This document shows, in pieces, positions 1-64,000 of a stretch of DNA of 64,000 bases (the first letter of the stretch is position 1; each line of letters starts with the position of its first letter). Both the position numbers and the translations under genes were made by a program. The stretch lies in NCBI RefSeq assembly GCF_001767395.1, contig NZ_CP017014.1:744001-808000 (forward strand). The letters are read 5' to 3'. The notes beneath the pieces are model-generated. The model worked only from the letters and a program-made list of their open reading frames with translations, was not told the origin of the DNA and ran no database searches. Source of the stretch: Rhodococcus sp. WMMA185 (lineage in GTDB: Bacteria > Actinomycetota > Actinomycetes > Mycobacteriales > Mycobacteriaceae).

Positions 1-1
1 G

Positions 2-412
2 GTGGCCGGTGTGGTCGTACTGCAAATAGTCACCGGGGCCGCGATGGGGCTCGCCTACGGTCTGGTCACATCGGATGTGCCGGGCAATGTGGCTGATTTG
101 ACCGTGGCGTCCTTGGTCTTCGTGCCTGCAATCCTGGTGGTGGCCGCCATTGCCGTTCTGCTCTTCGGGGGCCTCCCGTTGTGGGCGTCCGGGCTTTCCT
201 GGGCTGCGCTCGCATTGTCCCTGCTGTTCGGGTTGCTCGGTCCACTACTCGGATTGCCGGATTTCGTACGCAACCTGTCGCCGTTCAGTCACGTGCCGCC
301 CGTTCCCGCCGCTGATGTGACGGGCGCGCCGTTGATGTGGATGGTGGCGATCGCAGTCGCAGTGGCGGCGACCGGTGTCGCGCTGTTCCGGCGGCGTGAT
401 CTGGTCATCTAG
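2..412 (+). CDS. ABC-2 type exporter permease, C-terminal fragment
   Basis: This is the 3' end of a gene that begins before the window. The visible 136 residues contain three to four hydrophobic stretches, at about residues 1-20, 35-55, 60-85 and 110-130. They end in a short basic tail, FRRRDLV, after a last membrane helix. That layout is typical of the C-terminus of large actinobacterial permeases related to exporters of polyketide antibiotics. It would work in the cytoplasmic membrane with an ATPase encoded upstream, outside the window. The GTG at base 2 only opens the visible frame and need not be the true start. It converges on mftR, with a hairpin between them. The family is inferred from the tail and the hydrophobicity pattern, and the substrate cannot be told. 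Confidence 0.6.
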   Translation: MAGVVVLQIVTGAAMGLAYGLVTSDVPGNVADLTVASLVFVPAILVVAAIAVLLFGGLPLWASGLSWAALALSLLFGLLGPLLGLPDFVRNLSPFSHVPPVPAADVTGAPLMWMVAIAVAVAATGVALFRRRDLVI

Positions 413-429
413 CCGCCTGCCGACCCTGG

Positions 430-465
430 CCGACTCGAACTGTCGGACGAGATGTCCGGAGTCGG
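430..465. terminator. Hairpin between convergent genes, likely bidirectional terminator
   Basis: CCGACTC at 430-436 pairs with GAGTCGG at 459-465. Inside, CGGAC at 444-448 pairs with GTCCG at 454-458. Together they make a long GC-rich stem with a small asymmetric bulge. It lies between the stop codons of the permease fragment (plus strand) and mftR (minus strand), where a shared terminator is expected. A T-rich patch follows on the plus strand but there is no true U-tract. Confidence 0.4.
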
Positions 466-479
466 CTTTGCAGTGTTTC

Positions 480-1112
480 CTATTCGCCGAGTGCGCCCAA
501 TCCGTCCCGGAGCAAGTGCATCCCGGTGGCGAGTAGTTGCCGAAGTTCGACCGATTCGTCGTCGAGCCACTGCTCATAGGCCGACATCGCGATGCCGAGT
601 ACAAGATTGCCGACCGTGCGCGGAATGTGGTCGGCCGGGTCGGCACCCAGTCTGTCGGCGACATATTCCGAGATGACACCCCGCCACCCCTCGTACATCA
701 CTACCGAATACGCCTGCAGCGCAGGTACCCGGAGGATCAGTCTCATTCGTTTGCGGTGGTTGGCCTCCTCGCTGATCGGAAACGAATTGAACTGAAGGAG
801 TGCGGCGGTCAGGGTGTCAGCTATCGAGATGTCCTCGGGTTGCTCCTCGAGTTGGGTACGCATCTCGGCGAGATGCGAGTCGAAGTCACCCCAGGGAATT
901 GCGTTCTTGGACGGGAAATAGCGAAACAGCGTGCGCCGGGCTATGCCGCACGCCTGCGCAACCTGGTCGACGCTGGTCTCGTCGAATCCCTGTTGAGTGA
1001 ACAACTCGATCCCGACGGTGCTGATCCGATCCTGCGTCGTTGCTGGACGCCGGCCGATTCGGCTGGATGGTTTTCGACGACTTCTCACCTTTGATCCTTT
1101 CGCTCTGTACAT
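480..1112 (-). CDS. mftR: Mycofactocin system TetR-family regulator MftR
   Basis: This is a TetR-family repressor of 210 residues, the usual length. The N-terminal helix-turn-helix includes GIARRTLFRYFPSKN at about residues 45-60 and follows a basic leader. The C-terminal part is an all-helical ligand domain. I chose the ATG at 1112 because it puts the HTH near the N-terminus. The open frame extends upstream to 1301, but that would run across mftA. MftR homologues bind the mftR-mftA intergenic region and are reported to respond to long-chain acyl-CoA. Here the gene diverges from mftA with a gap of about 109 bp that holds nested inverted repeats. The identity rests on fold and on its place beside mftA, and both are clear. 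Confidence 0.85.
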   Translation of the reverse strand: MYRAKGSKVRSRRKPSSRIGRRPATTQDRISTVGIELFTQQGFDETSVDQVAQACGIARRTLFRYFPSKNAIPWGDFDSHLAEMRTQLEEQPEDISIADTLTAALLQFNSFPISEEANHRKRMRLILRVPALQAYSVVMYEGWRGVISEYVADRLGADPADHIPRTVGNLVLGIAMSAYEQWLDDESVELRQLLATGMHLLRDGLGALGE

Positions 1113-1149
1113 TCTGCACTCGATGCCATTAGATTGGTGAGGCGAATCA

Positions 1150-1192
1150 CAGAGAGCCTCTTCCGTGGCCGGGAACACGGATCGATTCTCTG
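1150..1192. promoter_or_regulatory. Nested inverted repeats in the mftR-mftA divergent promoter region
   Basis: CAGAGA at 1150-1155 is the inverse of TCTCTG at 1187-1192. Nested almost concentrically within it, CCGTG at 1163-1167 is the inverse of CACGG at 1176-1180. Both pairs centre on about base 1171, between the mftR start and the mftA ribosome-binding site. This is where an MftR operator should be. The arms are short, so the assignment is tentative. Confidence 0.3.
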
Positions 1193-1221
1193 CTCTATCA
1201 CTCGGACAGTAGGAGGAAATC

Positions 1222-1317
1222 ATGTCGGACAACGACAACGAGGTACTGGAAACCGATTTGATCGAGGAATCTCTGGTGGAAGAGGTTTCGATCGACGGCA
1301 TGTGCGGCGTGTACTGA
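1222..1317 (+). CDS. mftA: Mycofactocin precursor peptide MftA
   Basis: This small gene encodes the 31-residue ribosomal precursor of mycofactocin. Its acidic leader ends in the core IDGMCGVY, the family's invariant C-terminus. MftC decarboxylates the last Val-Tyr pair and joins the two residues. MftE then releases the modified dipeptide, which becomes the redox cofactor. The start is fixed by a near-perfect Shine-Dalgarno (AGGAGG at 1211-1216) five bases before the ATG. The stop is followed after 2 nt by mftB. The core and the neighbours make this call essentially certain. Confidence 0.96.
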   Translation: MSDNDNEVLETDLIEESLVEEVSIDGMCGVY

Positions 1318-1319
1318 AC

Positions 1320-1622
1320 ATGTCCGCTCCGGCGCCGGCTTCAACGACCGGCAAGCCCGCAATCGATCTCGATGTGGGCTGGAAACTTCATCATCGAGTG
1401 GCGCTGCGCCACGAACCCTTCGGGGCGTTGCTCTACCACTTCGGTACCCGCAAACTCTCGTTTCTGAAGAACCGCACGATCGTCGCGGTGGTCGAGGCCC
1501 TTCCATCGCACGCTGACGCCCGGTCCGCGCTGCGAGCGCAGGGCATCGGGGACGATCTCGCGCCGAAGTACGCGCGCGCACTCGGCGCCCTGGCCGAGTC
1601 ACACATGATCATCCGTGTGTGA
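1320..1622 (+). CDS. mftB: Mycofactocin peptide chaperone MftB
   Basis: This is a 100-residue protein of the PqqD/RRE type. It binds the MftA leader and presents the precursor to the radical SAM enzyme MftC. The family features are an N-terminal segment ending near VGWKLHHRVALRHEPFG, a beta-rich middle (ALLYHFGTRKLSFLKN) and a helical C-terminal half ending in a conserved short hydrophobic tail. The ATG at 1320 was chosen because it lies 2 nt after the mftA stop and gives the usual length. A longer frame from 1134 would overlap mftA entirely. mftC follows after 50 bp. Confidence 0.93.
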   Translation: MSAPAPASTTGKPAIDLDVGWKLHHRVALRHEPFGALLYHFGTRKLSFLKNRTIVAVVEALPSHADARSALRAQGIGDDLAPKYARALGALAESHMIIRV

Positions 1623-1672
1623 CCGGCCCTGCCGCGGCAGTCCTTTCCGTTCCATACCAGAGGAATTAGCCC

Positions 1673-2896
1673 ATGACCTCCATCCTCGACAGGCCCTCGG
1701 CCTCCCAGCCGGTCGGGCGCCTCGTCGACCAGTTCGAACTCGGTCTCGACGCCCCGATCTGTCTCACCTGGGAGTTGACCTACGCGTGCAACCTGTCGTG
1801 TGTGCACTGCCTGTCCTCATCGGGGCGGCGCGACCCGAATGAGCTCAGCACCGCGCAGTGCAAGTCGATCATCGACGAACTGCAGCGCATGCAGGTGTTC
1901 TACGTCAACATCGGCGGCGGGGAGCCGACCGTTCGCCCGGACTTCTGGGAACTGGTGGACTACGCGACCGCGCACCAGGTCGGCGTCAAGTTCTCCACCA
2001 ACGGGGTGAAGATCGACAAGAAGGTGGCCGAGCGTCTCGCGGCCAGTGACTACGTCGACGTGCAGATATCCCTCGACGGCGCCACCGCCGAGGTCAATGA
2101 CGCGGTTCGCGGCCCAGGGTCGTTCGCGATGGCGGTACGAGCTCTCGAGAACCTGGCCGAGGCCGGGTTCGAGAACGCGAAGATCTCGGTTGTCGTGACC
2201 CGGCACAACGTGCCCCAGCTCGACGACTTCAAGGCGCTCGCCGACAAATACGGTGCCACCCTGCGCATCACTCGGTTGCGTCCATCCGGCCGCGGTGCGG
2301 ACGTGTGGGGTGACTTGCACCCCACCCAGACACAGCAACGCCAGTTGTACGACTGGCTGGTCGCCAACGGTGAAGGCGTACTCACCGGCGACTCCTTCTT
2401 TCACCTCTCCGCCTACGGTGATGCTCTGCCGGGGCTCAACCTGTGCGGGGCCGGGCGCGTGGTCTGCCTGATCGATCCGATCGGCGACGTGTACGCCTGC
2501 CCGTTCGCAATCCACGAGAAATTCCTCGCCGGAAATATTCTGGCGGACGGCGGTTTCCAGAAAGTCTGGCAGCACTCGGACCTGTTCCGGGAGCTTCGTT
2601 CGCCGCAGACCGGTGGTGCGTGCAGCAAGTGCGACCACTACGACTCCTGCCGTGGCGGCTGCATGGCCGCGAAGTTCTTCACCGGGTTGCCGATGGACGG
2701 TCCGGACCCGGAGTGCGTCATCGGAAACGGTGAAGCGGCGTTGACTGACGCGGGTGAGATCCCGAAGTCCAGCGTCGACCACTCCCGCACCGGTCAGCGA
2801 AGGACACCGCGGGCACCGGTTCCGTTGACGCTGATGACGCGCCCGCCGGCCAAGATGTGTGACGAGAACCCGCTTGCGGGCATGGAACAGGCATAG
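1673..2896 (+). CDS. mftC: Mycofactocin radical SAM maturase MftC
   Basis: This is a 407-residue radical SAM enzyme with a SPASM domain. The CxxxCxxC motif (C39, C43, C46) binds the SAM-cleaving 4Fe-4S cluster and is followed by the NIGGGEP glycine-rich strand. The C-terminal SPASM region has the cysteine groups CGAGRVVC, then YACPF, then CSKCDHYDSCRGGC for auxiliary clusters. MftC oxidatively decarboxylates the terminal tyrosine of MftA and then closes the C-C bond with the penultimate valine. This needs MftB. The N-terminus and ATG fit the family. The last 40 residues beyond the final cysteine (PDPECV) are basic and low in conservation, as is common in this family. Confidence 0.97.
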   Translation: MTSILDRPSASQPVGRLVDQFELGLDAPICLTWELTYACNLSCVHCLSSSGRRDPNELSTAQCKSIIDELQRMQVFYVNIGGGEPTVRPDFWELVDYATAHQVGVKFSTNGVKIDKKVAERLAASDYVDVQISLDGATAEVNDAVRGPGSFAMAVRALENLAEAGFENAKISVVVTRHNVPQLDDFKALADKYGATLRITRLRPSGRGADVWGDLHPTQTQQRQLYDWLVANGEGVLTGDSFFHLSAYGDALPGLNLCGAGRVVCLIDPIGDVYACPFAIHEKFLAGNILADGGFQKVWQHSDLFRELRSPQTGGACSKCDHYDSCRGGCMAAKFFTGLPMDGPDPECVIGNGEAALTDAGEIPKSSVDHSRTGQRRTPRAPVPLTLMTRPPAKMCDENPLAGMEQA

Positions 2897-2924
2897 TTCG
2901 TTCGACAGATGCGAGGGGTACTCG

Positions 2925-4100
2925 ATGGGTAGGAATTCGTATTTCGAGACTGTGGCGGAGGCCCAGCGTCGCGCGAAGAAGCGACTGCCGAAGTCGGTCT
3001 ACTCGGCGCTGATCGCCGGTTCCGAAAAGGGCGTGACCGTCGACGACAACACTGCGGCGTTCGCCGAGTTGGGTTTCGCGCCCCACGTCGTAGGGCTCTC
3101 GGACAAGCGTGAGATGGCCACGACCGTGCTGGGCCAGCCGATTTCGATGCCCGTCGTGATGTCCCCGACCGGTGTACAGGCGGTACATCCTGATGGCGAG
3201 GTCGCGGTTGCCCGCGCTGCGGCGGCCCGGGGGACGGCGATCGGTCTGAGTTCGTTCGCGAGTAGACCCATCGAAGAGGTGACGGCGGCCAATCCACAGA
3301 CGTTCTTCCAGATGTACTGGGTGGGAAGCCGTTACGAAATGTTGCAGCGAACCGAACGCGCCCGGGAGGCTGGTGCGACCGCGCTGATCGTCACCACCGA
3401 CTGGTCCTTCTCCCACGGGCGCGATTGGGGTAGCCCGGCCATTCCCGAGAAGATGAACCTCGAGTCGATGATCAAGTTCGCCCCCGAGGGCATCACTCGT
3501 CCGAAGTGGCTCTACGGGTTCTTGAAGACCCGCAAGATCCCCGACCTGACCACACCCAACCTGGCCAAGCCCGGGCAGGATCCGCCGACATTCTTCGGCG
3601 CCTACGGCGAATGGATGCAGACGCCGCTTCCCACCTGGGACGACATAGCATGGCTGCGGGAGCAGTGGGGCGGCCCGTTCATGCTCAAGGGCGTGATGAG
3701 GGTCGACGACGCCAAGCGCGCCGTCGAAGCCGGCGTCACCGCGATCTCGGTGTCCAACCACGGAGGCAACAATCTCGACGGCACACCGGCGTCGATCCGC
3801 GCTCTTCCGGCCGTCGTGGACGCCGTCGGCGACCAGGTAGAGGTCCTGCTCGACGGCGGAATTCGCCGCGGCAGCGACGTTGTGAAGGCCCTCGCCCTCG
3901 GTGCGCGGGCGGTCATGATCGGGCGGGCCTACCTGTGGGGACTGTCAGCGAACGGGCAGGCCGGGGTCGAGAACGTTCTCGACATTCTGCGAGGGGGCAT
4001 CGACTCCGCCCTGCTGGGTCTTGGGCACGCGTCCATCCACGACCTCAGCCCCGCCGACGTGGTGATCCCGCCGGGGTTCGCTCGGGCCCTGGGCATCTGA
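2925..4100 (+). CDS. mftD: Mycofactocin FMN-dependent dehydrogenase MftD
   Basis: This is a 391-residue FMN enzyme of the alpha-hydroxy-acid oxidase fold. It deaminates the dipeptide-derived lactam (AHDP) to premycofactocin and so creates the redox-active alpha-keto amide. Family landmarks are SPTGVQAVHPDGE near the N-terminal strand, MLKGVM in the lysine-containing strand, the substrate-site VSNHGGNNLDG, and the phosphate-binding end LLDGGIRRGSD followed by GARAVMIGRAYLWGL. I took the ATG at 2925 rather than the longer frame from 2859, because the longer one overlaps the end of mftC and adds residues foreign to the family. The gap to mftC is 28 bp. Confidence 0.95.
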   Translation: MGRNSYFETVAEAQRRAKKRLPKSVYSALIAGSEKGVTVDDNTAAFAELGFAPHVVGLSDKREMATTVLGQPISMPVVMSPTGVQAVHPDGEVAVARAAAARGTAIGLSSFASRPIEEVTAANPQTFFQMYWVGSRYEMLQRTERAREAGATALIVTTDWSFSHGRDWGSPAIPEKMNLESMIKFAPEGITRPKWLYGFLKTRKIPDLTTPNLAKPGQDPPTFFGAYGEWMQTPLPTWDDIAWLREQWGGPFMLKGVMRVDDAKRAVEAGVTAISVSNHGGNNLDGTPASIRALPAVVDAVGDQVEVLLDGGIRRGSDVVKALALGARAVMIGRAYLWGLSANGQAGVENVLDILRGGIDSALLGLGHASIHDLSPADVVIPPGFARALGI

Positions 4101-4123
4101 GGACTGACCGGGATACGGTCTCG

Positions 4124-6094
4124 ATGTCCGCACAGTTGACAGGCCCGATCACTTTGGCTGGTCGCCGCGCTTCGTCCAGAGTTCTCATGGGTCCCCACGT
4201 CACCAATCTGTGTGTGGGAAGAAGGCTCTCGCAGCGGCACGTTGCGTACTACGAGCGGCGTGCACGCGGTGGTGCGGGCACCATAGTGACCGAGGTGGCC
4301 TCGGTGCATGCCTCCGACTGGCCCTATGAACGTGCCCCGCTCGCATCCGAGTGCATCGACGGTTGGCAGGACGTGGTCGCGGCCTGTCGCCCGCACGGCA
4401 CTCTGGTGCTGGCCGGATTGGGTCATACCGGGTTACAGGGGTCGAGCGCCTTTTCGCAGGCAGTGCTGTGGGGACCGTCACCGGTTGCCGACGTGATCTC
4501 GCGAGAGTTGCCGATGCAGATGGAACGGCCCGAGATCGCCGTCCTGGTGGACGCCTTCCGGGCCGGTACCGCCGCCGCGGTCTCCGCCGATGTGGATGGT
4601 GTAGAACTCGACGCCGGTCCGAGAAGCCTCCTCCGACAGTTTTTGTCGGGTCTGACCAACCTACGAGAAGACGAGTACGGGGCACAGCCCCTGCGTCTGG
4701 CGCGCGAGGTGATCGAGGCCGTCCGTGCCGAATTGGGCCCGGGTCGAGTGCTGTCGCTGCGACTGAGTTGCGACGAGATGGCGCCGTGGGCAGGTATCAC
4801 CCCCGAGATCGCCGCGGGGTATGTACGGGAGTTGGCCGGCCTCCTCGATTTGCTCGTGGTGGTGCGCGGCGGACCGATGTCGGTAAGTCAATACAGGCCT
4901 GACTTCCACAGCCCGGCGTCATTCAACACCGTTCTCTGCCGACACATTCGAGTGGCCGCCTCCGACTCCGTACCGGTCGTACTCCAAGGGAGTGTGATCG
5001 AATCGTCCGCCGCTCAGACTGCCCTCGACGAGGGGGTGGCCGACATGGTCGAGATGACTCGGGCACAGATCGCGGACCCAGACCTCGTCGCCAAGATCCG
5101 ACTGGGCGAGACACCGCGTCCGTGCATCCTGTGCAACCAGACGTGCCAGGTGCTCGACCCCCGCAATCCAGTCGTGACCTGCGTCGGGAACCCGACGAGC
5201 GGACACGAGACCCTCGATCCGGCCGAGAGCGTCGCCGATACCGTCGACCCATGTGTGGTGCTGGTCGTGGGTGCCGGTCCGGCGGGCCTGGAGGCGGCGC
5301 GTGTACTCGCCCGCAGCGGTAGGCGCGTTACGGTCGTGGATTCCGCTGATCGCACCGGTGGAATGGTGCGGGTGGTGGCCTCGGCGGCACCCCACCTCGA
5401 GCCGCTGGCCGACTGGCTGGAATCGGAATGCCGCAGTCTGGGAGTCGAGTTCCGTCTTGGATCGACAGTGGTCGAGGCTGACCTCGCTGCCGCTGAACAG
5501 GAGGGTGCAACGTTGGTCCTGGCCACCGGCAGCACACCACGCCCGCTGCCGTTTCCGGTTGCGGGGCGAACTCAGTGCGCCGACGCTGCCGAGGTCCTCG
5601 GCGGACTGGCGCTACGGGAGGGATCGGTGGTGGTCTTCGATCCGGTCGGCGGACCGGCGGGAGTGGGAGTCGCGGAATGGCTCGCGGCGCGCGGGCGCGA
5701 AGTGAGCATCGTGACGCAAGACTCCGTCGTAGGTTCGAGGCTTGGGATGACCGGCGATCTGGTGGACGCCAACGCCCGATTGCAGCGAGTGGGGGTCACC
5801 CGCCGACTCGACAGCAGAATCGTGTCGATTGACGACGCGGGTGTGCGAATCCGGAACCGGTATACCGATGTGGAAACGGTAGTGGCGTGCGGGGTGCTGG
5901 TCGACTGCTCGCATCGTCTTCCGAACGACATGCTCGGCGCCTCCCGTCCCGACGCGGTGTGGGTCGGCGACTGCGTGGCTCCGCGAACACTTCTCGAATC
6001 GATCAGGGAAGGCCGCCTCGCGGCGCTGAACGTGGCGTCGAACGTGCGGTCCGAGTGTGAACACAGTCCGTTCACCCTCGCCAACGAGAGATAG
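4124..6094 (+). CDS. Mycofactocin-system FadH/OYE-family oxidoreductase 1
   Basis: This is a 656-residue flavoprotein built like 2,4-dienoyl-CoA reductase (FadH). An N-terminal old-yellow-enzyme barrel covers about residues 1-330. A four-cysteine 4Fe-4S site follows (CILCNQTC, then a fourth Cys about 11 residues later) at about 334-352. A C-terminal FAD/NAD(P) Rossmann part starts at VVGAGPAGLEAA near residue 378. It resembles the first of two OYE-like proteins recurrently linked to mft loci. Electron transfer to or from mycofactocin is inferred from that linkage, and the substrate is unknown. The ATG at 4124 matches the barrel N-terminus. The open frame to 3506 is only read-through over mftD. 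The second paralogue lies at 6912-8873, one gene downstream. Confidence 0.88.
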   Translation: MSAQLTGPITLAGRRASSRVLMGPHVTNLCVGRRLSQRHVAYYERRARGGAGTIVTEVASVHASDWPYERAPLASECIDGWQDVVAACRPHGTLVLAGLGHTGLQGSSAFSQAVLWGPSPVADVISRELPMQMERPEIAVLVDAFRAGTAAAVSADVDGVELDAGPRSLLRQFLSGLTNLREDEYGAQPLRLAREVIEAVRAELGPGRVLSLRLSCDEMAPWAGITPEIAAGYVRELAGLLDLLVVVRGGPMSVSQYRPDFHSPASFNTVLCRHIRVAASDSVPVVLQGSVIESSAAQTALDEGVADMVEMTRAQIADPDLVAKIRLGETPRPCILCNQTCQVLDPRNPVVTCVGNPTSGHETLDPAESVADTVDPCVVLVVGAGPAGLEAARVLARSGRRVTVVDSADRTGGMVRVVASAAPHLEPLADWLESECRSLGVEFRLGSTVVEADLAAAEQEGATLVLATGSTPRPLPFPVAGRTQCADAAEVLGGLALREGSVVVFDPVGGPAGVGVAEWLAARGREVSIVTQDSVVGSRLGMTGDLVDANARLQRVGVTRRLDSRIVSIDDAGVRIRNRYTDVETVVACGVLVDCSHRLPNDMLGASRPDAVWVGDCVAPRTLLESIREGRLAALNVASNVRSECEHSPFTLANER

Positions 6095-6102
6095 GAAATT
6101 GC

Positions 6103-6915
6103 ATGGGACAGTTCGACGGCAAGGTCGCGTTCATTACCGGAGCCGCCCGCGGACAGGGGCGAACACACGCGGTACGGTTGGCGCGCGAGGGCGCGGCGAT
6201 CATCGCAATCGATATCTGTGGGCCGGTGTCGGAGTACAACACCTACGATCCGGCGACTGCGGACGATCTGGCGGAGACAGTACGCCTGGTCGAGTCCGAG
6301 GGTGGCAAGATTCTGGCCGAGCAGGCAGACATACGGGACAGCGCGCAACTGAGGGCCATCGTGAATCGCGGGGTCGAGCAGTTCGGTGGACTCGACATCG
6401 TGATTGCAAATGCTGGGATCTGCAACTGGAACAGATTCTGGGAGATGTCCGACGAGCAGTGGGAGACGCTGATCGACGTGAACCTCACGGGCACGTGGAA
6501 GACGCTCAAGGCCGCGGTCCCACCGATGATCGAAGGCGGTCGCGGCGGATCGATCATCGTGATCAGCTCCGTGGCCGGTATCAAACCCATTCCAGGGCAG
6601 GCGAACTACGCAGCATCCAAGTTCGGACTCGTCGGCCTGACCCAGGCCGCGGCGAAGGAGCTGGGCGAATACGGGATTCGTGTCAATTCGATTCACCCCT
6701 ACGGAGTGAAGACCCCGATGGGTAACGACCAGGGCGGCCTCGCGACTTTCGAGAAGCATCCTCAGTACATGTCGAGCTTGGCATCGATCCTCACGGACCA
6801 CCCGTTGGCCGAGACCGACGACATCGCGGACGCGGCGGTGTGGCTGGCCGGCGACGGTTCGCGGATGGTTACCGGCAGTCAGGTCACCGTGGACATGGGT
6901 GCGACCAAGGTGTGA
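6103..6915 (+). CDS. Mycofactocin-coupled SDR-family oxidoreductase
   Basis: This is a 270-residue short-chain dehydrogenase. The dinucleotide site is GAARGQGR at about residues 13-20, followed by the NAG motif (IANAGIC). The catalytic Ser-Tyr-Lys is in VISSVAG and YAASK at about 162-180. An extra loop after strand 2 (about residues 35-55, around VSEYNTYDP) is typical of mycofactocin-dependent SDRs. These keep a non-exchangeable nicotinamide that is re-oxidised by mycofactocin rather than by free NAD+. An alcohol is the expected substrate type, but which one is not visible. It sits between the two OYE paralogues, 8 bp after the first, and overlaps the second by 4 nt, so all three are probably co-translated. 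Confidence 0.9.
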   Translation: MGQFDGKVAFITGAARGQGRTHAVRLAREGAAIIAIDICGPVSEYNTYDPATADDLAETVRLVESEGGKILAEQADIRDSAQLRAIVNRGVEQFGGLDIVIANAGICNWNRFWEMSDEQWETLIDVNLTGTWKTLKAAVPPMIEGGRGGSIIVISSVAGIKPIPGQANYAASKFGLVGLTQAAAKELGEYGIRVNSIHPYGVKTPMGNDQGGLATFEKHPQYMSSLASILTDHPLAETDDIADAAVWLAGDGSRMVTGSQVTVDMGATKV

Positions 6916-8873
6916 GCGACCCGGAATACAGTCACCTGTTCACCCGGTTGCGCCTGGGGCCTCTGACCCTGCGCAACCGGGTGGTCTTCTCGGCGCATCT
7001 CACCGGCTACGCGGTCGAGGGTCTGCCCACCGAGCAGCATGCCGCCTACTATGCCGCCCGTGCGAAGGGTGGTGCGGGCCTGATCATCTCCGAAGAACAC
7101 GCCACTCATCGGGGAGACTGGCCGTACGAGAAGGTCATTGCCGGATACCGGCCCGAGGTGGTCCCCGGCTACCGACGGATCACTGACGCCGTTCACGAGT
7201 ACGACGTCCCGATCCTGGCGCAGATCAACCACAATGGTGGGCAGGGCTCGAGCATGTATTCCCGGCTTCCGTTATTGGCGCCGAGCGCCGTTCCTGATCC
7301 GCTGTTCCGTGAAGTTCCCAAGGCGCTCGACCAGAGGGAAATCCGCGCTCTCGTAGGGGGATACGCGCGGGTCGCCGAGCACTGCATACAGGGCGGGTTC
7401 GACGGCATCGAACTACAGTGCTCCCACTCCTCCTTGGTGCGAAGCTTTCTTGCCCCCGCGACGAATCTTCGCACCGACTGTTACGGCGGATCACTGGCCA
7501 ACCGGGCCCGGTTCCTTCTCGAGGTCGTCGCGGCCGTGCGTGAAGCGATCGGCCCGCAGCGCGCATTCGGGGTCAGGCTCGCCGGGGAGGATCTGTTCGA
7601 CGGAGGTGTACGACTCGACGAGGCGGCGGAGGTAGCCGCTCTCGTCGAGGCGGATGGCCGGGTCGACTACATCAACACTTCCATCGGCATGGCCACCGAG
7701 ACGCTCCACATGATCGAGGCATCCATGGCCGTTCCTCAGGGATACGCACTGTTCATCCCGAGCGCCATCCGGCAACGGGTTTCCCTCCCGGTGGTGGGCG
7801 TCGGACGCTTCAAGGATCCTCGCCAGGCCGATCGGGCCCTTGCAGAAGGGCACTGCGATCTGATCGGGGTTGTGCGCAGCCAGATCGCCGACCCGGACTT
7901 CGCCGCGAAGGCGCAGGCCGGGCATGAGACGTCCATCCGAAGGTGCCTGGCCTGCAACCAGGAATGTATCGGGCGCATGGGACTCGGGCGTTGGCTCGGC
8001 TGCGTCGTAAATCCCCGCGCGGGCAAGGAGTCGATGCTACTGCCCGAACCGACGATTCGGGGTAGGCGCGTGTTCGTTGTGGGAGGCGGACCGGCTGGTC
8101 TCAAGGCCGCCGCAACGGCGGCGCAACGTGGTCACGACGTGACCTTGTTCGAACGCGCAAGGTCCGTCGGTGGGCAGATCCGCACCGCTGCGGGCGTTCC
8201 GGGTCGTCGAGAGTTGCTCGACTCGGTGCTGGATCTGGAAGAGGAGTGCGTTCGGTGTGGGGTAGACATGAGGACCGACTCCGAGGCGACGGCCGAGTTT
8301 CTGGCAGCGGCCGGTCCTGATGTCGTCGTACTCGCGACCGGGGCGCGTCCACGGCGCCCGAGATGGGCGGGCGTGTTGGATCGGGTCGTAGACGTTCGTG
8401 ACGTTCTCGAGGGTCGTGCACACCCGTCCGGAACCGTGCTTGTGGTCGATGAACTCGGCTTCCATCAGGGAACGTCCGTTGCGGAGTTCGCGGCCGACGC
8501 CGGATGTGCGGTCACCATCTGCACGCCGGGGATGATTGTCGGGCAGGATCTCGGTATCACCCTGGACTTCGAGGACTGGAACCGGCGCGCGCATTGCAAG
8601 GGCATCGCCGCGATGACCGACGTGGTGCCGACAGGTGCCGAGCCTCTCGACGGTGGCGGGATCGCGGTCACTCTTCTACACCACCCGACCGGCCGCTCTT
8701 CGCGGTTCATCGCTGACTGGGTGGTGTCCTCCACGCACCAGCGGGCAGAGGACGGGCTTTGGAAGGCGCTGTCCGGCAGTGGTATCGAGGTCCATCGCGT
8801 CGGGGACGCATTGGCGCCGCGCCGTGCGCACTCCGCCATCATCGAGGGCGAGAAGGTTGGGCTGTCGCTGTAG
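6912..8873 (+). CDS. Mycofactocin-system FadH/OYE-family oxidoreductase 2
   Basis: This is a 653-residue FadH-like flavoprotein and the second mft-linked OYE paralogue. The order is an OYE barrel (RNRVVFSAHLTGY near the N-terminus), then the iron-sulphur cysteines CLACNQEC plus a later Cys at about residues 345-365, then the FAD Rossmann motif VVGGGPAGLKAA at about 387. The GTG start at 6912 overlaps the SDR stop (GTGA), which favours it over the ATG-like frame opening at 6840. The pair of OYE proteins around an SDR suggests a two-step oxidation/reduction of one substrate, but this is inference. The gene ends just before a palindromic element at 8881. Confidence 0.88.
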   Translation: MSDPEYSHLFTRLRLGPLTLRNRVVFSAHLTGYAVEGLPTEQHAAYYAARAKGGAGLIISEEHATHRGDWPYEKVIAGYRPEVVPGYRRITDAVHEYDVPILAQINHNGGQGSSMYSRLPLLAPSAVPDPLFREVPKALDQREIRALVGGYARVAEHCIQGGFDGIELQCSHSSLVRSFLAPATNLRTDCYGGSLANRARFLLEVVAAVREAIGPQRAFGVRLAGEDLFDGGVRLDEAAEVAALVEADGRVDYINTSIGMATETLHMIEASMAVPQGYALFIPSAIRQRVSLPVVGVGRFKDPRQADRALAEGHCDLIGVVRSQIADPDFAAKAQAGHETSIRRCLACNQECIGRMGLGRWLGCVVNPRAGKESMLLPEPTIRGRRVFVVGGGPAGLKAAATAAQRGHDVTLFERARSVGGQIRTAAGVPGRRELLDSVLDLEEECVRCGVDMRTDSEATAEFLAAAGPDVVVLATGARPRRPRWAGVLDRVVDVRDVLEGRAHPSGTVLVVDELGFHQGTSVAEFAADAGCAVTICTPGMIVGQDLGITLDFEDWNRRAHCKGIAAMTDVVPTGAEPLDGGGIAVTLLHHPTGRSSRFIADWVVSSTHQRAEDGLWKALSGSGIEVHRVGDALAPRRAHSAIIEGEKVGLSL

Positions 8874-8880
8874 GGTCTTG

Positions 8881-8937
8881 CGAGTGCGCACTTCTGGAGG
8901 ACACCACTCGCACCTTCTGTACAGTTCTGCGCACTCG
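8881..8937. repeat. 57-bp element with inverted termini, copy 1
   Basis: The element begins CGAGTGCGCA and ends TGCGCACTCG, a perfect 10-bp inverted pair. It aligns without gaps to a second copy at 9536-9592 with 42 of 57 bases identical. The outer 16 bases at each end are the best conserved. The two copies bracket the gene at 8984-9517 in the same orientation. It could be a dispersed palindromic repeat or a regulator-binding element. Confidence 0.5.
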
Positions 8938-8970
8938 GACTGACAATCGGACTGACAATCGGACTGACAA
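8936..8970 (+). repeat. 12-bp tandem repeat, 2.9 copies, upstream of a secreted-protein gene
   Basis: The unit CGGACTGACAAT occurs at 8936-8947 and 8948-8959, and its first 11 bases recur at 8960-8970. It starts inside the last bases of the 57-bp element and stops just before the ribosome-binding site (GAGGGGG at 8971-8977) of the gene starting at 8984. It probably lies in the 5' untranslated region. Confidence 0.8.
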
Positions 8971-8983
8971 GAGGGGGACCATC

Positions 8984-9517
8984 GTGAACACGCACAGGCT
9001 GCAGCAAGTGCTCGCTGTGACGGCCTTTTCCGGGGTAGTAGCCGCAGGTGCGGCGGTGCCCGCGTCCGCCGCACCGAGCGCGAATCCACTGGCGCCAATC
9101 ACCGCGGCCGTGGCGAGTGTTTCGGATGGCGGGAGTACCGCATCGGCGAAGCTCCCCGTCGATGCTCTCGTCGCCGCCCGCAACGCGGGATTGCCGATCT
9201 ACGAGGCCGGTGAAGTCGAGGTCGTCTACGCATCGAAGATGGGCGCCTATTATGGCACCGAATACCGGCGCGTATACGAGGTCGACGCCCTGACCTCGCC
9301 GACAACGAAGTTCGTCGCGGTCGGCGCTGTCGCACCGGACCACTTCTACGTCGTCAGCGGAGACAAGCGGAGCGACATCGTGGTCAACATGCGCCCGGCC
9401 GCGAACCAGATCTTTCAGCGGATGACCTACGACACGACGCCACAAAAGTGGCTGAACAGTCCGCTTGTCCAACTCCAAGATGGCGGACCGAGCATCGGAA
9501 TCGCACTCATCCGCTAG
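8984..9517 (+). CDS. Secreted protein of unknown function
   Basis: The product has 177 residues and an N-terminal Sec signal peptide. A short basic start is followed by a hydrophobic run and an AxA-type cleavage site (ASAAP at about residues 27-31). The rest is soluble and mixed in character, and I recognise no domain in it. The GTG at 8984 was chosen because it follows a strong Shine-Dalgarno (GAGGGGG) by six bases and puts the signal peptide at the N-terminus. The frame is open further upstream, but that part reads through the 12-bp repeats. The gene stands alone in the insert between the two mft blocks, bracketed by two copies of a palindromic element. No function is proposed. Confidence 0.75.
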   Translation: MNTHRLQQVLAVTAFSGVVAAGAAVPASAAPSANPLAPITAAVASVSDGGSTASAKLPVDALVAARNAGLPIYEAGEVEVVYASKMGAYYGTEYRRVYEVDALTSPTTKFVAVGAVAPDHFYVVSGDKRSDIVVNMRPAANQIFQRMTYDTTPQKWLNSPLVQLQDGGPSIGIALIR

Positions 9518-9535
9518 ATCGCATGTAGGGGGCGG

Positions 9536-9592
9536 TCAGTGCGCGCTTCTGCAGCGAACTGGCCGCACATTCCCTGCAGTTCTGCGCACTCG
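9536..9592. repeat. 57-bp element, copy 2
   Basis: This is the second copy of the element at 8881-8937, starting 18 bp after the stop of the secreted-protein gene. It runs from TCAGTGCGCG to TGCGCACTCG. Its left terminus is slightly degraded, so the inverted pair is less perfect than in copy 1. The right 16 bases are identical to copy 1. It may also serve as a transcription end between two convergent genes. Confidence 0.5.
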
Positions 9593-9613
9593 CTAGGGAC
9601 ACGTCCCAGACGA

Positions 9614-10330
9614 CTACAGCGCCTCGCGCCTCTTCCACCACCCCACCGGACTCACTCTCTCCGGCAGCTGCCTCGCCCCCAAGGTGATTGCCTCACGCGC
9701 GAAGTCGGGATGTGGGTCTTGAATCACCAACTCGGTGCCGTCCTCGGGAATGTCGGCTTGGGTGAGCTCCCAGATGGTGGAGACGCTCTTGATCGCAGCT
9801 ATAGCGAGTATGAGTCCGGGGAAGAGCAGCAACGGCTGAGAGCCCTCCGGCATCCAATCGGTCAGTGGCATGAGGGGTGCCGTAATGACGAGAGCCGCGG
9901 GGACACCCAATGCGAGGCTCACAACCCGTCGATTCGAGCGGTACTGGCGACATGACGGGCACGCCGCCCACCGGGTTTTCTGTACCCAGATTCTGCGCTC
10001 TCTTCTTTCCTTGGAACGCTGCGGCCGTGCGCCAGGTCGGAGGAAGTCGTGGAGGCATTTGCGCGGCCACGAGAGATCGTCGTAGGGAAAGTGCGGTAGT
10101 GATGACAGGTAAGCCTTGAACGTCCATGTTGCGGGTGCGCCGTGCATTACGCAGACCGACGGTAGTTCGGCGTCGAGTTGACGCTGGTGTTTCCGTTGGA
10201 GCTTGGTGGGGGGATCGGCGACGTGGCGTAGTGGGAAGGCGATGGATGGCTCGGGCACGCGGTTGATGATGTGACATCGGCTGTCACCTCGGCAAATCGG
10301 GTGACCGTGTAGGCGCCATGCTCGCATCAT
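9614..10330 (-). CDS. Hypothetical membrane protein with Cys/His pairs
   Basis: The product is about 238 residues if translation starts at the ATG at 10330 (another ATG follows immediately at 10327). The N-terminal half is soluble, with the pairs CRGDSRC, CVMHG and CPSC, which could bind a metal. The C-terminal half has two hydrophobic segments, around VVSLALGVPAALVITAP and LLLFPGLILAIAAI, followed by a soluble tail. I recognise no family with confidence. The start is uncertain: the ribosome-binding site is weak, and internal starts would drop the first Cys pair. It runs against its neighbours, converging on the secreted-protein gene and diverging from the type VII-like gene at 10375. Confidence 0.55.
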   Translation of the reverse strand: MMRAWRLHGHPICRGDSRCHIINRVPEPSIAFPLRHVADPPTKLQRKHQRQLDAELPSVCVMHGAPATWTFKAYLSSLPHFPYDDLSWPRKCLHDFLRPGARPQRSKERRERRIWVQKTRWAACPSCRQYRSNRRVVSLALGVPAALVITAPLMPLTDWMPEGSQPLLLFPGLILAIAAIKSVSTIWELTQADIPEDGTELVIQDPHPDFAREAITLGARQLPERVSPVGWWKRREAL

Positions 10331-10374
10331 TGCCAGGCTGATACCTTCATCCGGATCATCGAGGAGGGGGCGAA

Positions 10375-10689
10375 ATGAATCTGAACGTAGATCCTGAAGC
10401 ACTGGAGGGTTTTGCACGCCGGACGGACGAACTGTCCGCCCAATGCGTGCAAGCTGCCGACCATGTGGAGCAGTGGTTGACGCTCGATGCGTCCGATGTC
10501 GGTGTGATCTTCCAGCTCGTGTTGTCGCAGGTTAACGACATGCGTGACGTCCTCGTCGAGAACTGTGATTCACTCCGGCGGTTGACCGAAGGATCGGCTC
10601 AGAGTCTTGCCGATGCCGCGTCGAGCTATCGCGAGCAAGAAGCGGCAAACGCCGCCAGGCTCGCCGCAGTGATGGCCAGGTTGTCATGA
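10375..10689 (+). CDS. EspC/WXG100-like type VII secretion-associated small protein
   Basis: This is a 104-residue, helical, acidic protein of the size and character of ESX-associated EspC/WXG100-like substrates. The N-terminus reads LNVDPEALEGFARRTDEL, and two long amphipathic helices are joined by a turn near residue 45. Near the C-terminus is YREQE, which matches the YxxxD/E export signal of type VII substrates. A good ribosome-binding site (GAGGGGG) precedes the ATG. It overlaps the next gene by 4 nt, so the two products probably pair. No ESX core component is in the window. Confidence 0.65.
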   Translation: MNLNVDPEALEGFARRTDELSAQCVQAADHVEQWLTLDASDVGVIFQLVLSQVNDMRDVLVENCDSLRRLTEGSAQSLADAASSYREQEAANAARLAAVMARLS

Positions 10690-11417
10690 CTGAGCCCAGT
10701 TCGGCACTGACGACGCCTGTTGCGGAGGACCCGGTACCAAACCTCCTTGAGAACGCACTGGACGGCTCGCTCACAAGCCCGACCTACCTCGTCGGAGAGG
10801 CCATGGTGTTCTGCGGGATGGTCGGATCGAACGACCCATGGGCATTCATATCCGACCGGTTGGCCGGTGACTGGCAGGCAGTACAAACCGCGGGCAAATC
10901 TCTTGAGGGCCTGGCGGAGTTCAGTACCTCTATGGCCGAGGAACTTTCGACAGCTAAGTCTTCGGCAATGAACTCATGGAAGGGCGAGGCGGCCGACGAG
11001 GCCGAACGCTACTTTCTAGAGTTGGGCAAAGTCCTCGAGAGTCAGAGTCCCGTGATTCGCAAGATGGCCAAGCAACTCGATCAGACATCGTTTGGATTGT
11101 ACGAAGCGTCGGAATCGATCAAGGACTTGGTAGGCGATCTCATCGACTGGCTTGTCATCGTTGGCATCAAGGCCACAGCAGCATTGTTCGCTGGCGGGTC
11201 AGGGGCAGGCGCCCCCGCAGCCGTCGCGTTCCTTGCAGCAGCCCTGCTTGCGGCAAAGAGTGCGTGGAACATCGTCGACAAGATTCATGAAATCATGAAC
11301 TACGCCTGGGCCGGCGCACAAGCTACCGTCGGGTTGATCTCAGGCCACCTTGCGACCGTCAAAGACACACCGCTGCCTGCGCTTCCGACGTCTGCCTATC
11401 AATTCGAAGGCGCGTGA
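10686..11417 (+). CDS. WXG-motif type VII secretion effector-like protein with hydrophobic C-terminus
   Basis: The product has 243 residues. The N-terminal 140 are helical and carry a W-K-G turn at residues 98-100, the WXG hallmark, between two predicted helices. Residues 145-190 are strongly hydrophobic and alanine/glycine-rich (around GAPAAVAFLAAALLAA) and probably enter a membrane. No enzymatic toxin domain is evident. The ATG overlaps the stop of the upstream EspC-like gene (ATGA), and the next gene starts 1 nt after its stop. This is a typical substrate-partner arrangement. Toxin or structural roles are both possible. The family call is from motif and context only. Confidence 0.6.
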   Translation: MTEPSSALTTPVAEDPVPNLLENALDGSLTSPTYLVGEAMVFCGMVGSNDPWAFISDRLAGDWQAVQTAGKSLEGLAEFSTSMAEELSTAKSSAMNSWKGEAADEAERYFLELGKVLESQSPVIRKMAKQLDQTSFGLYEASESIKDLVGDLIDWLVIVGIKATAALFAGGSGAGAPAAVAFLAAALLAAKSAWNIVDKIHEIMNYAWAGAQATVGLISGHLATVKDTPLPALPTSAYQFEGA

Positions 11418-11418
11418 A

Positions 11419-11817
11419 GTGCAGCCGAACCAGGAACCACTGCTGGGCGTGTTGCGCGACGATCCAGCAATGGCCGCCCAATTGCGGAAGTCGGTCCAGA
11501 TGCTGGCCGACAAATCCCCGGATCCAGCGATGCGCGGACTGTTGCTCGAGGTTCTCGCCGGCCAGAAGAGCCTGCGTGACGTGGTGACGACGACGAATTT
11601 TCCCGATGTGTTCCGGCCGTTCGCCGAGGCTGCGGTCGCCGAAGCAGCCCAGATGACGGACGAGGAGAAGGAGGCGCTGGCAGCCGAGGGGCGTCGTCGG
11701 ATAGATGCGGAGTACGAGGCCACTCTCGCTGGAGCCCGTCGGCCCGAATCCGAGGAGTACGACGAGGACGACGAGTACTTCCAGAACCGCGGCTCGATCC
11801 TGAGTTCGGACTGGTAG
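11419..11817 (+). CDS. Small acidic hypothetical protein, third gene of the type VII-like set
   Basis: This soluble protein of 132 residues is rich in Glu/Asp towards the C-terminus (EEYDEDDEY at about residues 113-121). It has a helical N-terminal half and no signal peptide or membrane segment. The GTG at 11419 begins 1 nt after the stop of the WXG-motif gene, which suggests translational coupling. The open frame from 11350 would overlap that gene. An immunity or chaperone-like role for the upstream effector-like protein is possible from its position, but nothing in the sequence proves it. Confidence 0.55.
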   Translation: MQPNQEPLLGVLRDDPAMAAQLRKSVQMLADKSPDPAMRGLLLEVLAGQKSLRDVVTTTNFPDVFRPFAEAAVAEAAQMTDEEKEALAAEGRRRIDAEYEATLAGARRPESEEYDEDDEYFQNRGSILSSDW

Positions 11818-11853
11818 CCACCCGCCACGTGACCCGGCGCCTACCATCGACGC

Positions 11854-12576
11854 GTGTGTGACTTCGGAGAACTCGCCGACGCCGCGTGGCCAGACATCGA
11901 GCCCGGCACCTCGACCGTGGTCGTCCCGGTCGGTTCGCTCGAGCAGCACGGCCCACACCTTCCCCTCGACACCGACACCGCGATCGCGTCGGCGGTCGGG
12001 CGGGCTCTCCCGGGCGTGCTCAACGCTCCTGCCATTGCGTACGGCGCGAGCGGCGAGCACGAGGCCTTCCCGGGAACGGTGTCGCTGGGCTCGTCGGCGC
12101 TGGAATCGCTTCTCGTCGAGTACGGCAGGTCGGCGTGCCGGTGGGCTGAGAGGGTCCTGTTCGTCAACGGGCACGGCGGCAACGGGCCCGCACTGGTCAA
12201 GGCTGTTACCTTGTTGCGGTACGAGGGACGCGATGTCGCCTGGGTCCCGTGTGTGGTCCCGAACGCAGACGCGCACGCAGGCCGGACGGAAACGTCCATG
12301 TTGCTGCACCTTTCGCCCGACCGGGTGAAGATGTCGCGTGCGGAGACCGGAAACAAAGAACCTATCGCAAGCTTGCTACCCAGACTGCGCGAAGGCGGTA
12401 TGGTCACCGTGTCCGCCAACGGAGTGCTCGGTGACCCGACTGGCGCCACGGCCGCGGAGGGGGAACAGTTCTTCAGCGCACTTGTCGAACGCGTCACCAA
12501 GGCACTAGCCCGGTGGGAACCGGGTCGAGATGGAAGGCTCCGGTGGGAACCGGGCCGAGACGGGAGGCTCACATGA
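11854..12576 (+). CDS. mftE: Mycofactocin creatininase-family peptidase MftE
   Basis: This is a 240-residue metal-dependent hydrolase of the creatininase fold. It cuts the MftC-modified peptide to release the Val-Tyr-derived dipeptide. Metal-site motifs are visible: the Glu, His and Asp of [15 protein letters not shown] at about residues 29-43, the His of NGHGGN at about 105-110, and a later glutamate in the ETSML region. A GTG start at 11854 places the conserved [13 protein letters not shown] at the N-terminus. The C-terminus is odd: a 10-residue unit, [10 protein letters not shown], is repeated twice before the stop, from a 30-bp tandem duplication. The gene begins the second mft block, 7.8 kb after mftD. 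Confidence 0.92.
12511..12570 (+). repeat. 30-bp tandem duplication at the 3' end of mftE
   Basis: The two units, 12511-12540 and 12541-12570, match at 27 of 30 bases. All three differences are synonymous, so the encoded decapeptide is repeated exactly. The duplication keeps the reading frame and lies outside the catalytic part of MftE. Confidence 0.9.
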
Positions 12577-12706
12577 TCTGTTCGGGCGTCTTCGAGCTGC
12601 CGAGGATGGATTTGCCCGATTCCCTGACCACCAGTTTTCGGGGCGCACCGCCGATCAATTTCCGGCATGCGCTGCCAATAATCTTCCATCCGCATACCAT
12701 CAGCTG

Positions 12707-14107
12707 ATGCGTCAGGCTCGACTCCCCGATGGATTCGGGATTCGTATCGACCCCAAGGTCCGCGCATACTCCGGAGGCCGAGTACTCATCGGAGGTTCGC
12801 CGACTCGGATGCTGAAGCTTGCACCCACGGCCGCGGCAATGATCGGTGACGGCTACCTCGAGGTGGTCGACTTGGAGTCAGCGGTAGTTGCGCGCCGGCT
12901 TCTCGATTCGGGCGTTGCGAACCCTCGTCCCATGAGCACCCCTTCTCCCCGTGACGTCACCGTAGTCATCCCGGTGAGGAACAATGCGTCCGGACTGCAA
13001 CGGGTCCTGGGCTCGCTCCGCGGTCTCGACGTCATCGTCGTCGATGACGGGTCCGACGTCCCGATCGATGCCCCCACGCCGGGGAAGACGTGTGGCGGCA
13101 GAGTCACCGTCCTGCGGCATGAGGCCGCGAAAGGTCCAGCTGCAGCACGAAATACAGGACTTCGTCACGCCGAGACCCCGTTCGTGGCGTTCCTCGATTC
13201 CGACGTCCTGCCACGCACGGGCTGGATCGAGGTCATGCTCGGCCACTTCAGTGATCCGGCGGTCGCGCTCGTGGCCCCGAGAATTGTGGCTCTCGAACCC
13301 GAGGCGAGCACTCTTGCGCGCTATGAGCACGCCCGTTCCTCACTTGATCTCGGGCGTAGGGAGTCGGCGGTTCAGTCCGGTAGTGCGGTGTCCTACGTTC
13401 CGAGCGCCGCGATGATCGCCCGGCGCGAGGTTCTCGACGAGTTCCACGGTTTCGACGAGTCCATGAACGTTGCCGAGGATGTCGACCTGTGCTGGCGGCT
13501 GCAGGAATCCGGTTGGCGGTTGCGCTATGAGCCGGTGGCTCACGTTGCGCACGACCACCGCGTGTTGTTCGGAAAATGGTTCGACCGCAAGATGTTCTAC
13601 GGAACGGGTGCAGCTCCGCTCGCGGCACGGCACGCCGGCAAGGTCGCTCCACTGTCGATGTCGCCATGGACCTTCTTCGCGGTAGTTGCGGCCGCCACGT
13701 GCACGCGGCTGGGTCTTCTCGGAGCCGGGGCCACGGTCGCCGTGACCGTGCTGCGACTTCGCCGGATGTTCCGGGCGGTCGACCAGCCCACACGCATCGC
13801 CGCCATCCTCGCCGCACAGGGTTTCGTGGGTGGCGCTTGGCAGCTGGCCTCCGCGTTGTGTCGCCACTACTGGCCGGTCACGCTCCTTGCTGTGCTGGCG
13901 TCGAAACGGATTCGCCGCATCGCCCTTGCTGTTGCGGTCGCCGAAGGGGTTGCCGATTGGGCTACGCACCGTGAGCCCGGAGGTCTGGGGCCGCTGCGGC
14001 ACACGATGTTCAAGCGGATCGACGACATCGCCTACGGGGCCGGACTCTGGAAAGGCGCGCTGGTTGCTCGCGACCTCGATGCGCTGAAGCCACGGTTGAA
14101 GCAGTAG
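12707..14107 (+). CDS. mftF: Mycofactocin glycosyltransferase MftF
   Basis: This is a 466-residue family 2 glycosyltransferase that adds a beta-1,4-linked glucose chain to premycofactocin. Order of features: an N-terminal mft-specific segment (about residues 1-80), the GT-A domain start [10 protein letters not shown], the nucleotide-site aspartates in VVDDGSD near residue 112, AAARNTGL, the metal-binding FLDSD near 165, and [12 protein letters not shown] as the acceptor/catalytic region. Hydrophobic helices follow (about residues 320-430), so the enzyme is probably membrane-associated. The ATG at 12707 gives the usual N-terminus, while an earlier frame opening at 12530 overlaps mftE. The stop overlaps the mftG start by 1 nt. 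The 130 bp between mftE and mftF contain no convincing gene. Confidence 0.93.
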
Positions 14108-15588
14108 TGGTCGAGCCAAATCGCGGCGCTGATGTCGTGGTCGTGGGCGGCGGTTCGAGTGGATGCGTCGTGGCGGCTCGACTCAGCGAGGATCCCGAAC
14201 GATCTGTTCTGCTTGTCGAGTCCGGACCAGGATATCGGGCGGTGCACGATCGCCGGGTCCGGGATTATCGGGCCTTGCCGGTCGGTCCGGGTAGCGACTA
14301 TGCGCAAGTCTACGGTGTCGAGTTGACTCCGGGTGTGGCCTCGACGATGGTACGGGGCCGCGTGCTGGGAGGTTCCGGTGCTGTCAACGGCGTCTACTTC
14401 GTGCGGGGAACAAGAGCGGATTTCGACCGTTGGCCGCAGGCGTGGTCGTACGAGAATGTGCTTCCCGCGTTCCGGGCACTCGAACGCGATATCGATTTCG
14501 GCGGACCGTGGCATGGCAGTTCGGGGCCGATTCCGGTACGTAGGCAGCGTTCGGACCGATTGAGCGAGATCAGCGAGGCATTCCTAGACGCAGCCCTGGA
14601 GAGGGGGTATCCGGAGGAGCCCGACAAGAATGGCGCCGGTGGTGGCGGTGTCGGTCCGGTACCGCTCAATATTGACGGCGACGTGCGGTTGGACACCGCG
14701 ATGGCGTACCTGTTGCCTGCGTGGAATCGACCCAACCTGACGGTCGAGTCCGATACCGACGTCGTGCGGATTCTGTTCTCCGGTAGCAGGGTGGTCGGAG
14801 TCGAGGTCGAGACCGCAGGGGTGCGGCGGATAGTTCACGCCGGGCGAGTTGTCCTGGCGGCCGGTCCCGTCGAGACTCCTGTTCTGTTGATGCACTCGGG
14901 AATTGGTGTGGCCGATCACCTGATGGACAACGGTATTTCCGTCATTCTCGATTCGCCGGGGGTGGGCAGCAATTTCAGTGACCATCCTCAAGTGACCCTG
15001 CCATATCGCCCTCGGGAATCGTTGCGCCGCGACACCACGAGTCCACCGATCGAGACGGTCTTGAACACGGCCGATATCGAGATCCGGCCGTATACGGCTC
15101 CGCCCGCGGTTCTCGTCCCGCGATCCGGTCAGCAAGATCAGGTTCTCGGGATCGGGTTGATGGTCCCGGAGGGTCGGGGTGACATCCGGCTGAGATCGGC
15201 CGACCGCGGCGACCGTCCCCGCATCGAATACCGGTATGCGCAGTCGGAGTCCGATCGCCGGGCGATGCGCCAAGGACAGGCGATCGGATTGGATCTTCTG
15301 CACTCCCCGGCGCTGAGCCGGCTCGTAGTTCCGCTGTACGAGGAGGTGTCGGACCGCTGCATGCTCGCCCATCTGGAGACGTCCTACCACCTGTGCGGAA
15401 GTTGCAGAATGGGCGGAAGTGACGATGCATCCGCCGTCGTCGACGAACGCGGTGAAGTGCGCGGCGTGGAGGGGTTGACGATCGCGGACACCTCGGTGTT
15501 CCCAAGCGTTCCCAGCCGGGGGCCGCATGCCACGGCCGTCATGGTCGCCGAGCGCATAAGCACCTTCTTGACCCAATCAAGACGGTGA
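14107..15588 (+). CDS. mftG: Mycofactocin-system GMC-family oxidoreductase MftG
   Basis: This is a 493-residue FAD enzyme of the glucose-methanol-choline family. FAD binding is shown by VVVGGGSSGCVVAARL at the N-terminus, and the GMC signature by GRVLGGSGAVNGVYF at about residues 80-95. Catalytic histidine positions lie in YHLCGSCRMGG (about 426-436) and in the SRGPHATAVM end. MftG re-oxidises reduced mycofactocin and passes electrons towards the respiratory chain, which is needed for growth on ethanol in mycobacteria. The GTG start overlaps the mftF stop by 1 nt, so the two are translationally coupled. It closes the mft region, 58 bp before the regulator gene. Confidence 0.93.
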   Translation: MVEPNRGADVVVVGGGSSGCVVAARLSEDPERSVLLVESGPGYRAVHDRRVRDYRALPVGPGSDYAQVYGVELTPGVASTMVRGRVLGGSGAVNGVYFVRGTRADFDRWPQAWSYENVLPAFRALERDIDFGGPWHGSSGPIPVRRQRSDRLSEISEAFLDAALERGYPEEPDKNGAGGGGVGPVPLNIDGDVRLDTAMAYLLPAWNRPNLTVESDTDVVRILFSGSRVVGVEVETAGVRRIVHAGRVVLAAGPVETPVLLMHSGIGVADHLMDNGISVILDSPGVGSNFSDHPQVTLPYRPRESLRRDTTSPPIETVLNTADIEIRPYTAPPAVLVPRSGQQDQVLGIGLMVPEGRGDIRLRSADRGDRPRIEYRYAQSESDRRAMRQGQAIGLDLLHSPALSRLVVPLYEEVSDRCMLAHLETSYHLCGSCRMGGSDDASAVVDERGEVRGVEGLTIADTSVFPSVPSRGPHATAVMVAERISTFLTQSRR

Positions 15589-15646
15589 AGACCGATATCC
15601 GCGTGACCCGCAATTCTGTGTTCGACATACGCCGTGGAGGATCTTG

Positions 15647-16954
15647 ATGGAGAGTGAGCTGCCGAAGCGGGGTAATCCCTGGGTTGCGTTACGCCCGGGG
15701 GACGATGTCGCGCAGCGCGCGCGCAGGGTGTCCTCGGCGCATCAGTTGTTCGTCGACAGTCGAAGTTCCGCCGATGATCAGGACGGAAACTCTGTTCGAT
15801 CGGTCGTCCTCGATTCGTGGATCCGCAGCACTCGCAAGGGGGTGAATCCGGACGGGGCGGCGCGATCGGTTGAACTGTCGGGTGCCGATCTCGCCTCGTA
15901 TCGCGCGGCGCATCCCATGTCGATTATTCGACCGGTGGTGCGAAAGCTACTCGTCGAGGACGCTGCGGATACCGGCCTGCTCGTGGCCATCGCGGACGAG
16001 AAGGGGCACTTGCTCTGGGTCGAGGGTGATTCCTCGGCCAAGGATCGTGCTCAGCGGATGAACTTCGCCGAGGGCTGTGACTGGAGTGAGGACGCCGTCG
16101 GAACCAATGCGCCGGGCACGGCGCTGGCGCTCGACCACTGTGTGCAGATATTCGGGGCGGAGCACTTCATCCGATCAGCGCACGACTGGAGTTGTTCGGC
16201 GGCTCCCGTTCACGACCCCGCTACCGGACGGATCGTCGGCGCCATCGACATCACCGGTGGGCCGCGGGTGGCCGCGCCCGAGGTGCTGTCATTGATCAGG
16301 GCGACTGTCGCGGCTGCCGAGGCGGAATTGCGGTTGCATCTGCTGAGTTCGACGAGCCCGCGGGCCGACACAGCCTTGCGGTTGGAAGTGCTCGGCTCGG
16401 GCCGTCCGAGTCTGCTACGCCGCGGCGAGCGAGTTCCGCTTTCACAACGCCACGCCGAGATACTCCTGCTCCTGGCCGAGTATCCGGAGGGGCTCAGTTC
16501 GGAACGCCTGGCTGTTCTGCTCGACGAGGGTGAACTCGACGCCGTCACCATTCGCGCCGAGATGTCTCGGCTGCGTAAGGTTTTCGGTTCCTCGAATCTC
16601 GGTTCGCGACCCTATCGTTTGCTCACTGAATTGGGGTCGGACGTGCGCCAGGTTCGTGACGCGCTCGACCGTGGTCAACTGGCTTCCGCACTCGAGGCTT
16701 ACCCCGGCCCGGTGCTGCCGGGATCGGAGGCGCCAGGTGTGGCGGACCTTCGCGACGAGTTGCGGACGCGCGTACAAGCGGCGTTGCTGCGTGAGGGCGA
16801 TCAGCGCCTGCTGGCCAGGTGGACCACCTCCGTTCACGGGAGGCAGGACCACGCGGTCTGGGAAGCGTACCTGGCCGGCCTGGACCCGCGTTCAGCCCTT
16901 CATGCCCAGGTCAAGGCCCGAATCGATCTGTTCGATCGGCGGTACGCAACGTAG
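15647..16954 (+). CDS. GAF-domain transcriptional regulator (AcoR-like N-terminus)
   Basis: This is a 435-residue regulator. Residues ~60-225 match the N-terminal sensor of AcoR-type activators: [12 protein letters not shown], then a GAF-like domain with [21 protein letters not shown] and [13 protein letters not shown]. The AAA+ and Fis domains of true AcoR proteins are absent. Instead, residues ~240-330 form a winged-helix-like region ([18 protein letters not shown], with [10 protein letters not shown]), so it should act with ordinary sigma factors. The ATG at 15647 follows GGAGG at a good distance, and a TTG one codon earlier is less likely. It precedes the acetaldehyde dehydrogenase gene and probably controls it and the eut genes. 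The ligand is unknown. Confidence 0.8.
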
Positions 16955-16974
16955 TTGCAACGGTGCGGCCAGTA

Positions 16975-17008
16975 GTGTTGTGAGTCACACCAGAAAAACT
17001 CACGACAC
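16975..17008. promoter_or_regulatory. 11-bp inverted repeat upstream of the aldehyde dehydrogenase gene
   Basis: GTGTTGTGAGT at 16975-16985 and ACTCACGACAC at 16998-17008 are complementary at 10 of 11 positions, with a 12-nt spacer. The right arm ends two bases before the GGGAG ribosome-binding site of the gene starting at 17022. It could be an operator for the GAF-domain regulator, or an mRNA hairpin that affects initiation or stability. Confidence 0.5.
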
Positions 17009-17021
17009 CAGGGAGTTACCC

Positions 17022-18545
17022 ATGACCGTGTATGCCCGCCCGGGTTCACCCGACGCCCTCATGTCCTTTCAACCGCGCTATGACAACTGGATCGGCGGTC
17101 AGTGGGTCGCGCCGGTCAAGGGGCAGTACTTCGAGAATCCGACCCCGGTCACTGGGCAGTCCTTCTGCGAGGTTGCCCGTTCGACGTCGGAGGACATCGA
17201 GCTGGCCCTCGACGCGGCGCATGCGGCCGCACCGGGATGGGGCAAGACCACCGTTGCCGAGCGGTCCGTCATTCTCAACAAGATTGCCGACCGCATCGAG
17301 GAGAATCTAGAGTCGATTGCACTGGCCGAGTCCTGGGACAACGGCAAGCCGATTCGGGAGACCCTGAACGCCGACATTCCGTTGGCGATCGACCACTTCC
17401 GGTACTTCGCGGGTGCGATCCGCGCACAGGAAGGAGCGCTCTCCGAGATCGACTCCGACACGGTTGCGTACCACTTCCACGAGCCGCTCGGTGTCGTCGG
17501 CCAGATCATCCCGTGGAACTTCCCGATTCTCATGGCCGTGTGGAAGCTCGCGCCTGCACTTGCGGCGGGCAACGCCGTCGTCCTCAAGCCGGCCGAGCAG
17601 ACCCCGGCGTCGATCCTGTATCTGATTTCGATCATCGGCGACTTGCTGCCCCCGGGTGTGGTGAATATTGTCAACGGATTCGGCGTCGAGGCGGGCAAAC
17701 CGCTGGCGTCGAGCCCGCGGATCAAGAAGATCGCGTTCACCGGTGAGACCACCACCGGCCGCCTCATCATGCAGTACGCATCGCAGAATCTGATCCCGGT
17801 CACCCTGGAGCTCGGCGGCAAGAGTCCCAACATCTTCTTCTCCGACGTGTTGTCTTCCAACGACGACTTTCAGGACAAGGCTCTCGAGGGCTTCACCATG
17901 TTCGCCCTCAACCAGGGTGAGGTGTGCACCTGCCCGTCGCGTTCGCTGATCCAGGAGGACATCTTCGACGAGTTCTTGGCGATGGCGGCCATCCGCACCA
18001 AGGCCGTGCGTCAGGGAGATCCCCTCGATACCGACACCATGATCGGTGCCCAGGCGTCCAACGACCAGCTCGAGAAGATCCTCTCCTACATCGAGATCGG
18101 CAAGGGTGAGGGTGCCAAGGTCATTACCGGTGGTGAGCGTGCAGAACTCGGCGGCGACCTGTCCGGCGGCTACTACGTGCAGCCGACGATCTTCACCGGA
18201 CAGAACAAGATGCGCATCTTCCAGGAGGAGATCTTCGGCCCCGTCGTCTCGGTCACCTCTTTCAAGGACTACGACCATGCCATCGAGATGGCCAACGACA
18301 CGCTGTACGGTCTCGGCGCCGGTGTCTGGTCGCGCGATGGCGGCGTCGCCTATCGAGCGGGTCGCGACATCCAGGCTGGCCGGGTATGGACCAACACGTA
18401 CCACCAGTACCCCGCCCACGCGGCGTTCGGTGGTTACAAGCAGTCCGGTATCGGCCGCGAGAACCATCTGATGATGCTCGAGCACTACCAGCAGACGAAG
18501 AACCTCCTGGTCAGCTACACGCCGAAGGCTCAAGGCTTCTTCTGA
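17022..18545 (+). CDS. Acetaldehyde dehydrogenase (NAD-dependent ALDH, ExaC/AcoD type)
   Basis: This is a 507-residue aldehyde dehydrogenase that should oxidise acetaldehyde to acetate. The NAD site includes [11 protein letters not shown] (about residue 160) and FTGETTTGR. The general base is the Glu of LELGGKSPN (about 263), and the nucleophile is the first Cys of GEVCTCPSR at about residue 302. The doubled Cys around the active site and the C-terminus [12 protein letters not shown] are typical of the ExaC/AcoD group. The ATG follows GGGAG. An upstream open frame from 16530 overlaps the regulator and was ignored. The stop overlaps the DUF779 gene by 1 nt. With EutBC downstream, the likely source of aldehyde is ethanolamine, and ethanol through the mft system is also possible. 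Confidence 0.93.
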
Positions 18546-19087
18546 TGGATACAGCCCAGGCTCCTGGCCGCTTGAGGGCGACCGTCGCGGCGGTGGAGCT
18601 TCTCCGCCGCCTCGGCGGTATCCATGGAGCATTGATGATGCATCAGTCGGGCGGGTGCTGCGACGGTTCGGCGCCGATGTGCTATCCCGACGGCGATTTC
18701 ATCGTAGGCGACCAGGATGTGCTGCTCGGTGTCCTCGATCTGCGCCTAGGCGCCGGGGAGACGCTGCCTACTCGGCCCGAGGGCATCGATGCTGTACCGG
18801 TGTGGATTTCTGGTACGCAATTCGAGCTGTGGAAGCACACTCAGTTGGTGCTCGACGTCGTGCCGGGGCGCGGTTCCGGGTTCAGCCTCGAAAGTCCGGA
18901 AGGCATGCGGTTTCTCAGCCGTGCCCGCGCGTTCTCTCCCGCTGAGAATGCGCAACTGGCCGCCGAGGACGTCATCGTCGGGCAGAAATGGGAACAGGGC
19001 GTGCGGCCGGCACCTTCATCCGAACCACAGGTCGTTGCCGAAGCAGTCGACGCCTGCCCGGTGCCGGGCTCGCGCACGAGTTCGTAA
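18545..19087 (+). CDS. DUF779 family protein, partner of acetaldehyde dehydrogenase
   Basis: This is a 180-residue protein of the DUF779 family, which is regularly encoded next to AcoD/ExaC-type aldehyde dehydrogenases. Conserved features are HGALMMHQSGGCCDGSAPMC at about residues 28-47, with a Cys pair plus one more Cys, and an ISGTQFELW segment at about 82-90. Family members are usually near 120-130 residues. Here there is a C-terminal extension of about 50 residues that is mixed and partly disordered. Biochemical role is not established. The clustered cysteines make a metal or redox function plausible. The ATG overlaps the ALDH stop (TGATG), so expression is coupled. Confidence 0.85.
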   Translation: MDTAQAPGRLRATVAAVELLRRLGGIHGALMMHQSGGCCDGSAPMCYPDGDFIVGDQDVLLGVLDLRLGAGETLPTRPEGIDAVPVWISGTQFELWKHTQLVLDVVPGRGSGFSLESPEGMRFLSRARAFSPAENAQLAAEDVIVGQKWEQGVRPAPSSEPQVVAEAVDACPVPGSRTSS

Positions 19088-19164
19088 CATACTGCAGGGA
19101 TTCAGATTTGGGGTTTACATCGACGTCATCCTCTGTTGACGCGACGTGTACGAATCGAACTTAG

Positions 19165-19198
19165 CGTTCGGTGCGGCAGAACTACGCCGTACCGAACG
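19165..19198. promoter_or_regulatory. 13-bp inverted repeat upstream of the ethanolamine permease gene
   Basis: CGTTCGGTGCGGC at 19165-19177 and GCCGTACCGAACG at 19186-19198 pair at 12 of 13 positions around an 8-nt loop. The element ends about 20 bp before the start codon of the permease gene, in the 131-bp gap after the DUF779 gene. It may be an operator or an attenuator separating the aldehyde and ethanolamine transcription units. There is no U-tract. Confidence 0.5.
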
Positions 19199-19218
19199 GC
19201 CGACGCAGAGGGACATGA

Positions 19219-20673
19219 ATGTCACTTGTAAAACCATCGCAGAGCACCGGAGTGGAAGGGCACCACGACGGTGCCGACTTCCACTCGGAAGACAGTAGTT
19301 ATCTGGAGAAGCGTTCCCTGAGAAAGGGTTCGGCGGGATGGGTGCTGCTCGCTGGGCTCGGGGTCAGCTACGTGATCTCCGGTGATTTCGCCGGATGGAA
19401 CAACGGCCTGGCTCATGGAGGATTCGGCGGCCTGCTCATTGCCGCCGTCATCATCGCGGGCATGTACCTGGCGATGGTCCTGGGCATGGCTGAGATGTCT
19501 TCCGCACTCCCCGCAGCGGGCGGTGGTTACACCTTCGCCAGGCGTGCCCTCGGCCCGTGGGGCGGGTTCGCAACCGGAACAGCGATTCTCATCGAGTATG
19601 CGATTGCGCCGGCGGCGATCGCGACATTCATCGGAGCCTATGTCGAATCACTGAACCTGTTCGGCATCACCGACGGCTGGTGGGTGTATCTGGCGGTCTA
19701 TGCCATTTTCATCGGGATTCACCTGACGGGTGCGGGCGAGGCGCTCAAGGCCATGTTCGTCATCACCGCGATCGCCCTCGTGGGTCTTGTGATCTTCGCG
19801 GTCGCGGCGATCGGTCTGTTCGACGTGGGTAACCTGACCGACATCGCCCCCACCGATGCGGTGGGGGCGTCCACCTTCCTGCCCTACGGCGTGTTGGGTA
19901 TCTGGGCTGCCGTGCCGTTCGCCATCTGGTTCTTCCTCGCCGTCGAGGGCGTCCCGCTCGCCGCGGAAGAGGCGCGTGAGCCGGAGAAGAACGTTCCCCG
20001 CGGAATCATCATCAGCATGCTGATCCTCATCGTGACCGGTGCCACCGTTCTGTTCCTGGCAACGGGGGCGATGGGTGCTGCGGGTCTGGCGGACTCCGGG
20101 AACCCGTTGGTAGAGGCGCTCGGCGGAGGAACCGCTGCAAAGGTGGTCAACTACATCGGGCTGGCCGGCCTGGTCGCGAGCTTCTTCTCGATCATGTACG
20201 CCTACTCTCGGCAGACCTTCGCGCTCTCGCGTGCCGGTTATCTTCCGAGGAATCTGTCGATCACCAACTCGCGCAAGGCGCCGACACTCGCGCTGATCGT
20301 TCCCGGCGTGATCGGATTCGTGCTCTCGCTCACCGGTGAAGGGGCCATGCTGCTGAACATGGCAGTGTTCGGCGCCGCCGTCAGCTATGTCCTGATGATG
20401 GTCAGCCACATCGTCCTTCGCAAGCGCGAGCCGCAGATGAAGCGCCCGTATCGTACGCCGGGCGGCATCGCCACCACATCGTTCGCGCTGGTGATCGCGG
20501 CTGGCGCGGTGATCGCAACGTTCCTGGTCGATCCGGTCGCGGCACTGTGGACCCTGATCGCCTTCACTGCTTTCATGGCGTACTTCGCCCTGTACAGCCG
20601 ACACCACCTCGTTGCCAATTCGCCCGATGAGGAGTTTGCTGTTCTTGCAGAGGCGGAGGATGAATTGGAATGA
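19219..20673 (+). CDS. eat: Ethanolamine permease (APC family)
   Basis: This 484-residue inner-membrane transporter of the amino acid/polyamine/organocation family has about 12 predicted helices from residue 40 onward. A soluble hydrophilic N-terminus of about 35 residues comes first. The first helix carries GLGVSYVISGDFAGWNNGL, a signature of Eat-type ethanolamine permeases. It should import ethanolamine by symport. The start ATG at 19219 is preceded by GAGGG. The stop overlaps the eutB start by 4 nt (ATGA), so uptake and degradation are one unit. The family is clear. The substrate is supported mainly by the linked eutB and eutC. Confidence 0.92.
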   Translation: MSLVKPSQSTGVEGHHDGADFHSEDSSYLEKRSLRKGSAGWVLLAGLGVSYVISGDFAGWNNGLAHGGFGGLLIAAVIIAGMYLAMVLGMAEMSSALPAAGGGYTFARRALGPWGGFATGTAILIEYAIAPAAIATFIGAYVESLNLFGITDGWWVYLAVYAIFIGIHLTGAGEALKAMFVITAIALVGLVIFAVAAIGLFDVGNLTDIAPTDAVGASTFLPYGVLGIWAAVPFAIWFFLAVEGVPLAAEEAREPEKNVPRGIIISMLILIVTGATVLFLATGAMGAAGLADSGNPLVEALGGGTAAKVVNYIGLAGLVASFFSIMYAYSRQTFALSRAGYLPRNLSITNSRKAPTLALIVPGVIGFVLSLTGEGAMLLNMAVFGAAVSYVLMMVSHIVLRKREPQMKRPYRTPGGIATTSFALVIAAGAVIATFLVDPVAALWTLIAFTAFMAYFALYSRHHLVANSPDEEFAVLAEAEDELE

Positions 20674-22085
20674 CGGTCTACAGCCACGGGGTAGCAGGCG
20701 TCGGGTACACATTCGACGGTCTCGTTGACCTGCTGGCGAAGGCGACACCGCAGCGCAGCGGTGACGAACTCGCTGGGTGTGCGGCATCCTCGGACGCCGA
20801 ACGCGCTGCGGCGCAGTGGGCGCTGGCCGACGTTCCACTCGGCACCTTCCTGAACGAGCTCGTCGTTCCATACGAGGACGACGAGGTCACGAGGCTGATC
20901 ATCGACTCGCACGACCGGGCGGCGTTCGGCGAGATCTCGCATCTGACAGTGGGAGGGCTCCGCGACTGGTTGCTCGATGTCGCGGCGGGGGAGGGCGCGG
21001 CGGAGACCTTCCGCCGCGTCGCTCCCGCTCTCACACCGGAGATGGTGGCGGCGGTCAGCAAGATCATGCGCAACCAGGATCTGATCGCCGTGGCGCGAGC
21101 AGTGACGGTGACGTCCGGGTTCCGAACCACGCTCGGCGTGCCCGGTCGCCTCGCAACTCGCCTACAACCCAATCATCCGACCGACGACCCTCGCGGTATT
21201 GCGGCAGCCACGCTCGACGGGCTGCTGCTCGGCTGCGGTGATGCCGTGATCGGAATCAACCCGGCGACCGACTCGCCGCATGCGACCTCGGAGTTGCTCC
21301 ACCTGCTCGACGATATTCGCCAGCGCTTCGACATTCCCGCGCAATCGTGCGTTCTGTCGCACGTCACCACCACGATGGGCCTGATCGCCGAGGGTGCTCC
21401 GGTCGATCTCGTCTTCCAGTCCATCGCTGGCACTGAGGGGGCCAATTCCGGTTTCGGCGTGGATATCTCGTTGCTCCGCGAGGCCAACGCGGCCGGACGT
21501 TCGCTGAAGCGGGGAACCGTCGGGGACAACGTCATGTATCTCGAAACCGGCCAGGGTTCGGCGCTCAGTGCGGGGGCACACCTCGGCACGGACGGTCGCG
21601 CCGTCGACCAGCAAACCCTCGAGGCGAGGGCGTACGCGGTAGCCCGTGACCTGGAACCGTTGTTGATCAACACGGTCGTGGGATTCATCGGTCCGGAATA
21701 CCTCTTCGACGGCAAGCAGATCATTCGGGCCGGACTCGAAGACCACTTCTGCGGGAAGCTACTGGGCCTGCCGATGGGTGTCGACGTCTGCTATACCAAC
21801 CATGCGGAGGCGGACCAGGACGACATGGACACCTTGCTCACCTTGCTTGGGGTGGCTGGCACGGCCTTCGTCATCACAGTCCCGGGCGCAGACGACGTGA
21901 TGCTCGGGTACCAGAGTCTGTCCTTCCACGATGCCCTCTACGCGCGTGAGGTGCTCGGACTCCGGGCCGCTCCGGAGTTCGAGGACTGGATGCGTCGGCT
22001 CGGCATGGTCGACGAACAAGGCCGGGTTCTGCCAGTCGATGCCGCGGCCTCGCCGCTGCGGGCACTGACGGGGCGCCATGAGTGA
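20670..22085 (+). CDS. eutB: Ethanolamine ammonia-lyase large subunit EutB
   Basis: This is the 471-residue catalytic subunit of adenosylcobalamin-dependent ethanolamine ammonia-lyase, which turns ethanolamine into acetaldehyde and ammonia. It forms the family's TIM barrel. Visible landmarks are VSKIMRNQDL (about 127-136), the GDAVIGINPATD substrate region (about 189-200), FQSIAGTEGAN (about 249-259) and the C-terminal MGVDVCYTNHAEADQDDMD. The length is as expected. No shell-protein (microcompartment) genes accompany it, so this is a cytosolic minimal eut system. The reaction needs vitamin B12, so cobalamin must be made or imported elsewhere. It overlaps both eat and eutC. Confidence 0.95.
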   Translation: MTVYSHGVAGVGYTFDGLVDLLAKATPQRSGDELAGCAASSDAERAAAQWALADVPLGTFLNELVVPYEDDEVTRLIIDSHDRAAFGEISHLTVGGLRDWLLDVAAGEGAAETFRRVAPALTPEMVAAVSKIMRNQDLIAVARAVTVTSGFRTTLGVPGRLATRLQPNHPTDDPRGIAAATLDGLLLGCGDAVIGINPATDSPHATSELLHLLDDIRQRFDIPAQSCVLSHVTTTMGLIAEGAPVDLVFQSIAGTEGANSGFGVDISLLREANAAGRSLKRGTVGDNVMYLETGQGSALSAGAHLGTDGRAVDQQTLEARAYAVARDLEPLLINTVVGFIGPEYLFDGKQIIRAGLEDHFCGKLLGLPMGVDVCYTNHAEADQDDMDTLLTLLGVAGTAFVITVPGADDVMLGYQSLSFHDALYAREVLGLRAAPEFEDWMRRLGMVDEQGRVLPVDAAASPLRALTGRHE

Positions 22086-22845
22086 CCCGGCCCTGCAAGA
22101 CTTCTGGGATGAGTTGCGCTCCACGACGCAGGCGCGCATCGGACTCGGCCGGGCGGGAGACGCACTCCCGACCGAGCGTGTGCTCGAGCTGCGTTCGGCG
22201 CACGCCGCGGCTCGAGATGCCGTGCATCAACCGCTGGACTCGGAGACATTGGTCGAGCATGTCGAAGCGGTCGGCCTGGGACGGCCGGTAGTGGTTACGA
22301 GCCGTGCGTCGGATCGGGGGGAGTACCTGCGCAGACCCGACCTGGGGCGCATACCGGCCGATCTGTCGGTGGTGCGAGCAGGCAACGCGGAGGTGGGTTT
22401 CGTTCTCGCAGACGGTCTGTCGCCACGGGCACTCGACGATCATGGGGTTCCGCTCCTGTCTGCCCTGGTCACGGAGTTCGACGGAATCTACACGCTGGCC
22501 CCACCGGTGATCGCAACCCAAGCGAGGGTCGCGCTCGGAGACCACATCGGACAGGCGATGGGGATTCAAACCCTCGTCCTGCTGATCGGGGAGCGGCCGG
22601 GGCTGTCTGTAGCGGACAGCGTCGGCGTCTATCTCACTCACCTGCCGCGGCCGGGGCGCACCGACGCCGATCGGAACTGCGTCTCCAACATCCATCCCCC
22701 CGAGGGGCTCGGCTACCAGCACGCAGCCCGAGTCGTGGCGGGCCTCATCGCCGGAGCGCGGAGGCTGGGCCGGTCGGGTGTCGACCTCAAAGACACTTCC
22801 CGCTCGGACCGGTTGCCACCCGGTGAGGTTGTGAGCCTCGAGTGA
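22078..22845 (+). CDS. eutC: Ethanolamine ammonia-lyase small subunit EutC
   Basis: This is the 255-residue small subunit that completes the cobalamin-binding site of ethanolamine ammonia-lyase with EutB. Landmarks are the N-terminal RIGLGRAGDALPTERVLEL (about 21-39), SRASDRGEYLRRPDLGR (about 78-94), LIGERPGLSVADSVG (about 170-184) and ADRNCVSNIHPPEGLGY near the end. It overlaps eutB by 8 nt, so the subunits are made in balance. A perfect 10-bp inverted repeat covers its stop codon and probably ends transcription of the eat-eutBC unit. Confidence 0.95.
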   Translation: MSDPALQDFWDELRSTTQARIGLGRAGDALPTERVLELRSAHAAARDAVHQPLDSETLVEHVEAVGLGRPVVVTSRASDRGEYLRRPDLGRIPADLSVVRAGNAEVGFVLADGLSPRALDDHGVPLLSALVTEFDGIYTLAPPVIATQARVALGDHIGQAMGIQTLVLLIGERPGLSVADSVGVYLTHLPRPGRTDADRNCVSNIHPPEGLGYQHAARVVAGLIAGARRLGRSGVDLKDTSRSDRLPPGEVVSLE

Positions 22846-22859
22846 GCCGCTCGAGGCTC
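22833..22859 (+). terminator. Hairpin spanning the eutC stop codon
   Basis: GAGCCTCGAG at 22833-22842 and CTCGAGGCTC at 22850-22859 form a perfect 10-bp stem with a 7-nt loop. The stop codon of eutC (22843-22845) is in the loop. A moderately T-containing stretch follows (ctcttgttc). It is a likely intrinsic terminator or mRNA 3' end, although the U-tract is weak. Confidence 0.55.
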
Positions 22860-22932
22860 TCGCACTCTTGTTCGGTCCAATGTAGGTCAACGCGTTGTGA
22901 AGTGGGCAGCGCGTAAAGAATTGAGGTCAGTC

Positions 22933-24231
22933 ATGAAGTCGCCCAGTGCCCGATCCATGTGGATGGGTTCGCTCTCGCTCTCTATCAGTTTGCTGGTCGC
23001 CGCATGCACGTCAGGCGGCGGGGAAGCGGCGGGACCGCAGGTCGCAGAGGTAAGTTCGTGCCGATCGCTGGATTCGAACCTCGAATGGTACGGAGACAAC
23101 CGGCAGGAACTCGACCAATTGATCGCCCGCGACGGCGAATGTGGGGGTAGTGGCGATGTGACGGAGGGTGCCCCGCTGGCGTTGTTCGACTGGGACAACA
23201 CCGTGGTCAAGAACGACATCAGCTACGCGACTGTGTACTGGATGATCAAGAACGACAAAATCCTCCAACCCCCGGATCGGGACTGGACGGCCACGAGCCG
23301 ATACATGACGGCCGAGGCGGCCTCTGCTCTCTCCGCCGCGTGTGGCGGGGATGTGGAACCGGGCCAACCACTCCCGACCGGTACCGACCTCGATTGCGCG
23401 GACGAGATCCTAGCCGTCCTCGAGGGGGAGACCGCCGCGGGTGAGCCCGCATTCGGCGCCTACGACCATCGGCGAAACGACCCTTCATATGCGTGGTTCG
23501 TTCAAATCATGGGCGGTCATTCGGTGCAGGACATCACCGATTTCGCGCGGTCGGCGCGGACCGAGAACCTCGCGGCAACGTTGGGCGCCGAGCAGACGGT
23601 CGGCACTCACCGGGTGGACGCGTCCGTGCGCTACTACCCGCAGATGGTGGATCTCATAGACACCCTTCGCGTCAATGGTTTCGATGTGCGGATCATCTCC
23701 GCGTCGGCCGAACCGATCGTGCGGGTGTGGGCTGAGGAACTCGGATTCGAGCCGGACCGAGTGATGGGGGTGCGCCCCGTGATCGACAACGGGATCATCA
23801 CCCGACACCTGGTGGGGTGTGGCGATGTACCCGACGGCGAGGACGGTGTGGTTCCCACTGTCGACGGCAAGCGGTGCCAGGTCAATCAGGTGGTGTTCGG
23901 TGTGACCGGCGCGGATGCGTTCGCACCTCTGCCCGCCGAGGAGCGCCAGGTGTTCGCCGCCGGCGATACGGGTACCGACGTGACGTTCCTCGGTGACGCG
24001 ACCGGGGCTCGGCTGGTCATCAATCGGAACAACCCCGAGTTGATGTGCAAGGCGTACGACAACAGTGACGGAAAGTGGTTGATCAACCCGATGTTCCTGG
24101 AGCCGAACGCGCAAGCGCCGCAGCCGTACCCGTGCTCGTCCACGGCCTTCGTCGACGCGAATGGCACCGAGGGTCCGGTTCACCGGGCTGACGGTTCGGT
24201 GATCGAGGACCAGGTGGACTCTATCTACTGA
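22933..24231 (+). CDS. HAD-superfamily lipoprotein phosphatase resembling phosphorylcholine phosphatase
   Basis: This is a 432-residue exported lipoprotein. The signal peptide ends in a lipobox (LVAAC) with lipid-accepting Cys25. Then comes a HAD phosphatase: motif I DWDNT (residues 86-90), motif II in IISASAEP, and motif [17 protein letters not shown] near the C-terminus. These match the layout of Pseudomonas PchP (DMDNT, SAA, GDTPDSD), which dephosphorylates phosphorylcholine and phosphorylethanolamine outside the cytoplasm. Here it follows the eat-eutBC genes after 87 bp, so releasing ethanolamine from phosphoethanolamine is a plausible job. That substrate is inference. The ATG at 22933 follows GAGGT, and the frame opening at 22897 would bury the signal peptide. 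Confidence 0.75.
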
Positions 24232-24260
24232 GCTCTGATCCAGCTCGGAAAGGACAGACG

Positions 24261-25910
24261 ATGACAACCCCGCTTCGCAGCTACACCTCGGGCGTGTGGG
24301 ACTCCCCTATGCTCGGCGACACCATCGGCGACAACTTCGATCGGACGGTGACAGCCCATGCCGATCGCGAGGCGCTTGTCGACAGGCCGTCGGGTCGCCG
24401 CTGGACATACGCCGAACTCGCTCGTGATGTCGACGCTGTCGCGGTGGGGTTGCTGAGTAGAGGCATTGAGAAGGGCGACCGGGTGGGGATCTGGGCACCG
24501 AATTGCCCGGAGTGGACCATGATCCAATACGCAACCGCCAAGATCGGTGCGATCCTCGTCAACATCAATCCCGCCTATCGGACACACGAATTGCGATATG
24601 TCCTCGATCAGGCGGGGATTCGGCTACTCGTGTCGGCACCGGAGTTCAAGTCGTCCGACTACGCGTCGATCATCGAGACGGTCCGGCCCAACTGCCCGGA
24701 TCTCGAGATGGTGGTGCTGTTGGGCAGCGATGACTGGAACCGCCTGTGTTCGGACGGGGCGGCGGCGCACGACTCGGATCAGACGGTGCTGATGGCCGCG
24801 CAACGAGCATTGTCGTCGGACGATCCGATCAACATCCAGTATACCTCGGGGACAACGGGTTTCCCGAAGGGCGCGACTCTCAGTCATCACAACATCCTCA
24901 ACAACGGCTACTTCGTCGGGGAGCTGTGCCACTACACCGAGAACGACAGGGTGTGCATTCCGGTGCCGTTCTATCACTGCTTCGGCATGGTGATGGGCAA
25001 CCTCGCATGCACGAGCCACGGAGCCACCATGGTCATCCCGGGTGCAGCGTTCGATCCTCGGGCGACGCTGCAGGCAGTCGAGACCGAGAAGTGCACCTCG
25101 CTGTACGGCGTGCCGACGATGTTCATCGCCGAACTCGCCGATCCGAGCTTCGAGCAGTTCGACCTCTCGAGCCTGCGTACCGGCATCATGGCGGGATCGC
25201 CATGCCCGGTAGAGGTGATGAAGCAGGTGATCGAGCAGATGGGGATGGCCGAGGTCTCCATCTGCTACGGCATGACCGAGACATCGCCGGTGTCACTGCA
25301 GACGCGGGTCGACGACACGATCGACCAGCGAGTCTCCACTGTCGGCCGGGTGGGCCCGCACCTCGAGGTAAAGATCATCGAACCGGACACCGGTCTCACG
25401 GTGCCGCGCGGCGAACCGGGGGAGCTGTGCACACGTGGCTACTCGGTAATGCTCGGCTACTGGAACGACCCGGAGAAGACCGCCGAGTCCATCGACGCCG
25501 GACGGTGGATGCACACCGGCGACATCGGGGTAATGGATTCCGACGGCTACGTCGCAATCACCGGGCGGATCAAGGACATCGTCATCCGCGGCGGTGAGAA
25601 CGTGTACCCCCGCGAGATCGAGGAATTCCTCTACACCCACCCCGACATCCTCGACGCTCAAGTCATCGGTGTGCCCGACGCCAAGTACGGCGAAGAACTC
25701 ATGGTGTGGGTCCGGATGAAGGATGGTGCGACCCCGCTGGACGCAGCGGCAATCCGTGAGTTCTGTACCGGAAAGCTCGCTCACTACAAGATTCCGCGTT
25801 ACGTTCACGTGGTCGACGAGTTCCCGATGACGGTGACCGGCAAGGTGCGCAAGGTCGAAATGCGCGAGCAGTCGCTCGGGTTGATCGAGGGGTCGGGCCA
25901 GCCGTGGTAA
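24261..25910 (+). CDS. Acyl-CoA synthetase, FadD-type AMP-binding enzyme
   Basis: This is a 549-residue adenylate-forming ligase that activates a carboxylic acid to its CoA thioester through an acyl-AMP. Landmarks are the P-loop-like [18 protein letters not shown] near residue 194, [10 protein letters not shown] near 334, the ATP-ribose Asp in MHTGDIG near 415, the hinge [16 protein letters not shown] near 435, and the catalytic Lys of [11 protein letters not shown] at about residue 530. It resembles mycobacterial FadD35-type medium-chain or branched-acid ligases. In M. tuberculosis a fadD35 gene sits beside the AccA1/AccD1 operon that is also found here 10 kb downstream. It starts 29 bp after the phosphatase gene. 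Substrate is not determinable. Confidence 0.88.
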
Positions 25911-26031
25911 CGGGAGCACCGTTCGGCAACGATTCGCCGAAGCCGACCACGAAGGGGCGCCGGGTGATTACGTTCGAATGGAGCGGTGACCATCCGCTCG
26001 CACCGTGAACATGCGTTGAGAGGACGGAGAA

Positions 26032-26301
26032 ATGATCGGCCAGATCATCACCACCATCATTTTCGGCGCGGTCATCGGGGTACTCGCCCGTCTCGTGGTC
26101 CCCGGGAAACAGGCGATGGGCTGGGTCGTCACGGTTGTCCTCGGCGTCGCAGGCGCGCTCATCGGGTACTGGGTGTGGGGCGGGCTCCTCGGCCAAGGCG
26201 ACACACGTGGAATCGACTGGATCCGCTGGATCATCAGCATCGCCGCCGCCGCCGTTCTCGTCCTCGGGTACACCTCGATGACCCGTAAGAGTCGCGCCTA
26301 G
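26032..26301 (+). CDS. GlsB/YeaQ/YmgE-family small membrane protein
   Basis: This is an 89-residue integral membrane protein with three hydrophobic helices, at about residues 5-25, 30-52 and 65-82. The conserved start IGQIITTIIFGAVIGVLARL and the GKQAMGWVVTVVLGVAGALIG segment mark the family once called transglycosylase-associated. A stress-related membrane role is usual but no reaction is established. The ATG follows GGAG. It stands alone and converges on the lhgO gene with 37 bp between the stops. Confidence 0.88.
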   Translation: MIGQIITTIIFGAVIGVLARLVVPGKQAMGWVVTVVLGVAGALIGYWVWGGLLGQGDTRGIDWIRWIISIAAAAVLVLGYTSMTRKSRA

Positions 26302-26338
26302 CCCAATCCCTCGTTGTTGGCAGCTAGGCCCGGCTTGG

Positions 26339-27559
26339 TCACGGTGTCGAGGCGCCTTCATCGACGCGGTTGAGCGCCTCTGTCACAATGTGCTCGGCGA
26401 TGGCAAGCGCCGATGTTGCACCCGGTGAAGGGGCATTGCGAACGTGGACGACCCGCGCAGTTCCTGTGATCTTGAAGTCGTCCTCGAGGCTTCCGTCGCT
26501 GTTCATCGCCTGTGCGCGGATGCCGCGAGGGCCACGGCTGACGTCGGCAACGGAGATCTCGGCGACGTACTGGCGTGCCTGCTCGACGAACGCTCGCGTG
26601 CTCAGCGCGGTGCGGGTCTCCCGGACCGCCGCCTGGACGTTCTTTGCTGCGAAGCGCCAGAAACCGGGGAATCCCAAGGCATCGATCGTGTCCCTCAACG
26701 AGATGAGGCCCCGCTGGTAGGACTCACGTCCGAGGGACAGGAAGGCGTTCGGGCCCAGGACGACGCTGCCATCGAGGGTCTTGGTCAGATGCACTCCCAG
26801 GAAGGGATACTTGGGATCTGGCACGGGGTAGATCAACCCGTTCACCAGATCCGACTTCTGCGGTGAGAGCAGGAAATAGTCGCCGAAGAACGGAACAATC
26901 TTCGGGAAGACCGCCTCGCCCGAGTTCCTTGCCAGGCGATCGGATTGCAGTCCGGCGCAGGCGATCACCAGATCGAACGACTCCGCGCCTCCATTCGCGT
27001 GAACTACAACTTCACGGGACCGCTCCTCGACGCGGCTGACTTCGGAGCGCAGGAGAATCCTCCCACCTGCCCAGGCGACCTCCTCGGCGAGAGCGCGTGT
27101 CACTCCGGGGTAGTCGATGATGGCCGTTTCGGGGGAGTGCAGCGCGGCCAGCCCGCGAGCATGCGGCTCGATCTCCGGGATCTCCGATCCGCGGATCAGG
27201 CGGACCCCGGGAACTCCGTTCGCGACGGCCCGCTCGTGAATCCCCCTCAGCCGCCGATTCTCGACCTCGTTCTGGGCCACGACGATCTTGCCGCACTTTT
27301 CGTACCGGACATCGTAGGTGAGGGCGAACTCTTCGAGAAGGCCCACGCCTCGTCGACAGAGTTGGGCTTTGAGGCTGCCTGGCTCGTAGTACAGGCCGGC
27401 GTGCACAACACCACTGTTGTGTCCGGTCTGATGCGCTCCTACGGTGGCTTCCTTCTCGAAGACCGTTACGGCTGATTTGGGAAGTCGCGCGCCGAGTTCA
27501 CGGGCAACGGACAGACCGACGATTCCGCCTCCGACGACCGCGACCCTGGTGATAGACAT
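26339..27559 (-). CDS. lhgO: L-2-hydroxyglutarate dehydrogenase/oxidase LhgO
   Basis: This is a 406-residue FAD enzyme of the DAO family that oxidises L-2-hydroxyglutarate to 2-oxoglutarate, passing electrons to the quinone pool. The FAD site is VAVVGGGIVGLSVARELG at the N-terminus, followed by GAHQTGHNSGVVHAGLYYEPGS at about 46-67, a strong LhgO signature. C-terminal landmarks are PFLGVHLTKTLDGSVVLGPNA and HVRNAPSPGATSALAIAEHI. The start ATG at 27559 gives the FAD motif at the extreme N-terminus. It is the last gene of a six-gene minus-strand operon, 15 bp after the aldehyde dehydrogenase gene. Its neighbours make a 2-oxoglutarate/succinate-semialdehyde theme. Confidence 0.9.
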   Translation of the reverse strand: MSITRVAVVGGGIVGLSVARELGARLPKSAVTVFEKEATVGAHQTGHNSGVVHAGLYYEPGSLKAQLCRRGVGLLEEFALTYDVRYEKCGKIVVAQNEVENRRLRGIHERAVANGVPGVRLIRGSEIPEIEPHARGLAALHSPETAIIDYPGVTRALAEEVAWAGGRILLRSEVSRVEERSREVVVHANGGAESFDLVIACAGLQSDRLARNSGEAVFPKIVPFFGDYFLLSPQKSDLVNGLIYPVPDPKYPFLGVHLTKTLDGSVVLGPNAFLSLGRESYQRGLISLRDTIDALGFPGFWRFAAKNVQAAVRETRTALSTRAFVEQARQYVAEISVADVSRGPRGIRAQAMNSDGSLEDDFKITGTARVVHVRNAPSPGATSALAIAEHIVTEALNRVDEGASTP

Positions 27560-27574
27560 TCAACTGTCCCCTCT

Positions 27575-29029
27575 CTAGACGCTCAGTATGGCCTTCTTGA
27601 CGAGATACGGCTCGATCCCCTCAGTGCCGCCCTCCTGACCCCATCCCGTGTCTTTCACACCGCCGAAAGGGATTTCGCAACGGGAGCAGTTGTAGTCATT
27701 CACACCGACGATGCCTGCCTGAACGTCCGCCGCTGCGGCACGGGCGATGCGTGCCGAGTCGGTGATCACGAACGCGGCCAGACCGACGTTCACCGAATTT
27801 GCTTGCTCGACCGCATTCTCGTACGTGGAGAACCCAATCACCGGTGCGACCGGCCCAAACGGCTCTTCTTGCAGGATACTGGCTCCGTCGCCGATGTTCT
27901 TGATTACGGTCGGCTCGAAGAAGAAGCCTTTCGTGTCGACGCGCCTGCCGCCGGCGACGATCTCGGCGCCATGTGCGACGGCATCGTCCACGAGGCTCTG
28001 CACAGCCCGTACGCGATCGTTCGACAACAGCGGTCCCATGGCGGTATCCGGGTCGAGCCCACTGCCGAGCCGGATACCGCGGGCCGTCTTCGCGAACTCG
28101 TCGACGAAGCGTTCGAGCACGTCTTCGTGCACGATGAATCTGGTCGGCGAGACGCAGATCTGCCCGGCGTTGCGGAACTTCCACTGCGCTGCATTCCTCG
28201 CCGCCTCCTCGACGTCCACGTCGGGGAAGACCAGCACGGGTGCGTGGCCGCCGAGTTCGAGGGTGGAACGCTTGAGTCCCTGCGCCGCGAGTCCGGCGAT
28301 GATCCGGCCGACCCGAGTGGAGCCGGTGAAGGAGACCTTGCGGATGTGGCTGCTGCCGATCAGGCGCTCGGACACTTGGGCCGCCTCGCCGTACACAGCC
28401 TGGACTGCCAGTGGCGGGACGCCCGCCTCGTGCAGCGCCTTGACGATTTCGTAGCTCGCCGAGGGAGTTTCCGAGGGTCCCTTGAGGATGACGGAACATC
28501 CGGCCGCCAGCGCGGGCGCCACCTTCCGCCCCGCGGCGAGCGCGGGGACATTCCACGGTGTCAGGGCCACCACAGGGCCCACCGGTTCGCTCACGACGAG
28601 GTGTCGCGCATGCAGTACACCCGAGATGACGCGGCCGTATGTCCGGCGTCCTTCCTCCGCGAACCAGCGGAACAGGTCGATCGTGGCCTGCCACTCGGCC
28701 TTTGCCTCGCGCACCGGCTTTCCCTGCTCGAGCGTCAGAGCGGTGCTGATCGAATCGAGCCTTTCCTCGAGCAGGTCCGCCGCCCGCAGCAATACCGCAG
28801 CCCGGTTCCTCGGGTTCTCCGCCCTCCACTCCTCGAATCCCTGTGCTGATGCTGCGGCGGCGCGGTCGAGCAGCTCGGGTCCGGCTACGGGGAGATACGC
28901 AATGGTTGATTCGTCCGCCGGATTGATGATCGGGACGGAAGAGGAGACATCGCCCAAGCTCAGCGATTGTCCGTCGAGGAGCATTTCGATCTCGGGATAC
29001 TCCGCGCTGGGTACTACGGCAGCAGTCAT
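27575..29029 (-). CDS. Succinate-semialdehyde-dehydrogenase-like aldehyde dehydrogenase
   Basis: This is a 484-residue NAD(P)-dependent aldehyde dehydrogenase of the GabD group. Landmarks are ALTPWNVPALAAGRKVAPAL near residue 155, the FTGSTRVGRII cofactor loop, the general base in TLELGGHAPVLVF near 255, and the nucleophile in FRNAGQICVSPTRF near residue 289. The C-terminus FGGVKDTGWGQEGG is typical. Succinate or glutarate semialdehyde is the likely substrate because of the operon context (LhgO, ThDP-dependent enzyme, glutamate-type dehydrogenase). The ATG at 29029 overlaps the upstream dehydrogenase stop by 4 nt. A longer frame to 29488 is read-through over that gene. Confidence 0.85.
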   Translation of the reverse strand: MTAAVVPSAEYPEIEMLLDGQSLSLGDVSSSVPIINPADESTIAYLPVAGPELLDRAAAASAQGFEEWRAENPRNRAAVLLRAADLLEERLDSISTALTLEQGKPVREAKAEWQATIDLFRWFAEEGRRTYGRVISGVLHARHLVVSEPVGPVVALTPWNVPALAAGRKVAPALAAGCSVILKGPSETPSASYEIVKALHEAGVPPLAVQAVYGEAAQVSERLIGSSHIRKVSFTGSTRVGRIIAGLAAQGLKRSTLELGGHAPVLVFPDVDVEEAARNAAQWKFRNAGQICVSPTRFIVHEDVLERFVDEFAKTARGIRLGSGLDPDTAMGPLLSNDRVRAVQSLVDDAVAHGAEIVAGGRRVDTKGFFFEPTVIKNIGDGASILQEEPFGPVAPVIGFSTYENAVEQANSVNVGLAAFVITDSARIARAAAADVQAGIVGVNDYNCSRCEIPFGGVKDTGWGQEGGTEGIEPYLVKKAILSV

Positions 29030-30177
29030 CGCAGATCGTGTCCCCGGCCTGCCCGCAGCAGCATTGCCTGGCGCACGCGATCCTGCGCGAGGGCTCGTGC
29101 GGCACGGTGTGGGGTGAGCCGCTCCGCGGAGGATTTCTCCGCCACGGTCCGCACGTTTGCGCTGATCTTCTCGGAAGTGGTGCGGAAGACTGCGGCCAGG
29201 TCCGGGCGGAAGGGCGAGTACCGCGCATCCATGCTGTAGGAGGCGGCGATGGTTCCGCCGGAGTTCGCGATGAAATCGGGAACGACAGGCACATCTCGGG
29301 AGTGCAGAAGGTCGAGCGCGTCGGTCGAGATGGGGAGGTTGGCGCCCTCGACGATGAATCTGGCCTTGATCGCAGACACCAGGTCGACGTCCACAACATC
29401 CTGAGTTGCTGCCGGAATCAATACGTCGGCATTCGTGGTCAGCTCGGCGCCCAACGGTGAGGTGGGGATGCCGTAGTGCTCTACGCACGCGTCACCGTAG
29501 GTGGCGCGTAACGCGAGCAGTGCCGGGATGTCGAGCCCGCCCGGATCGAGCAGCGCACCCTTGGAAGTCGACACCGCCACGATGGTGGCTCCTTCCTCAG
29601 CCAATCGTTTAGCGGTTGCGGCACCGACTGCGCCGAGACCCTGAATTGCGAACGACGCCTGAGCCGTCTCGAGGTCGTGGATGTCGAGAATCGTCATCGC
29701 GGCCTCGGCCACACCATGACCTGTCACACCCAACTCGTCGTAGGGAATTCCGCCGAGGACCGCGGGGACACCCACCGCGGCTCCGCGGTCGCCCAGTTCG
29801 TCCTGGATGATCGCGGCGTCGTTCTCGGTCAGGCCCATGTCGAGCCCGAACACGTACTCCCGCGGAACTTCGTTGGAGAGCTTGCGCGCGAAGGCACGGA
29901 GCACTGCTTCCTTGTTCGGGCCTGCAGGATCGCCAAGAATACCGGCCTTGGCGCCACCGAAGAACAGATCGTTCGTGGCCCATTTCCAAGTCATGACCCG
30001 GGCGAGTCGGGCGACCTCACCCACGGTCAGGGTCGGGGACATTCGGGTGCCGCCCTTTCCCATTCCTCGGGCGGAGTTGTCGATGACCAACACACCCTTC
30101 ATCCCTGTCTTGGCGTCGGAAACGACGACGACCTTCTCCGGCCCCCATTCGTCGATGTCGGGGAAGAGGTCTTGCAT
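29026..30177 (-). CDS. Glu/Leu/Phe/Val-type amino acid dehydrogenase
   Basis: This is a 383-residue NAD(P)-dependent dehydrogenase of the glutamate/leucine dehydrogenase superfamily. Features include the substrate-site lysines in GMGKGGTRM and MTWKWATNDLFFGGAKAGI (about 58-92), the catalytic region GLDMGLTENDAAI (about 122-134), the Rossmann motif IQGLGAVGAATAKRLAEEGA near 185, and the late segment VEGANLPIS. It reversibly deaminates an amino acid to its 2-oxo acid. Substrate cannot be read from the sequence, but glutamate to 2-oxoglutarate would fit the operon. The ATG at 30177 overlaps the transporter stop by 1 nt, and a longer frame to 30231 was rejected for that reason. Confidence 0.85.
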   Translation of the reverse strand: MQDLFPDIDEWGPEKVVVVSDAKTGMKGVLVIDNSARGMGKGGTRMSPTLTVGEVARLARVMTWKWATNDLFFGGAKAGILGDPAGPNKEAVLRAFARKLSNEVPREYVFGLDMGLTENDAAIIQDELGDRGAAVGVPAVLGGIPYDELGVTGHGVAEAAMTILDIHDLETAQASFAIQGLGAVGAATAKRLAEEGATIVAVSTSKGALLDPGGLDIPALLALRATYGDACVEHYGIPTSPLGAELTTNADVLIPAATQDVVDVDLVSAIKARFIVEGANLPISTDALDLLHSRDVPVVPDFIANSGGTIAASYSMDARYSPFRPDLAAVFRTTSEKISANVRTVAEKSSAERLTPHRAARALAQDRVRQAMLLRAGRGHDLR

Positions 30178-31511
30178 TACTGGCTCACTTCCTTGGTCAT
30201 AGAAATTTCGCTGGTTTCCTTCATCCGCCACGCGGCAATCGCGGTGCCCAGTGCGGTGGCGATGAGGTAGAACGCGGGGAACATGCTGATGCCGGTGCGG
30301 TCGATCGCGAAGACCAACATCAACGGGGCTGCCCCACCGAACACCGCGGTGGAAAAGTTGTATCCAATTGCGTACGCGGTCACTCGAATTCGAGTCGGGA
30401 ACAGTTCTGCGAGCGCGGCGTGAATGGTGCCCGTGTATGCGGCGAACGTGACTCCCAGCACCACCAGGCCTATGATCAGGAATCCAATTCCCTTGTCCAG
30501 GAGCGCGAACGACGGAATAGCTATGATCATGACGAGGATCGACGAGAACAGCAGGACGGGCCGGCGGCCGATGCGATCCGAGGTGATGGCGCCGATCGGG
30601 ATCACGAGCAGCATCACCATGATTGCGAGGGCGGTCGCGCCGAAGGCCTGCTGCTGCGAATAGTCGAGGTTGACCATGAGATAGGTCGGCATGTAGGTGA
30701 ACAGGGCGTAGTAGCCCGAGCTGTTCAGCAACGCGAGGGCTGCACAGAGCACGATGGCACGACGGGTCGTCTTCGCGGCGAGCGCTGCACGCAGCGGCTC
30801 GGGCTTTTCTTCCCGACGCTGCTCCTGGATCTCACGGAAGGCGGGCGATTCGTCGAGGTGCCGTCTCATGTAGAGCCCGATGAGAGCGAGCGGAAGCGCG
30901 AGCAAGAAGGGGATTCGCCAGCCCCACTCGTTGATCTGGTTTTCGGTCAGGGTCGCTGCGAGAGTGAGGCCGGCGATGTTGCCCGCGAAGAGTGCGATGA
31001 ATGCACCGGACTGGCCCCAGCACATGAGGAATGCGCGGCGACCAGGGGGTGCGTGCTCGGCGACGAACGACATGGCACTGACCACCTCCCCGCCAGCCGA
31101 CAGGCCTTGCATCAGGCGGAACAGCACCAAGATGATCGGCCCTGCGATCCCGATACTGGTGTACCCGGGCAGGACGCCGATTCCGACTGTCGCCAGCGAT
31201 ATCAACAAGAGCACTCCGACGAGGACACGCTGGCGGCCGATCCGGTCGGCCAGGTACCCGCACAACACGCCACCGAAGGGGCGAGCGACGAACGGGACTG
31301 CGAAGACGGCGAAGGTCGCCAGAAGCGCCGCCGTCGGGTCCGAGGACGAGAAGAACGTGTATGCGATCGGAACGGCGAGAAACCCGTAGATTCCGTAGTC
31401 GTACCACTCCACGACCTGGCCGATCGCAGCTCCGGCGGCCACCCGGCGGGGCGTGCTCGGCGATCGCTGCGGGCCCGGTCGAGATTGCACTCCGGCCACG
31501 GATGCACTCAT
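30177..31511 (-). CDS. MFS transporter, metabolite:H+ symporter (MHS) subfamily
   Basis: This is a 444-residue membrane transporter with 12 predicted helices. The MHS subfamily, which includes KgtP (2-oxoglutarate) and ProP, is shown by AAIGQVVEWYDYGIYGFLA in helix 1, the loop RPFGGVLCGYLADRIGRQRV, and the later RLMQGLSAGGEV and SFVAEHAPPGRRA. A dicarboxylate or related acid is a reasonable guess given the neighbouring LhgO and semialdehyde dehydrogenase, but specificity is inferred. It is third in a six-gene operon, overlapping the ThDP enzyme gene by 4 nt and the dehydrogenase gene by 1 nt. Confidence 0.88.
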   Translation of the reverse strand: MSASVAGVQSRPGPQRSPSTPRRVAAGAAIGQVVEWYDYGIYGFLAVPIAYTFFSSSDPTAALLATFAVFAVPFVARPFGGVLCGYLADRIGRQRVLVGVLLLISLATVGIGVLPGYTSIGIAGPIILVLFRLMQGLSAGGEVVSAMSFVAEHAPPGRRAFLMCWGQSGAFIALFAGNIAGLTLAATLTENQINEWGWRIPFLLALPLALIGLYMRRHLDESPAFREIQEQRREEKPEPLRAALAAKTTRRAIVLCAALALLNSSGYYALFTYMPTYLMVNLDYSQQQAFGATALAIMVMLLVIPIGAITSDRIGRRPVLLFSSILVMIIAIPSFALLDKGIGFLIIGLVVLGVTFAAYTGTIHAALAELFPTRIRVTAYAIGYNFSTAVFGGAAPLMLVFAIDRTGISMFPAFYLIATALGTAIAAWRMKETSEISMTKEVSQ

Positions 31512-33184
31512 TGTCGGCTCCCTTGTGCGTGACTGGGCGCACGCCGGTCGACGCGGCCGTCGGTCTCTGTCTGGATCTCGATCAGTCGGAGCCCTGTCGA
31601 GTCGGCGAATTCGCCCAACGCAATCGAGAATTCTTCCGGTGTGCGTACCTGCTGTGCGTCCCCGCCATAGGCGCGTGCCAGTGCGGCGAAGTCGGGATTG
31701 GCGAGCCCGGTGCCGCTCACGCGTCCAGGAAAGCGCCTTTCCTGGTGGTCACGAATCGTCCCGAACCGGCTGTTGTTCACAACGACCACCAGGACGTCGA
31801 GTCGATACTGGCTCACCGTCGCCAGTTCCTGGCCATTCATCAGGAAGCAACCGTCGCCGGCGAACGCGACGACGCGTCGATCGGGAAATGCCAATGCTGC
31901 GGCAACCGCGGCTGGGATGCTGTAGCCCATGGCACCACTCTGCGATCCCGCGAGCGAAGGGTACGTGGAGAAGCGGTGGAAACGCTGTGGCCATCCGGTG
32001 TAGTTGCCTGCGCCTGTTGAGACGATGGCATTGGTATCGATGTGTTTGTTGAATACCGCCATGAAGGCCGGAGCCGGGTCCTCCGCGCTGTACATTTCGA
32101 TCAGCGCGTCATTGTTCACACACAGTGCGCGAAGCACACCGCGCCACCGTGCCCGCTCCGCGGTCGGAGGAATCTTCTGCGGCAGCGCATTCAAGAACTC
32201 TTCTGGTGGCGAAGGAATCGCGACATCGGCGACCACGATGCGATCGAGCGAGTCAGGATCGGGATAGACGTGCACCACCTTGGCGCGTCGTTCAGGGTCG
32301 CGAAGTGTGGGGAACTCGCTCAGTGTCAACGCATCCGGGCGAGTGCCGAGCAGTATCACGAGATCGGCTTCTCGTTCGAGCTGCTCTGCCAGGCCCGGTG
32401 TTGTGCGCAGGCCGAGAGTGCCGACGAAGGCTTCCGAGTCGTTGTCGATGACGTCCGCGCACCGTACTGCGGCAACCACGGGAATATCGGAGGTTTCGGC
32501 GAATCGGCGCAGGCGGTTGCATGCCTCGGAGGTCCATCGTGTGTGCCCCACGACGATGACCGGCGACCGGGCGTTACCCAGCATCTGTACGACTCGCTCG
32601 ATGTCCGCCGGATGCGGCCAGGACCGCATCGGAGCAGGAGGCTCGAGGATCGGCGCAGTCGTCTCGTCGGTGAGGACGTCCTCGGGAAGCACCACGACCA
32701 CAGGGCCCGGCTCCCCGGATATTGCTGTGTTCATCGCCCGCGCCACCAGTTCGGGAGTCCGGTCGGCCTGGTTGATCTCGATGACTTCCTTGGCGATCGT
32801 CCCGAACATTGCCGAGTAGTCCACCTCTTGGAACGAGCGGTTGCCCTTGTTCCTACGCGGCACCTGCCCGATGAACAGGACCATCGGGCTCGCATCCTGT
32901 GACGCCACGTGCACACCGATGCTGGCATTGGTGGCGCCTGGTCCTCGGGTGACCATGCAGATTCCGGGCTTGCCGGTCAGTTGGCCGTGTGCCGCTGCCA
33001 TCAACGCGGCACCTCCCTCTTGTCTGGTGATGATCACCTCGACCGAGGAGTTGTGTTCGTAGAGGCCGTCCAACACGGCGAGGTAGCTTTCGCCCGGCAC
33101 GGCGTAGACCTTGTCGGCTCCGTGCGCGACGAGTTGCTCGACCACAGCATGGCCGGCCATGCGTGGTCCGGGTCGATTATCCAT
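31508..33184 (-). CDS. Thiamine diphosphate-dependent enzyme, acetolactate-synthase-like
   Basis: This is a 558-residue ThDP enzyme with the usual three domains. The N-terminal Pyr domain carries the cofactor-activating Glu in ITRQEGGAALMAAAHGQLTG near residue 55, with RGPGATN after it. A central Rossmann-like domain follows. The C-terminal PP domain has the Mg/ThDP site FAGDGCFLMNGQEL with VVNNSRFG following, near 435-470. It could be a 2-oxo acid decarboxylase or a carboligase. In this operon, decarboxylation of 2-oxoglutarate to succinate semialdehyde would link LhgO to the aldehyde dehydrogenase, but this is inference. It overlaps the transporter gene by 4 nt and follows the M24 gene after 18 bp. 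Confidence 0.82.
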   Translation of the reverse strand: MDNRPGPRMAGHAVVEQLVAHGADKVYAVPGESYLAVLDGLYEHNSSVEVIITRQEGGAALMAAAHGQLTGKPGICMVTRGPGATNASIGVHVASQDASPMVLFIGQVPRRNKGNRSFQEVDYSAMFGTIAKEVIEINQADRTPELVARAMNTAISGEPGPVVVVLPEDVLTDETTAPILEPPAPMRSWPHPADIERVVQMLGNARSPVIVVGHTRWTSEACNRLRRFAETSDIPVVAAVRCADVIDNDSEAFVGTLGLRTTPGLAEQLEREADLVILLGTRPDALTLSEFPTLRDPERRAKVVHVYPDPDSLDRIVVADVAIPSPPEEFLNALPQKIPPTAERARWRGVLRALCVNNDALIEMYSAEDPAPAFMAVFNKHIDTNAIVSTGAGNYTGWPQRFHRFSTYPSLAGSQSGAMGYSIPAAVAAALAFPDRRVVAFAGDGCFLMNGQELATVSQYRLDVLVVVVNNSRFGTIRDHQERRFPGRVSGTGLANPDFAALARAYGGDAQQVRTPEEFSIALGEFADSTGLRLIEIQTETDGRVDRRAPSHAQGSRQ

Positions 33185-33202
33185 TTTCTGGGGATTCGCT
33201 TC

Positions 33203-34819
33203 CTATTTGGTCAGAAGGATTGGGCCGGTCGGGGTGAGGATCCACATCTCCTCGGCTCCGATGGCGTGGTTGCCGAAGGGCCATTGGATTTCGCATGCGC
33301 CGTAGTCACCGATTCGCAGTTGCTCGGCCTCACCAACCCGGAATTCGGAGGAGAACGACTCTTGCCTGCCCATCAGATGACCGACGTTGCGCATCGCGTA
33401 GCGGGTGTCGAGGTCGATGCCCGAAGGCCACAGACCGGCCGAAGAGAGCAGGCTGCGTTCCGACCGAATGCGTTCGAGGACGTGTCCATGCAGGTCCGCG
33501 AACACGACACCGGGACGCAGCTGATCGGCGATCGTCTCGCGAACGATCTTCTGGAAGGCCTCGTAGACACCGGTCGCCTCGTCACTGCCGAGGTAGGTTC
33601 TCGCAACGTCCGAGGTCGCAAGCGTGACTCCGTCGACGACGACAGCCAACCCGGCATCGAGCTTCAGCGACGTCGTACCGAGATCGAGGTCATACGGTGC
33701 CGCCAGACACGGATGCAGGGTTCGAGTCCCGGCATGACAGTTCGAGAAGAACTCGTTGATAACCCCTTCGACACCAATGGATTTGGCGAATCTGCGGGCA
33801 TACTGCAGGTACTTGTGCTGGACGTCGCGCTCGGTGATCGCGGCCCGAGTGGAGATCTGATCCCTCGCCCAAGTGATCGCCTCATCGAGGGCGTATCTGC
33901 TCGCTGCCGTGACGATGATCAAGGCGGGGAGGTACTGGTAGTCGCGGCGTTCACGCCACTTCGCGATCGCATCGGAGCCGTAGTCGAGAGTGAACCCCTC
34001 GGATCGCAGAGCTGCGGCTATCCCGATCGGGAGGTCGTTCTCCTCGACGAGGATCCTCCGGGCTCGGCTGGCCCGTAGCGCCGGTAGCGGATCCGCGGAG
34101 AACAACCGAACCTCACCCGAGTTGCGCGCGTATATCGCACCGGCGTAGGTGGCCGAGGGTTTTCCGAGTAGCTCTTCGGTGTTTATCGGTGACGTTGCGA
34201 GGAGTGCGTCAGCGCCGCGCTGTGCCAACAACTCCTCGAGATCGGCGAACCGGGTGTCGGACGTCCATTCATCCATCAACGGGCCCAACGGCGCCAGATC
34301 CTCCGAGGCAGCCACCAGCTTCTGGGCTGCGGGACGAATCTGGTTCAGCAGTTCTCGAAATCGCTGCTCGACGGTCTGTGTGTCCAGGGTCTGCGTGTCC
34401 AGCGTGTGGGTTCCCTCGGCAACGGCACGAATTGAGGGCTCCGATTCCCGAATCCGCAGTGTGACGCGCTCAGCGATCGCATCGAATCGGGCAAGGATCA
34501 GATCTGGATCGACTTCGACCGCCTGCCCACCGGCCAGTTTCTCGACAGCGGCGGAGAGCGAGGGCTCGACGCGATCACGCTCAGCGTTGAGCGTCATGTA
34601 CGGATCGTGATAGACCACGTTGGCCTCGGCCAGGGTCGATACCTCGATCGCGCCACGTTCCTGGTGGCGAACGAGCCAGGTAGGCGGCTGCTCGTCGTCC
34701 TCGACGAGCAGCGGTGTGGTCATGCCGAGCGCGTCACGCCGGAGGCGCGGACTGAGAAGCGCGGTCCTCGCATCGAACCCTCGCGCGCAGAGTTGGTCGA
34801 GATTGGATACCAGACGCAC
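33203..34819 (-). CDS. M24-family (creatinase/aminopeptidase P-like) hydrolase
   Basis: This is a 538-residue protein with a pita-bread M24 C-terminal domain (from about residue 290). Metal-site candidates are the aspartates in VVVDGVTLATSDVARTY, the His in MRNVGHLMGRQESF, and glutamates near CEIQWPF and EEMWIL. The N-terminal half (about residues 1-280) is longer than in typical creatinases and contains a duplicated TLDTQ. The GTG at 34819 has GGAG five bases upstream. An internal ATG at 34723 is an alternative. It may release an amino acid or amidino group from a substrate, but none is identifiable. It leads the operon and is divergent from a GntR gene, so it is probably tied to the inducer. 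Confidence 0.75.
   Translation of the reverse strand: MRLVSNLDQLCARGFDARTALLSPRLRRDALGMTTPLLVEDDEQPPTWLVRHQERGAIEVSTLAEANVVYHDPYMTLNAERDRVEPSLSAAVEKLAGGQAVEVDPDLILARFDAIAERVTLRIRESEPSIRAVAEGTHTLDTQTLDTQTVEQRFRELLNQIRPAAQKLVAASEDLAPLGPLMDEWTSDTRFADLEELLAQRGADALLATSPINTEELLGKPSATYAGAIYARNSGEVRLFSADPLPALRASRARRILVEENDLPIGIAAALRSEGFTLDYGSDAIAKWRERRDYQYLPALIIVTAASRYALDEAITWARDQISTRAAITERDVQHKYLQYARRFAKSIGVEGVINEFFSNCHAGTRTLHPCLAAPYDLDLGTTSLKLDAGLAVVVDGVTLATSDVARTYLGSDEATGVYEAFQKIVRETIADQLRPGVVFADLHGHVLERIRSERSLLSSAGLWPSGIDLDTRYAMRNVGHLMGRQESFSSEFRVGEAEQLRIGDYGACEIQWPFGNHAIGAEEMWILTPTGPILLTK
34373..34402 (-). repeat. 15-bp tandem duplication inside the M24-family gene
   Basis: The plus-strand units 34373-34387 and 34388-34402 match at 14 of 15 bases. 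They encode TLDTQ twice in frame on the minus strand. The repeat lies in the variable N-terminal half, outside the metal-binding domain. Confidence 0.8.
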
Positions 34820-34833
34820 TTCGACTCCAAACG

Positions 34834-34852
34834 GTATACGATGTGATATATC
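34834..34852. promoter_or_regulatory. AT-rich divergent promoter/operator region of the GntR-M24 pair
   Basis: The 84-bp gap between the divergent starts has an AT-rich core containing two small perfect palindromes, GTATAC at 34834-34839 and GATATATC at 34845-34852. This is unusual in a GC-rich neighbourhood. Overlapping promoters and a GntR binding site would be expected here. Exact boxes cannot be assigned. Confidence 0.35.
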
Positions 34853-34903
34853 GAACGGTAGGGACGCAGTGTGATGCTGTCAACATCGGGAGTGGAGAAC
34901 GTA

Positions 34904-35644
34904 GTGTCGACGGTCATGCAGACAGGACTAGTTGGACAGTCATCCCGGGCCGGTACGGGTCGTGTTCCATTGGCAGATCGCGCCCTGCGAGAGATTCGTC
35001 GGGCGATCCTCGAGGGCGAGTTGCTCCCCGGGGCTGCGTTGGTCGAGGCGGACCTCGTTCAGCGGCTCGACATGTCAAAGACACCGATTCGTGAAGCCTT
35101 GCGCCTTCTGGCGCACAGCGGCCTCGTCACCAGTGACGCCTTCCGCACCTGGCGCGTCAGCCGGCTGTCCGACGACGAGATTCGAGACATCTACGAAGTC
35201 CGCGCGATCTTGGAGTCGCAGGCGGTCCGCTCAGCGAGTGCGGTAGCCGACGAGAGCCGAGCCAAAGAGCTCACGTCCCTCATCGAACGAGCCGAGGTCC
35301 TATTGGCCGAGGGGTCACTACACGGCCTCGCCGCCATCAATCGGACACTGCACCGGAAGCTGGTTGCCGATTGCGGCAACCAGGAAGTGATCCGCATTCT
35401 GACCACCTACGAGGAGCGTTTGTGCCTGGCCATCGTGGGCGGGTGGCACAGAATCAACACCAGCGCCGAGGAGTTGGAGGAGCACCGCTCGATCGTCGAG
35501 GCCTTCATCCGAGGAGAGGCGGACCGGGCAGCCGAGCTGATGAAGGTCCATATCGAGAACTTCGCGCATCTTCACGGCGCACCGAGCGCTCTGGGCGGCA
35601 ACAGCTCGGGTCCGGCCGGGGGGAAGACGCCAGAAAGCGGATAG
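34904..35644 (+). CDS. GntR-family (FCD domain) transcriptional regulator
   Basis: This is a 246-residue regulator from the GTG at 34904. It has an N-terminal winged helix (ALREIRRAILEGELLPGAAL, then DMSKTPIREALRLLAHSGL) at about residues 25-75. A C-terminal FCD ligand domain contains EVRAILESQAVRSA and a His-bearing helix INRTLHRKL. FCD-type GntR proteins usually bind small carboxylates with a metal ion. E. coli CsiR, which controls a lhgO-gabD operon, belongs to this group. It diverges from the six-gene lhgO operon and is the likely local repressor. The start is uncertain: 34904 has GGAG nearby, while an ATG at 34874 would add ten residues. Confidence 0.85.
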   Translation: MSTVMQTGLVGQSSRAGTGRVPLADRALREIRRAILEGELLPGAALVEADLVQRLDMSKTPIREALRLLAHSGLVTSDAFRTWRVSRLSDDEIRDIYEVRAILESQAVRSASAVADESRAKELTSLIERAEVLLAEGSLHGLAAINRTLHRKLVADCGNQEVIRILTTYEERLCLAIVGGWHRINTSAEELEEHRSIVEAFIRGEADRAAELMKVHIENFAHLHGAPSALGGNSSGPAGGKTPESG

Positions 35645-35658
35645 GCCGCGATCGGAGG

Positions 35659-36342
35659 TCAGCGCGAGCTCGCGGAACGCAGGCATGCGATCACCATGCT
35701 GCGCAATACCTTCCGCGTCCGCGACGGTGTCTTGGGGTCTGCGCTGTGGGGCGTCGAATTGATGAGGCCGAACGTTGCGTGTGCCTTGGTGCGGGCATCC
35801 GTTTCGTCAAGGCTCGGATCCACTTCGAGTAGCACCTGCACCCACACCTCTACATACTTGCGCTGCGTTTGCCGGACTTCTCGCCGTGCCTCGGCCGGAA
35901 GGCTTTCGAGATCGCGGTCCTGAATTCGAATCAGGTCGGGTTCGCCGAGCGCGAAGTCGAGGTGGAAGTCGATCAGGCCCTCGAGTGCGTCCTCCGGGGT
36001 CGGGGCCTTCGCGACAACGCCGGAGCCGCCCTCGAGCAGTCGTGTGCTGATCCCCACCAACAGTTCGACCAGGACGGCGTCCTTGTTGGGGAAGTGCCGG
36101 TACACGGCTGGGCCGCTGATGCCGACCGCGGATCCGAGATCCTCGAGGCGGACACCGAGGAAGCCGCGTTCAGCGATGAGGCGTGCCGCGGCGTCCAATA
36201 GCTGCCGGCGGCGATCGGCCTTCATCTGCTCCCTGCGAGTGATCGGTGTCGGCCCCGCAGCGTCGTCAGGTGTCGTGATGGGAACTTCGTCGGCCTCTGT
36301 CGTGGAGGTCAGGGCTGCGGTGCCGTCGACGTCTGTGGTCAT
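35659..36342 (-). CDS. TetR-family regulator, BkaR-like
   Basis: This is a 227-residue TetR regulator. A disordered N-terminal stretch of about 35 residues precedes the helix-turn-helix (LEDLGSAVGISGPAVYRHFPNKDAV at about 66-90). The C-terminal ligand domain is helical. It diverges from an accD1-accA1-fadE-maoC-citE operon, the same arrangement as M. tuberculosis Rv2506 (BkaR), which represses branched-chain keto-acid catabolism. The 113-bp gap between them holds repeated AGTTATC and AGTTAAT motifs. The stop lies 14 bp from the stop of the convergent GntR gene. Assignment to BkaR is from context and general similarity. Confidence 0.85.
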   Translation of the reverse strand: MTTDVDGTAALTSTTEADEVPITTPDDAAGPTPITRREQMKADRRRQLLDAAARLIAERGFLGVRLEDLGSAVGISGPAVYRHFPNKDAVLVELLVGISTRLLEGGSGVVAKAPTPEDALEGLIDFHLDFALGEPDLIRIQDRDLESLPAEARREVRQTQRKYVEVWVQVLLEVDPSLDETDARTKAHATFGLINSTPHSADPKTPSRTRKVLRSMVIACLRSASSR

Positions 36343-36376
36343 CGCATTTCTCCCTCGGCCGCGGTCTGGACAACTC

Positions 36377-36419
36377 AGTTAATCACAGTTATCTTAGTTT
36401 CAGTTATCGAGTATTAACT
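36377..36419. promoter_or_regulatory. Putative BkaR-like operator in the divergent promoter of the acc operon
   Basis: An inverted pair AGTTAAT (36377-36383) and ATTAACT (36413-36419) encloses two direct copies of AGTTATC (36387-36393 and 36402-36408) spaced 15 bp apart. The stretch is strikingly AT-rich for this genome. It lies midway between the TetR start and the carboxylase start, so one repressor could control both. Confidence 0.5.
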
Positions 36420-36455
36420 CAATAGGTTCGGGCGTCAAGACGAGAAGGCGGCAGG

Positions 36456-38045
36456 ATGGCACTGGGCGGAACCACCGTGCGAGAGGGCTACCGGGCAGAG
36501 CACACCAACCTGGTGGACGAGCTTCGCTCGAAGCTTGCCGCCGCGGCTCTGGGCGGTAGTGAGAAGTCGCGTGAGCGCCACGTCAGCAGGGGCAAGCTGC
36601 TGCCCCGTGATCGGGTCGACACCCTGCTCGATCCCGGCAGCCCCTTCCTCGAGATCGCCCCACTCGCGGCGAACGGACTCTACGACGACGAGTGTCCCGG
36701 CGCGGGCATCATCGCCGGCATCGGCCGGGTTTCCGGGCGAGAATGCGTCATCGTCGCCAACGACGCGACCGTCAAGGGCGGCACCTACTATCCGATGACG
36801 GTGAAGAAGCACTTGCGGGCGCAGGAGATCGCTCTGCAGAACCAATTGCCGTGCATCTATCTGGTCGACTCGGGCGGCGCGTTCCTGCCGAGGCAAGACG
36901 AGGTGTTTCCCGACCGCGAACACTTCGGCCGCATCTTCTACAACCAGGCCACCATGAGTGCGAGAGGCATCGCGCAGATCGCGGCCGTCCTCGGTTCCTG
37001 CACTGCCGGCGGCGCCTATGTTCCGGCGATGAGCGACGAGGCGGTCATCGTGCGCAACCAGGGCACCATCTTCCTCGGCGGCCCGCCCCTCGTGAAGGCG
37101 GCGACAGGGGAGGTCGTCACGGCGGAGGAACTCGGCGGCGGAGACCTTCACTCGAAGGTCTCCGGCGTGACGGACCACCTTGCGGAAGACGATCAAGATG
37201 CGTTGATGATCGTGCGCGACATCGTGGCGACGCTCGGACCGCGTGCGCAGCGCCCGTGGGACGTGGCCTCGCCCGCACCTGCGCCGGCGCCGCAGACCGA
37301 CCTCTACGACGTGGTCCCCACCGATCCGCGCACCCCCTATGACGTTCACGAGGTCGTCACCCGCATCGTCGACGGCGGTGAGTTCCATGAGTTCAAGGCC
37401 GAGTACGGCAAGACGCTCGTCACCGGGTTCGCGCGCATCGAAGGACATCCCGTGGGGATCATCGCGAACAACGGAGTGCTCTTCGCCGAGTCGGCGATGA
37501 AGGGCGCACACTTCATCGAGTTGTGCGACAAGCGCAGTGTTCCCCTGGTGTTCCTGCAGAACATCGCCGGGTTCATGGTCGGCCGCGATTACGAGGCGGG
37601 TGGCATTGCCAAGCACGGCGCCAAGATGGTCACGGCCGTGGCGTGTGCTCGTGTGCCCAAACTGACCGTCGTGATCGGCGGTTCGTACGGTGCGGGCAAC
37701 TACTCGATGTGCGGGCGGGCCTATTCGCCGCGCTTCCTGTGGATGTGGCCGAACGCCCGCATCTCCGTGATGGGTGGCGAGCAGGCGGCATCGGTGCTCG
37801 CGACGGTGCGCAGCGACCAACTCGACAGCGCGGGCAACCCCTGGTCTGCACAGGACGAAGAGGCGTTCAAGGCGCCGATTCGTGAGCAGTACGAGGCGCA
37901 GGGCAATCCGTACTACTCGACCGCCAGGCTGTGGGACGACGGCATCATCGATCCAGCCGATACCAGAACTGTTCTCGGACTGGCCCTCTCGGTGTGTGCG
38001 AACGCGCCGATCGAGCCGGTCTCCTACGGCGTCTTCCGGATGTGA
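36456..38045 (+). CDS. accD1: Acyl-CoA carboxylase beta subunit AccD1 (3-methylcrotonyl-CoA carboxylase type)
   Basis: This is the 529-residue carboxyltransferase subunit of a biotin-dependent acyl-CoA carboxylase. It has the two crotonase-like halves of the family. Landmarks are [21 protein letters not shown] near the N-terminus, the acyl-CoA site around [16 protein letters not shown] near 183, and the second oxyanion region [16 protein letters not shown] near 409. It transfers CO2 from biotin to 3-methylcrotonyl-CoA in leucine breakdown, as inferred from similarity to the AccA1-AccD1 pair and from the operon. The biotinylated partner follows after 6 bp. The ATG at 36456 fits the family length. 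Confidence 0.9.
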
Positions 38046-38051
38046 ACGGAC

Positions 38052-40061
38052 ATGACTGACATGACTCGGATAGACACTGTCCTGGTGGCGAACCGCGGCG
38101 AGATCGCGGTTCGCGTCATCCGCACGCTGCGGGCCATGGGAATTCGCTCCGTCGCCGTGTTCAGTGAGGCGGATCGAGACGCGCGGCACGTGCGCGAGGC
38201 CGATACCGCGGTGCTACTCGGTCCGGCCGCAGCACGCGAGAGCTATCTCGCCATCGAGAAGGTGATCGCGGCAGCGCAGGCCACCGGCGCTCAGGCGATC
38301 CATCCCGGATACGGTTTCCTTTCGGAGAACGCGAAGTTCGCCGCGGCCTGTGCCGACGCGTCGATCGAATTCCTCGGCCCCTCGGCGCACGCCATCGAGG
38401 TGATGGGCGACAAGATCACCGCCAAGAACGCGGTGGCAAAGTTCGACGTTCCCGTCGTCCCCGGAGTAGCGCGTCCCGGTCTCTCCGACGAAGAATTGAT
38501 CTCAGCCGCCGAGGACATCGGGTATCCGGTGCTCGTCAAGCCGTCCGCGGGTGGTGGCGGCAAGGGAATGCGCCTGGTGGAGGAACCGGCCGGGCTGGCC
38601 GAAGCGTTGCTCAGCGCACGGCGGGAGGCGGCGTCCGCGTTCGGTGACGACACGCTGTTCCTCGAGCGATTCGTGTTGCGGCCCCGGCACATCGAGGTTC
38701 AGATCCTCGCGGACAAGCACGGAAACGTAGTGCACCTCGGCGAACGCGAGTGCAGCCTGCAGCGTCGTCACCAGAAGGTCATCGAGGAGGCTCCGTCGCC
38801 GCTGCTCGACGAGGCAACCAGGGCCCGGATCGGTGAGGCTGCCTGCAACACCGCCCGAAGCGTCGACTATTCCGGTGCCGGAACGGTCGAGTTCATCGTC
38901 TCCGCAGACGCGCCGGACGAGTTCTTCTTCATGGAGATGAACACCCGCCTTCAGGTGGAGCATCCCGTCACCGAACTCGTGACGGGGCGCGACCTCGTCG
39001 AGTGGCAGGTGCGGGTGGCGGCGGGGGAGCGTCTGGGCTTTACTCAGGACGACATCACTCTCACTGGTCACGCCATCGAAGCCCGCGTCTACGCCGAGGA
39101 TCCCGCCCGGGGGTTCCTCCCCACGGGTGGCATCGTCAGCGACGTGGTCGAACCCGTCGGTCCCGGTGTCCGCATCGATTCCGGCCTGCAGCCGGGAACG
39201 GTCGTCGGCAGCGACTACGATCCGATGCTCGCGAAGGTCATCGCGCATGCCGGCGATCGTGCGGCTGCGTTGCGGAAGCTGGACCGTGCGCTTGCCGGTA
39301 CCGGTGTACTCGGAGTGGTCACCAATATCGAGTTCGCGCGATTCCTGCTCGCCGATCCCGACGTCGTGGCTGGGAGTCTCGACACGGGACTTCTCGACCG
39401 GCGGCTCGCCGACTTCGTCGCGGCGGAGGCGCCCGATGTCGCGCTGATCGCCGCCGCGGCATTCCGGTGGCTGCAACGTTGGCCGGACGCTCACTCGGCC
39501 GACCCCTGGGATGTTCCGAGCGGATGGCGTATCGGGTTTCGGGCGCCCACCAGCATCAGGTTGGCCTCGCCCACTCGAACGGATCATGTTCACATCACAG
39601 GCAGCCCGTCTGAGGCCGCGGTGCGGGTCGAGGGTGGGGACACCTTGCCGCTCACGGCCTCACTCGACGGTTCGACGTTGTCAGTGGTGATCGATGGACA
39701 CCGGCAGACCTATCGGGTTGCCCAGTCCGACGGGCACATCTGGCTTGCAGGTTCCGAGGGCACGACGATGCTTCGCGAGGTACGGGAGGAAAGCGTCCGC
39801 ACCGGCGATGTCCACGCCGGCGAGGCCGAGATCACCAGTCCCATGCCAGGATCCGTCATTGCAGTGGGAGCCGAGCCTGACGCTACAGTCACCGCTGGTC
39901 AGCCACTGATCGTGGTCGAAGCCATGAAAATGGAGCATTCGCTCACCGCGCCCATCGACGGAGTCGTCGACATACTTGTGACGCCCGGCGATCAGGTGGT
40001 GGTCGACCAGCTTCTCGCACGAGTCATTCCGCACACCGACACGAAAGAAGACGCGTCATGA
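38052..40061 (+). CDS. accA1: Acyl-CoA carboxylase alpha subunit AccA1 (biotin carboxylase + BCCP)
   Basis: This is a 669-residue subunit. An N-terminal ATP-grasp biotin carboxylase starts at [16 protein letters not shown]. It has the glycine-rich loop [13 protein letters not shown] near 165, [15 protein letters not shown] near 213 and the [15 protein letters not shown] region near 295. A linker domain follows, then a C-terminal biotin carrier domain with EAMKMEH near residue 622, whose Lys carries biotin. It carboxylates biotin with ATP and bicarbonate for AccD1. The ATG at 38052 is the first choice. Its stop overlaps the acyl-CoA dehydrogenase start by 4 nt. Confidence 0.93.
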
Positions 40062-41251
40062 CCGATTTCCTTGCCACCGGCCAGTTGCCCGATGAGTATC
40101 AGCAGTTGGCCAAGACCGTCGCCGACTTCGCCAAGAACGTGGTGGCACCGGTTGCGGCGGAACACGACGCAAACCACACCTTTCCGTACGAGGTCGTGTC
40201 GGGCATGGCGGACATGGGCCTGTTCGGGCTCCCGTTCCCGGAAGAGTACGGCGGAATGGGCGGCGACTACTTCGCCCTCTGCCTGGCGCTCGAAGAACTC
40301 GGCAAGGTGGACCAGAGCGTGGCCATCACCCTCGAGGCAGGCGTTTCCCTCGGCGCAATGCCGGTGTTCCGTTTCGGCAACGAGGCGCAGAAGCAGGAGT
40401 GGTTGCCGCAGCTGACCAGCGGCAAAGCGCTCGCGGCATTCGGACTGACCGAACCGGGCGCGGGGAGCGATGCCGGCGGCACGAAGACCACCGCGAAGCT
40501 GGTCGGGGCGAGCGAAGCGACGGGGGGTGGATCGAGCGGTGAGTGGATCATCAACGGCAGCAAGCAGTTCATCACCAACTCCGGAACGGACATCACCAAG
40601 CTCGTCACCGTCACCGCGGTGACCGGTGTGAACGAGGGCGGTAAGAAGGAGATCTCGACCATCCTCGTCCCGACGTCGACTCCCGGCTTCACCGCGGAAC
40701 CTGCGTACAACAAGGTCGGGTGGAACGCCTCCGACACCCATCCGCTCACCTTTGCCGATGTCCGGGTTCCCGAGGAGAACCTGCTCGGTGAGCGCGGCCG
40801 GGGATATGCCAACTTTCTGCGAATCCTCGACGAGGGCCGCATCGCCATCGCGGCTCTCAGTGTGGGAGCGGCGCAGGGATGTGTCGACGAATCCATCAAG
40901 TACGCGAAGGAACGCGAGGCGTTCGGACGTCCCATCGGGCACAACCAGTCCATCGCGTTCAAGATCGCCCGGATGGAGGCGCGGGCGCACACCGCGCGAA
41001 CGGCGTACTACGACGCCGCCGCACTGATGTTGGCGGGCAAGCCGTTCAAGAAACAGGCGGCGATCGCCAAGCTCGTCGCGTCCGAAGCGGCAATGGACAA
41101 CGCTCGTGACGCCACTCAGATCCACGGCGGCTACGGGTTCATGAACGAGTACCCGGTGGCGCGGCACTACCGGGACAGCAAGATCCTCGAGATCGGCGAG
41201 GGCACCACCGAAGTGCAGCTGATGCTGATCGCGCGGGAGGCAGGCTTGTGA
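40058..41251 (+). CDS. Acyl-CoA dehydrogenase (FadE19/isovaleryl-CoA dehydrogenase type)
   Basis: This is a 397-residue FAD enzyme. The family signatures are [15 protein letters not shown] near residue 127, [19 protein letters not shown] near 350, and [10 protein letters not shown] at the C-terminal substrate site near 380. A loop around residues 145-165 ([14 protein letters not shown]) is longer than usual. In the operon it should oxidise isovaleryl-CoA (or another short branched acyl-CoA) to the 2-enoyl-CoA that AccA1-AccD1 carboxylates. It overlaps both neighbours by 4 nt. Enzyme class is certain, exact chain specificity is inferred. Confidence 0.9.
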
Positions 41252-41733
41252 GCGAAGAAATGGAGCCGACCCGAATCGTTCAGCGGGGCTTGTGGTTCGA
41301 CGAGTTCGAGCTTGGCGCGGTGTACGAGCACCGCCCGGGACGCACGATCACCGAGGCGGACAACGTTCTGTTCACAACCCAGACGATGAACACCCAGGCG
41401 TTGCATCTGGACGCGGCCTACAGCGCCGGTACCCAGTTCGGCGAGCGCTTGGTCAATTCGATGTTCACGTTGTCGACCCTCGTGGGTTTGTCGGTGGCCC
41501 AGCTGACACAGGGGACGATCGTCGCGAACCTGGGCTTCTCGGAGATCAGCTTCCCGAAGCCTCTGTTCCACGGCGACACGCTCTACGCGGAGACGCGGAT
41601 CGCGGACAAACGAGAGTCGAAGAGCCGGCCAGGAGAGGGCATCGTCACGCTCGAGCACACCGGCCGGAACCAGAACGGTGAGGTCGTTGCGATCGCGGTG
41701 CGCAAGACGCTCGTCCAGAAGAAGCCATCGTGA
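41248..41733 (+). CDS. MaoC-like hydratase/dehydratase
   Basis: This is a 161-residue single hot-dog protein of the MaoC type. The active-site Asp/His region is [20 protein letters not shown] at about residues 26-45. The later segment [19 protein letters not shown] (about 96-114) shapes the acyl-CoA tunnel. The family hydrates 2-enoyl-CoA. In this leucine-type operon, hydration of 3-methylglutaconyl-CoA to HMG-CoA is the expected step. M. tuberculosis Rv2499c has the same position. The GTG start overlaps the dehydrogenase stop by 4 nt, and the stop overlaps citE by 4 nt. Confidence 0.88.
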
Positions 41734-42563
41734 GCTGGGTGCTACCCGGGCCGGCCTGGCTGTTCTGCCCCGCCGACCGCCCGGAGCGCTACGCGAAGGC
41801 CGCCGCTGCGGCCGACGTGGTGATCCTCGATCTCGAGGACGGAGTCGCGCCTGCACACAAGGAAGCCGCGCGGATCGCTCTCATCGATACCCCGCTGGAT
41901 CCGGATCGCACGGTGGTGCGAGTCAATCCGGTGGGCACCGACGACCACGAACTCGACCTCCTGGCCCTCGACGGCACCCACTACACCCGGTTGATGTTGG
42001 CCAAGTGCGAGTCGGCCGATCAGGTGCTCTCGCTCGCGCCACGGGAGGTGATCGCGCTCGTCGAGTCGCCCCTCGGGGCGCTCGCGGTCGGCGAGATCGC
42101 CCTGGCGGCCGGCACCATCGCAGTGATGTGGGGTGCGGAAGACCTGGTGGCCGCGATGGGCGGCAACTCCAGTCGCCGCGAAGACGGCAGCTACCGAGAC
42201 GTCGCGACGGCGGTGCGGTCGTCGACGTTGCTGGCAGCCAAGGCGTACCACCGACACGCCCTCGACTCGGTCTACCTCGACATCAAGGATCTGAACGGGC
42301 TCCGCGCCGAGGCCGACGATGCCGTAGCGGTTGGTTTCGACGCCAAGGTGGGTATCCATCCCACTCAGATCGAGGTGATCCGCGACGCGTACCTGCCCTC
42401 CGAGGAGGATATCGACTGGGCCAACCGGGTCCTTGCTGAGGCCCTCGTTCAGCGGGGCGTCTTCGCATTCGAGGGACAGATGGTGGATGCGCCGGTGCTT
42501 CGTCACGCAGAGTCGATTTTGCGACGCCGGTCCGGCCCGCATACCGACCGGGCGAGTCGATGA
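41730..42563 (+). CDS. citE: CitE-like CoA-ester lyase
   Basis: This is a 277-residue HpcH/HpaI-CitE fold protein. The Mg-binding acids lie in [12 protein letters not shown] (about residues 30-41), [12 protein letters not shown] (about 109-120) and [13 protein letters not shown] (about 133-145). The N-terminal [16 protein letters not shown] carries the usual Arg. There are no citrate lyase alpha and gamma genes nearby, so it is not a citrate lyase subunit. The M. tuberculosis homologue Rv2498c has been shown to act on beta-hydroxyacyl-CoA, including HMG-CoA. Here it would give acetyl-CoA and acetoacetate. The GTG start overlaps the MaoC gene by 4 nt. Confidence 0.88.
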
Positions 42564-42628
42564 TGAGGTGGTCGAGAGGTGGCGCGCCGAACGGGCCTCG
42601 ACGTCATATGCGGAGGTCGCCGTGAGGC

Positions 42629-43060
42629 TCAGGACTCGAGCTTCCCGTAGTCGACGGTGTACCACCGCTCGGGTCGCATCCGGATCAGGACGGCCTTGTC
42701 GTCGAACGACTCGCTGATGAACGCCTGCGCCTCGGTTTCGGGCAGATATCTGCGCACGAGTGGGAGGACGTCATCGGGGTTGACGGCGTCCTCGAACGTG
42801 GCAGCCCCCGACACGCTGACGTACCGGTACGGCGGCGCCTCCTGCTGTGCACAGAGGCTGAACCTGCCGTTTGCCCGAATGAGTCGTTCCTTGACGGTGC
42901 CGCGGTTGGTCCACACGACCACGTCGCCGCCAGGGGAGTAGTCGTACCAGATCGGCACTGTGAGGGGTGGCCGGTCGACTTGCTCCGCGGCGATCACCCC
43001 CACGTGTACGTCGGCGAGGAACTGCTCGCGTTCGTGTTCGGTCATGGTGATCGTCGACAT
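42629..43060 (-). CDS. Pyridoxamine 5'-phosphate oxidase-family protein
   Basis: This is a 143-residue split-barrel flavin-binding protein. Conserved pieces are LADVHVGVIAAEQVDRPPLT near the N-terminus, VPIWYDYSPGGDVVVWTNRG (about 40-59), and RANGRFSLCAQQEAPPYRYV. Members bind FMN or F420 and reduce various small molecules, and nothing here fixes the substrate. The ATG at 43060 is preceded by GAGGAG, which decides it against the longer frame to 43198. It converges on citE with 65 bp between the stops and diverges from the thiolase gene. The 294 bp between its start and the thiolase start hold no further gene that I can support. Confidence 0.85.
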   Translation of the reverse strand: MSTITMTEHEREQFLADVHVGVIAAEQVDRPPLTVPIWYDYSPGGDVVVWTNRGTVKERLIRANGRFSLCAQQEAPPYRYVSVSGAATFEDAVNPDDVLPLVRRYLPETEAQAFISESFDDKAVLIRMRPERWYTVDYGKLES

Positions 43061-43354
43061 TTGTGGCTCCTCACATGAGAGTCCGGTCGACTCCCACGGT
43101 ACGTCTCGTCGCAGGACCGTCGTCCGTTCGAATCGAGGTCCGGCGATCTTGCCGAGATGTTCGTCCACGACGAGGACGTCCGGGGCCCACAGAAGCACTG
43201 GTCGGTGCGCGCGTTGCCCGATCGGTTGTAGGACGAACTCTGGGTCGTCGCGACCGAAAACGGATGAGTAACTTCCACGGGTTCACCCTGCGGGTTGTCG
43301 TCGACGGTCGGCGTTGGAGAATTAGGTCAAGAGTCGATTCGATCGGGAGAAAAC

Positions 43355-44557
43355 ATGTCTGACAAGACGACGTCCGTAATTGTTGCTGGAGCCCGCACGC
43401 CGATGGGGCGCTTGCTGGGCTCGCTGAAGAATATGTCGGGGTCGGATCTCGGTGGGGTGGCGATCCGGGGCGCGTTGGAGAAGGCGGGAGTTTCTCCGGA
43501 TCAGGTGGACTACGTGATCATGGGGCAGGTGCTTACCGCTGGAGCGGGTCAGATTCCGGCGAGGCAAGCGGCAGTGGCTGCTGGAATCCCGATGGGGGTG
43601 CCGGCTCTGACGATCAACAAGGTGTGCTTGTCGGGGAGTTCCGCGATTGCACTGGCGGATCAATTGATTCGGGCAGGAGAGTTCGAGATCGTCGTCGCCG
43701 GAGGTCAGGAGTCGATGTCTCAGGCGCCGCACATGCTGGAGCGGTCGCGAGAAGGCTTCAAGTACGGGGATGTGACGATGCGGGATCATATGGCCTACGA
43801 CGGGTTGCACGACATTTTCACCGATCAGGCGATGGGAGCTCTGACGGAGTCGAAGAATCAGGCGTCGGGTCAAGGGATTTCCCGGGAGGAGCAGGACGAG
43901 TTCGCGGCGGCGTCGCACCGGAATGCGGCGCGGGCGTGGAAGGACGGCTTGTTCGACGACGAGGTGGTTCCCGTGCCGGTTCCGCAACGTCGAGGGGAGC
44001 CCGTGATGGTTTCTTCCGATGAGGGAGTGCGCCCGGATACGTCGGTGGAGTCGTTGGCGAAGTTGCGCCCGGCATTCTCCAAAGACGGAACGGTGACCGC
44101 GGGCAGTGCGTCGCAGATCTCCGACGGTGCGGCTGCGGTGGTGGTGATGAGCCGCGCGAAGGCGGAGGAGCTGGGGCTGGAGTGGTTGGCGGAGATCGGG
44201 CCACACGGCGTGGTGGCGGGTCCGGACTCGTCGCTGCAGCTACAGCCGGCGCGGGCGATCGAGAAGGCGTGCGCGCGGGAGGGGATCGATCCGCGGGACT
44301 TGGACCTGATCGAGATCAACGAGGCCTTCGCCGCTGTGGGGATTGCGTCGACGCGCGAGCTGGGTGTGGATCCGGCGCGGGTGAACGTCAACGGCGGGGC
44401 GATCGCGATGGGGCATCCACTGGGGATGTCGGGGGCACGGATCACGTTGCACGTGGCGATGGAGCTGCAGCGTCGCGGTGGTGGCGTCGGGGTGGCGGCA
44501 CTGTGCGGCGGCGGTGGCCAGGGCGACGCTCTCATTGTGCGCGTCCCCAAGAGCTAG
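43355..44557 (+). CDS. Acetyl-CoA C-acetyltransferase (thiolase)
   Basis: This is a 400-residue thiolase. The acyl-accepting Cys is in [16 protein letters not shown] near residue 90. The two C-terminal catalytic sites are [15 protein letters not shown] (His near 355) and [12 protein letters not shown] (Cys near 385). Length and motifs match the degradative and biosynthetic acetoacetyl-CoA thiolases. With the acetoacetyl-CoA synthetase next door it should split acetoacetyl-CoA into two acetyl-CoA, finishing leucine and ketone-body catabolism. The ATG at 43355 follows GGGAGA. The frame opening at 43295 lacks a ribosome-binding site. Confidence 0.93.
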
Positions 44558-44608
44558 CAGACAATTGAGCGCGGAGTAGCAGATCGCTCTCGGGAAGGAT
44601 TTTGTTCC

Positions 44609-46585
44609 ATGGCCACCGAACCGCAATGGATGCCAACTGAAGCTGACGTTCGCAACGCGGCGATTACCGACTTCGCCGCGTTCGTGTCTCGGCGCCACGG
44701 TGTCACCGTTGACGACTACCAGGCGCTGTGGCATTGGTCGGTGTCCGACCCGTCCGCTTTCTGGCAGGACATTTGGGATTATTTCGACCTCAGGTCGGCA
44801 ACGGAATTCGGGCCCGCCCTGGCGGACGACTCCATGCCGGGAGCGGTCTGGTTTCCCGGTGCCGCGCTCAATTACGTCGACCAGGTCTTCCGCAATGCAC
44901 GCGCCGACGGGCCGGCGATCATCTACGCGGGTGAGGCGGCCCCGGACCGGACGATCGGATGGGACGAGCTGCGGACGCAGGTCGCGGCCCTCGCCGCAAC
45001 TTTGCGTGAGAACGGCATCGGGGTGGGCGACCGCGTCGTCGGATACCTTCCCAACATTCCGGAAGCCGTCATCGCCTTCCTTGCGACGGCTTCGCTCGGG
45101 GCGGTGTGGGCGGCGTGTGGACAGGACTACTCGGCGCCGGCCGCACTCGCTCGCCTCGGTCAACTCGAGCCCAAGGCGTTGATCACCGCAGACGGCTACC
45201 GGTTCGGAGGCAAGGCGCACGATCGGCTCGATGCCGTATCCCACCTGCGAGACGAGTTGCCGAGCCTTGCCCTCACCGTGGTGACGCCGAACCTCGGTGC
45301 AGCGCCAGTCGACAGTGCAGCGGCAGGCGACGGTGCAATGACAGCCGACGGCATCGTATCCTGGACCGAGGCGACCGACCGAGACGCGGAGCTCGAGATC
45401 ACCGACGTCCCGTTCGACCATCCGTTGTGGGTGGTTTTCTCCTCGGGCACCACTGGTAAGCCGAAGGGAATCGTGCACGGTCACGGCGGTGTGCTCCTCG
45501 AGCACGTGAAGTCGATGGCTCTGCAGTTCGATATCGGGCACAAAGACACACTGTTCTGGTACACGAGCCCGAGTTGGATGATGTGGAACTTCCAGACGGC
45601 GGGGCTGCTGGTAGGGTCCACCATCGTCTGCTACGACGGAAGTCCGTCGTTTCCGGCTCCGGATGCGTTGTGGTCCTTGGTATCACGGCTGGGCGTGACC
45701 GTAGTCGGGACCAGTCCGGCGTACATCCTCGCATGCGCCAAGGCCGGGGTGGTACCCGTGCGCGAGCACGATCTCGGTGCGCTCCGCGCTGTCGGCGTCA
45801 CGGGGTCGACCCTTCCTGCGGAATCGTCACTGTGGTTGTCCGAGAATGTCGGTCGCTCCGTTCCGGTCGTGAGTATCACCGGCGGGACCGATGTGGTGTC
45901 GGCGTTCATCGGAGGAGCACGGGTTGTCCCGGTATGGCCGGGCGAGTTGTCGGCGCCATACCTCGGGGCTGCGGTCGACGCCTTCGACGAGTCGGGCAGG
46001 CCGGTCCGGGACGAGGTCGGCGAGCTCGTCATCACGGGACCGATGCCGTCGATGCCGGTATCGTTCTGGAACGACCCGGACGGAAAGCGTTACCGAGAAG
46101 CATATTTCGACTTCATTCCGGGTGTGTGGCGGCACGGTGACTGGATCACGATCACCGGTCGGGGGACTGTCCAAATGCATGGCAGGTCGGATTCCACCCT
46201 GAACCGCAATGGGATTCGAATGGGAAGCGCCGATATCTACCAAGTGGTGGAGAAGATTCCGGAGATCGCAGAAGCGTTGGTGATCGGTGTGGATCTCGAG
46301 GACGGTGGGTATTGGATGCCGCTCTTCGTGGTCCTCGTGGGCGACGCGGAACTGGACGAAGACTTGAAAGACCGGATTCGCGGAGCAATTCGCGAGCAGG
46401 TGTCGCCCCGCCATGTGCCCGACGACATCATCGCCGCTCCCGGTATACCGCATACGCGTACGGGCAAGAAGCTGGAAGTTCCCCTCAAGAGGATCCTTCA
46501 GGGTGCCGATGTGCGTCGCACAGTCGATGCCGGTGCCGTCGACAACCCCGACCTGCTCGACTGGTTTGTTCAGTTCAGGCGGTGA
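44609..46585 (+). CDS. Acetoacetyl-CoA synthetase
   Basis: This is a 658-residue acyl-activating enzyme that ligates acetoacetate to CoA with ATP. Features are WFPGAALNYVDQVFRN near 90, the nucleotide loop VVFSSGTTGKPKGIVHGHGG near 275, SPSWMMWNFQTAGLLVGS near 317 (typical of acetoacetyl-CoA synthetases), WRHGDWITITGRGTVQMHGR near 510, and the catalytic Lys of HTRTGKKLEVPLKR near 620. It is in the family's length class and starts at an ATG after GGGAAGG. It lies 51 bp after the thiolase gene and probably shares its transcript. Confidence 0.92.
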   Translation: MATEPQWMPTEADVRNAAITDFAAFVSRRHGVTVDDYQALWHWSVSDPSAFWQDIWDYFDLRSATEFGPALADDSMPGAVWFPGAALNYVDQVFRNARADGPAIIYAGEAAPDRTIGWDELRTQVAALAATLRENGIGVGDRVVGYLPNIPEAVIAFLATASLGAVWAACGQDYSAPAALARLGQLEPKALITADGYRFGGKAHDRLDAVSHLRDELPSLALTVVTPNLGAAPVDSAAAGDGAMTADGIVSWTEATDRDAELEITDVPFDHPLWVVFSSGTTGKPKGIVHGHGGVLLEHVKSMALQFDIGHKDTLFWYTSPSWMMWNFQTAGLLVGSTIVCYDGSPSFPAPDALWSLVSRLGVTVVGTSPAYILACAKAGVVPVREHDLGALRAVGVTGSTLPAESSLWLSENVGRSVPVVSITGGTDVVSAFIGGARVVPVWPGELSAPYLGAAVDAFDESGRPVRDEVGELVITGPMPSMPVSFWNDPDGKRYREAYFDFIPGVWRHGDWITITGRGTVQMHGRSDSTLNRNGIRMGSADIYQVVEKIPEIAEALVIGVDLEDGGYWMPLFVVLVGDAELDEDLKDRIRGAIREQVSPRHVPDDIIAAPGIPHTRTGKKLEVPLKRILQGADVRRTVDAGAVDNPDLLDWFVQFRR

Positions 46586-46772
46586 AAGCGATCGGCGCCA
46601 CGGATGGCTCGAGCCTGGCATTCGAGCGGGCAAGTGCTTCCAAGTGGTGCGAGAACCTGCTTTGCCGGTATCGAGACGGTGACAGCGCGCCGCGCGTAAA
46701 CTTCGGGTAGACGGTCGCAAACTGTGCTGGATGTGTGCCCGACGCGGCCGCATGAGAATCATGGGGGGCGGC

Positions 46773-47522
46773 ATGGTCATCGACTACAACCAAGGCCTCA
46801 TCGCTGAGAAGTACGAGAAGACCAAGGACTTTCCCGTCCGATCCCGAATCGAGGCGTATTCCTTCCTGAAGCACGTCGGCGACGTGGAGGGCAGGAAGGT
46901 TCTCGACGTCGCGTGCGGGTGCGGGGATTTCACCCGAGTTCTGCGCCGAGCTGGTGCCTCCCCGATGGTGGGGCTGGACATCTCCGAAAAGATGATCGGC
47001 CTGGCACGAGAAGAGGAGGAGCGGGAACCGCTGGGCATCGAATATATCGTTGCCGATGCCCGCTCGGTTGTGCCGCAGCAGGATTTCGACGTCGCGGTCG
47101 CGGCCTACCTGCTCATGTACGCGCAAGATCGAGACGAACTCGGGCGCATGTGTCGTGGCCTGGCGTGCCGCGTGAAGTCGGGAGGCCGCTTCGTCACCAT
47201 CACCACCAATCCGGACTTGTACTCGTTTGAGCGGGTGCCCAACTACCGCAAGTACGGATTCGAGATAGAGCTGGCCGAGTCCGTTTTTGACGGAGCGCCG
47301 ATCACGTTGACGGCGATCCTGGATGATTCCTCCCTGGCGATCGTGAACTACTACCTTCCGATCGCCGCTTACGAATCGGCCTTCCGTGATGCAGGCTTCC
47401 GTGATTTCACGGTGCACATGCCCGAACTGTCACCCGCGCCCACGGCAGACGACGAGGGAGACTACTGGGACGACTATCTGAATTATCCACCCGCAGTGGT
47501 CATGGAGTGCATCCGGGATTGA
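46773..47522 (+). CDS. Class I SAM-dependent methyltransferase
   Basis: This is a 249-residue methyltransferase. The SAM-binding motif I is VLDVACGCGDFTRVL at about residues 42-56, with an acidic end of strand 2 in GLDISEKMIGLA. The post-I region IEYIVADARS and motif IV (FDVAVAAYLLMYAQD) follow. The C-terminal half forms the substrate lid. The acceptor is unknown. The ATG at 46773 follows GGGGGGCG at a fitting distance, and an earlier ATG at 46752 would add seven residues. It stands near the pap-type genes but on the opposite strand, so cluster membership is uncertain. N-methylation of an arylamine (as PapM does in pristinamycin biosynthesis) is one idea without direct support. Confidence 0.8.
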   Translation: MVIDYNQGLIAEKYEKTKDFPVRSRIEAYSFLKHVGDVEGRKVLDVACGCGDFTRVLRRAGASPMVGLDISEKMIGLAREEEEREPLGIEYIVADARSVVPQQDFDVAVAAYLLMYAQDRDELGRMCRGLACRVKSGGRFVTITTNPDLYSFERVPNYRKYGFEIELAESVFDGAPITLTAILDDSSLAIVNYYLPIAAYESAFRDAGFRDFTVHMPELSPAPTADDEGDYWDDYLNYPPAVVMECIRD

Positions 47523-47727
47523 CCGTTGCGCTGAGAGTATTTGTCTTGCAATTGATCATGAGACCTTGGATGAGCTCTGCGGTGTTGGCGGGAAGTCCAA
47601 CAGCAATAGAACCGAGACCTTTCTGATGCAGGGAGTTCCGATTTCCACAGGGCGAGATCACGTCTGACGTACTGCAGGTGTGTCATGAGTATTGCCCCGA
47701 TTGCGCCGGGTGCGCGATAGTGAGGTA

Positions 47728-49164
47728 GTGGGGGAAGTCGATTTGTGCTACGCCTCGATCTCCGATCTGTCTCGGGACTTTGACAGCGGGGTGTTGTCCC
47801 CTGTGGAGGCGACCCGAGCCCATCTGGAGCGTATCGATCGGCTCGACCCTGACCTGAACGCCTACGTGACGGTCATGGAGGAGAACGCTCTCGCGGATGC
47901 GAGGCGGGCCGAGCAGGAGATCTCCCGCGGCGAACACCGGGGACCCCTTCACGGCGTTCCGATTGCCGTGAAGGATCTGGTCTGTACGGAGGGCGTTCGG
48001 ACCACCGCTGGTATGCCGATCCACCGAGACTTCGTCCCCAGCTATGACGCAACGGTGGTTTCTCGACTGCGCCGTGCCGGAGCAGTGCTGCTGGGGAAGC
48101 TGAACCTGACCGAGGCTGCTGGAGGTGAGTACCATCCCGACCTCCCTGCGGTGGTGAATCCGTGGAACTCGAGTTTCTGGGCCGGGGCGTCATCGAGCGG
48201 CTCTGCCGTCGCCACCGCGACCGGAATGTGTACGGCCAGCCTCGGAAGCGATACGGGCGGCTCTATTCGCAACCCGTGCAACATGAACGCAGTCACCGGC
48301 ATCAAGCCGACATGGGGACGTGTCAGCGTCCATGGCGTGTTCGCGATGGCGCCGTCGCTGGACGCTGTCGGACCGATGGCGCGAAACGCCGAGGATGCGT
48401 ACCACATGCTGCGAGCCATCGCCGGTCCCGACGTGAACGACCCGACCGCCGTCAGGGCTGAGGTACCCGACTACTCCGTGGGTCCGCCCGAGATGCAAGG
48501 GATACGGATCGGGTTCGATCCAGAGGCCGCGTTCGACGGTGTCGAGCCCGCGGTGGTGAAGGTCGTGCGCGATGCGCTGGCAATGTTGGAGAGCCTGGGC
48601 GCGGACATTCGTCAGGTGTCGCTGCCGTCCACAATGGGGCTGGCAGCCGGATGGGGCGCCTACGCGGGGACCGAGGCCGCAGTTGTGCACGAAGAGACGT
48701 TTCCGTCCAGGTCCACGGAATACGGTCAGTGGATGCGGGAGCTCCTGGGTTCCGGGTACGCGGTGTCGGGTATGGATATCGCCCGCATCGAAAACGAGAG
48801 GCGACTTTTCGCCGGGAAGCTCGCGGGACACTTCGAGAACGTCGATCTACTCGTTCTTCCCGTCTTGCCCTTGGCTGGTTTGACGCTCGATCGCTTTACA
48901 CGGTTGCTGTACGACTCCGACGATCTGCCGACCGTCTTCCGGTACACCGCCCCGTTCAACTTCTCCGGCAACCCGACGATCACGCTTCCGGGCGGCTTCG
49001 ACGAATCCGGCGTGCCGATCGGTTTTCAACTCGTGGCGCGCCACCTCGACGAGCTACTCCTGGCTCAGGCGGGAAGTGCCTTTCAGAGTGCGACCGACTG
49101 GCATCTTCGCCGACCACCGTCCGTGTCGGTGTATGAGTTGTCGATGCCGAAACCTGCCTCGTGA
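47728..49164 (+). CDS. Amidase-signature family hydrolase
   Basis: This is a 478-residue serine hydrolase of the amidase-signature family. The Ser-cisSer-Lys triad is visible: the Lys in PIAVKDLVCTEG near residue 82, the cis-Ser in GASSSGSAVATATG near 155, and the nucleophile Ser in LGSDTGGSIRNPCN near 180. It hydrolyses an amide or acts as an acyltransferase, substrate unknown. The start is uncertain: GTG at 47728 is given here, while TTG at 47743 has a better-placed ribosome-binding site (GGGGAA) and would shorten it by five residues. Its stop is 9 bp from the stop of the convergent diiron oxygenase gene, so the two gene sets abut tail to tail. A role in the same pathway is possible. Confidence 0.85.
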   Translation: MGEVDLCYASISDLSRDFDSGVLSPVEATRAHLERIDRLDPDLNAYVTVMEENALADARRAEQEISRGEHRGPLHGVPIAVKDLVCTEGVRTTAGMPIHRDFVPSYDATVVSRLRRAGAVLLGKLNLTEAAGGEYHPDLPAVVNPWNSSFWAGASSSGSAVATATGMCTASLGSDTGGSIRNPCNMNAVTGIKPTWGRVSVHGVFAMAPSLDAVGPMARNAEDAYHMLRAIAGPDVNDPTAVRAEVPDYSVGPPEMQGIRIGFDPEAAFDGVEPAVVKVVRDALAMLESLGADIRQVSLPSTMGLAAGWGAYAGTEAAVVHEETFPSRSTEYGQWMRELLGSGYAVSGMDIARIENERRLFAGKLAGHFENVDLLVLPVLPLAGLTLDRFTRLLYDSDDLPTVFRYTAPFNFSGNPTITLPGGFDESGVPIGFQLVARHLDELLLAQAGSAFQSATDWHLRRPPSVSVYELSMPKPAS

Positions 49165-49173
49165 TCGGCCGGG

Positions 49174-50127
49174 TCAGGTCCACTGGAACGACATCTCTTC
49201 AGCCACACCGAGATTCCTGCAGAGCTTGTGGATTCCGCTGAAGTCTTGGACCAGCTTCGAGTGGCTGGTGTCGTGCTCGGCGTCGTCGATCATCGCGTGG
49301 CCGCCCTCGAGTTCCATGAGTTCGACGATTGTGCGCCACGTGGAGTAGTCGTTGCTGCTGAATGCGTTCATCGCATGGACAAGTCCGTCCAGGAAGTGGC
49401 GACGTTCGTCGGGCCTGAGGGTGTCGTAGACGATGCCTGCGATCTCGTCGGCGATCGAGGAATGGCAGTATTCGTCTCGGTTGTGCAGTCGCACCGTCGC
49501 CCGATTGATCGGTTGTATGACGTCGTTCTCCGAAATCAGGTCGAGGTACGAGCTGATCGAGACCTCGGCCACCGTCATGAATGCAAAGAGGGAGATCGCT
49601 TTTCGCCTGGAGTCGGGGTCGGCAGCCGCCACCTCGCGCTGACGGCGCAATGTCATGACATCGGGCAGGGCGTCGTTCGGTAGGGCCCACCCTCGCTGTC
49701 TTCGGGTGACCGCACTGGCATTCAAGTGCATGAGCGTGTGGTACTGCTCATCCACCATCGCTTGGTGCACGGCCAGGGCGAATGTGTCACCGAGTCCGGT
49801 GTCCAGACCGTCGTGCGCAACGAGATCGAAGCCGGGATTCACGACGTACTGTTCGATGTCCATGACGTTCTTGTTGAAGGCGATCCACGCCCACGCCCGC
49901 AACTGGTCCTGCTGGTCGTCGGTCAGTCCGAGGAACCGGTCATGGTCGGCAAAGGGCAGCAACTCGTTCGGGTAGTCCCGCTTGTCGCGATCGAATAGTT
50001 CGTCGAGGTCCGGTTCCGGCTTCTTGACGGTGGCCCGCTGCCCCCAGTTTCGGACCAGCCGAGTGATCACGGCGCTCTCGACCGGATCGGTCGGGTCGTG
50101 TTCCGGAAGCGAGTGCTGAGGACTCAT
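49174..50127 (-). CDS. AurF-family diiron arylamine N-oxygenase-like protein
   Basis: This is a 317-residue helical protein. It has every iron ligand of AurF (p-aminobenzoate N-oxygenase) in register: E92, E127 and H130 (ExxH), E188, then H215, E219 and H222 (HxxxExxH). AurF uses E101, E136, H139, E196, H223, E227 and H230, so the offset is a constant 8-9 residues. Such enzymes oxidise arylamines to hydroxylamines and nitro groups in aureothin, chloramphenicol (CmlI) and obafluorin pathways. Its start overlaps the papC-like stop by 4 nt, which links it to a supply of 4-aminophenylpyruvate or 4-aminophenylalanine. Substrate and extent of oxidation are inferred. Confidence 0.85.
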   Translation of the reverse strand: MSPQHSLPEHDPTDPVESAVITRLVRNWGQRATVKKPEPDLDELFDRDKRDYPNELLPFADHDRFLGLTDDQQDQLRAWAWIAFNKNVMDIEQYVVNPGFDLVAHDGLDTGLGDTFALAVHQAMVDEQYHTLMHLNASAVTRRQRGWALPNDALPDVMTLRRQREVAAADPDSRRKAISLFAFMTVAEVSISSYLDLISENDVIQPINRATVRLHNRDEYCHSSIADEIAGIVYDTLRPDERRHFLDGLVHAMNAFSSNDYSTWRTIVELMELEGGHAMIDDAEHDTSHSKLVQDFSGIHKLCRNLGVAEEMSFQWT

Positions 50128-51062
50128 GACGAGTCTCCTTTCCTTTCCCGCGAACGGGGCGCTGTGCGGTGAAGGCGTTTATCGCTGAACAGATCGGCAC
50201 ACAGCTCGGCAAGGGGTACCTTCTGGTCGCCGAGGGCCGATGTCGCTCGCGACATCAGTGAGGCGAAGTCGTCCTCCGATCCGTGCTCCACGGTGTCGAC
50301 TACGGCCGTCAAAGCGGTGATCAGTGCGCGGCGGGCTTCGCCGGCGAAAGGATTGCCCACCTGGATGTCTCGGTACACCTCCGGTACCCCGCTGCCGACA
50401 CGGGCAAGAAGCGCGAGAGACACGAGATGGGGCGGAGCGCCTACCTCGGCCAGTTCGGCGCCGTCCACACCGAGTTCGGCGAGGGCGAGGCCGAACCCGA
50501 GAACCGCGGCGTGGGTCAACGCTTGAGTGGATGCTGTGAGCCGGTCGTGGTGCTCGGCGTCCAGGTGCACGACCGACGACCCCCACCCGGACAGCGTCGA
50601 CAGGAACCAGGCGACATCGCCGAGATCCCGATACGTCACCGCCGCGATCGGGCGACCTGCCGGATCGAGCGAGGGCGCGAACATCGGGTTGATACCTACT
50701 GCGCTGTTACGCAGTGCACTCGCGCGTAGCGCCGCGTCGAAACGCGACTTCACCGACAGCGTGTCGACGAGGAGAGCACCGTCAGCCAACAGTGCGACGG
50801 CGGTCGGGATCGATTCCAAGGCAACGACCTCGGGGACCGCGAGGATCACGGCGTCTGCCCCCGCGATGACCGACCGGACCTCTGGGGAAGGGTCGGTGAC
50901 ATCACCTTTCACCTGGTCGGCGTCCGACCGGTCGGTGAATCGGACATCGATGGTGCGAACCGTGTGCCCATCGCCGCGCAGACGGTCCACCAGCATCCTG
51001 CCTACGTCACCGGAACCGCCGATCACGGCGACGGTTCGAGCAGACGAGGCCGGGCCGTTCAC
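50124..51062 (-). CDS. papC: PapC-like 4-amino-4-deoxyprephenate dehydrogenase
   Basis: This is a 312-residue protein of the prephenate dehydrogenase family. The N-terminal NAD site is VAVIGGSGDVGRMLVDRLRG. Then come AVILAVPEVVALE and VDTLSVKS, the conserved catalytic/substrate region GINPMFAPSL near residue 120, and a His in TQALTHAAVLGF near 180 that fits the dimer/substrate domain. In this context it should oxidatively decarboxylate 4-amino-4-deoxyprephenate to 4-aminophenylpyruvate, as PapC and CmlC do. The GTG at 51062 is chosen because it overlaps the papA stop as GTGA. A much longer frame to 51818 is read-through. Ordinary tyrosine biosynthesis is the alternative, but the neighbours argue against it. 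Confidence 0.82.
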   Translation of the reverse strand: MNGPASSARTVAVIGGSGDVGRMLVDRLRGDGHTVRTIDVRFTDRSDADQVKGDVTDPSPEVRSVIAGADAVILAVPEVVALESIPTAVALLADGALLVDTLSVKSRFDAALRASALRNSAVGINPMFAPSLDPAGRPIAAVTYRDLGDVAWFLSTLSGWGSSVVHLDAEHHDRLTASTQALTHAAVLGFGLALAELGVDGAELAEVGAPPHLVSLALLARVGSGVPEVYRDIQVGNPFAGEARRALITALTAVVDTVEHGSEDDFASLMSRATSALGDQKVPLAELCADLFSDKRLHRTAPRSRERKGDSS

Positions 51063-53131
51063 TGCCCGATCTCGTTCGGCCTGTCCGCGGTCACCGCCAG
51101 TGCTCGCAACATGGTGGCGGCCTTGATCATCGCCTCGTCGAATTCCGATTCCGGATCGGACAACGCCGTGATAGCACCGCCGATGCCGAAGGTCACCTCC
51201 GTGTCGGTGGCAACGATGGTGCGAATCACGATCGACAGGTCGGCGGCACCGTTCAATGAGAAATAGCCGATCGAACCTGAATACACGCCTCGCGCCCCCG
51301 ACTCGAGGCGATCGATGATCTCCATGGTCCGGATCTTCGGGGCACCGGTCATCGAACCACCGGGAAAGGCGGCTCGGACGCACTCGACGACGGAGGCATC
51401 CGCACTGAGAGTTCCACGCACGGTCGATACGAGCTGATGAACAGCGGCATACGTTTCGACATCGAAGAGCTTGGGCACGTGAACGGAACCGGGGATGCAG
51501 ACTCGGGCCAGATCGTTGCGGGTCAGGTCTACGATCATCAGATTCTCGGCACGATCCTTCTCGCTGTCGAGCAGGTCCTGCCGTAGTGCCGCGTCCTTCG
51601 CGGGGGTGACGCCGCGGGGTCTCGTTCCCTTTATGGGTTTGGACTCGACCGACCGGTCCGCACGGATTTTCAGGAACCGCTCGGGGGAGGCACTGAGTAC
51701 CGACATCCCCGAGAACTGGAGATAGGCGCTGTACGGGGTGGGGCTGATGGACCGCAGTAGTTCGAACGTGCGCAGGGGATCGATCGATTGGTCCACGCCC
51801 GCCATGTTGGTCAGGCACACCTCATAGGACTCGCCGGCCCTGATCTCCTCTTGCGAGGAGACGATGTGTTCGAGGTACTTGTCGTGTTCGTGACGCAGAG
51901 AAAGCTCGGCGGAGTCGGGTTTCCTGATCGGTGACACAGTGCCTGACGAATGGTCCGGTTCGGCCAGTCTGTGTAGAGCCGTCTCCATTTCATCGAGCCA
52001 TCGGTGCTGTTCGGGGTCATCTTGTTGATCACTCAGGCACAGCGCGTAGGTGCGCTGGGCGTTGTGGTCGATGATCACCGCGCGATCGGCGAACACCAGC
52101 GCGGCGTCCGGGGTGGGCGAGTCGTGGACCGCGCCGCCGCCGGTCTCGGACTTGAGTTCGTATCCGAGATATCCCACGTAGCCGAGGCTGAACGGCACGC
52201 CGGGAAGACCTGGCACCGATCGGGCCTGCAACTGTCGCTCGAGATAGTCGAAGAACGGCGCATGCACCTGTTCGACGGGCAACCCCTCGCGCGCAATCCG
52301 AACGATCGACTCACTGACGTCGTACGTGATGTATTCCGCGCGGGGGCCTGAACAGTTGCCCATGATGGTGAAGCGGGAGTCTGGCTCGGATGCGGAAGTG
52401 CCATCGAGCCAGAACGCGTTGGGCCCGTCCGCGAAGAGGTCCTCGAAGGTGGTGCGCGGGTCGACCTCGTGGTCGACCCGCACTTTCTGGATGACATATG
52501 GCGCCCGGGGAATCGGTATCTTGCGCATCGTGCTGCGCTGCGGTGTGCCGGAATGCGTCGGTGTCAGGTCCCGGAAGTTCGCGAGCAGCTCGTGCCCGAA
52601 GGCGGTGCTGATGGATTCAGGGTGGAACTGCACGCCGAACAGAGGTCGAGTCCGATGTCGAACGCCCATCAACAGTCCGTCATCGGTCCAGGCTGTGGCT
52701 TCGAGGTCGTCCGGTAGATCCCGGACGATCAGCGAGTGATAGCGAACCGCGGGAAACGGTGACGGGATTCCGGCGAAGAGTTCGGAACCATCGTGGTCGA
52801 CGAGGGACACCCGTCCGTGCATGGGTTCGGGTGCGAGGACGACGCTGCCCCCGAATAGTTGGCAGAGTCCCTGGTGGCCGAGGCACACCCCGAGTATGGG
52901 GAGTTCGGTCTCAGCGATGATCCGGGCACTGATGCCGAAATCGCGCCGGCGCTCGGGCCGTCCGGGTCCGGGCGAGATGACGATGTTGTCGAACTCGGAC
53001 CAGGGGATCGAATCCCATTCCACGTCGTTGTGCACGACAGTGGGTGGCTCGCCGTTCACCTCTGCGAGCAGTGTGAACAGGTTGTAGGTAAAGGAGTCGT
53101 AGTTGTCGACCAGCAGCGTCCGGGTACTCAT
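51059..53131 (-). CDS. papA: Fused aminodeoxychorismate synthase (PabA-PabB), PapA-like
   Basis: This is a 690-residue fusion. The N-terminal glutamine amidotransferase (about 1-190) has nucleophile C83 in GVCLGHQG and H170/E172 in FHPES. The C-terminal chorismate-using domain (about 215-680) contains PIKGT with K501. That lysine marks aminodeoxychorismate synthase. Anthranilate synthases have PIAGT instead. It makes 4-amino-4-deoxychorismate from chorismate and glutamine. A folate role is possible for such an enzyme, but there is no PabC lyase nearby. Instead, mutase and dehydrogenase genes overlap it by 4 nt on both sides, which points to 4-aminophenylalanine-type secondary metabolism. Fused forms are usual in chloramphenicol and pristinamycin clusters. 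Confidence 0.88.
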   Translation of the reverse strand: MSTRTLLVDNYDSFTYNLFTLLAEVNGEPPTVVHNDVEWDSIPWSEFDNIVISPGPGRPERRRDFGISARIIAETELPILGVCLGHQGLCQLFGGSVVLAPEPMHGRVSLVDHDGSELFAGIPSPFPAVRYHSLIVRDLPDDLEATAWTDDGLLMGVRHRTRPLFGVQFHPESISTAFGHELLANFRDLTPTHSGTPQRSTMRKIPIPRAPYVIQKVRVDHEVDPRTTFEDLFADGPNAFWLDGTSASEPDSRFTIMGNCSGPRAEYITYDVSESIVRIAREGLPVEQVHAPFFDYLERQLQARSVPGLPGVPFSLGYVGYLGYELKSETGGGAVHDSPTPDAALVFADRAVIIDHNAQRTYALCLSDQQDDPEQHRWLDEMETALHRLAEPDHSSGTVSPIRKPDSAELSLRHEHDKYLEHIVSSQEEIRAGESYEVCLTNMAGVDQSIDPLRTFELLRSISPTPYSAYLQFSGMSVLSASPERFLKIRADRSVESKPIKGTRPRGVTPAKDAALRQDLLDSEKDRAENLMIVDLTRNDLARVCIPGSVHVPKLFDVETYAAVHQLVSTVRGTLSADASVVECVRAAFPGGSMTGAPKIRTMEIIDRLESGARGVYSGSIGYFSLNGAADLSIVIRTIVATDTEVTFGIGGAITALSDPESEFDEAMIKAATMLRALAVTADRPNEIGQ

Positions 53132-53562
53132 CGCGACTCCGCATTGGCAGAGGAATCAGCGCCGTGTCGAGTACGGGGGCTGTTCTCGCGGTGGTCTCGC
53201 CCGTTCGTGTCCGGGCTAGGTGCGTCGGCATTGATTACCAAGTCCTCGAGTCGGCATGTTTCGGCGATGAGGAGGTCGTAGAGCGCATCGAAGAACTCGG
53301 GGGACAGTGAGTGGCGGTCGGCGTATTCGCGTGCGCGCTCGTGCACAAAGTCCATACGGCCGGGTTGCATCAGGGGGATGTGTTCGCGGCGCTTCAATTC
53401 ACCGATGCGCAAGCACACTTCAAGGCGTTGGCGAACCGCGTCGAGGAGAGCCGCGTCGACGGTGTCGAGTTCTGTTCGCAGAGTGTCGAGCGTGTGCTCC
53501 GCGGGCGATTCTGGCTCCTCTCCGGAATCGTCGCCGTTCCGTCGCCCAAGGGAGAAGTGCAT
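53128..53562 (-). CDS. papB: PapB-like 4-amino-4-deoxychorismate mutase (AroQ fold)
   Basis: This is a 144-residue protein with one AroQ-type chorismate mutase domain at about residues 25-110. The long first helix (LDTVDAALLDAVRQRLEVCLRIGELKRR, split across 29-56) supplies the active-site Arg and Lys, followed by PLMQPGRMDFVHERAREYA. The C-terminal 30 residues are hydrophilic and probably disordered. In context it should rearrange 4-amino-4-deoxychorismate to 4-amino-4-deoxyprephenate. The ATG at 53562 is placed five bases after GAGG. It is the first gene of the papB-papA-papC-aurF unit, and its stop overlaps papA by 4 nt. A plain chorismate mutase cannot be excluded from sequence alone. Confidence 0.82.
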   Translation of the reverse strand: MHFSLGRRNGDDSGEEPESPAEHTLDTLRTELDTVDAALLDAVRQRLEVCLRIGELKRREHIPLMQPGRMDFVHERAREYADRHSLSPEFFDALYDLLIAETCRLEDLVINADAPSPDTNGRDHRENSPRTRHGADSSANAESR

Positions 53563-53816
53563 GGTCGCCTCGCTCACTCGATTGGCCGTTAGAGTTTTCC
53601 TACCGACCAACGCGTGTTGTTCATGGTTCGTTCCATCAGTATCCAGGATCGCCGGGTGGGCTGTCTTGCATCGGATGGATACTTGCCAGATGGTTGTTAT
53701 CCGGAAGTCGCCGTTTCGGTTTCGTGACTCGGAGGCCCTCGCCTGGTAGGGCACGTTTTTCGCGATCTTCGGGAGCGGTTCTCGCAAGCGGTGGTCTCGC
53801 TCGTCGATCACTTTGG
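53563..53816. other. 254-bp leader region between the tandem TetR gene and papB
   Basis: No gene is supported here. It must hold the promoter of the papB operon on the minus strand unless transcription reads through from the TetR gene. TATCCA at 53640-53645 and TGGATA at 53676-53681 form a spaced 6-bp inverted pair, and ATGG/CCAT form a shorter one nearby. Either could be a regulator site, but the evidence is weak. Confidence 0.35.
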
Positions 53817-55040
53817 TCAATTGCCCAATAGCACCGACATCATCAGTGTATGGAGGCGAGCACGCGACTCAGCGCGGGTGTCGAAGCGCATCAGGCGACC
53901 GATGTCCAAGACCAGACCAAGAGCCGCGTGAACGAGAAACCGCGCCTCCGGTGCCGTAAGTTCGGGCCGCACCGCGGTCAGGAGGTTGACCCATTCCTCG
54001 ATATGCCGCCGCTGGACGTGACGCAGATTTGCGCGTTCGTTCTTCGGTAGGTTGCCGATTTCGGCAAAATAGACCGTGAGCACTTCCGGGTTCCGGAATG
54101 ACAATTCCAGATAGGACTCCGCAAGGGCCCGGAGAGCATCGCCGGGACCGGTGGCGGCAAGCGCGGCGGACGTCGCGACTGCCATACGGTCGCCCGCGCG
54201 GTAGAACACAGCCGCCAGAAGGTCTGCCTTACTGGGGAAGTGCCGATACACGCTGGAGGCATTGATACCCGCGGCAGCACCGATCTCCTCGATACTCGAG
54301 TCGTGGTACCCGCGACGGTCGAAGATCTTCTCGGCCGCGTTGATCAGTAACTCTCGCTTGGACGTCACCGCGAAACCGTGTGTGCTGGGCGCTGTGACCG
54401 CGGCATTCGCCGAGTCGTTGGGGACCGCAGGAGGGAGGGTCGTGAAGAGGACGGATTCGCACGCCGCCCTGAGCAGAGAATCGAGCCGGCGCATGGCGAG
54501 GGTCGTGTGGTGGGCACTGATACTGCCCATCACGCTCAGTGCCGAGGCACTCAATGTCGTCGCGTCGACGGCTGGGAGTTCCGGGCGGAGCTCACGCAAT
54601 GGCGCGGCCAGAGACTGGGTTACGTGGGCGAAGATGTCGCGGATGCGCGTGTGATCCTCGCCCTCGAGGTACCTGCTTTCCCAGCGGTAGAGTCCAGCGA
54701 CTTTACGGTTCTCGATGGACGTCTCGACGAGCGAGGCGATCAGACGATCGAGTCGATCTCGGGGGTCGCTGCCGTTCGCGCTCTCGAGCGCGCTGTCGGC
54801 TGCAGCCTGCAGCGCATCCGCGGCCGTGTTGGCCGCGTGCACCAGCAGCGCGTACTTGCTGGGATAGTGCCTGTAGAGCGCTGGCCCCGAAATGCCTAGG
54901 GTGGCTGCGATCTCGTCAACTCCGACGGCGTGATAGCCACGTTCGTTGAAGGCTTCGGCCGCGACCCTCGCAATTTGTGCCTTGCGATTCTTCGGCCGAC
55001 GGCGGATCGGAGTCTCGGTTGCCGTGCCGGTCCGGGTCAT
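53817..55040 (-). CDS. Tandem TetR-family regulator (two TetR units in one chain)
   Basis: This is a 407-residue protein made of two complete TetR-like units. The first helix-turn-helix (VDEIAATLGISGPALYRHYPSK) is at about residues 41-63. The second (IEEIGAAAGINASSVYRHFPSK) is at about 249-271. Each is followed by a helical ligand-type region, so the monomer may act like a built-in TetR dimer. The ATG at 55040 sits five bases after a strong GGAGGT, which decides it over the GTG two codons upstream. It lies between the exporter genes and the pap genes, all on the minus strand, and is the obvious local regulator. The ligand is unknown. Confidence 0.9.
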   Translation of the reverse strand: MTRTGTATETPIRRRPKNRKAQIARVAAEAFNERGYHAVGVDEIAATLGISGPALYRHYPSKYALLVHAANTAADALQAAADSALESANGSDPRDRLDRLIASLVETSIENRKVAGLYRWESRYLEGEDHTRIRDIFAHVTQSLAAPLRELRPELPAVDATTLSASALSVMGSISAHHTTLAMRRLDSLLRAACESVLFTTLPPAVPNDSANAAVTAPSTHGFAVTSKRELLINAAEKIFDRRGYHDSSIEEIGAAAGINASSVYRHFPSKADLLAAVFYRAGDRMAVATSAALAATGPGDALRALAESYLELSFRNPEVLTVYFAEIGNLPKNERANLRHVQRRHIEEWVNLLTAVRPELTAPEARFLVHAALGLVLDIGRLMRFDTRAESRARLHTLMMSVLLGN

Positions 55041-55073
55041 GGTCACCTCCGGTAGTCGGCTGTTGCATGCCGA

Positions 55074-55094
55074 TTAGGTTGCCGCCCATCCTAA
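55074..55094. promoter_or_regulatory. Possible operator upstream of the tandem TetR gene
   Basis: TTAGG at 55074-55078 and CCTAA at 55090-55094 form a 5-bp inverted pair with an 11-nt spacer. It starts 34 bp before the TetR start codon on the minus strand. Position suits autoregulation, but the arms are short. Confidence 0.3.
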
Positions 55095-55326
55095 CCGAGC
55101 TACAGGATTCGCTCCGTCCTGAACATGTTCTCGGCCTCCTTCCCGAGATCGGGAGGTGTCCGGCAGAGCGACGTGAACTGCGAAATACCGAAAATGGGGA
55201 CTCGGAACGTGCCGAATCGGCCGACAAAAGTCAATCGAAATTCGCAGGCGGCAGGTGCCCATCTGTGCCGCGTAATCTCCGGAAGGGTCTCGGGGAGCAG
55301 CTCGACTCGTCTGCGAGGAACTGTTG

Positions 55327-56175
55327 CTACCCCGGGGTTCCGGCGGCTCTGCGATACCCGCGAATGGCCGGATAGGCGAAGATCAAGAATCCGGCGGCTG
55401 ACCACGCAATTGTCTTGAGCAGAGGTTCTGCGACAGGTCCGCCCAGCGACAGGCCCTTCATCGCGTCGATGGCGCAGGACATCGGCTGATTCTCCACGAA
55501 CGACTGCAGCCATGTGGGGTAAGCCCCGGTGGGGACGAACCCCGAGTTGAAGAACAACAAGAGCGTGGCCAATATGGAGAGGATCTCGACCAGGGGTGCC
55601 TTGGCCGCGTTGACGGCGAGCGCGGTCACCATCGTCGCGAAACTGACGCCGAACAGCAGCGGCAGTAGCATCAGGGCGATGCCGGCGAGTATGCCCTGGT
55701 CGAACCGGAACCCGAGCGCGAAACCGACGGTGATGATCAGCACGGTGGTAATCAAGATCCGCACGGATTCGGCCATCAGACGGCTGAGAAGGCCTGAAGC
55801 CCGGTGGACCGGAAGAACCCAGAACCGGCTCAAGAGCCCGTCCTGCCATTCCTTCTTCAACGACAACCCACCCGCGATGGACCCGAACATCGCACCCACG
55901 AGCGTGATCATCGGAACGGTCCCGAAGATGCTGTCGACACCGGTCGCGCTGGTGATGGAGATTCCCAGCACGGCCCAGAACATCACCAACATCAACGCCG
56001 GGTACACGATCGCCTGAATCATCGTGTACGGGTCCCGGATCCAGCGCAGTAGCAGTCGTCTGGTCTGCAACAAGCTGTGCGAGTAGAGCGCGGCCAGAGA
56101 GTTTTCCGCGTGCGGTTCGACTACCTCGGGAAATGTCACGCTTGCCGGTGTCTCGGATCGGTACTCGGTAGTCAT
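55327..56175 (-). CDS. ABC-2 type exporter permease (DrrC/DrrB-like), second permease
   Basis: This 282-residue membrane protein has six predicted helices and a soluble N-terminus of about 45 residues. Typical features of drug-export ABC-2 permeases are the GSIAGGLSLKKEWQDGLLSRF region after helix 2 and the NSGFVPTGAYPTWLQSFVENQPMS motif before the last helix. It would form a heterodimer with the permease encoded at 56172-56987 and use the ATPase at 56984-57952. The ATG at 56175 overlaps that permease's stop (ATGA). About 280 bp separate it from the tandem TetR gene and contain no gene I can support. Substrate is unknown, and the neighbouring pap-type cluster product is a candidate. Confidence 0.88.
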   Translation of the reverse strand: MTTEYRSETPASVTFPEVVEPHAENSLAALYSHSLLQTRRLLLRWIRDPYTMIQAIVYPALMLVMFWAVLGISITSATGVDSIFGTVPMITLVGAMFGSIAGGLSLKKEWQDGLLSRFWVLPVHRASGLLSRLMAESVRILITTVLIITVGFALGFRFDQGILAGIALMLLPLLFGVSFATMVTALAVNAAKAPLVEILSILATLLLFFNSGFVPTGAYPTWLQSFVENQPMSCAIDAMKGLSLGGPVAEPLLKTIAWSAAGFLIFAYPAIRGYRRAAGTPG

Positions 56176-56987
56176 CCGCGCCTCACATTCGCCCAGATCG
56201 ACAACGGAACGAAGACCAGTGCCAGCCCGCCGCACCACAGCAGGGTGGGTGTCAACAGGTCGAGGGTGATCGTTCCGTCCGTCATCGCGCGCATGGACGT
56301 GGCGAATTGCGAGATCGGCTGATTTCGGACGAAGCCCTGTGCCCACTCGGGAAACTGCGACGCCGGCACGAATCCGGTGGAGAACATGCCGAGGATCAAC
56401 TGCGGGAGCGTCAACGCCTGGCTGGTGACCTCAGGGCTTCGAGTCAGGGTTCCGAGAGCGTCGGCGCCGGTCGTGAGGGTGAACCCGATCAACATCGCGA
56501 GCGCGCAGAACGCGGCCGTCAAACCCAGTCCGCCGGAGAAACGGAAGCCGATCACGTATCCGTAGGCGATTGCCGCAACGAGCGAGATAGACGAGTGCAC
56601 CAAGCACGCGGTCATACGCGCGGTCAGTGGGACCGCGGCCCCGACCGGCATGGTCTGGAACCGGGCGTTCATGCCATTCGACGCCTCCGTGGCCGCGCGG
56701 TGGGCCGCCGAGATCGCCGTGAATGCCATGGCCTGAAGAACGATGATTGCCATGACGAACTGGGCGTAATCGATGCCCTGGAACTGCATGACCAGGCGCA
56801 GTGGTAGGTAGAAGCCGACGGTGAAGACCAGCGGGGCCAGTACCGCGATGAAGAATTGGCCCGTCCCCCACATCGTGTGCAGGTTCCGTTTGGACAGGGC
56901 AATCCACTGCTGGCTGAGCGTCGGCTGCGGTCGCCTATGCCTTCCCTCGGCCGAACGATGGAATTCGATCAGTGTGGGTGCTGTCAC
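56172..56987 (-). CDS. ABC-2 type exporter permease (DrrB-like), first permease
   Basis: This is a 271-residue membrane protein with six predicted helices. It carries the same conserved end as its neighbour, FSTGFVPASQFPEWAQGFVRNQPIS, split around residue 215. A cytosolic loop around NGMNARFQTMPVG (about 108-120) is where the ATPase docks. The GTG at 56987 was selected because it overlaps the ATPase stop (GTGA). The longer frame to 57191 is antisense-free read-through of the ATPase gene. The three genes are one translationally coupled unit resembling mycobacterial drrABC, which exports phthiocerol lipids. Here no lipid genes are near. Confidence 0.88.
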   Translation of the reverse strand: MTAPTLIEFHRSAEGRHRRPQPTLSQQWIALSKRNLHTMWGTGQFFIAVLAPLVFTVGFYLPLRLVMQFQGIDYAQFVMAIIVLQAMAFTAISAAHRAATEASNGMNARFQTMPVGAAVPLTARMTACLVHSSISLVAAIAYGYVIGFRFSGGLGLTAAFCALAMLIGFTLTTGADALGTLTRSPEVTSQALTLPQLILGMFSTGFVPASQFPEWAQGFVRNQPISQFATSMRAMTDGTITLDLLTPTLLWCGGLALVFVPLSIWANVRRG

Positions 56988-57952
56988 GAGAGCAGGCTCT
57001 CGTCGACGCTGACCTCTCCGGTCAGTGAGAGGAATACGTCGTCGAGTGAAGGCCGCCGCAAGGCGATGTCGGCGAGCGTGATCCCGGCGAGGTCGAGGCG
57101 GCGCAGCACCTCGGTGAGCGTCTGGGCGCCGAATTCCGCAGGAATCGACACCCTGTCGGTACCTTCCTCGAGAATGTGCCCCGGCGGGCACAGGGTCGCG
57201 AGGATGTCCCGGATGCGGGCGAGGTCGTCGAGGCTGACCGGGACGACCTCGCAGTAACTACCGCCTGTGCGGGCCTTCAGTTCGTCGGCCGTACCCTCGG
57301 CGATGACGGTGCCCTTGTCGATGACCACGATGTTGTCGCTCAAGAGGTCGGCCTCCTCGAGGTACTGGGTCGTGAGCAGGACCGTGATGCCCTGCTCCTT
57401 CAACGCGGACACGAGCGTCCACACGCCCTGGCGACTGCGAGGGTCGAGGCCTGTGGTCGGTTCGTCGAGGAACACCACTTGGGGGCGGATCACCAGGCCG
57501 CAAGCGATGTCGACGCGCCGCCGCATGCCGCCGGAATAGCCGGACACTCTGCGGTCGCCTGCGTCCACCAAATCGAACTGCGTCAGCAGTTCCTGGGCTC
57601 GCGATCTCGCGGACCTCTTGGACAGGCCCATCAGTCGGCCGAACAGCACCATGTTCTCTCGTCCGGTCAATGACTCGTCGAGGGCCGCATACTGGCCGGT
57701 CATCATGATGCTGCGACGAACGCCCGCGGGGTTTTCGACGACATCGTGGCCGGCAACCTGGGCGCGACCTGCATCTGGTCGAAGCAGAGTCGACAAGACA
57801 TTGACGGTGGTGGTCTTCCCCGCGCCGTTGGGGCCTAGAATTCCCAGCACAGTGCCGCGCGGTACCTCGAAGCTCACACCCCTCAGCGCTGCCACGTCAC
57901 CGAAGGACTTCTCGATCCCCTCGACGAGAACGGCGGTGTCAGACACAGGCAT
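56984..57952 (-). CDS. ABC exporter ATPase (DrrA-like)
   Basis: This is a 322-residue ATP-binding subunit. Walker A is GPNGAGKTTT at about residues 40-49, the signature motif is SGYSGGMRRRVDIA near 137, Walker B is VVFLDEPTTGLDP near 159, and the H-loop position is replaced by Gln in LLTTQYLEEAD near 193, as in DrrA-type proteins. The C-terminal 100 residues form the DrrA regulatory extension. It powers the two downstream permeases. It is first in the minus-strand exporter unit, whose promoter lies in the 534-bp gap shared with the ribosomal operon. Confidence 0.9.
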   Translation of the reverse strand: MPVSDTAVLVEGIEKSFGDVAALRGVSFEVPRGTVLGILGPNGAGKTTTVNVLSTLLRPDAGRAQVAGHDVVENPAGVRRSIMMTGQYAALDESLTGRENMVLFGRLMGLSKRSARSRAQELLTQFDLVDAGDRRVSGYSGGMRRRVDIACGLVIRPQVVFLDEPTTGLDPRSRQGVWTLVSALKEQGITVLLTTQYLEEADLLSDNIVVIDKGTVIAEGTADELKARTGGSYCEVVPVSLDDLARIRDILATLCPPGHILEEGTDRVSIPAEFGAQTLTEVLRRLDLAGITLADIALRRPSLDDVFLSLTGEVSVDESLLS

Positions 57953-58486
57953 GTCCTCGAGTATGTCACGCGGGGACGGTGGTCAAGGTGGACTGAGAAC
58001 ACCTTCACCCCTGATGAGCAGGGCTGGGCGCCCCAGTGCCGCCGAGTTGTATAGCGGCGGAGGAGAGCCTGGTTTGTGGTCTGGTGGATCGGTACGGCAT
58101 ACTGATCGGGTTGCCTTGTCTGGGACGCGGTCATTTGCGCCCCGAAACAGATGGGGTGAGAGGCCGCGATGTGGATCGAAACGAGCTGCGCGCGGCCCAT
58201 GCAGGACGGAAGCAGTACCTTAACTGGCACTCGTATTGGAGTGCATCCGGTGCGCATTCTCGGCCCAGGGAGCTGAAAGTTTCGGGGCCGGAAAATGAGC
58301 GAGAGGGCGACACGCCCGACCGCGTGTACCGGAGATCCATGACAGATGAACAGCGGCAGCGGATCGGGCGCGTCCCGGTTGCCTAGCGTTCGGACAGTTG
58401 CGGCTCAGATAACGGACTGTGCAGACGAGGTGGTTCGACCCGACTCGGGTAGGGCCACGAAACGCGGCAAGAAAAGGACACTAAGC
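57953..58486. other. 534-bp divergent intergenic region before the S10 operon
   Basis: No protein-coding gene is supported in this gap between the exporter ATPase (minus) and rpsJ (plus). It should hold the promoter of the exporter operon and the promoter and long leader of the S10 ribosomal operon. A candidate minus-10-like CAGATAA is at 58406-58412, about 75 bp before rpsJ, but no convincing minus-35 pairs with it. A small CCGCC/GGCGG hairpin lies near 58037-58060. Open frames here look like chance. Confidence 0.5.
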
Positions 58487-58792
58487 GTGGCGGGACAGAA
58501 GATCCGCATCAGGCTCAAGGCCTACGACCATGAGGCGATCGATGCGTCAGCGCGCAAGATCGTCGAGACGGTGACCCGTACCGGGGCCCGTGTCGTTGGA
58601 CCCGTGCCGTTGCCGACCGAAAAGAACGTGTACTGCGTCATCCGCTCGCCGCACAAGTACAAGGACTCGCGCGAGCACTTCGAGATGCGTACTCACAAGC
58701 GGCTTATCGACATCCTCGACCCGACGCCCAAGACGGTTGACGCGCTGATGCGTATCGATCTTCCGGCCAGCGTCGACGTCAACATTCAGTGA
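58487..58792 (+). CDS. rpsJ: 30S ribosomal protein S10
   Basis: This is a 101-residue S10, the standard length, from a GTG start after AAAAGGA. The N-terminus [20 protein letters not shown] and the loop [11 protein letters not shown] are diagnostic. S10 sits in the head of the 30S subunit and also joins NusB in antitermination. First gene of the S10 operon. A longer frame upstream lacks family similarity. Confidence 0.98.
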
Positions 58793-58812
58793 GCGCGGCG
58801 GAGACAAAAACA

Positions 58813-59469
58813 ATGACTGATAACAAGATCAAGGGAATCCTGGGCACCAAGCTCGGCATGACCCAGGTCTTCGACGAGAACAACCGGGTCGTCCCGGTGA
58901 CCGTCGTGAAGGCCGGACCGAACGTCGTGACCCAGATCCGCACCGAAGAGCGTGACGGATACAGCGCCGTGCAGCTCGCGTTCGGCGCCATCGACCCGCG
59001 CAAGGTGAACAAGCCGACGTCGGGTCAGTTCGCCAAGGCTGGCGTCACCCCGCGTCGTCACGTTGTGGAGCTCCGCGTTGCCGACACCTCGGAGTACGAG
59101 GTCGGCCAGGAACTTACCGCCGAGGTCTTCGCCGACGGCGCATACGTCGATGTCACCGGAACCAGCAAGGGCAAGGGCTTCGCCGGAACCATGAAGCGGC
59201 ACGGCTTCGCGGGCCAAGGTGCTTCGCACGGTGCACAGGCTGTTCACCGTCGCCCCGGTTCCATCGGTGGTTGTGCCACCCCGGGCCGCGTGTTCAAGGG
59301 CATGCGCATGTCCGGCCGGATGGGCAACGACCGCATCACGACGCAGAACCTCTCCGTCCACAAGGTGGACGCCGAGAACGGCCTCCTGCTGATCAAGGGT
59401 GCGATCCCCGGCCGCAAGGGCGGCCTCGTGATCGTCAAGAGCGCTGTGAAGGGTGGTGCAAAAGCATGA
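58813..59469 (+). CDS. rplC: 50S ribosomal protein L3
   Basis: This 218-residue L3 begins [20 protein letters not shown] and ends in the long basic loop protein typical of the family. It is near the peptidyl-transferase centre and an early assembly protein. The ATG at 58813 gives the normal N-terminus. A GTG at 58789, overlapping rpsJ, would add eight residues and has no family support. Confidence 0.97.
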
Positions 59470-60152
59470 CCAGCACCGAGACATCGACCAAGCTGACGTT
59501 GGACGTCAAGGTCGTCGGCGGCAAGACCAACGGCACCGTCGATCTCCCCGCGGAGATCTTCGACGCGCCTGCCAACATCGCGCTTCTCCATCAGGTTGTC
59601 GTCGCGCAGCTCGCTGCTGCACGTCAGGGAACCCACTCCACCAAGACCCGCGGCGAGGTTCGCGGCGGTGGCAAGAAGCCGTATCGCCAGAAGGGTACGG
59701 GCCGCGCTCGGCAGGGTTCGACCCGTGCACCACAGTTTGCCGGCGGTGGCACCGTCCATGGCCCGAAGCCGCGCGACTACAGCCAGCGGACCCCGAAGAA
59801 GATGAAGGCGGCCGCGCTGCGCGGAGCCCTGTCCGACCGGGCACGCAACGAGCGTATTCACGTGATCACCGAACTGGTTGCCGGTCAGACTCCGTCCACG
59901 AAGACTGCGCGCACCTTCCTCGGTGAGATCACCGATCGCAAGAAGGTCCTGCTCGTCGTCGGGCGCGAGGACATCGCCGCGTGGAAGAGCGTGCAGAACC
60001 TCGACGGCGTGCATCCCATTGCTCCCGACCAGCTCAACACCTACGACGTGCTCAACAGTGATGACGTCGTGTTCAGCGTCGAGGCACTGGGCGCGTTCAT
60101 TCACGGGCCCGCCGAGTCGGTTCAGGAAGACAAGAAGGAGGAGGGCAAGTGA
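59466..60152 (+). CDS. rplD: 50S ribosomal protein L4
   Basis: This is a 228-residue L4, with the conserved loop [20 protein letters not shown] at about residues 61-80 that lines the exit tunnel. The C-terminus has an acidic/basic tail ([12 protein letters not shown]). In several bacteria L4 also represses the S10 operon, and nothing here shows whether it does so. The ATG overlaps the rplC stop by 4 nt. Confidence 0.97.
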
Positions 60153-60454
60153 GCACCATCGCCGATCCCCGCGACATCCTGCTCGCTCCGGTTATCTCCG
60201 AGAAGTCCTATGGACTGATCGAGGAAGGCACCTACACCTTCCTGGTGCACCCGGACTCGAACAAGACGCAGATCAAGATTGCCGTCGAGAAGATTTTCGG
60301 CGTCACCGTGACCAGCGTCAACACCGCCAACCGTCAGGGCAAGCGCAAGCGGACCCGATTCGGCTACGGCAAGCGCAAGAACACCAAGCGCGCGCTCGTG
60401 ACCCTCTCGGCCGACAGCAAGCCCATCGAGATCTTCGGAGGACCGGTCGCGTAA
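60149..60454 (+). CDS. rplW: 50S ribosomal protein L23
   Basis: This 101-residue L23 carries the family core [20 protein letters not shown] and [16 protein letters not shown]. It sits at the exit of the peptide tunnel and binds trigger factor and SRP. The GTG start overlaps rplD by 4 nt. Confidence 0.97.
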
Positions 60455-60493
60455 GCGCCGGGACTTGACGAGACATAGAGGACGAGAAGACTC

Positions 60494-61330
60494 ATGGCAA
60501 TCCGTAAGTACAAGCCGACTACACCGGGCCGTCGTGGTTCGAGTGTCTCGGACTTCGCCGAGATCACTCGGTCGACCCCCGAGAAGTCGCTGATTCGCCC
60601 CCTCCACGGACGTGGCGGACGTAACGCACACGGTCGTATCACCACCCGGCACAAGGGTGGCGGACACAAGCGTGCCTACCGGCTGATCGATTTCCGTCGC
60701 AACGACAAGGACGGCGTGCCGGCGAAGGTCGCCCACATCGAGTACGACCCCAACCGCACCGCGCGCATCGCCCTGCTCCACTACGCGGACGGCGAGAAGC
60801 GCTACATCATCGCCCCCAAGGGCCTGGTCCAGGGTGCACCGGTCGAGTCAGGTGTAGGCGCCGACATCAAGCCCGGCAACAACCTCCCCCTGCGCAACAT
60901 CCCGACTGGTACCACCGTTCACGCGGTGGAACTCCGACCGGGTGGCGGCGCCAAGATGGCCCGTTCGGCGGGATCGAGCATTCAGCTGCTCGGCAAGGAA
61001 GGCGCTTACGCCACGCTGCGTATGCCCTCCGGCGAGATTCGTCGCGTCGACGTTCGCTGCCGGGCCACGATCGGTGAGGTCGGCAACGCCGAGCAGTCGA
61101 ACATCAACTGGGGCAAGGCCGGCCGCATGCGCTGGAAGGGCAAGCGCCCGACCGTCCGTGGTGTCGTGATGAACCCGGTCGATCACCCGCACGGTGGTGG
61201 TGAGGGCAAGACCTCCGGTGGTCGCCACCCGGTCAGCCCGTGGGGCAAGCCCGAGGGCCGCACCCGCAAGAACAAGGCGAGCGACAAGCTCATAGTCCGT
61301 CGTCGCCGTACCGGCAAGAACAAGCGCTAG
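60494..61330 (+). CDS. rplB: 50S ribosomal protein L2
   Basis: This is a 278-residue L2. It starts [17 protein letters not shown] and holds the C-terminal [17 protein letters not shown] with the His needed for peptidyl-transferase function. It has the typical basic tail [10 protein letters not shown]. It starts 39 bp after rplW, the largest gap inside this operon. Confidence 0.98.
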
Positions 61331-61343
61331 GAGGGAGTGAAGG

Positions 61344-61621
61344 ATGCCACGCAGCCTCAAGAAAGGCCCGTTCGTCGATGACCACCTCCTCGCGAAGGTG
61401 GACGTGCAGAACGAGAAGGGAACCAAGCAGGTAATCAAGACCTGGTCCCGCCGTTCCACGATCATCCCGGATTTCATCGGCCACACGTTTGCGGTTCACG
61501 ACGGCCGCAAGCATGTCCCCGTGTTCGTGTCCGACTCGATGGTCGGGCACAAGCTCGGAGAGTTTGCACCGACCCGCACTTTCAAGGGTCACATCAAGGA
61601 CGATCGGAAGGCGAAGAGGCG

Positions 61622-61625
<4 letters not shown>
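61344..61625 (+). CDS. rpsS: 30S ribosomal protein S19
   Basis: This 93-residue S19 starts [19 protein letters not shown] and has [21 protein letters not shown] in the middle. It forms the S13-S19 pair at the subunit interface. The ATG follows GGAGGG, 13 bp after rplB. It overlaps rplV by 4 nt. Confidence 0.98.
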
Positions 61626-62850
<1,225 letters not shown>

Positions 62851-62853
62851 CGC

Positions 62854-63269
<416 letters not shown>

Positions 63270-63270
<1 letters not shown>

Positions 63271-63506
63271 TGGCTACTGGAACCCCAGCCGCAGAGCTCC
63301 GCGAGCTCACCGAGGAAGAGTTGGTCACCCGGCTCCGTGAGTCGAAGGAAGAGCTGTTCAACCTTCGTTTTCAGATGGCCACGGGTCAGATGGACAACAA
63401 CCGTCGGCTTCGTACCGTGCGCCACGAGATCGCGCGCGTCTACACCGTTCTGCGTGAGCGTGAGCTCGGGCTGGCCGTTGGCCCGGACGCAGGTGACGCG
63501 GCATGA
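63270..63506 (+). CDS. rpmC: 50S ribosomal protein L29
   Basis: This 78-residue L29 is a two-helix protein with [20 protein letters not shown] and [20 protein letters not shown]. It lies near the tunnel exit beside L23. The ATG at 63270 overlaps the rplP stop, and the frame upstream to 63231 is read-through. It overlaps rpsQ by 4 nt. Confidence 0.97.
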
Positions 63507-63784
63507 GTGAGGAAAAAGCAGTGAGCACACAAGAGCGCAACAGCCGAAAGGTTCGCGTCGGGTACGTCGTCTCCGACAAGATGGAGAAGACGATCGTGGT
63601 CGAGCTCGAGGACCGGGTCAAGCACCCGCTCTACGGCAAGATCATCCGGCGCACCAGCAAGGTCAAGGCGCACGACGAGAACGGCGTCGCAGGCATCGGT
63701 GACCGCGTGCAGTTGATGGAGACCCGTCCGCTGTCCGCGACCAAGCACTGGCGTCTGGTCGAGGTCCTCGAGAAGGCCAAGTAA
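63503..63784 (+). CDS. rpsQ: 30S ribosomal protein S17
   Basis: This 93-residue S17 has the OB-fold core [20 protein letters not shown] and [20 protein letters not shown]. It is an early binder of 16S rRNA. It is the last gene of this unit, and a strong hairpin follows 27 bp after the stop. rplN is not visible within the remaining 216 bp. Confidence 0.97.
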
Positions 63785-63811
63785 GAACCCGAGCAATGTG
63801 TCCAGTACGAT

Positions 63812-63850
63812 GGTGGGGTTGCCTTGCGGAAGACGCAGGGCAACCCCACC
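63812..63850 (+). terminator. Strong hairpin terminator after rpsQ
   Basis: A 17-bp stem pairs GGTGGGGTTGCCTTGCG (63812-63828) with CGCAGGGCAACCCCACC (63834-63850) around a 5-nt loop. Sixteen positions are Watson-Crick and one is G-U. It is followed by a mixed tract rather than a U-run, as is common for actinobacterial terminators. The remaining 150 bp to the window end hold no gene I can support. Confidence 0.8.
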
Positions 63851-64000
63851 GTTGTGCTCCCCGTCAGGGAGGCCCTTCCGTAGTTCATCTCGCCCGCCGG
63901 GGTGGTGCTCGCGGAGGGTACGGATACAGACCGCGCACGTCGGGTCGGAAATCTGCCGTGCATGACACGAGTGGTTGCTTGCCAATCGCTCGAGTCGGAA

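Follow-up and report, generated by a model that had tools for sequence, protein, structure and literature searches.

We consider it probable, judging from sequence, that papB-papA-papC-cmlI constitutes a four-gene module of Rhodococcus and allied genera, mostly positioned near lineage-specific NRPS genes, whose PapA serves the folate branch as well as a route to an N-oxidised 4-aminophenyl product, and that one lineage has lost the NRPS and kept the genes. That lineage is represented here by the window, a 64,000 nt stretch of Rhodococcus sp. WMMA185 (NZ_CP017014.1, 744,001-808,000; genome G000). The four genes lie on its minus strand in the order papB (53128..53562), papA (51059..53131), papC (50124..51062, with a GTG start) and a cmlI-like gene (49174..50127), and direct reading of the frames confirmed that all three junctions are 4-nt overlaps, as the first-pass annotation had claimed: ATGA at 53128-53131 between papB and papA, GTGA at 51059-51062 between papA and papC, and 4 nt at 50124-50127 between papC and cmlI. 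The cassette is real and not a chance arrangement, since the same four genes occur in the same order at all 26 other loci read in the genus; a look for this order in other Nocardiaceae had been raised as a check on the initial reading.

The initial assignment of the four products as PapB, PapA, PapC and AurF-type enzymes was upheld by Pfam, NCBIfam and PDB matches. PapB, a candidate AroQ-type 4-amino-4-deoxychorismate mutase, matches Pfam CM_2 (62 bits, 5.5e-17) and scores 79.6 against TIGR01803 (cut-off 73.35), the sole model passed among the 15 listed. We take TIGR01803 to cover chorismate mutase-like proteins, and on this basis PapB is predicted to be an AroQ-like mutase that stands apart from the housekeeping chorismate mutases. 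PapC, a prephenate dehydrogenase-like protein and candidate 4-amino-4-deoxyprephenate dehydrogenase, passes the cut-off of Pfam PDH_C and falls just under that of PDH_N, and every prephenate dehydrogenase equivalog listed scores far under its cut-off. The CmlI-like protein, a candidate non-haem diiron arylamine N-oxygenase, matches Pfam AurF (5.5e-49), with 254 bits to 5hyg, presumably CmlI, versus 164 to AurF 3chh. Mapping through the 3chh alignment, with what we take to be the ligand numbering of AurF, located seven diiron ligand positions (E92, E127, H130, E188, H215, E219 and H222) that are invariant in 14 of 14 aligned sequences and shared with the N-oxygenases CmlI, AurF and AzoC. Unlike AurF proper, a 4-aminobenzoate N-oxygenase, the window protein scores well below the NCBIfam AurF cut-off (NF045603, 188.8 versus 620). 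The genome encodes another AurF-family protein (G000:C1:113219-114043), at whose locus tblastn with the window protein gave no match at 1e-15.

PapA is a PabA-PabB fusion with GATase, Anth_synt_I_N and Chorismate_bind (2.3e-86) domains, and its best solved match by far is 8hx6 (794 bits; runner-up PDB match 218), a 4-amino-4-deoxychorismate (ADC) synthase that we take to be S. venezuelae PapA. It passes TIGR00553 pabB (368.7, cut-off 328.4) and falls below the folate PabB model NF004530 (230 bits, cut-off 383), against which the PabB of genome G040, as positive control, scored 591.7. In a 50-sequence set the motif KPIKGT is carried by the window PapA and 40 other PapA-type fusions, with HPIAGT instead in the three TrpE; PIKGT is also present in the folate PabB of G040, so the motif indicates ADC type only. 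Canonical folate PabB (NF004530, PRK05877) is, like PapA, ADC-making by assignment, but forms a clade of its own. The first-pass annotation had staked its reading on the fusion not grouping with folate ADC synthases; this held in the tree, where PapA lies outside the clade of the family's canonical folate PabB, yet a separation from folate is less readily maintained at the level of the genome, in which no other ADC synthase was found. A search of the window genome returned no canonical PabB, and its other chorismate-binding enzymes are TrpE and one isochorismate synthase type. PabC is present (476 bits, cut-off 278), one of two PF01063 genes that both lie outside the window, in agreement with the earlier remark that the window itself holds no PabC gene. 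Within this PabC-bearing genome the search brought up PapA alone as an ADC synthase; it is apparently the sole one, and on that ground very likely serves folate too; a distant ADC synthase may have been overlooked. Canonical PabB was found in none of 18 genomes in groups g1, g6 and g16 versus 11 of the 12 others, and genomes that retain it (G036, G089, G233 and G138) carry the cassette as well. R. marinonascens NBRC 14363 (G007) and Rhodococcus sp. P-2 (G001) both have a single PapA-type gene, and canonical PabB was found in neither. The scales are evenly balanced on a wider proposal, that folate-dedicated PabB was given up both in the window's genus (the opacus/jostii/erythropolis/marinonascens group) and in Rhodococcoides, where PapA, the opening enzyme of an antibiotic-type arylamine route, would be the single type of ADC synthase left and be shared between folate and a conserved N-oxidised arylamine, and that the PapB/PapC/CmlI branch would yield a near-core metabolite of that genus independent of any particular NRPS.

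In the pathway that we infer from these assignments, PapA would convert chorismate to ADC, PapB and PapC would convert ADC to 4-aminophenylpyruvate, a housekeeping aminotransferase would give 4-aminophenylalanine, and the CmlI-like diiron enzyme would oxidise the arylamine nitrogen to nitro or nitroso, on the free compound or on a later intermediate. PapA would also supply the folate branch via PabC, and would as such be one enzyme at the folate/arylamine branch point, a placement that follows from the lack of any other ADC synthase among the genome's finds. The N-oxidised 4-aminophenyl-type product originally suggested is thus still the one to which the enzyme assignments point. The PapABC/CmlBDC systems (chloramphenicol, pristinamycin, P. 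fluorescens SBW25) have the same trio side by side, a fused ADC synthase, an AroQ-like mutase and a prephenate dehydrogenase-like dehydrogenase; the window differs in its order papB-papA-papC with cmlI overlapping the end, in its location near the ribosomal S10 locus, and in a PapA that apparently serves folate as well. According to the available portions of the reports, P. fluorescens PapABC yields 4-aminophenylalanine in E. coli (PMC4863162), and AzoC, a relative of the CmlI-like protein, stops at nitroso (PMC6783550). An N-oxygenase of this kind is therefore not tied to a nitro product, and the window enzyme may reach either end state, nitro or nitroso.

The cassette is widespread in Rhodococcus and its relatives and is not a rare stand-alone oddity. 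Of the 28 genus genomes, 27 have PapC, and at one of the genus loci with all four genes, L046, the CmlI match is split in two and lacks about 69 residues. Counts across genera use 101 distinct loci or one-per-genome sets, as 9 of the 72 loci in one locus set were duplicates. The four-gene set is found at 51 of the 101 distinct loci and papC-cmlI at a further 24; in the split, R. fascians-type group, papB and papA were together elsewhere in all four genomes tested. The view of the first-pass annotation that this was an undescribed stand-alone cassette is accordingly not borne out: besides its recurrence across the genus, 24 of the 26 loci have NRPS sequence nearby (within the 20 kb read), and a corynecin cluster that is very probably this locus has been published, as discussed below. 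At 8 of the 101 distinct loci a cmlI-like gene is paired with a PabAB fusion, as in Streptomyces azoxymycin-type clusters (azoC). Unlike the window, these eight loci gave no PapB or PapC with the window queries, and their PapA is more distant (46-49% identical to window PapA, versus 56-92% in most Rhodococcus-group loci, with lower values at L165, 42%, and L122, 46%); in the four whose frames were listed, ketosynthase-like genes were recognised by eye in L155, L162 and L187, not in L180.

Upstream of the cassette lies a tandem-domain TetR regulator (53817..55046, minus strand) with two TetR_N stretches, found near the cassette in close relatives too, and between rpsJ and the cassette a candidate exporter, by Pfam a DrrA-like ATPase and two ABC-2 permeases (55327..57952, minus strand), which is near rpsJ in many relatives and in G044 stands beside an NRPS without the cassette. 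Where relatives have the NRPS, the window has two plus-strand genes, an amidase (47692..49164; Amidase, 343 bits) and a methyltransferase (46731..47522; Methyltransf_25, 61 bits); the amidase is 82.9% identical over 1416 bp to DNA at the same place in R. marinonascens (G007), where the frame read holds a stop. The outer limit of the missing segment is marked by a plus-strand acyl-CoA/acetoacetyl-CoA synthetase-type gene (44609..46585; PF00501), which flanks the NRPS in opacus-type relatives; its DNA match in G026 is the gene past the NRPS, and in G025 its match adjoins cmlI. Within the stretch given per locus, NRPS-type frames of 700 aa or longer occur at 39 of 52 loci; of the 13 others, seven have shorter NRPS matches (L055, L057, L060, L062, L063, L114 and L165), and the window, L041 (R. 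marinonascens), L064 (G025), L125 (G138), L161 (P. subtropica) and L206 (R. tukisamuensis) have none in the stretch read. The earlier claim that the window contains no NRPS stands, as NRPS queries matched only adenylating enzymes at 22-32% identity, and no NRPS remnants beyond ordinary adenylating enzymes were seen at the site. Searched with the opacus-type NRPS only (its C-terminal 1396 residues), the window genome yielded no orthologue, the best match being 50% over about 1000 residues, compared with 70-93% identity among opacus-type relatives; neither G007 nor G025 yielded one either. The types of NRPS beside the cassette vary with lineage, and one type is also found without it, which leaves the four genes as the constant unit.

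Evidence of selection is consistent with retention of the whole cassette after such a loss. Between the window genome and R. marinonascens, both NRPS-less at this site, dN/dS was 0.07 for PapA, 0.10 for CmlI, 0.20 for PapC and 0.23 for PapB at a dS of about 0.5, values that place all four genes under purifying selection. In the NRPS-bearing pair G026-G004 the values were 0.03 for PapA, 0.05 for PapB and 0.15 for PapC, and in the NRPS-bearing pair G010-G024 they were 0.04, 0.11 and 0.30, respectively. Some relaxation in the NRPS-less pair is possible, since all three values exceed those of G026-G004, and those of PapA and PapB also exceed those of G010-G024. The window lineage thus appears to have lost the neighbouring NRPS yet kept all four cassette genes under selection.

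The best surviving alternative, credible though unlikely, is a corynecin-type pathway, in which the cassette would provide p-nitrophenyl building blocks for N-acyl p-nitrophenylserinols that are finished by genes elsewhere, with the giant NRPSs beside it as bystanders. The accessible parts of the literature report corynecin production by Rhodococcus sp. H-CA8f and assign a corynecin cluster, at 100%, to five R. erythropolis strains (PMC10819586, PMC9557007); published genome surveys also record a cluster for corynecin, a chloramphenicol analogue, for both R. erythropolis and Prescottella (PMC10819586, PMC10972888). The erythropolis-type genomes G001 and G013 each have one strong PapC match, so the corynecin cluster should use the cassette locus, and the published R. 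erythropolis cluster, as far as those sources describe it, very probably is that locus. The change of NRPS neighbours with lineage also favours bystanders. Compared with the antiSMASH corynecin clusters of R. erythropolis and Prescottella, as represented in these sources, the window copy differs in having no neighbouring NRPS genes. Speaking against the proposal, the CmlA_N domain (PF18456) of CmlA-type beta-hydroxylases had no matches in the window genome, and the controls gave none either.

Slightly less probable again is a role for the cassette in making an unusual aryl amino acid for use by an NRPS, which in the window genome would be another NRPS, served in trans. The papABC genes feed NRPSs in pristinamycin and chloramphenicol, NRPS sequence is near the cassette at most genus loci, and the window genome encodes several giant NRPSs, one of them, of 8995 aa, resembling the NRPS beside the cassette in G036 in its series of A-domain codes. 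NRPS modules were read via A-domains and motifs only, and 10 of 180 A-domain matches shorter than 250 residues were dropped. Codes of the form DLWHLILVS or DVWDLILVS occur in the nine genomes whose cassette-linked NRPSs were the first to be read in depth (G001, G004, G010, G013, G014, G017, G018, G020 and G026), and at first suggested the slot for a cassette product; they were dismissed as a marker specific to it, being missing from the NRPSs beside the cassette in G036 and G089, read later, and from several NRPSs read in part. DLWHLILVS itself is likewise not seen beside the cassette in G036 and G089, nor in any of 46 A-domains examined in the window genome, and NRPSs of some genera that lack the cassette have it. 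An NRPS of about 11.3 kilo-residues has largely the same code series in cassette-less G037, G040 and G043, with G044 differing at several modules. The same genomes also have such codes in NRPSs that lie at a distance from the cassette. A code of the ILVS type was the best match in 9 of 15 PapC-positive genomes, or 10 if an ILVG variant is counted, and in 5 of 15 PapC-negative genomes, two of these 15 having no match of any kind, and ILVS A-domains did not form one clade in a weakly supported tree.

That the cassette is kept mainly for folate via PapA, with PapB, PapC and CmlI as passengers en route to loss in the NRPS-less lineage, is improbable: PapA is the only ADC synthase found alongside PabC and the best conserved of the four between G000 and G007, but papB, papC and cmlI are still open frames with dN/dS of 0.10-0.23, papC-cmlI is still paired in the R. 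fascians-type group though papB-papA is elsewhere, and the four PabB-retaining genomes named above carry the cassette too.

The NRPS-less marine strains offer a clean setting in which to find the product of the bare cassette, and they invite the question of whether the giant NRPS genes near it are the right ones to credit with the corynecin product. If PapA is indeed the sole ADC synthase, a secondary-metabolite gene would be essential across a genus of industrial bacteria, and the rarity of cassette loss in that genus would be explained.

The first-pass annotation's reading of the cassette as a real minus-strand unit with correctly assigned enzymes was confirmed by profile and solved-structure matches for PapA, PapB, PapC and the diiron protein. 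By sequence reading, each of the three junctions between papB (53128-53562), papA (51059-53131), papC (50124-51062) and a cmlI-like gene (49174-50127) is a 4-nt overlap. PapA is a PabA-PabB fusion carrying KPIKGT, and its best solved match is the 4-amino-4-deoxychorismate (ADC) synthase 8hx6 (794 bits, the second-best match reaching 218). In a midpoint-rooted FastTree tree of 50 sequences, with characterised PapA left out, window PapA lies amid Rhodococcus-group PapAs, neighbours PabAB fusions from Streptomyces and Nocardia clusters taken to be of azoxymycin type, and is separate from TrpE and folate PabB; the grouping of the fusion with folate ADC synthases, named earlier as a refuting outcome, does not appear there. 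Of 15 models listed, PapB passes the CM-like TIGR01803 alone, and PapC is above the cut-off for PDH_C and below it for every prephenate dehydrogenase equivalog listed. The diiron protein scores 254 bits against structure 5hyg, which we take to be CmlI, and 164 bits against AurF (3chh), with its seven ligand positions unchanged in 14 of 14 aligned homologues. Its end product may be nitro or nitroso; AzoC (37% identity to AurF, 53% to CmlI) is described as ending oxidation at nitroso (PMC6783550). A 409-residue regulator with two TetR units in a single chain is encoded at 53817-55046 of the window.

Of the 28 genomes of the genus (the opacus/jostii/erythropolis/marinonascens group), 27 gave a PapC match; the exception, G019, is only 75% complete, and in two of the 27 (G003, G014) the match crosses one stop. 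When gene order was checked, as had been suggested, all 26 other genus loci held the four genes in identical order, the CmlI match of one (L046) being in two pieces. Judged by the cassette, R. marinonascens NBRC 14363 is the nearest of the named relatives (CmlI 89%). At E up to 1e-20, PapC occurs in 100 of 301 sampled family genomes, spread over 9 of 31 genera, and a CmlI-alignment scan of named genomes (80 loci kept of 126) also yields Rhodococcus, Rhodococcoides, Prescottella, Streptomyces and others. Duplicate removal reduced the 126 loci to 101, with all four genes in 51, papC-cmlI only in 24 (R. fascians type), PapA plus CmlI in eight, CmlI alone in 13 and no CmlI in four; one lies on a short contig. 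Four of four R. fascians-type genomes tested carry papA elsewhere with papB adjoining, and so keep all four genes, split two and two. The 13 loci whose fetched stretch holds a CmlI-like gene but no Pap match (L173, L183, L185, L202 and others) are from Streptomyces, Nocardia, Actinomadura and Kutzneria. The WMMA185 genome has a second AurF-family gene (G000:C1:113219-114043), some 13 kb away from an NRPS frame of 8952 aa, and it gave no match to the window CmlI-like protein at 1e-15.

NRPS sequence lies near the cassette in 24 of 26 genus loci (stretch read about 20 kb), as one protein of 11,257-11,291 aa in the opacus/jostii type (four genomes, full length) and as three separate proteins in the erythropolis type (three genomes), roughly 2, 4.6 and at least 7.3 thousand residues long. 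The primary paper on the corynecin cluster (Undabarrena 2021) reportedly describes the genus's most widespread NRPS family. The earlier observation that the window cassette stands without an NRPS held, none being present at the site, nor beside the cassettes of R. marinonascens (G007), G025, G138, P. subtropica and R. tukisamuensis within the stretch read. With an opacus-type query only, the C-terminal 1396 residues (70-93% identity among opacus-type relatives), no orthologue was found in the WMMA185 genome (best match 50% over about 1000 residues), G007 or G025. An amidase occupies the NRPS site in both the window and G007 (82.9% DNA identity over 1416 bp), suggesting that the NRPS was probably lost before the two split. 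The G007 amidase (L041 14329-16287) has a stop within the frame read and adjoins fragments that match the acyl-CoA synthetase gene; in G025 an acyl-CoA synthetase-type gene directly adjoins cmlI. By Nei-Gojobori type counting, dN/dS between window and G007 is 0.07 for PapA, 0.10 for CmlI, 0.20 for PapC and 0.23 for PapB (dS about 0.5). In the same order, the NRPS-bearing pairs gave 0.03, 0.11, 0.15 and 0.05 (G026-G004) and 0.04, 0.10, 0.30 and 0.11 (G010-G024). All four genes thus remain constrained in the window lineage, with possibly slight relaxation of PapA and PapB.

One specific NRPS is probably not the partner of the cassette. The cassettes of G036 and G089 adjoin a different NRPS type, and an NRPS of about 11.3 kilo-residues occurs in four genera for which the thresholds applied gave neither PapC nor PapA (G037, G040, G043, G044), in G044 adjoining ABC genes at the S10 locus with the cassette absent. 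The A-domain code DLWHLILVS/DVWDLILVS, common to the nine cassette-linked NRPS sets read first, failed as a cassette marker, being missing from the G036 and G089 NRPSs and found without the cassette too. The 11.3-kilo-residue NRPS at L283-L302 in those four genomes is a single gene with a largely fixed A-domain code series, and is kept across several family genera with or without the pap cassette. The G036 and G089 codes resemble those of an 8995-aa NRPS of WMMA185, and less so its 8948-aa NRPS, a likeness that makes a partner in trans possible there. The constant unit across most loci is the four genes.

The WMMA185 genome is a single contig of 4,444,448 bases, with 64.7% G+C (315,700 bases sampled, window included) and 63.9% in the window; the published values are 4.44 Mb and 64.08% (PMC5159585). 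Queried with the PabB of G040 (NF004530 score 591.7, cut-off 383), canonical PabB turned up in 11 of the 12 genomes from other groups (57-62%, plus G040 itself) and in none of 18 genomes comprising the genus (14, including incomplete G019), g6 (three; this group includes Rhodococcoides) and g16 (one, G042). PabB is kept as well as the cassette in G233 (apparently R. zopfii; group g27) and G036 (g10), and its loss does not extend to every organism named Rhodococcus. Eleven of the 18, WMMA185 included, have a single PapA-type gene and G019 showed none; G004 and G042 have an extra PabB-like match in a frame of fusion length, and four (G005, G010, G020, G026) have a second PapA-type gene. These second genes (L376, L377, L379 and L378, respectively; 56-66% to window PapA) showed no match to papB in the 16 kb that was read, and possibly derive from other arylamine clusters. 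The chorismate-binding enzymes found in WMMA185 are PapA, TrpE (929 vs 693 bits) and an isochorismate synthase type (248 vs 225), and PabA/TrpG is present (388 vs 308). As no canonical PabB was found and the ADC lyase PabC is present (476 vs 278 bits), PapA is, from gene content, apparently the sole supplier of ADC to the folate branch. Partial coverage of the literature by title gave nothing on point for a Rhodococcus folate ADC synthase.

The cassette had been proposed as undescribed; it is very probably already on record, within a corynecin-type cluster. Corynecins, N-acyl p-nitrophenylserinols, are reported from Rhodococcus sp. H-CA8f (PMC9557007, PMC10819586). Five R. erythropolis strains have a corynecin cluster called at 100% (PMC10819586); for Prescottella sp. 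R16 the figure is 40% (PMC10972888). G001 and G013 each have one strong PapC match, and the R. erythropolis corynecin cluster is therefore very probably the cassette locus. By title, our searches found no natural nonribosomal peptide with p-nitrophenylalanine. As far as they show, what is new is a cassette variant that lacks the NRPS yet stays under selection, NRPS neighbours that are interchangeable, and PapA as what would be the genus's only kind of ADC synthase. From its structure, corynecin should need no giant NRPSs, and strains with the NRPS-less cassette could help to tell the two apart.
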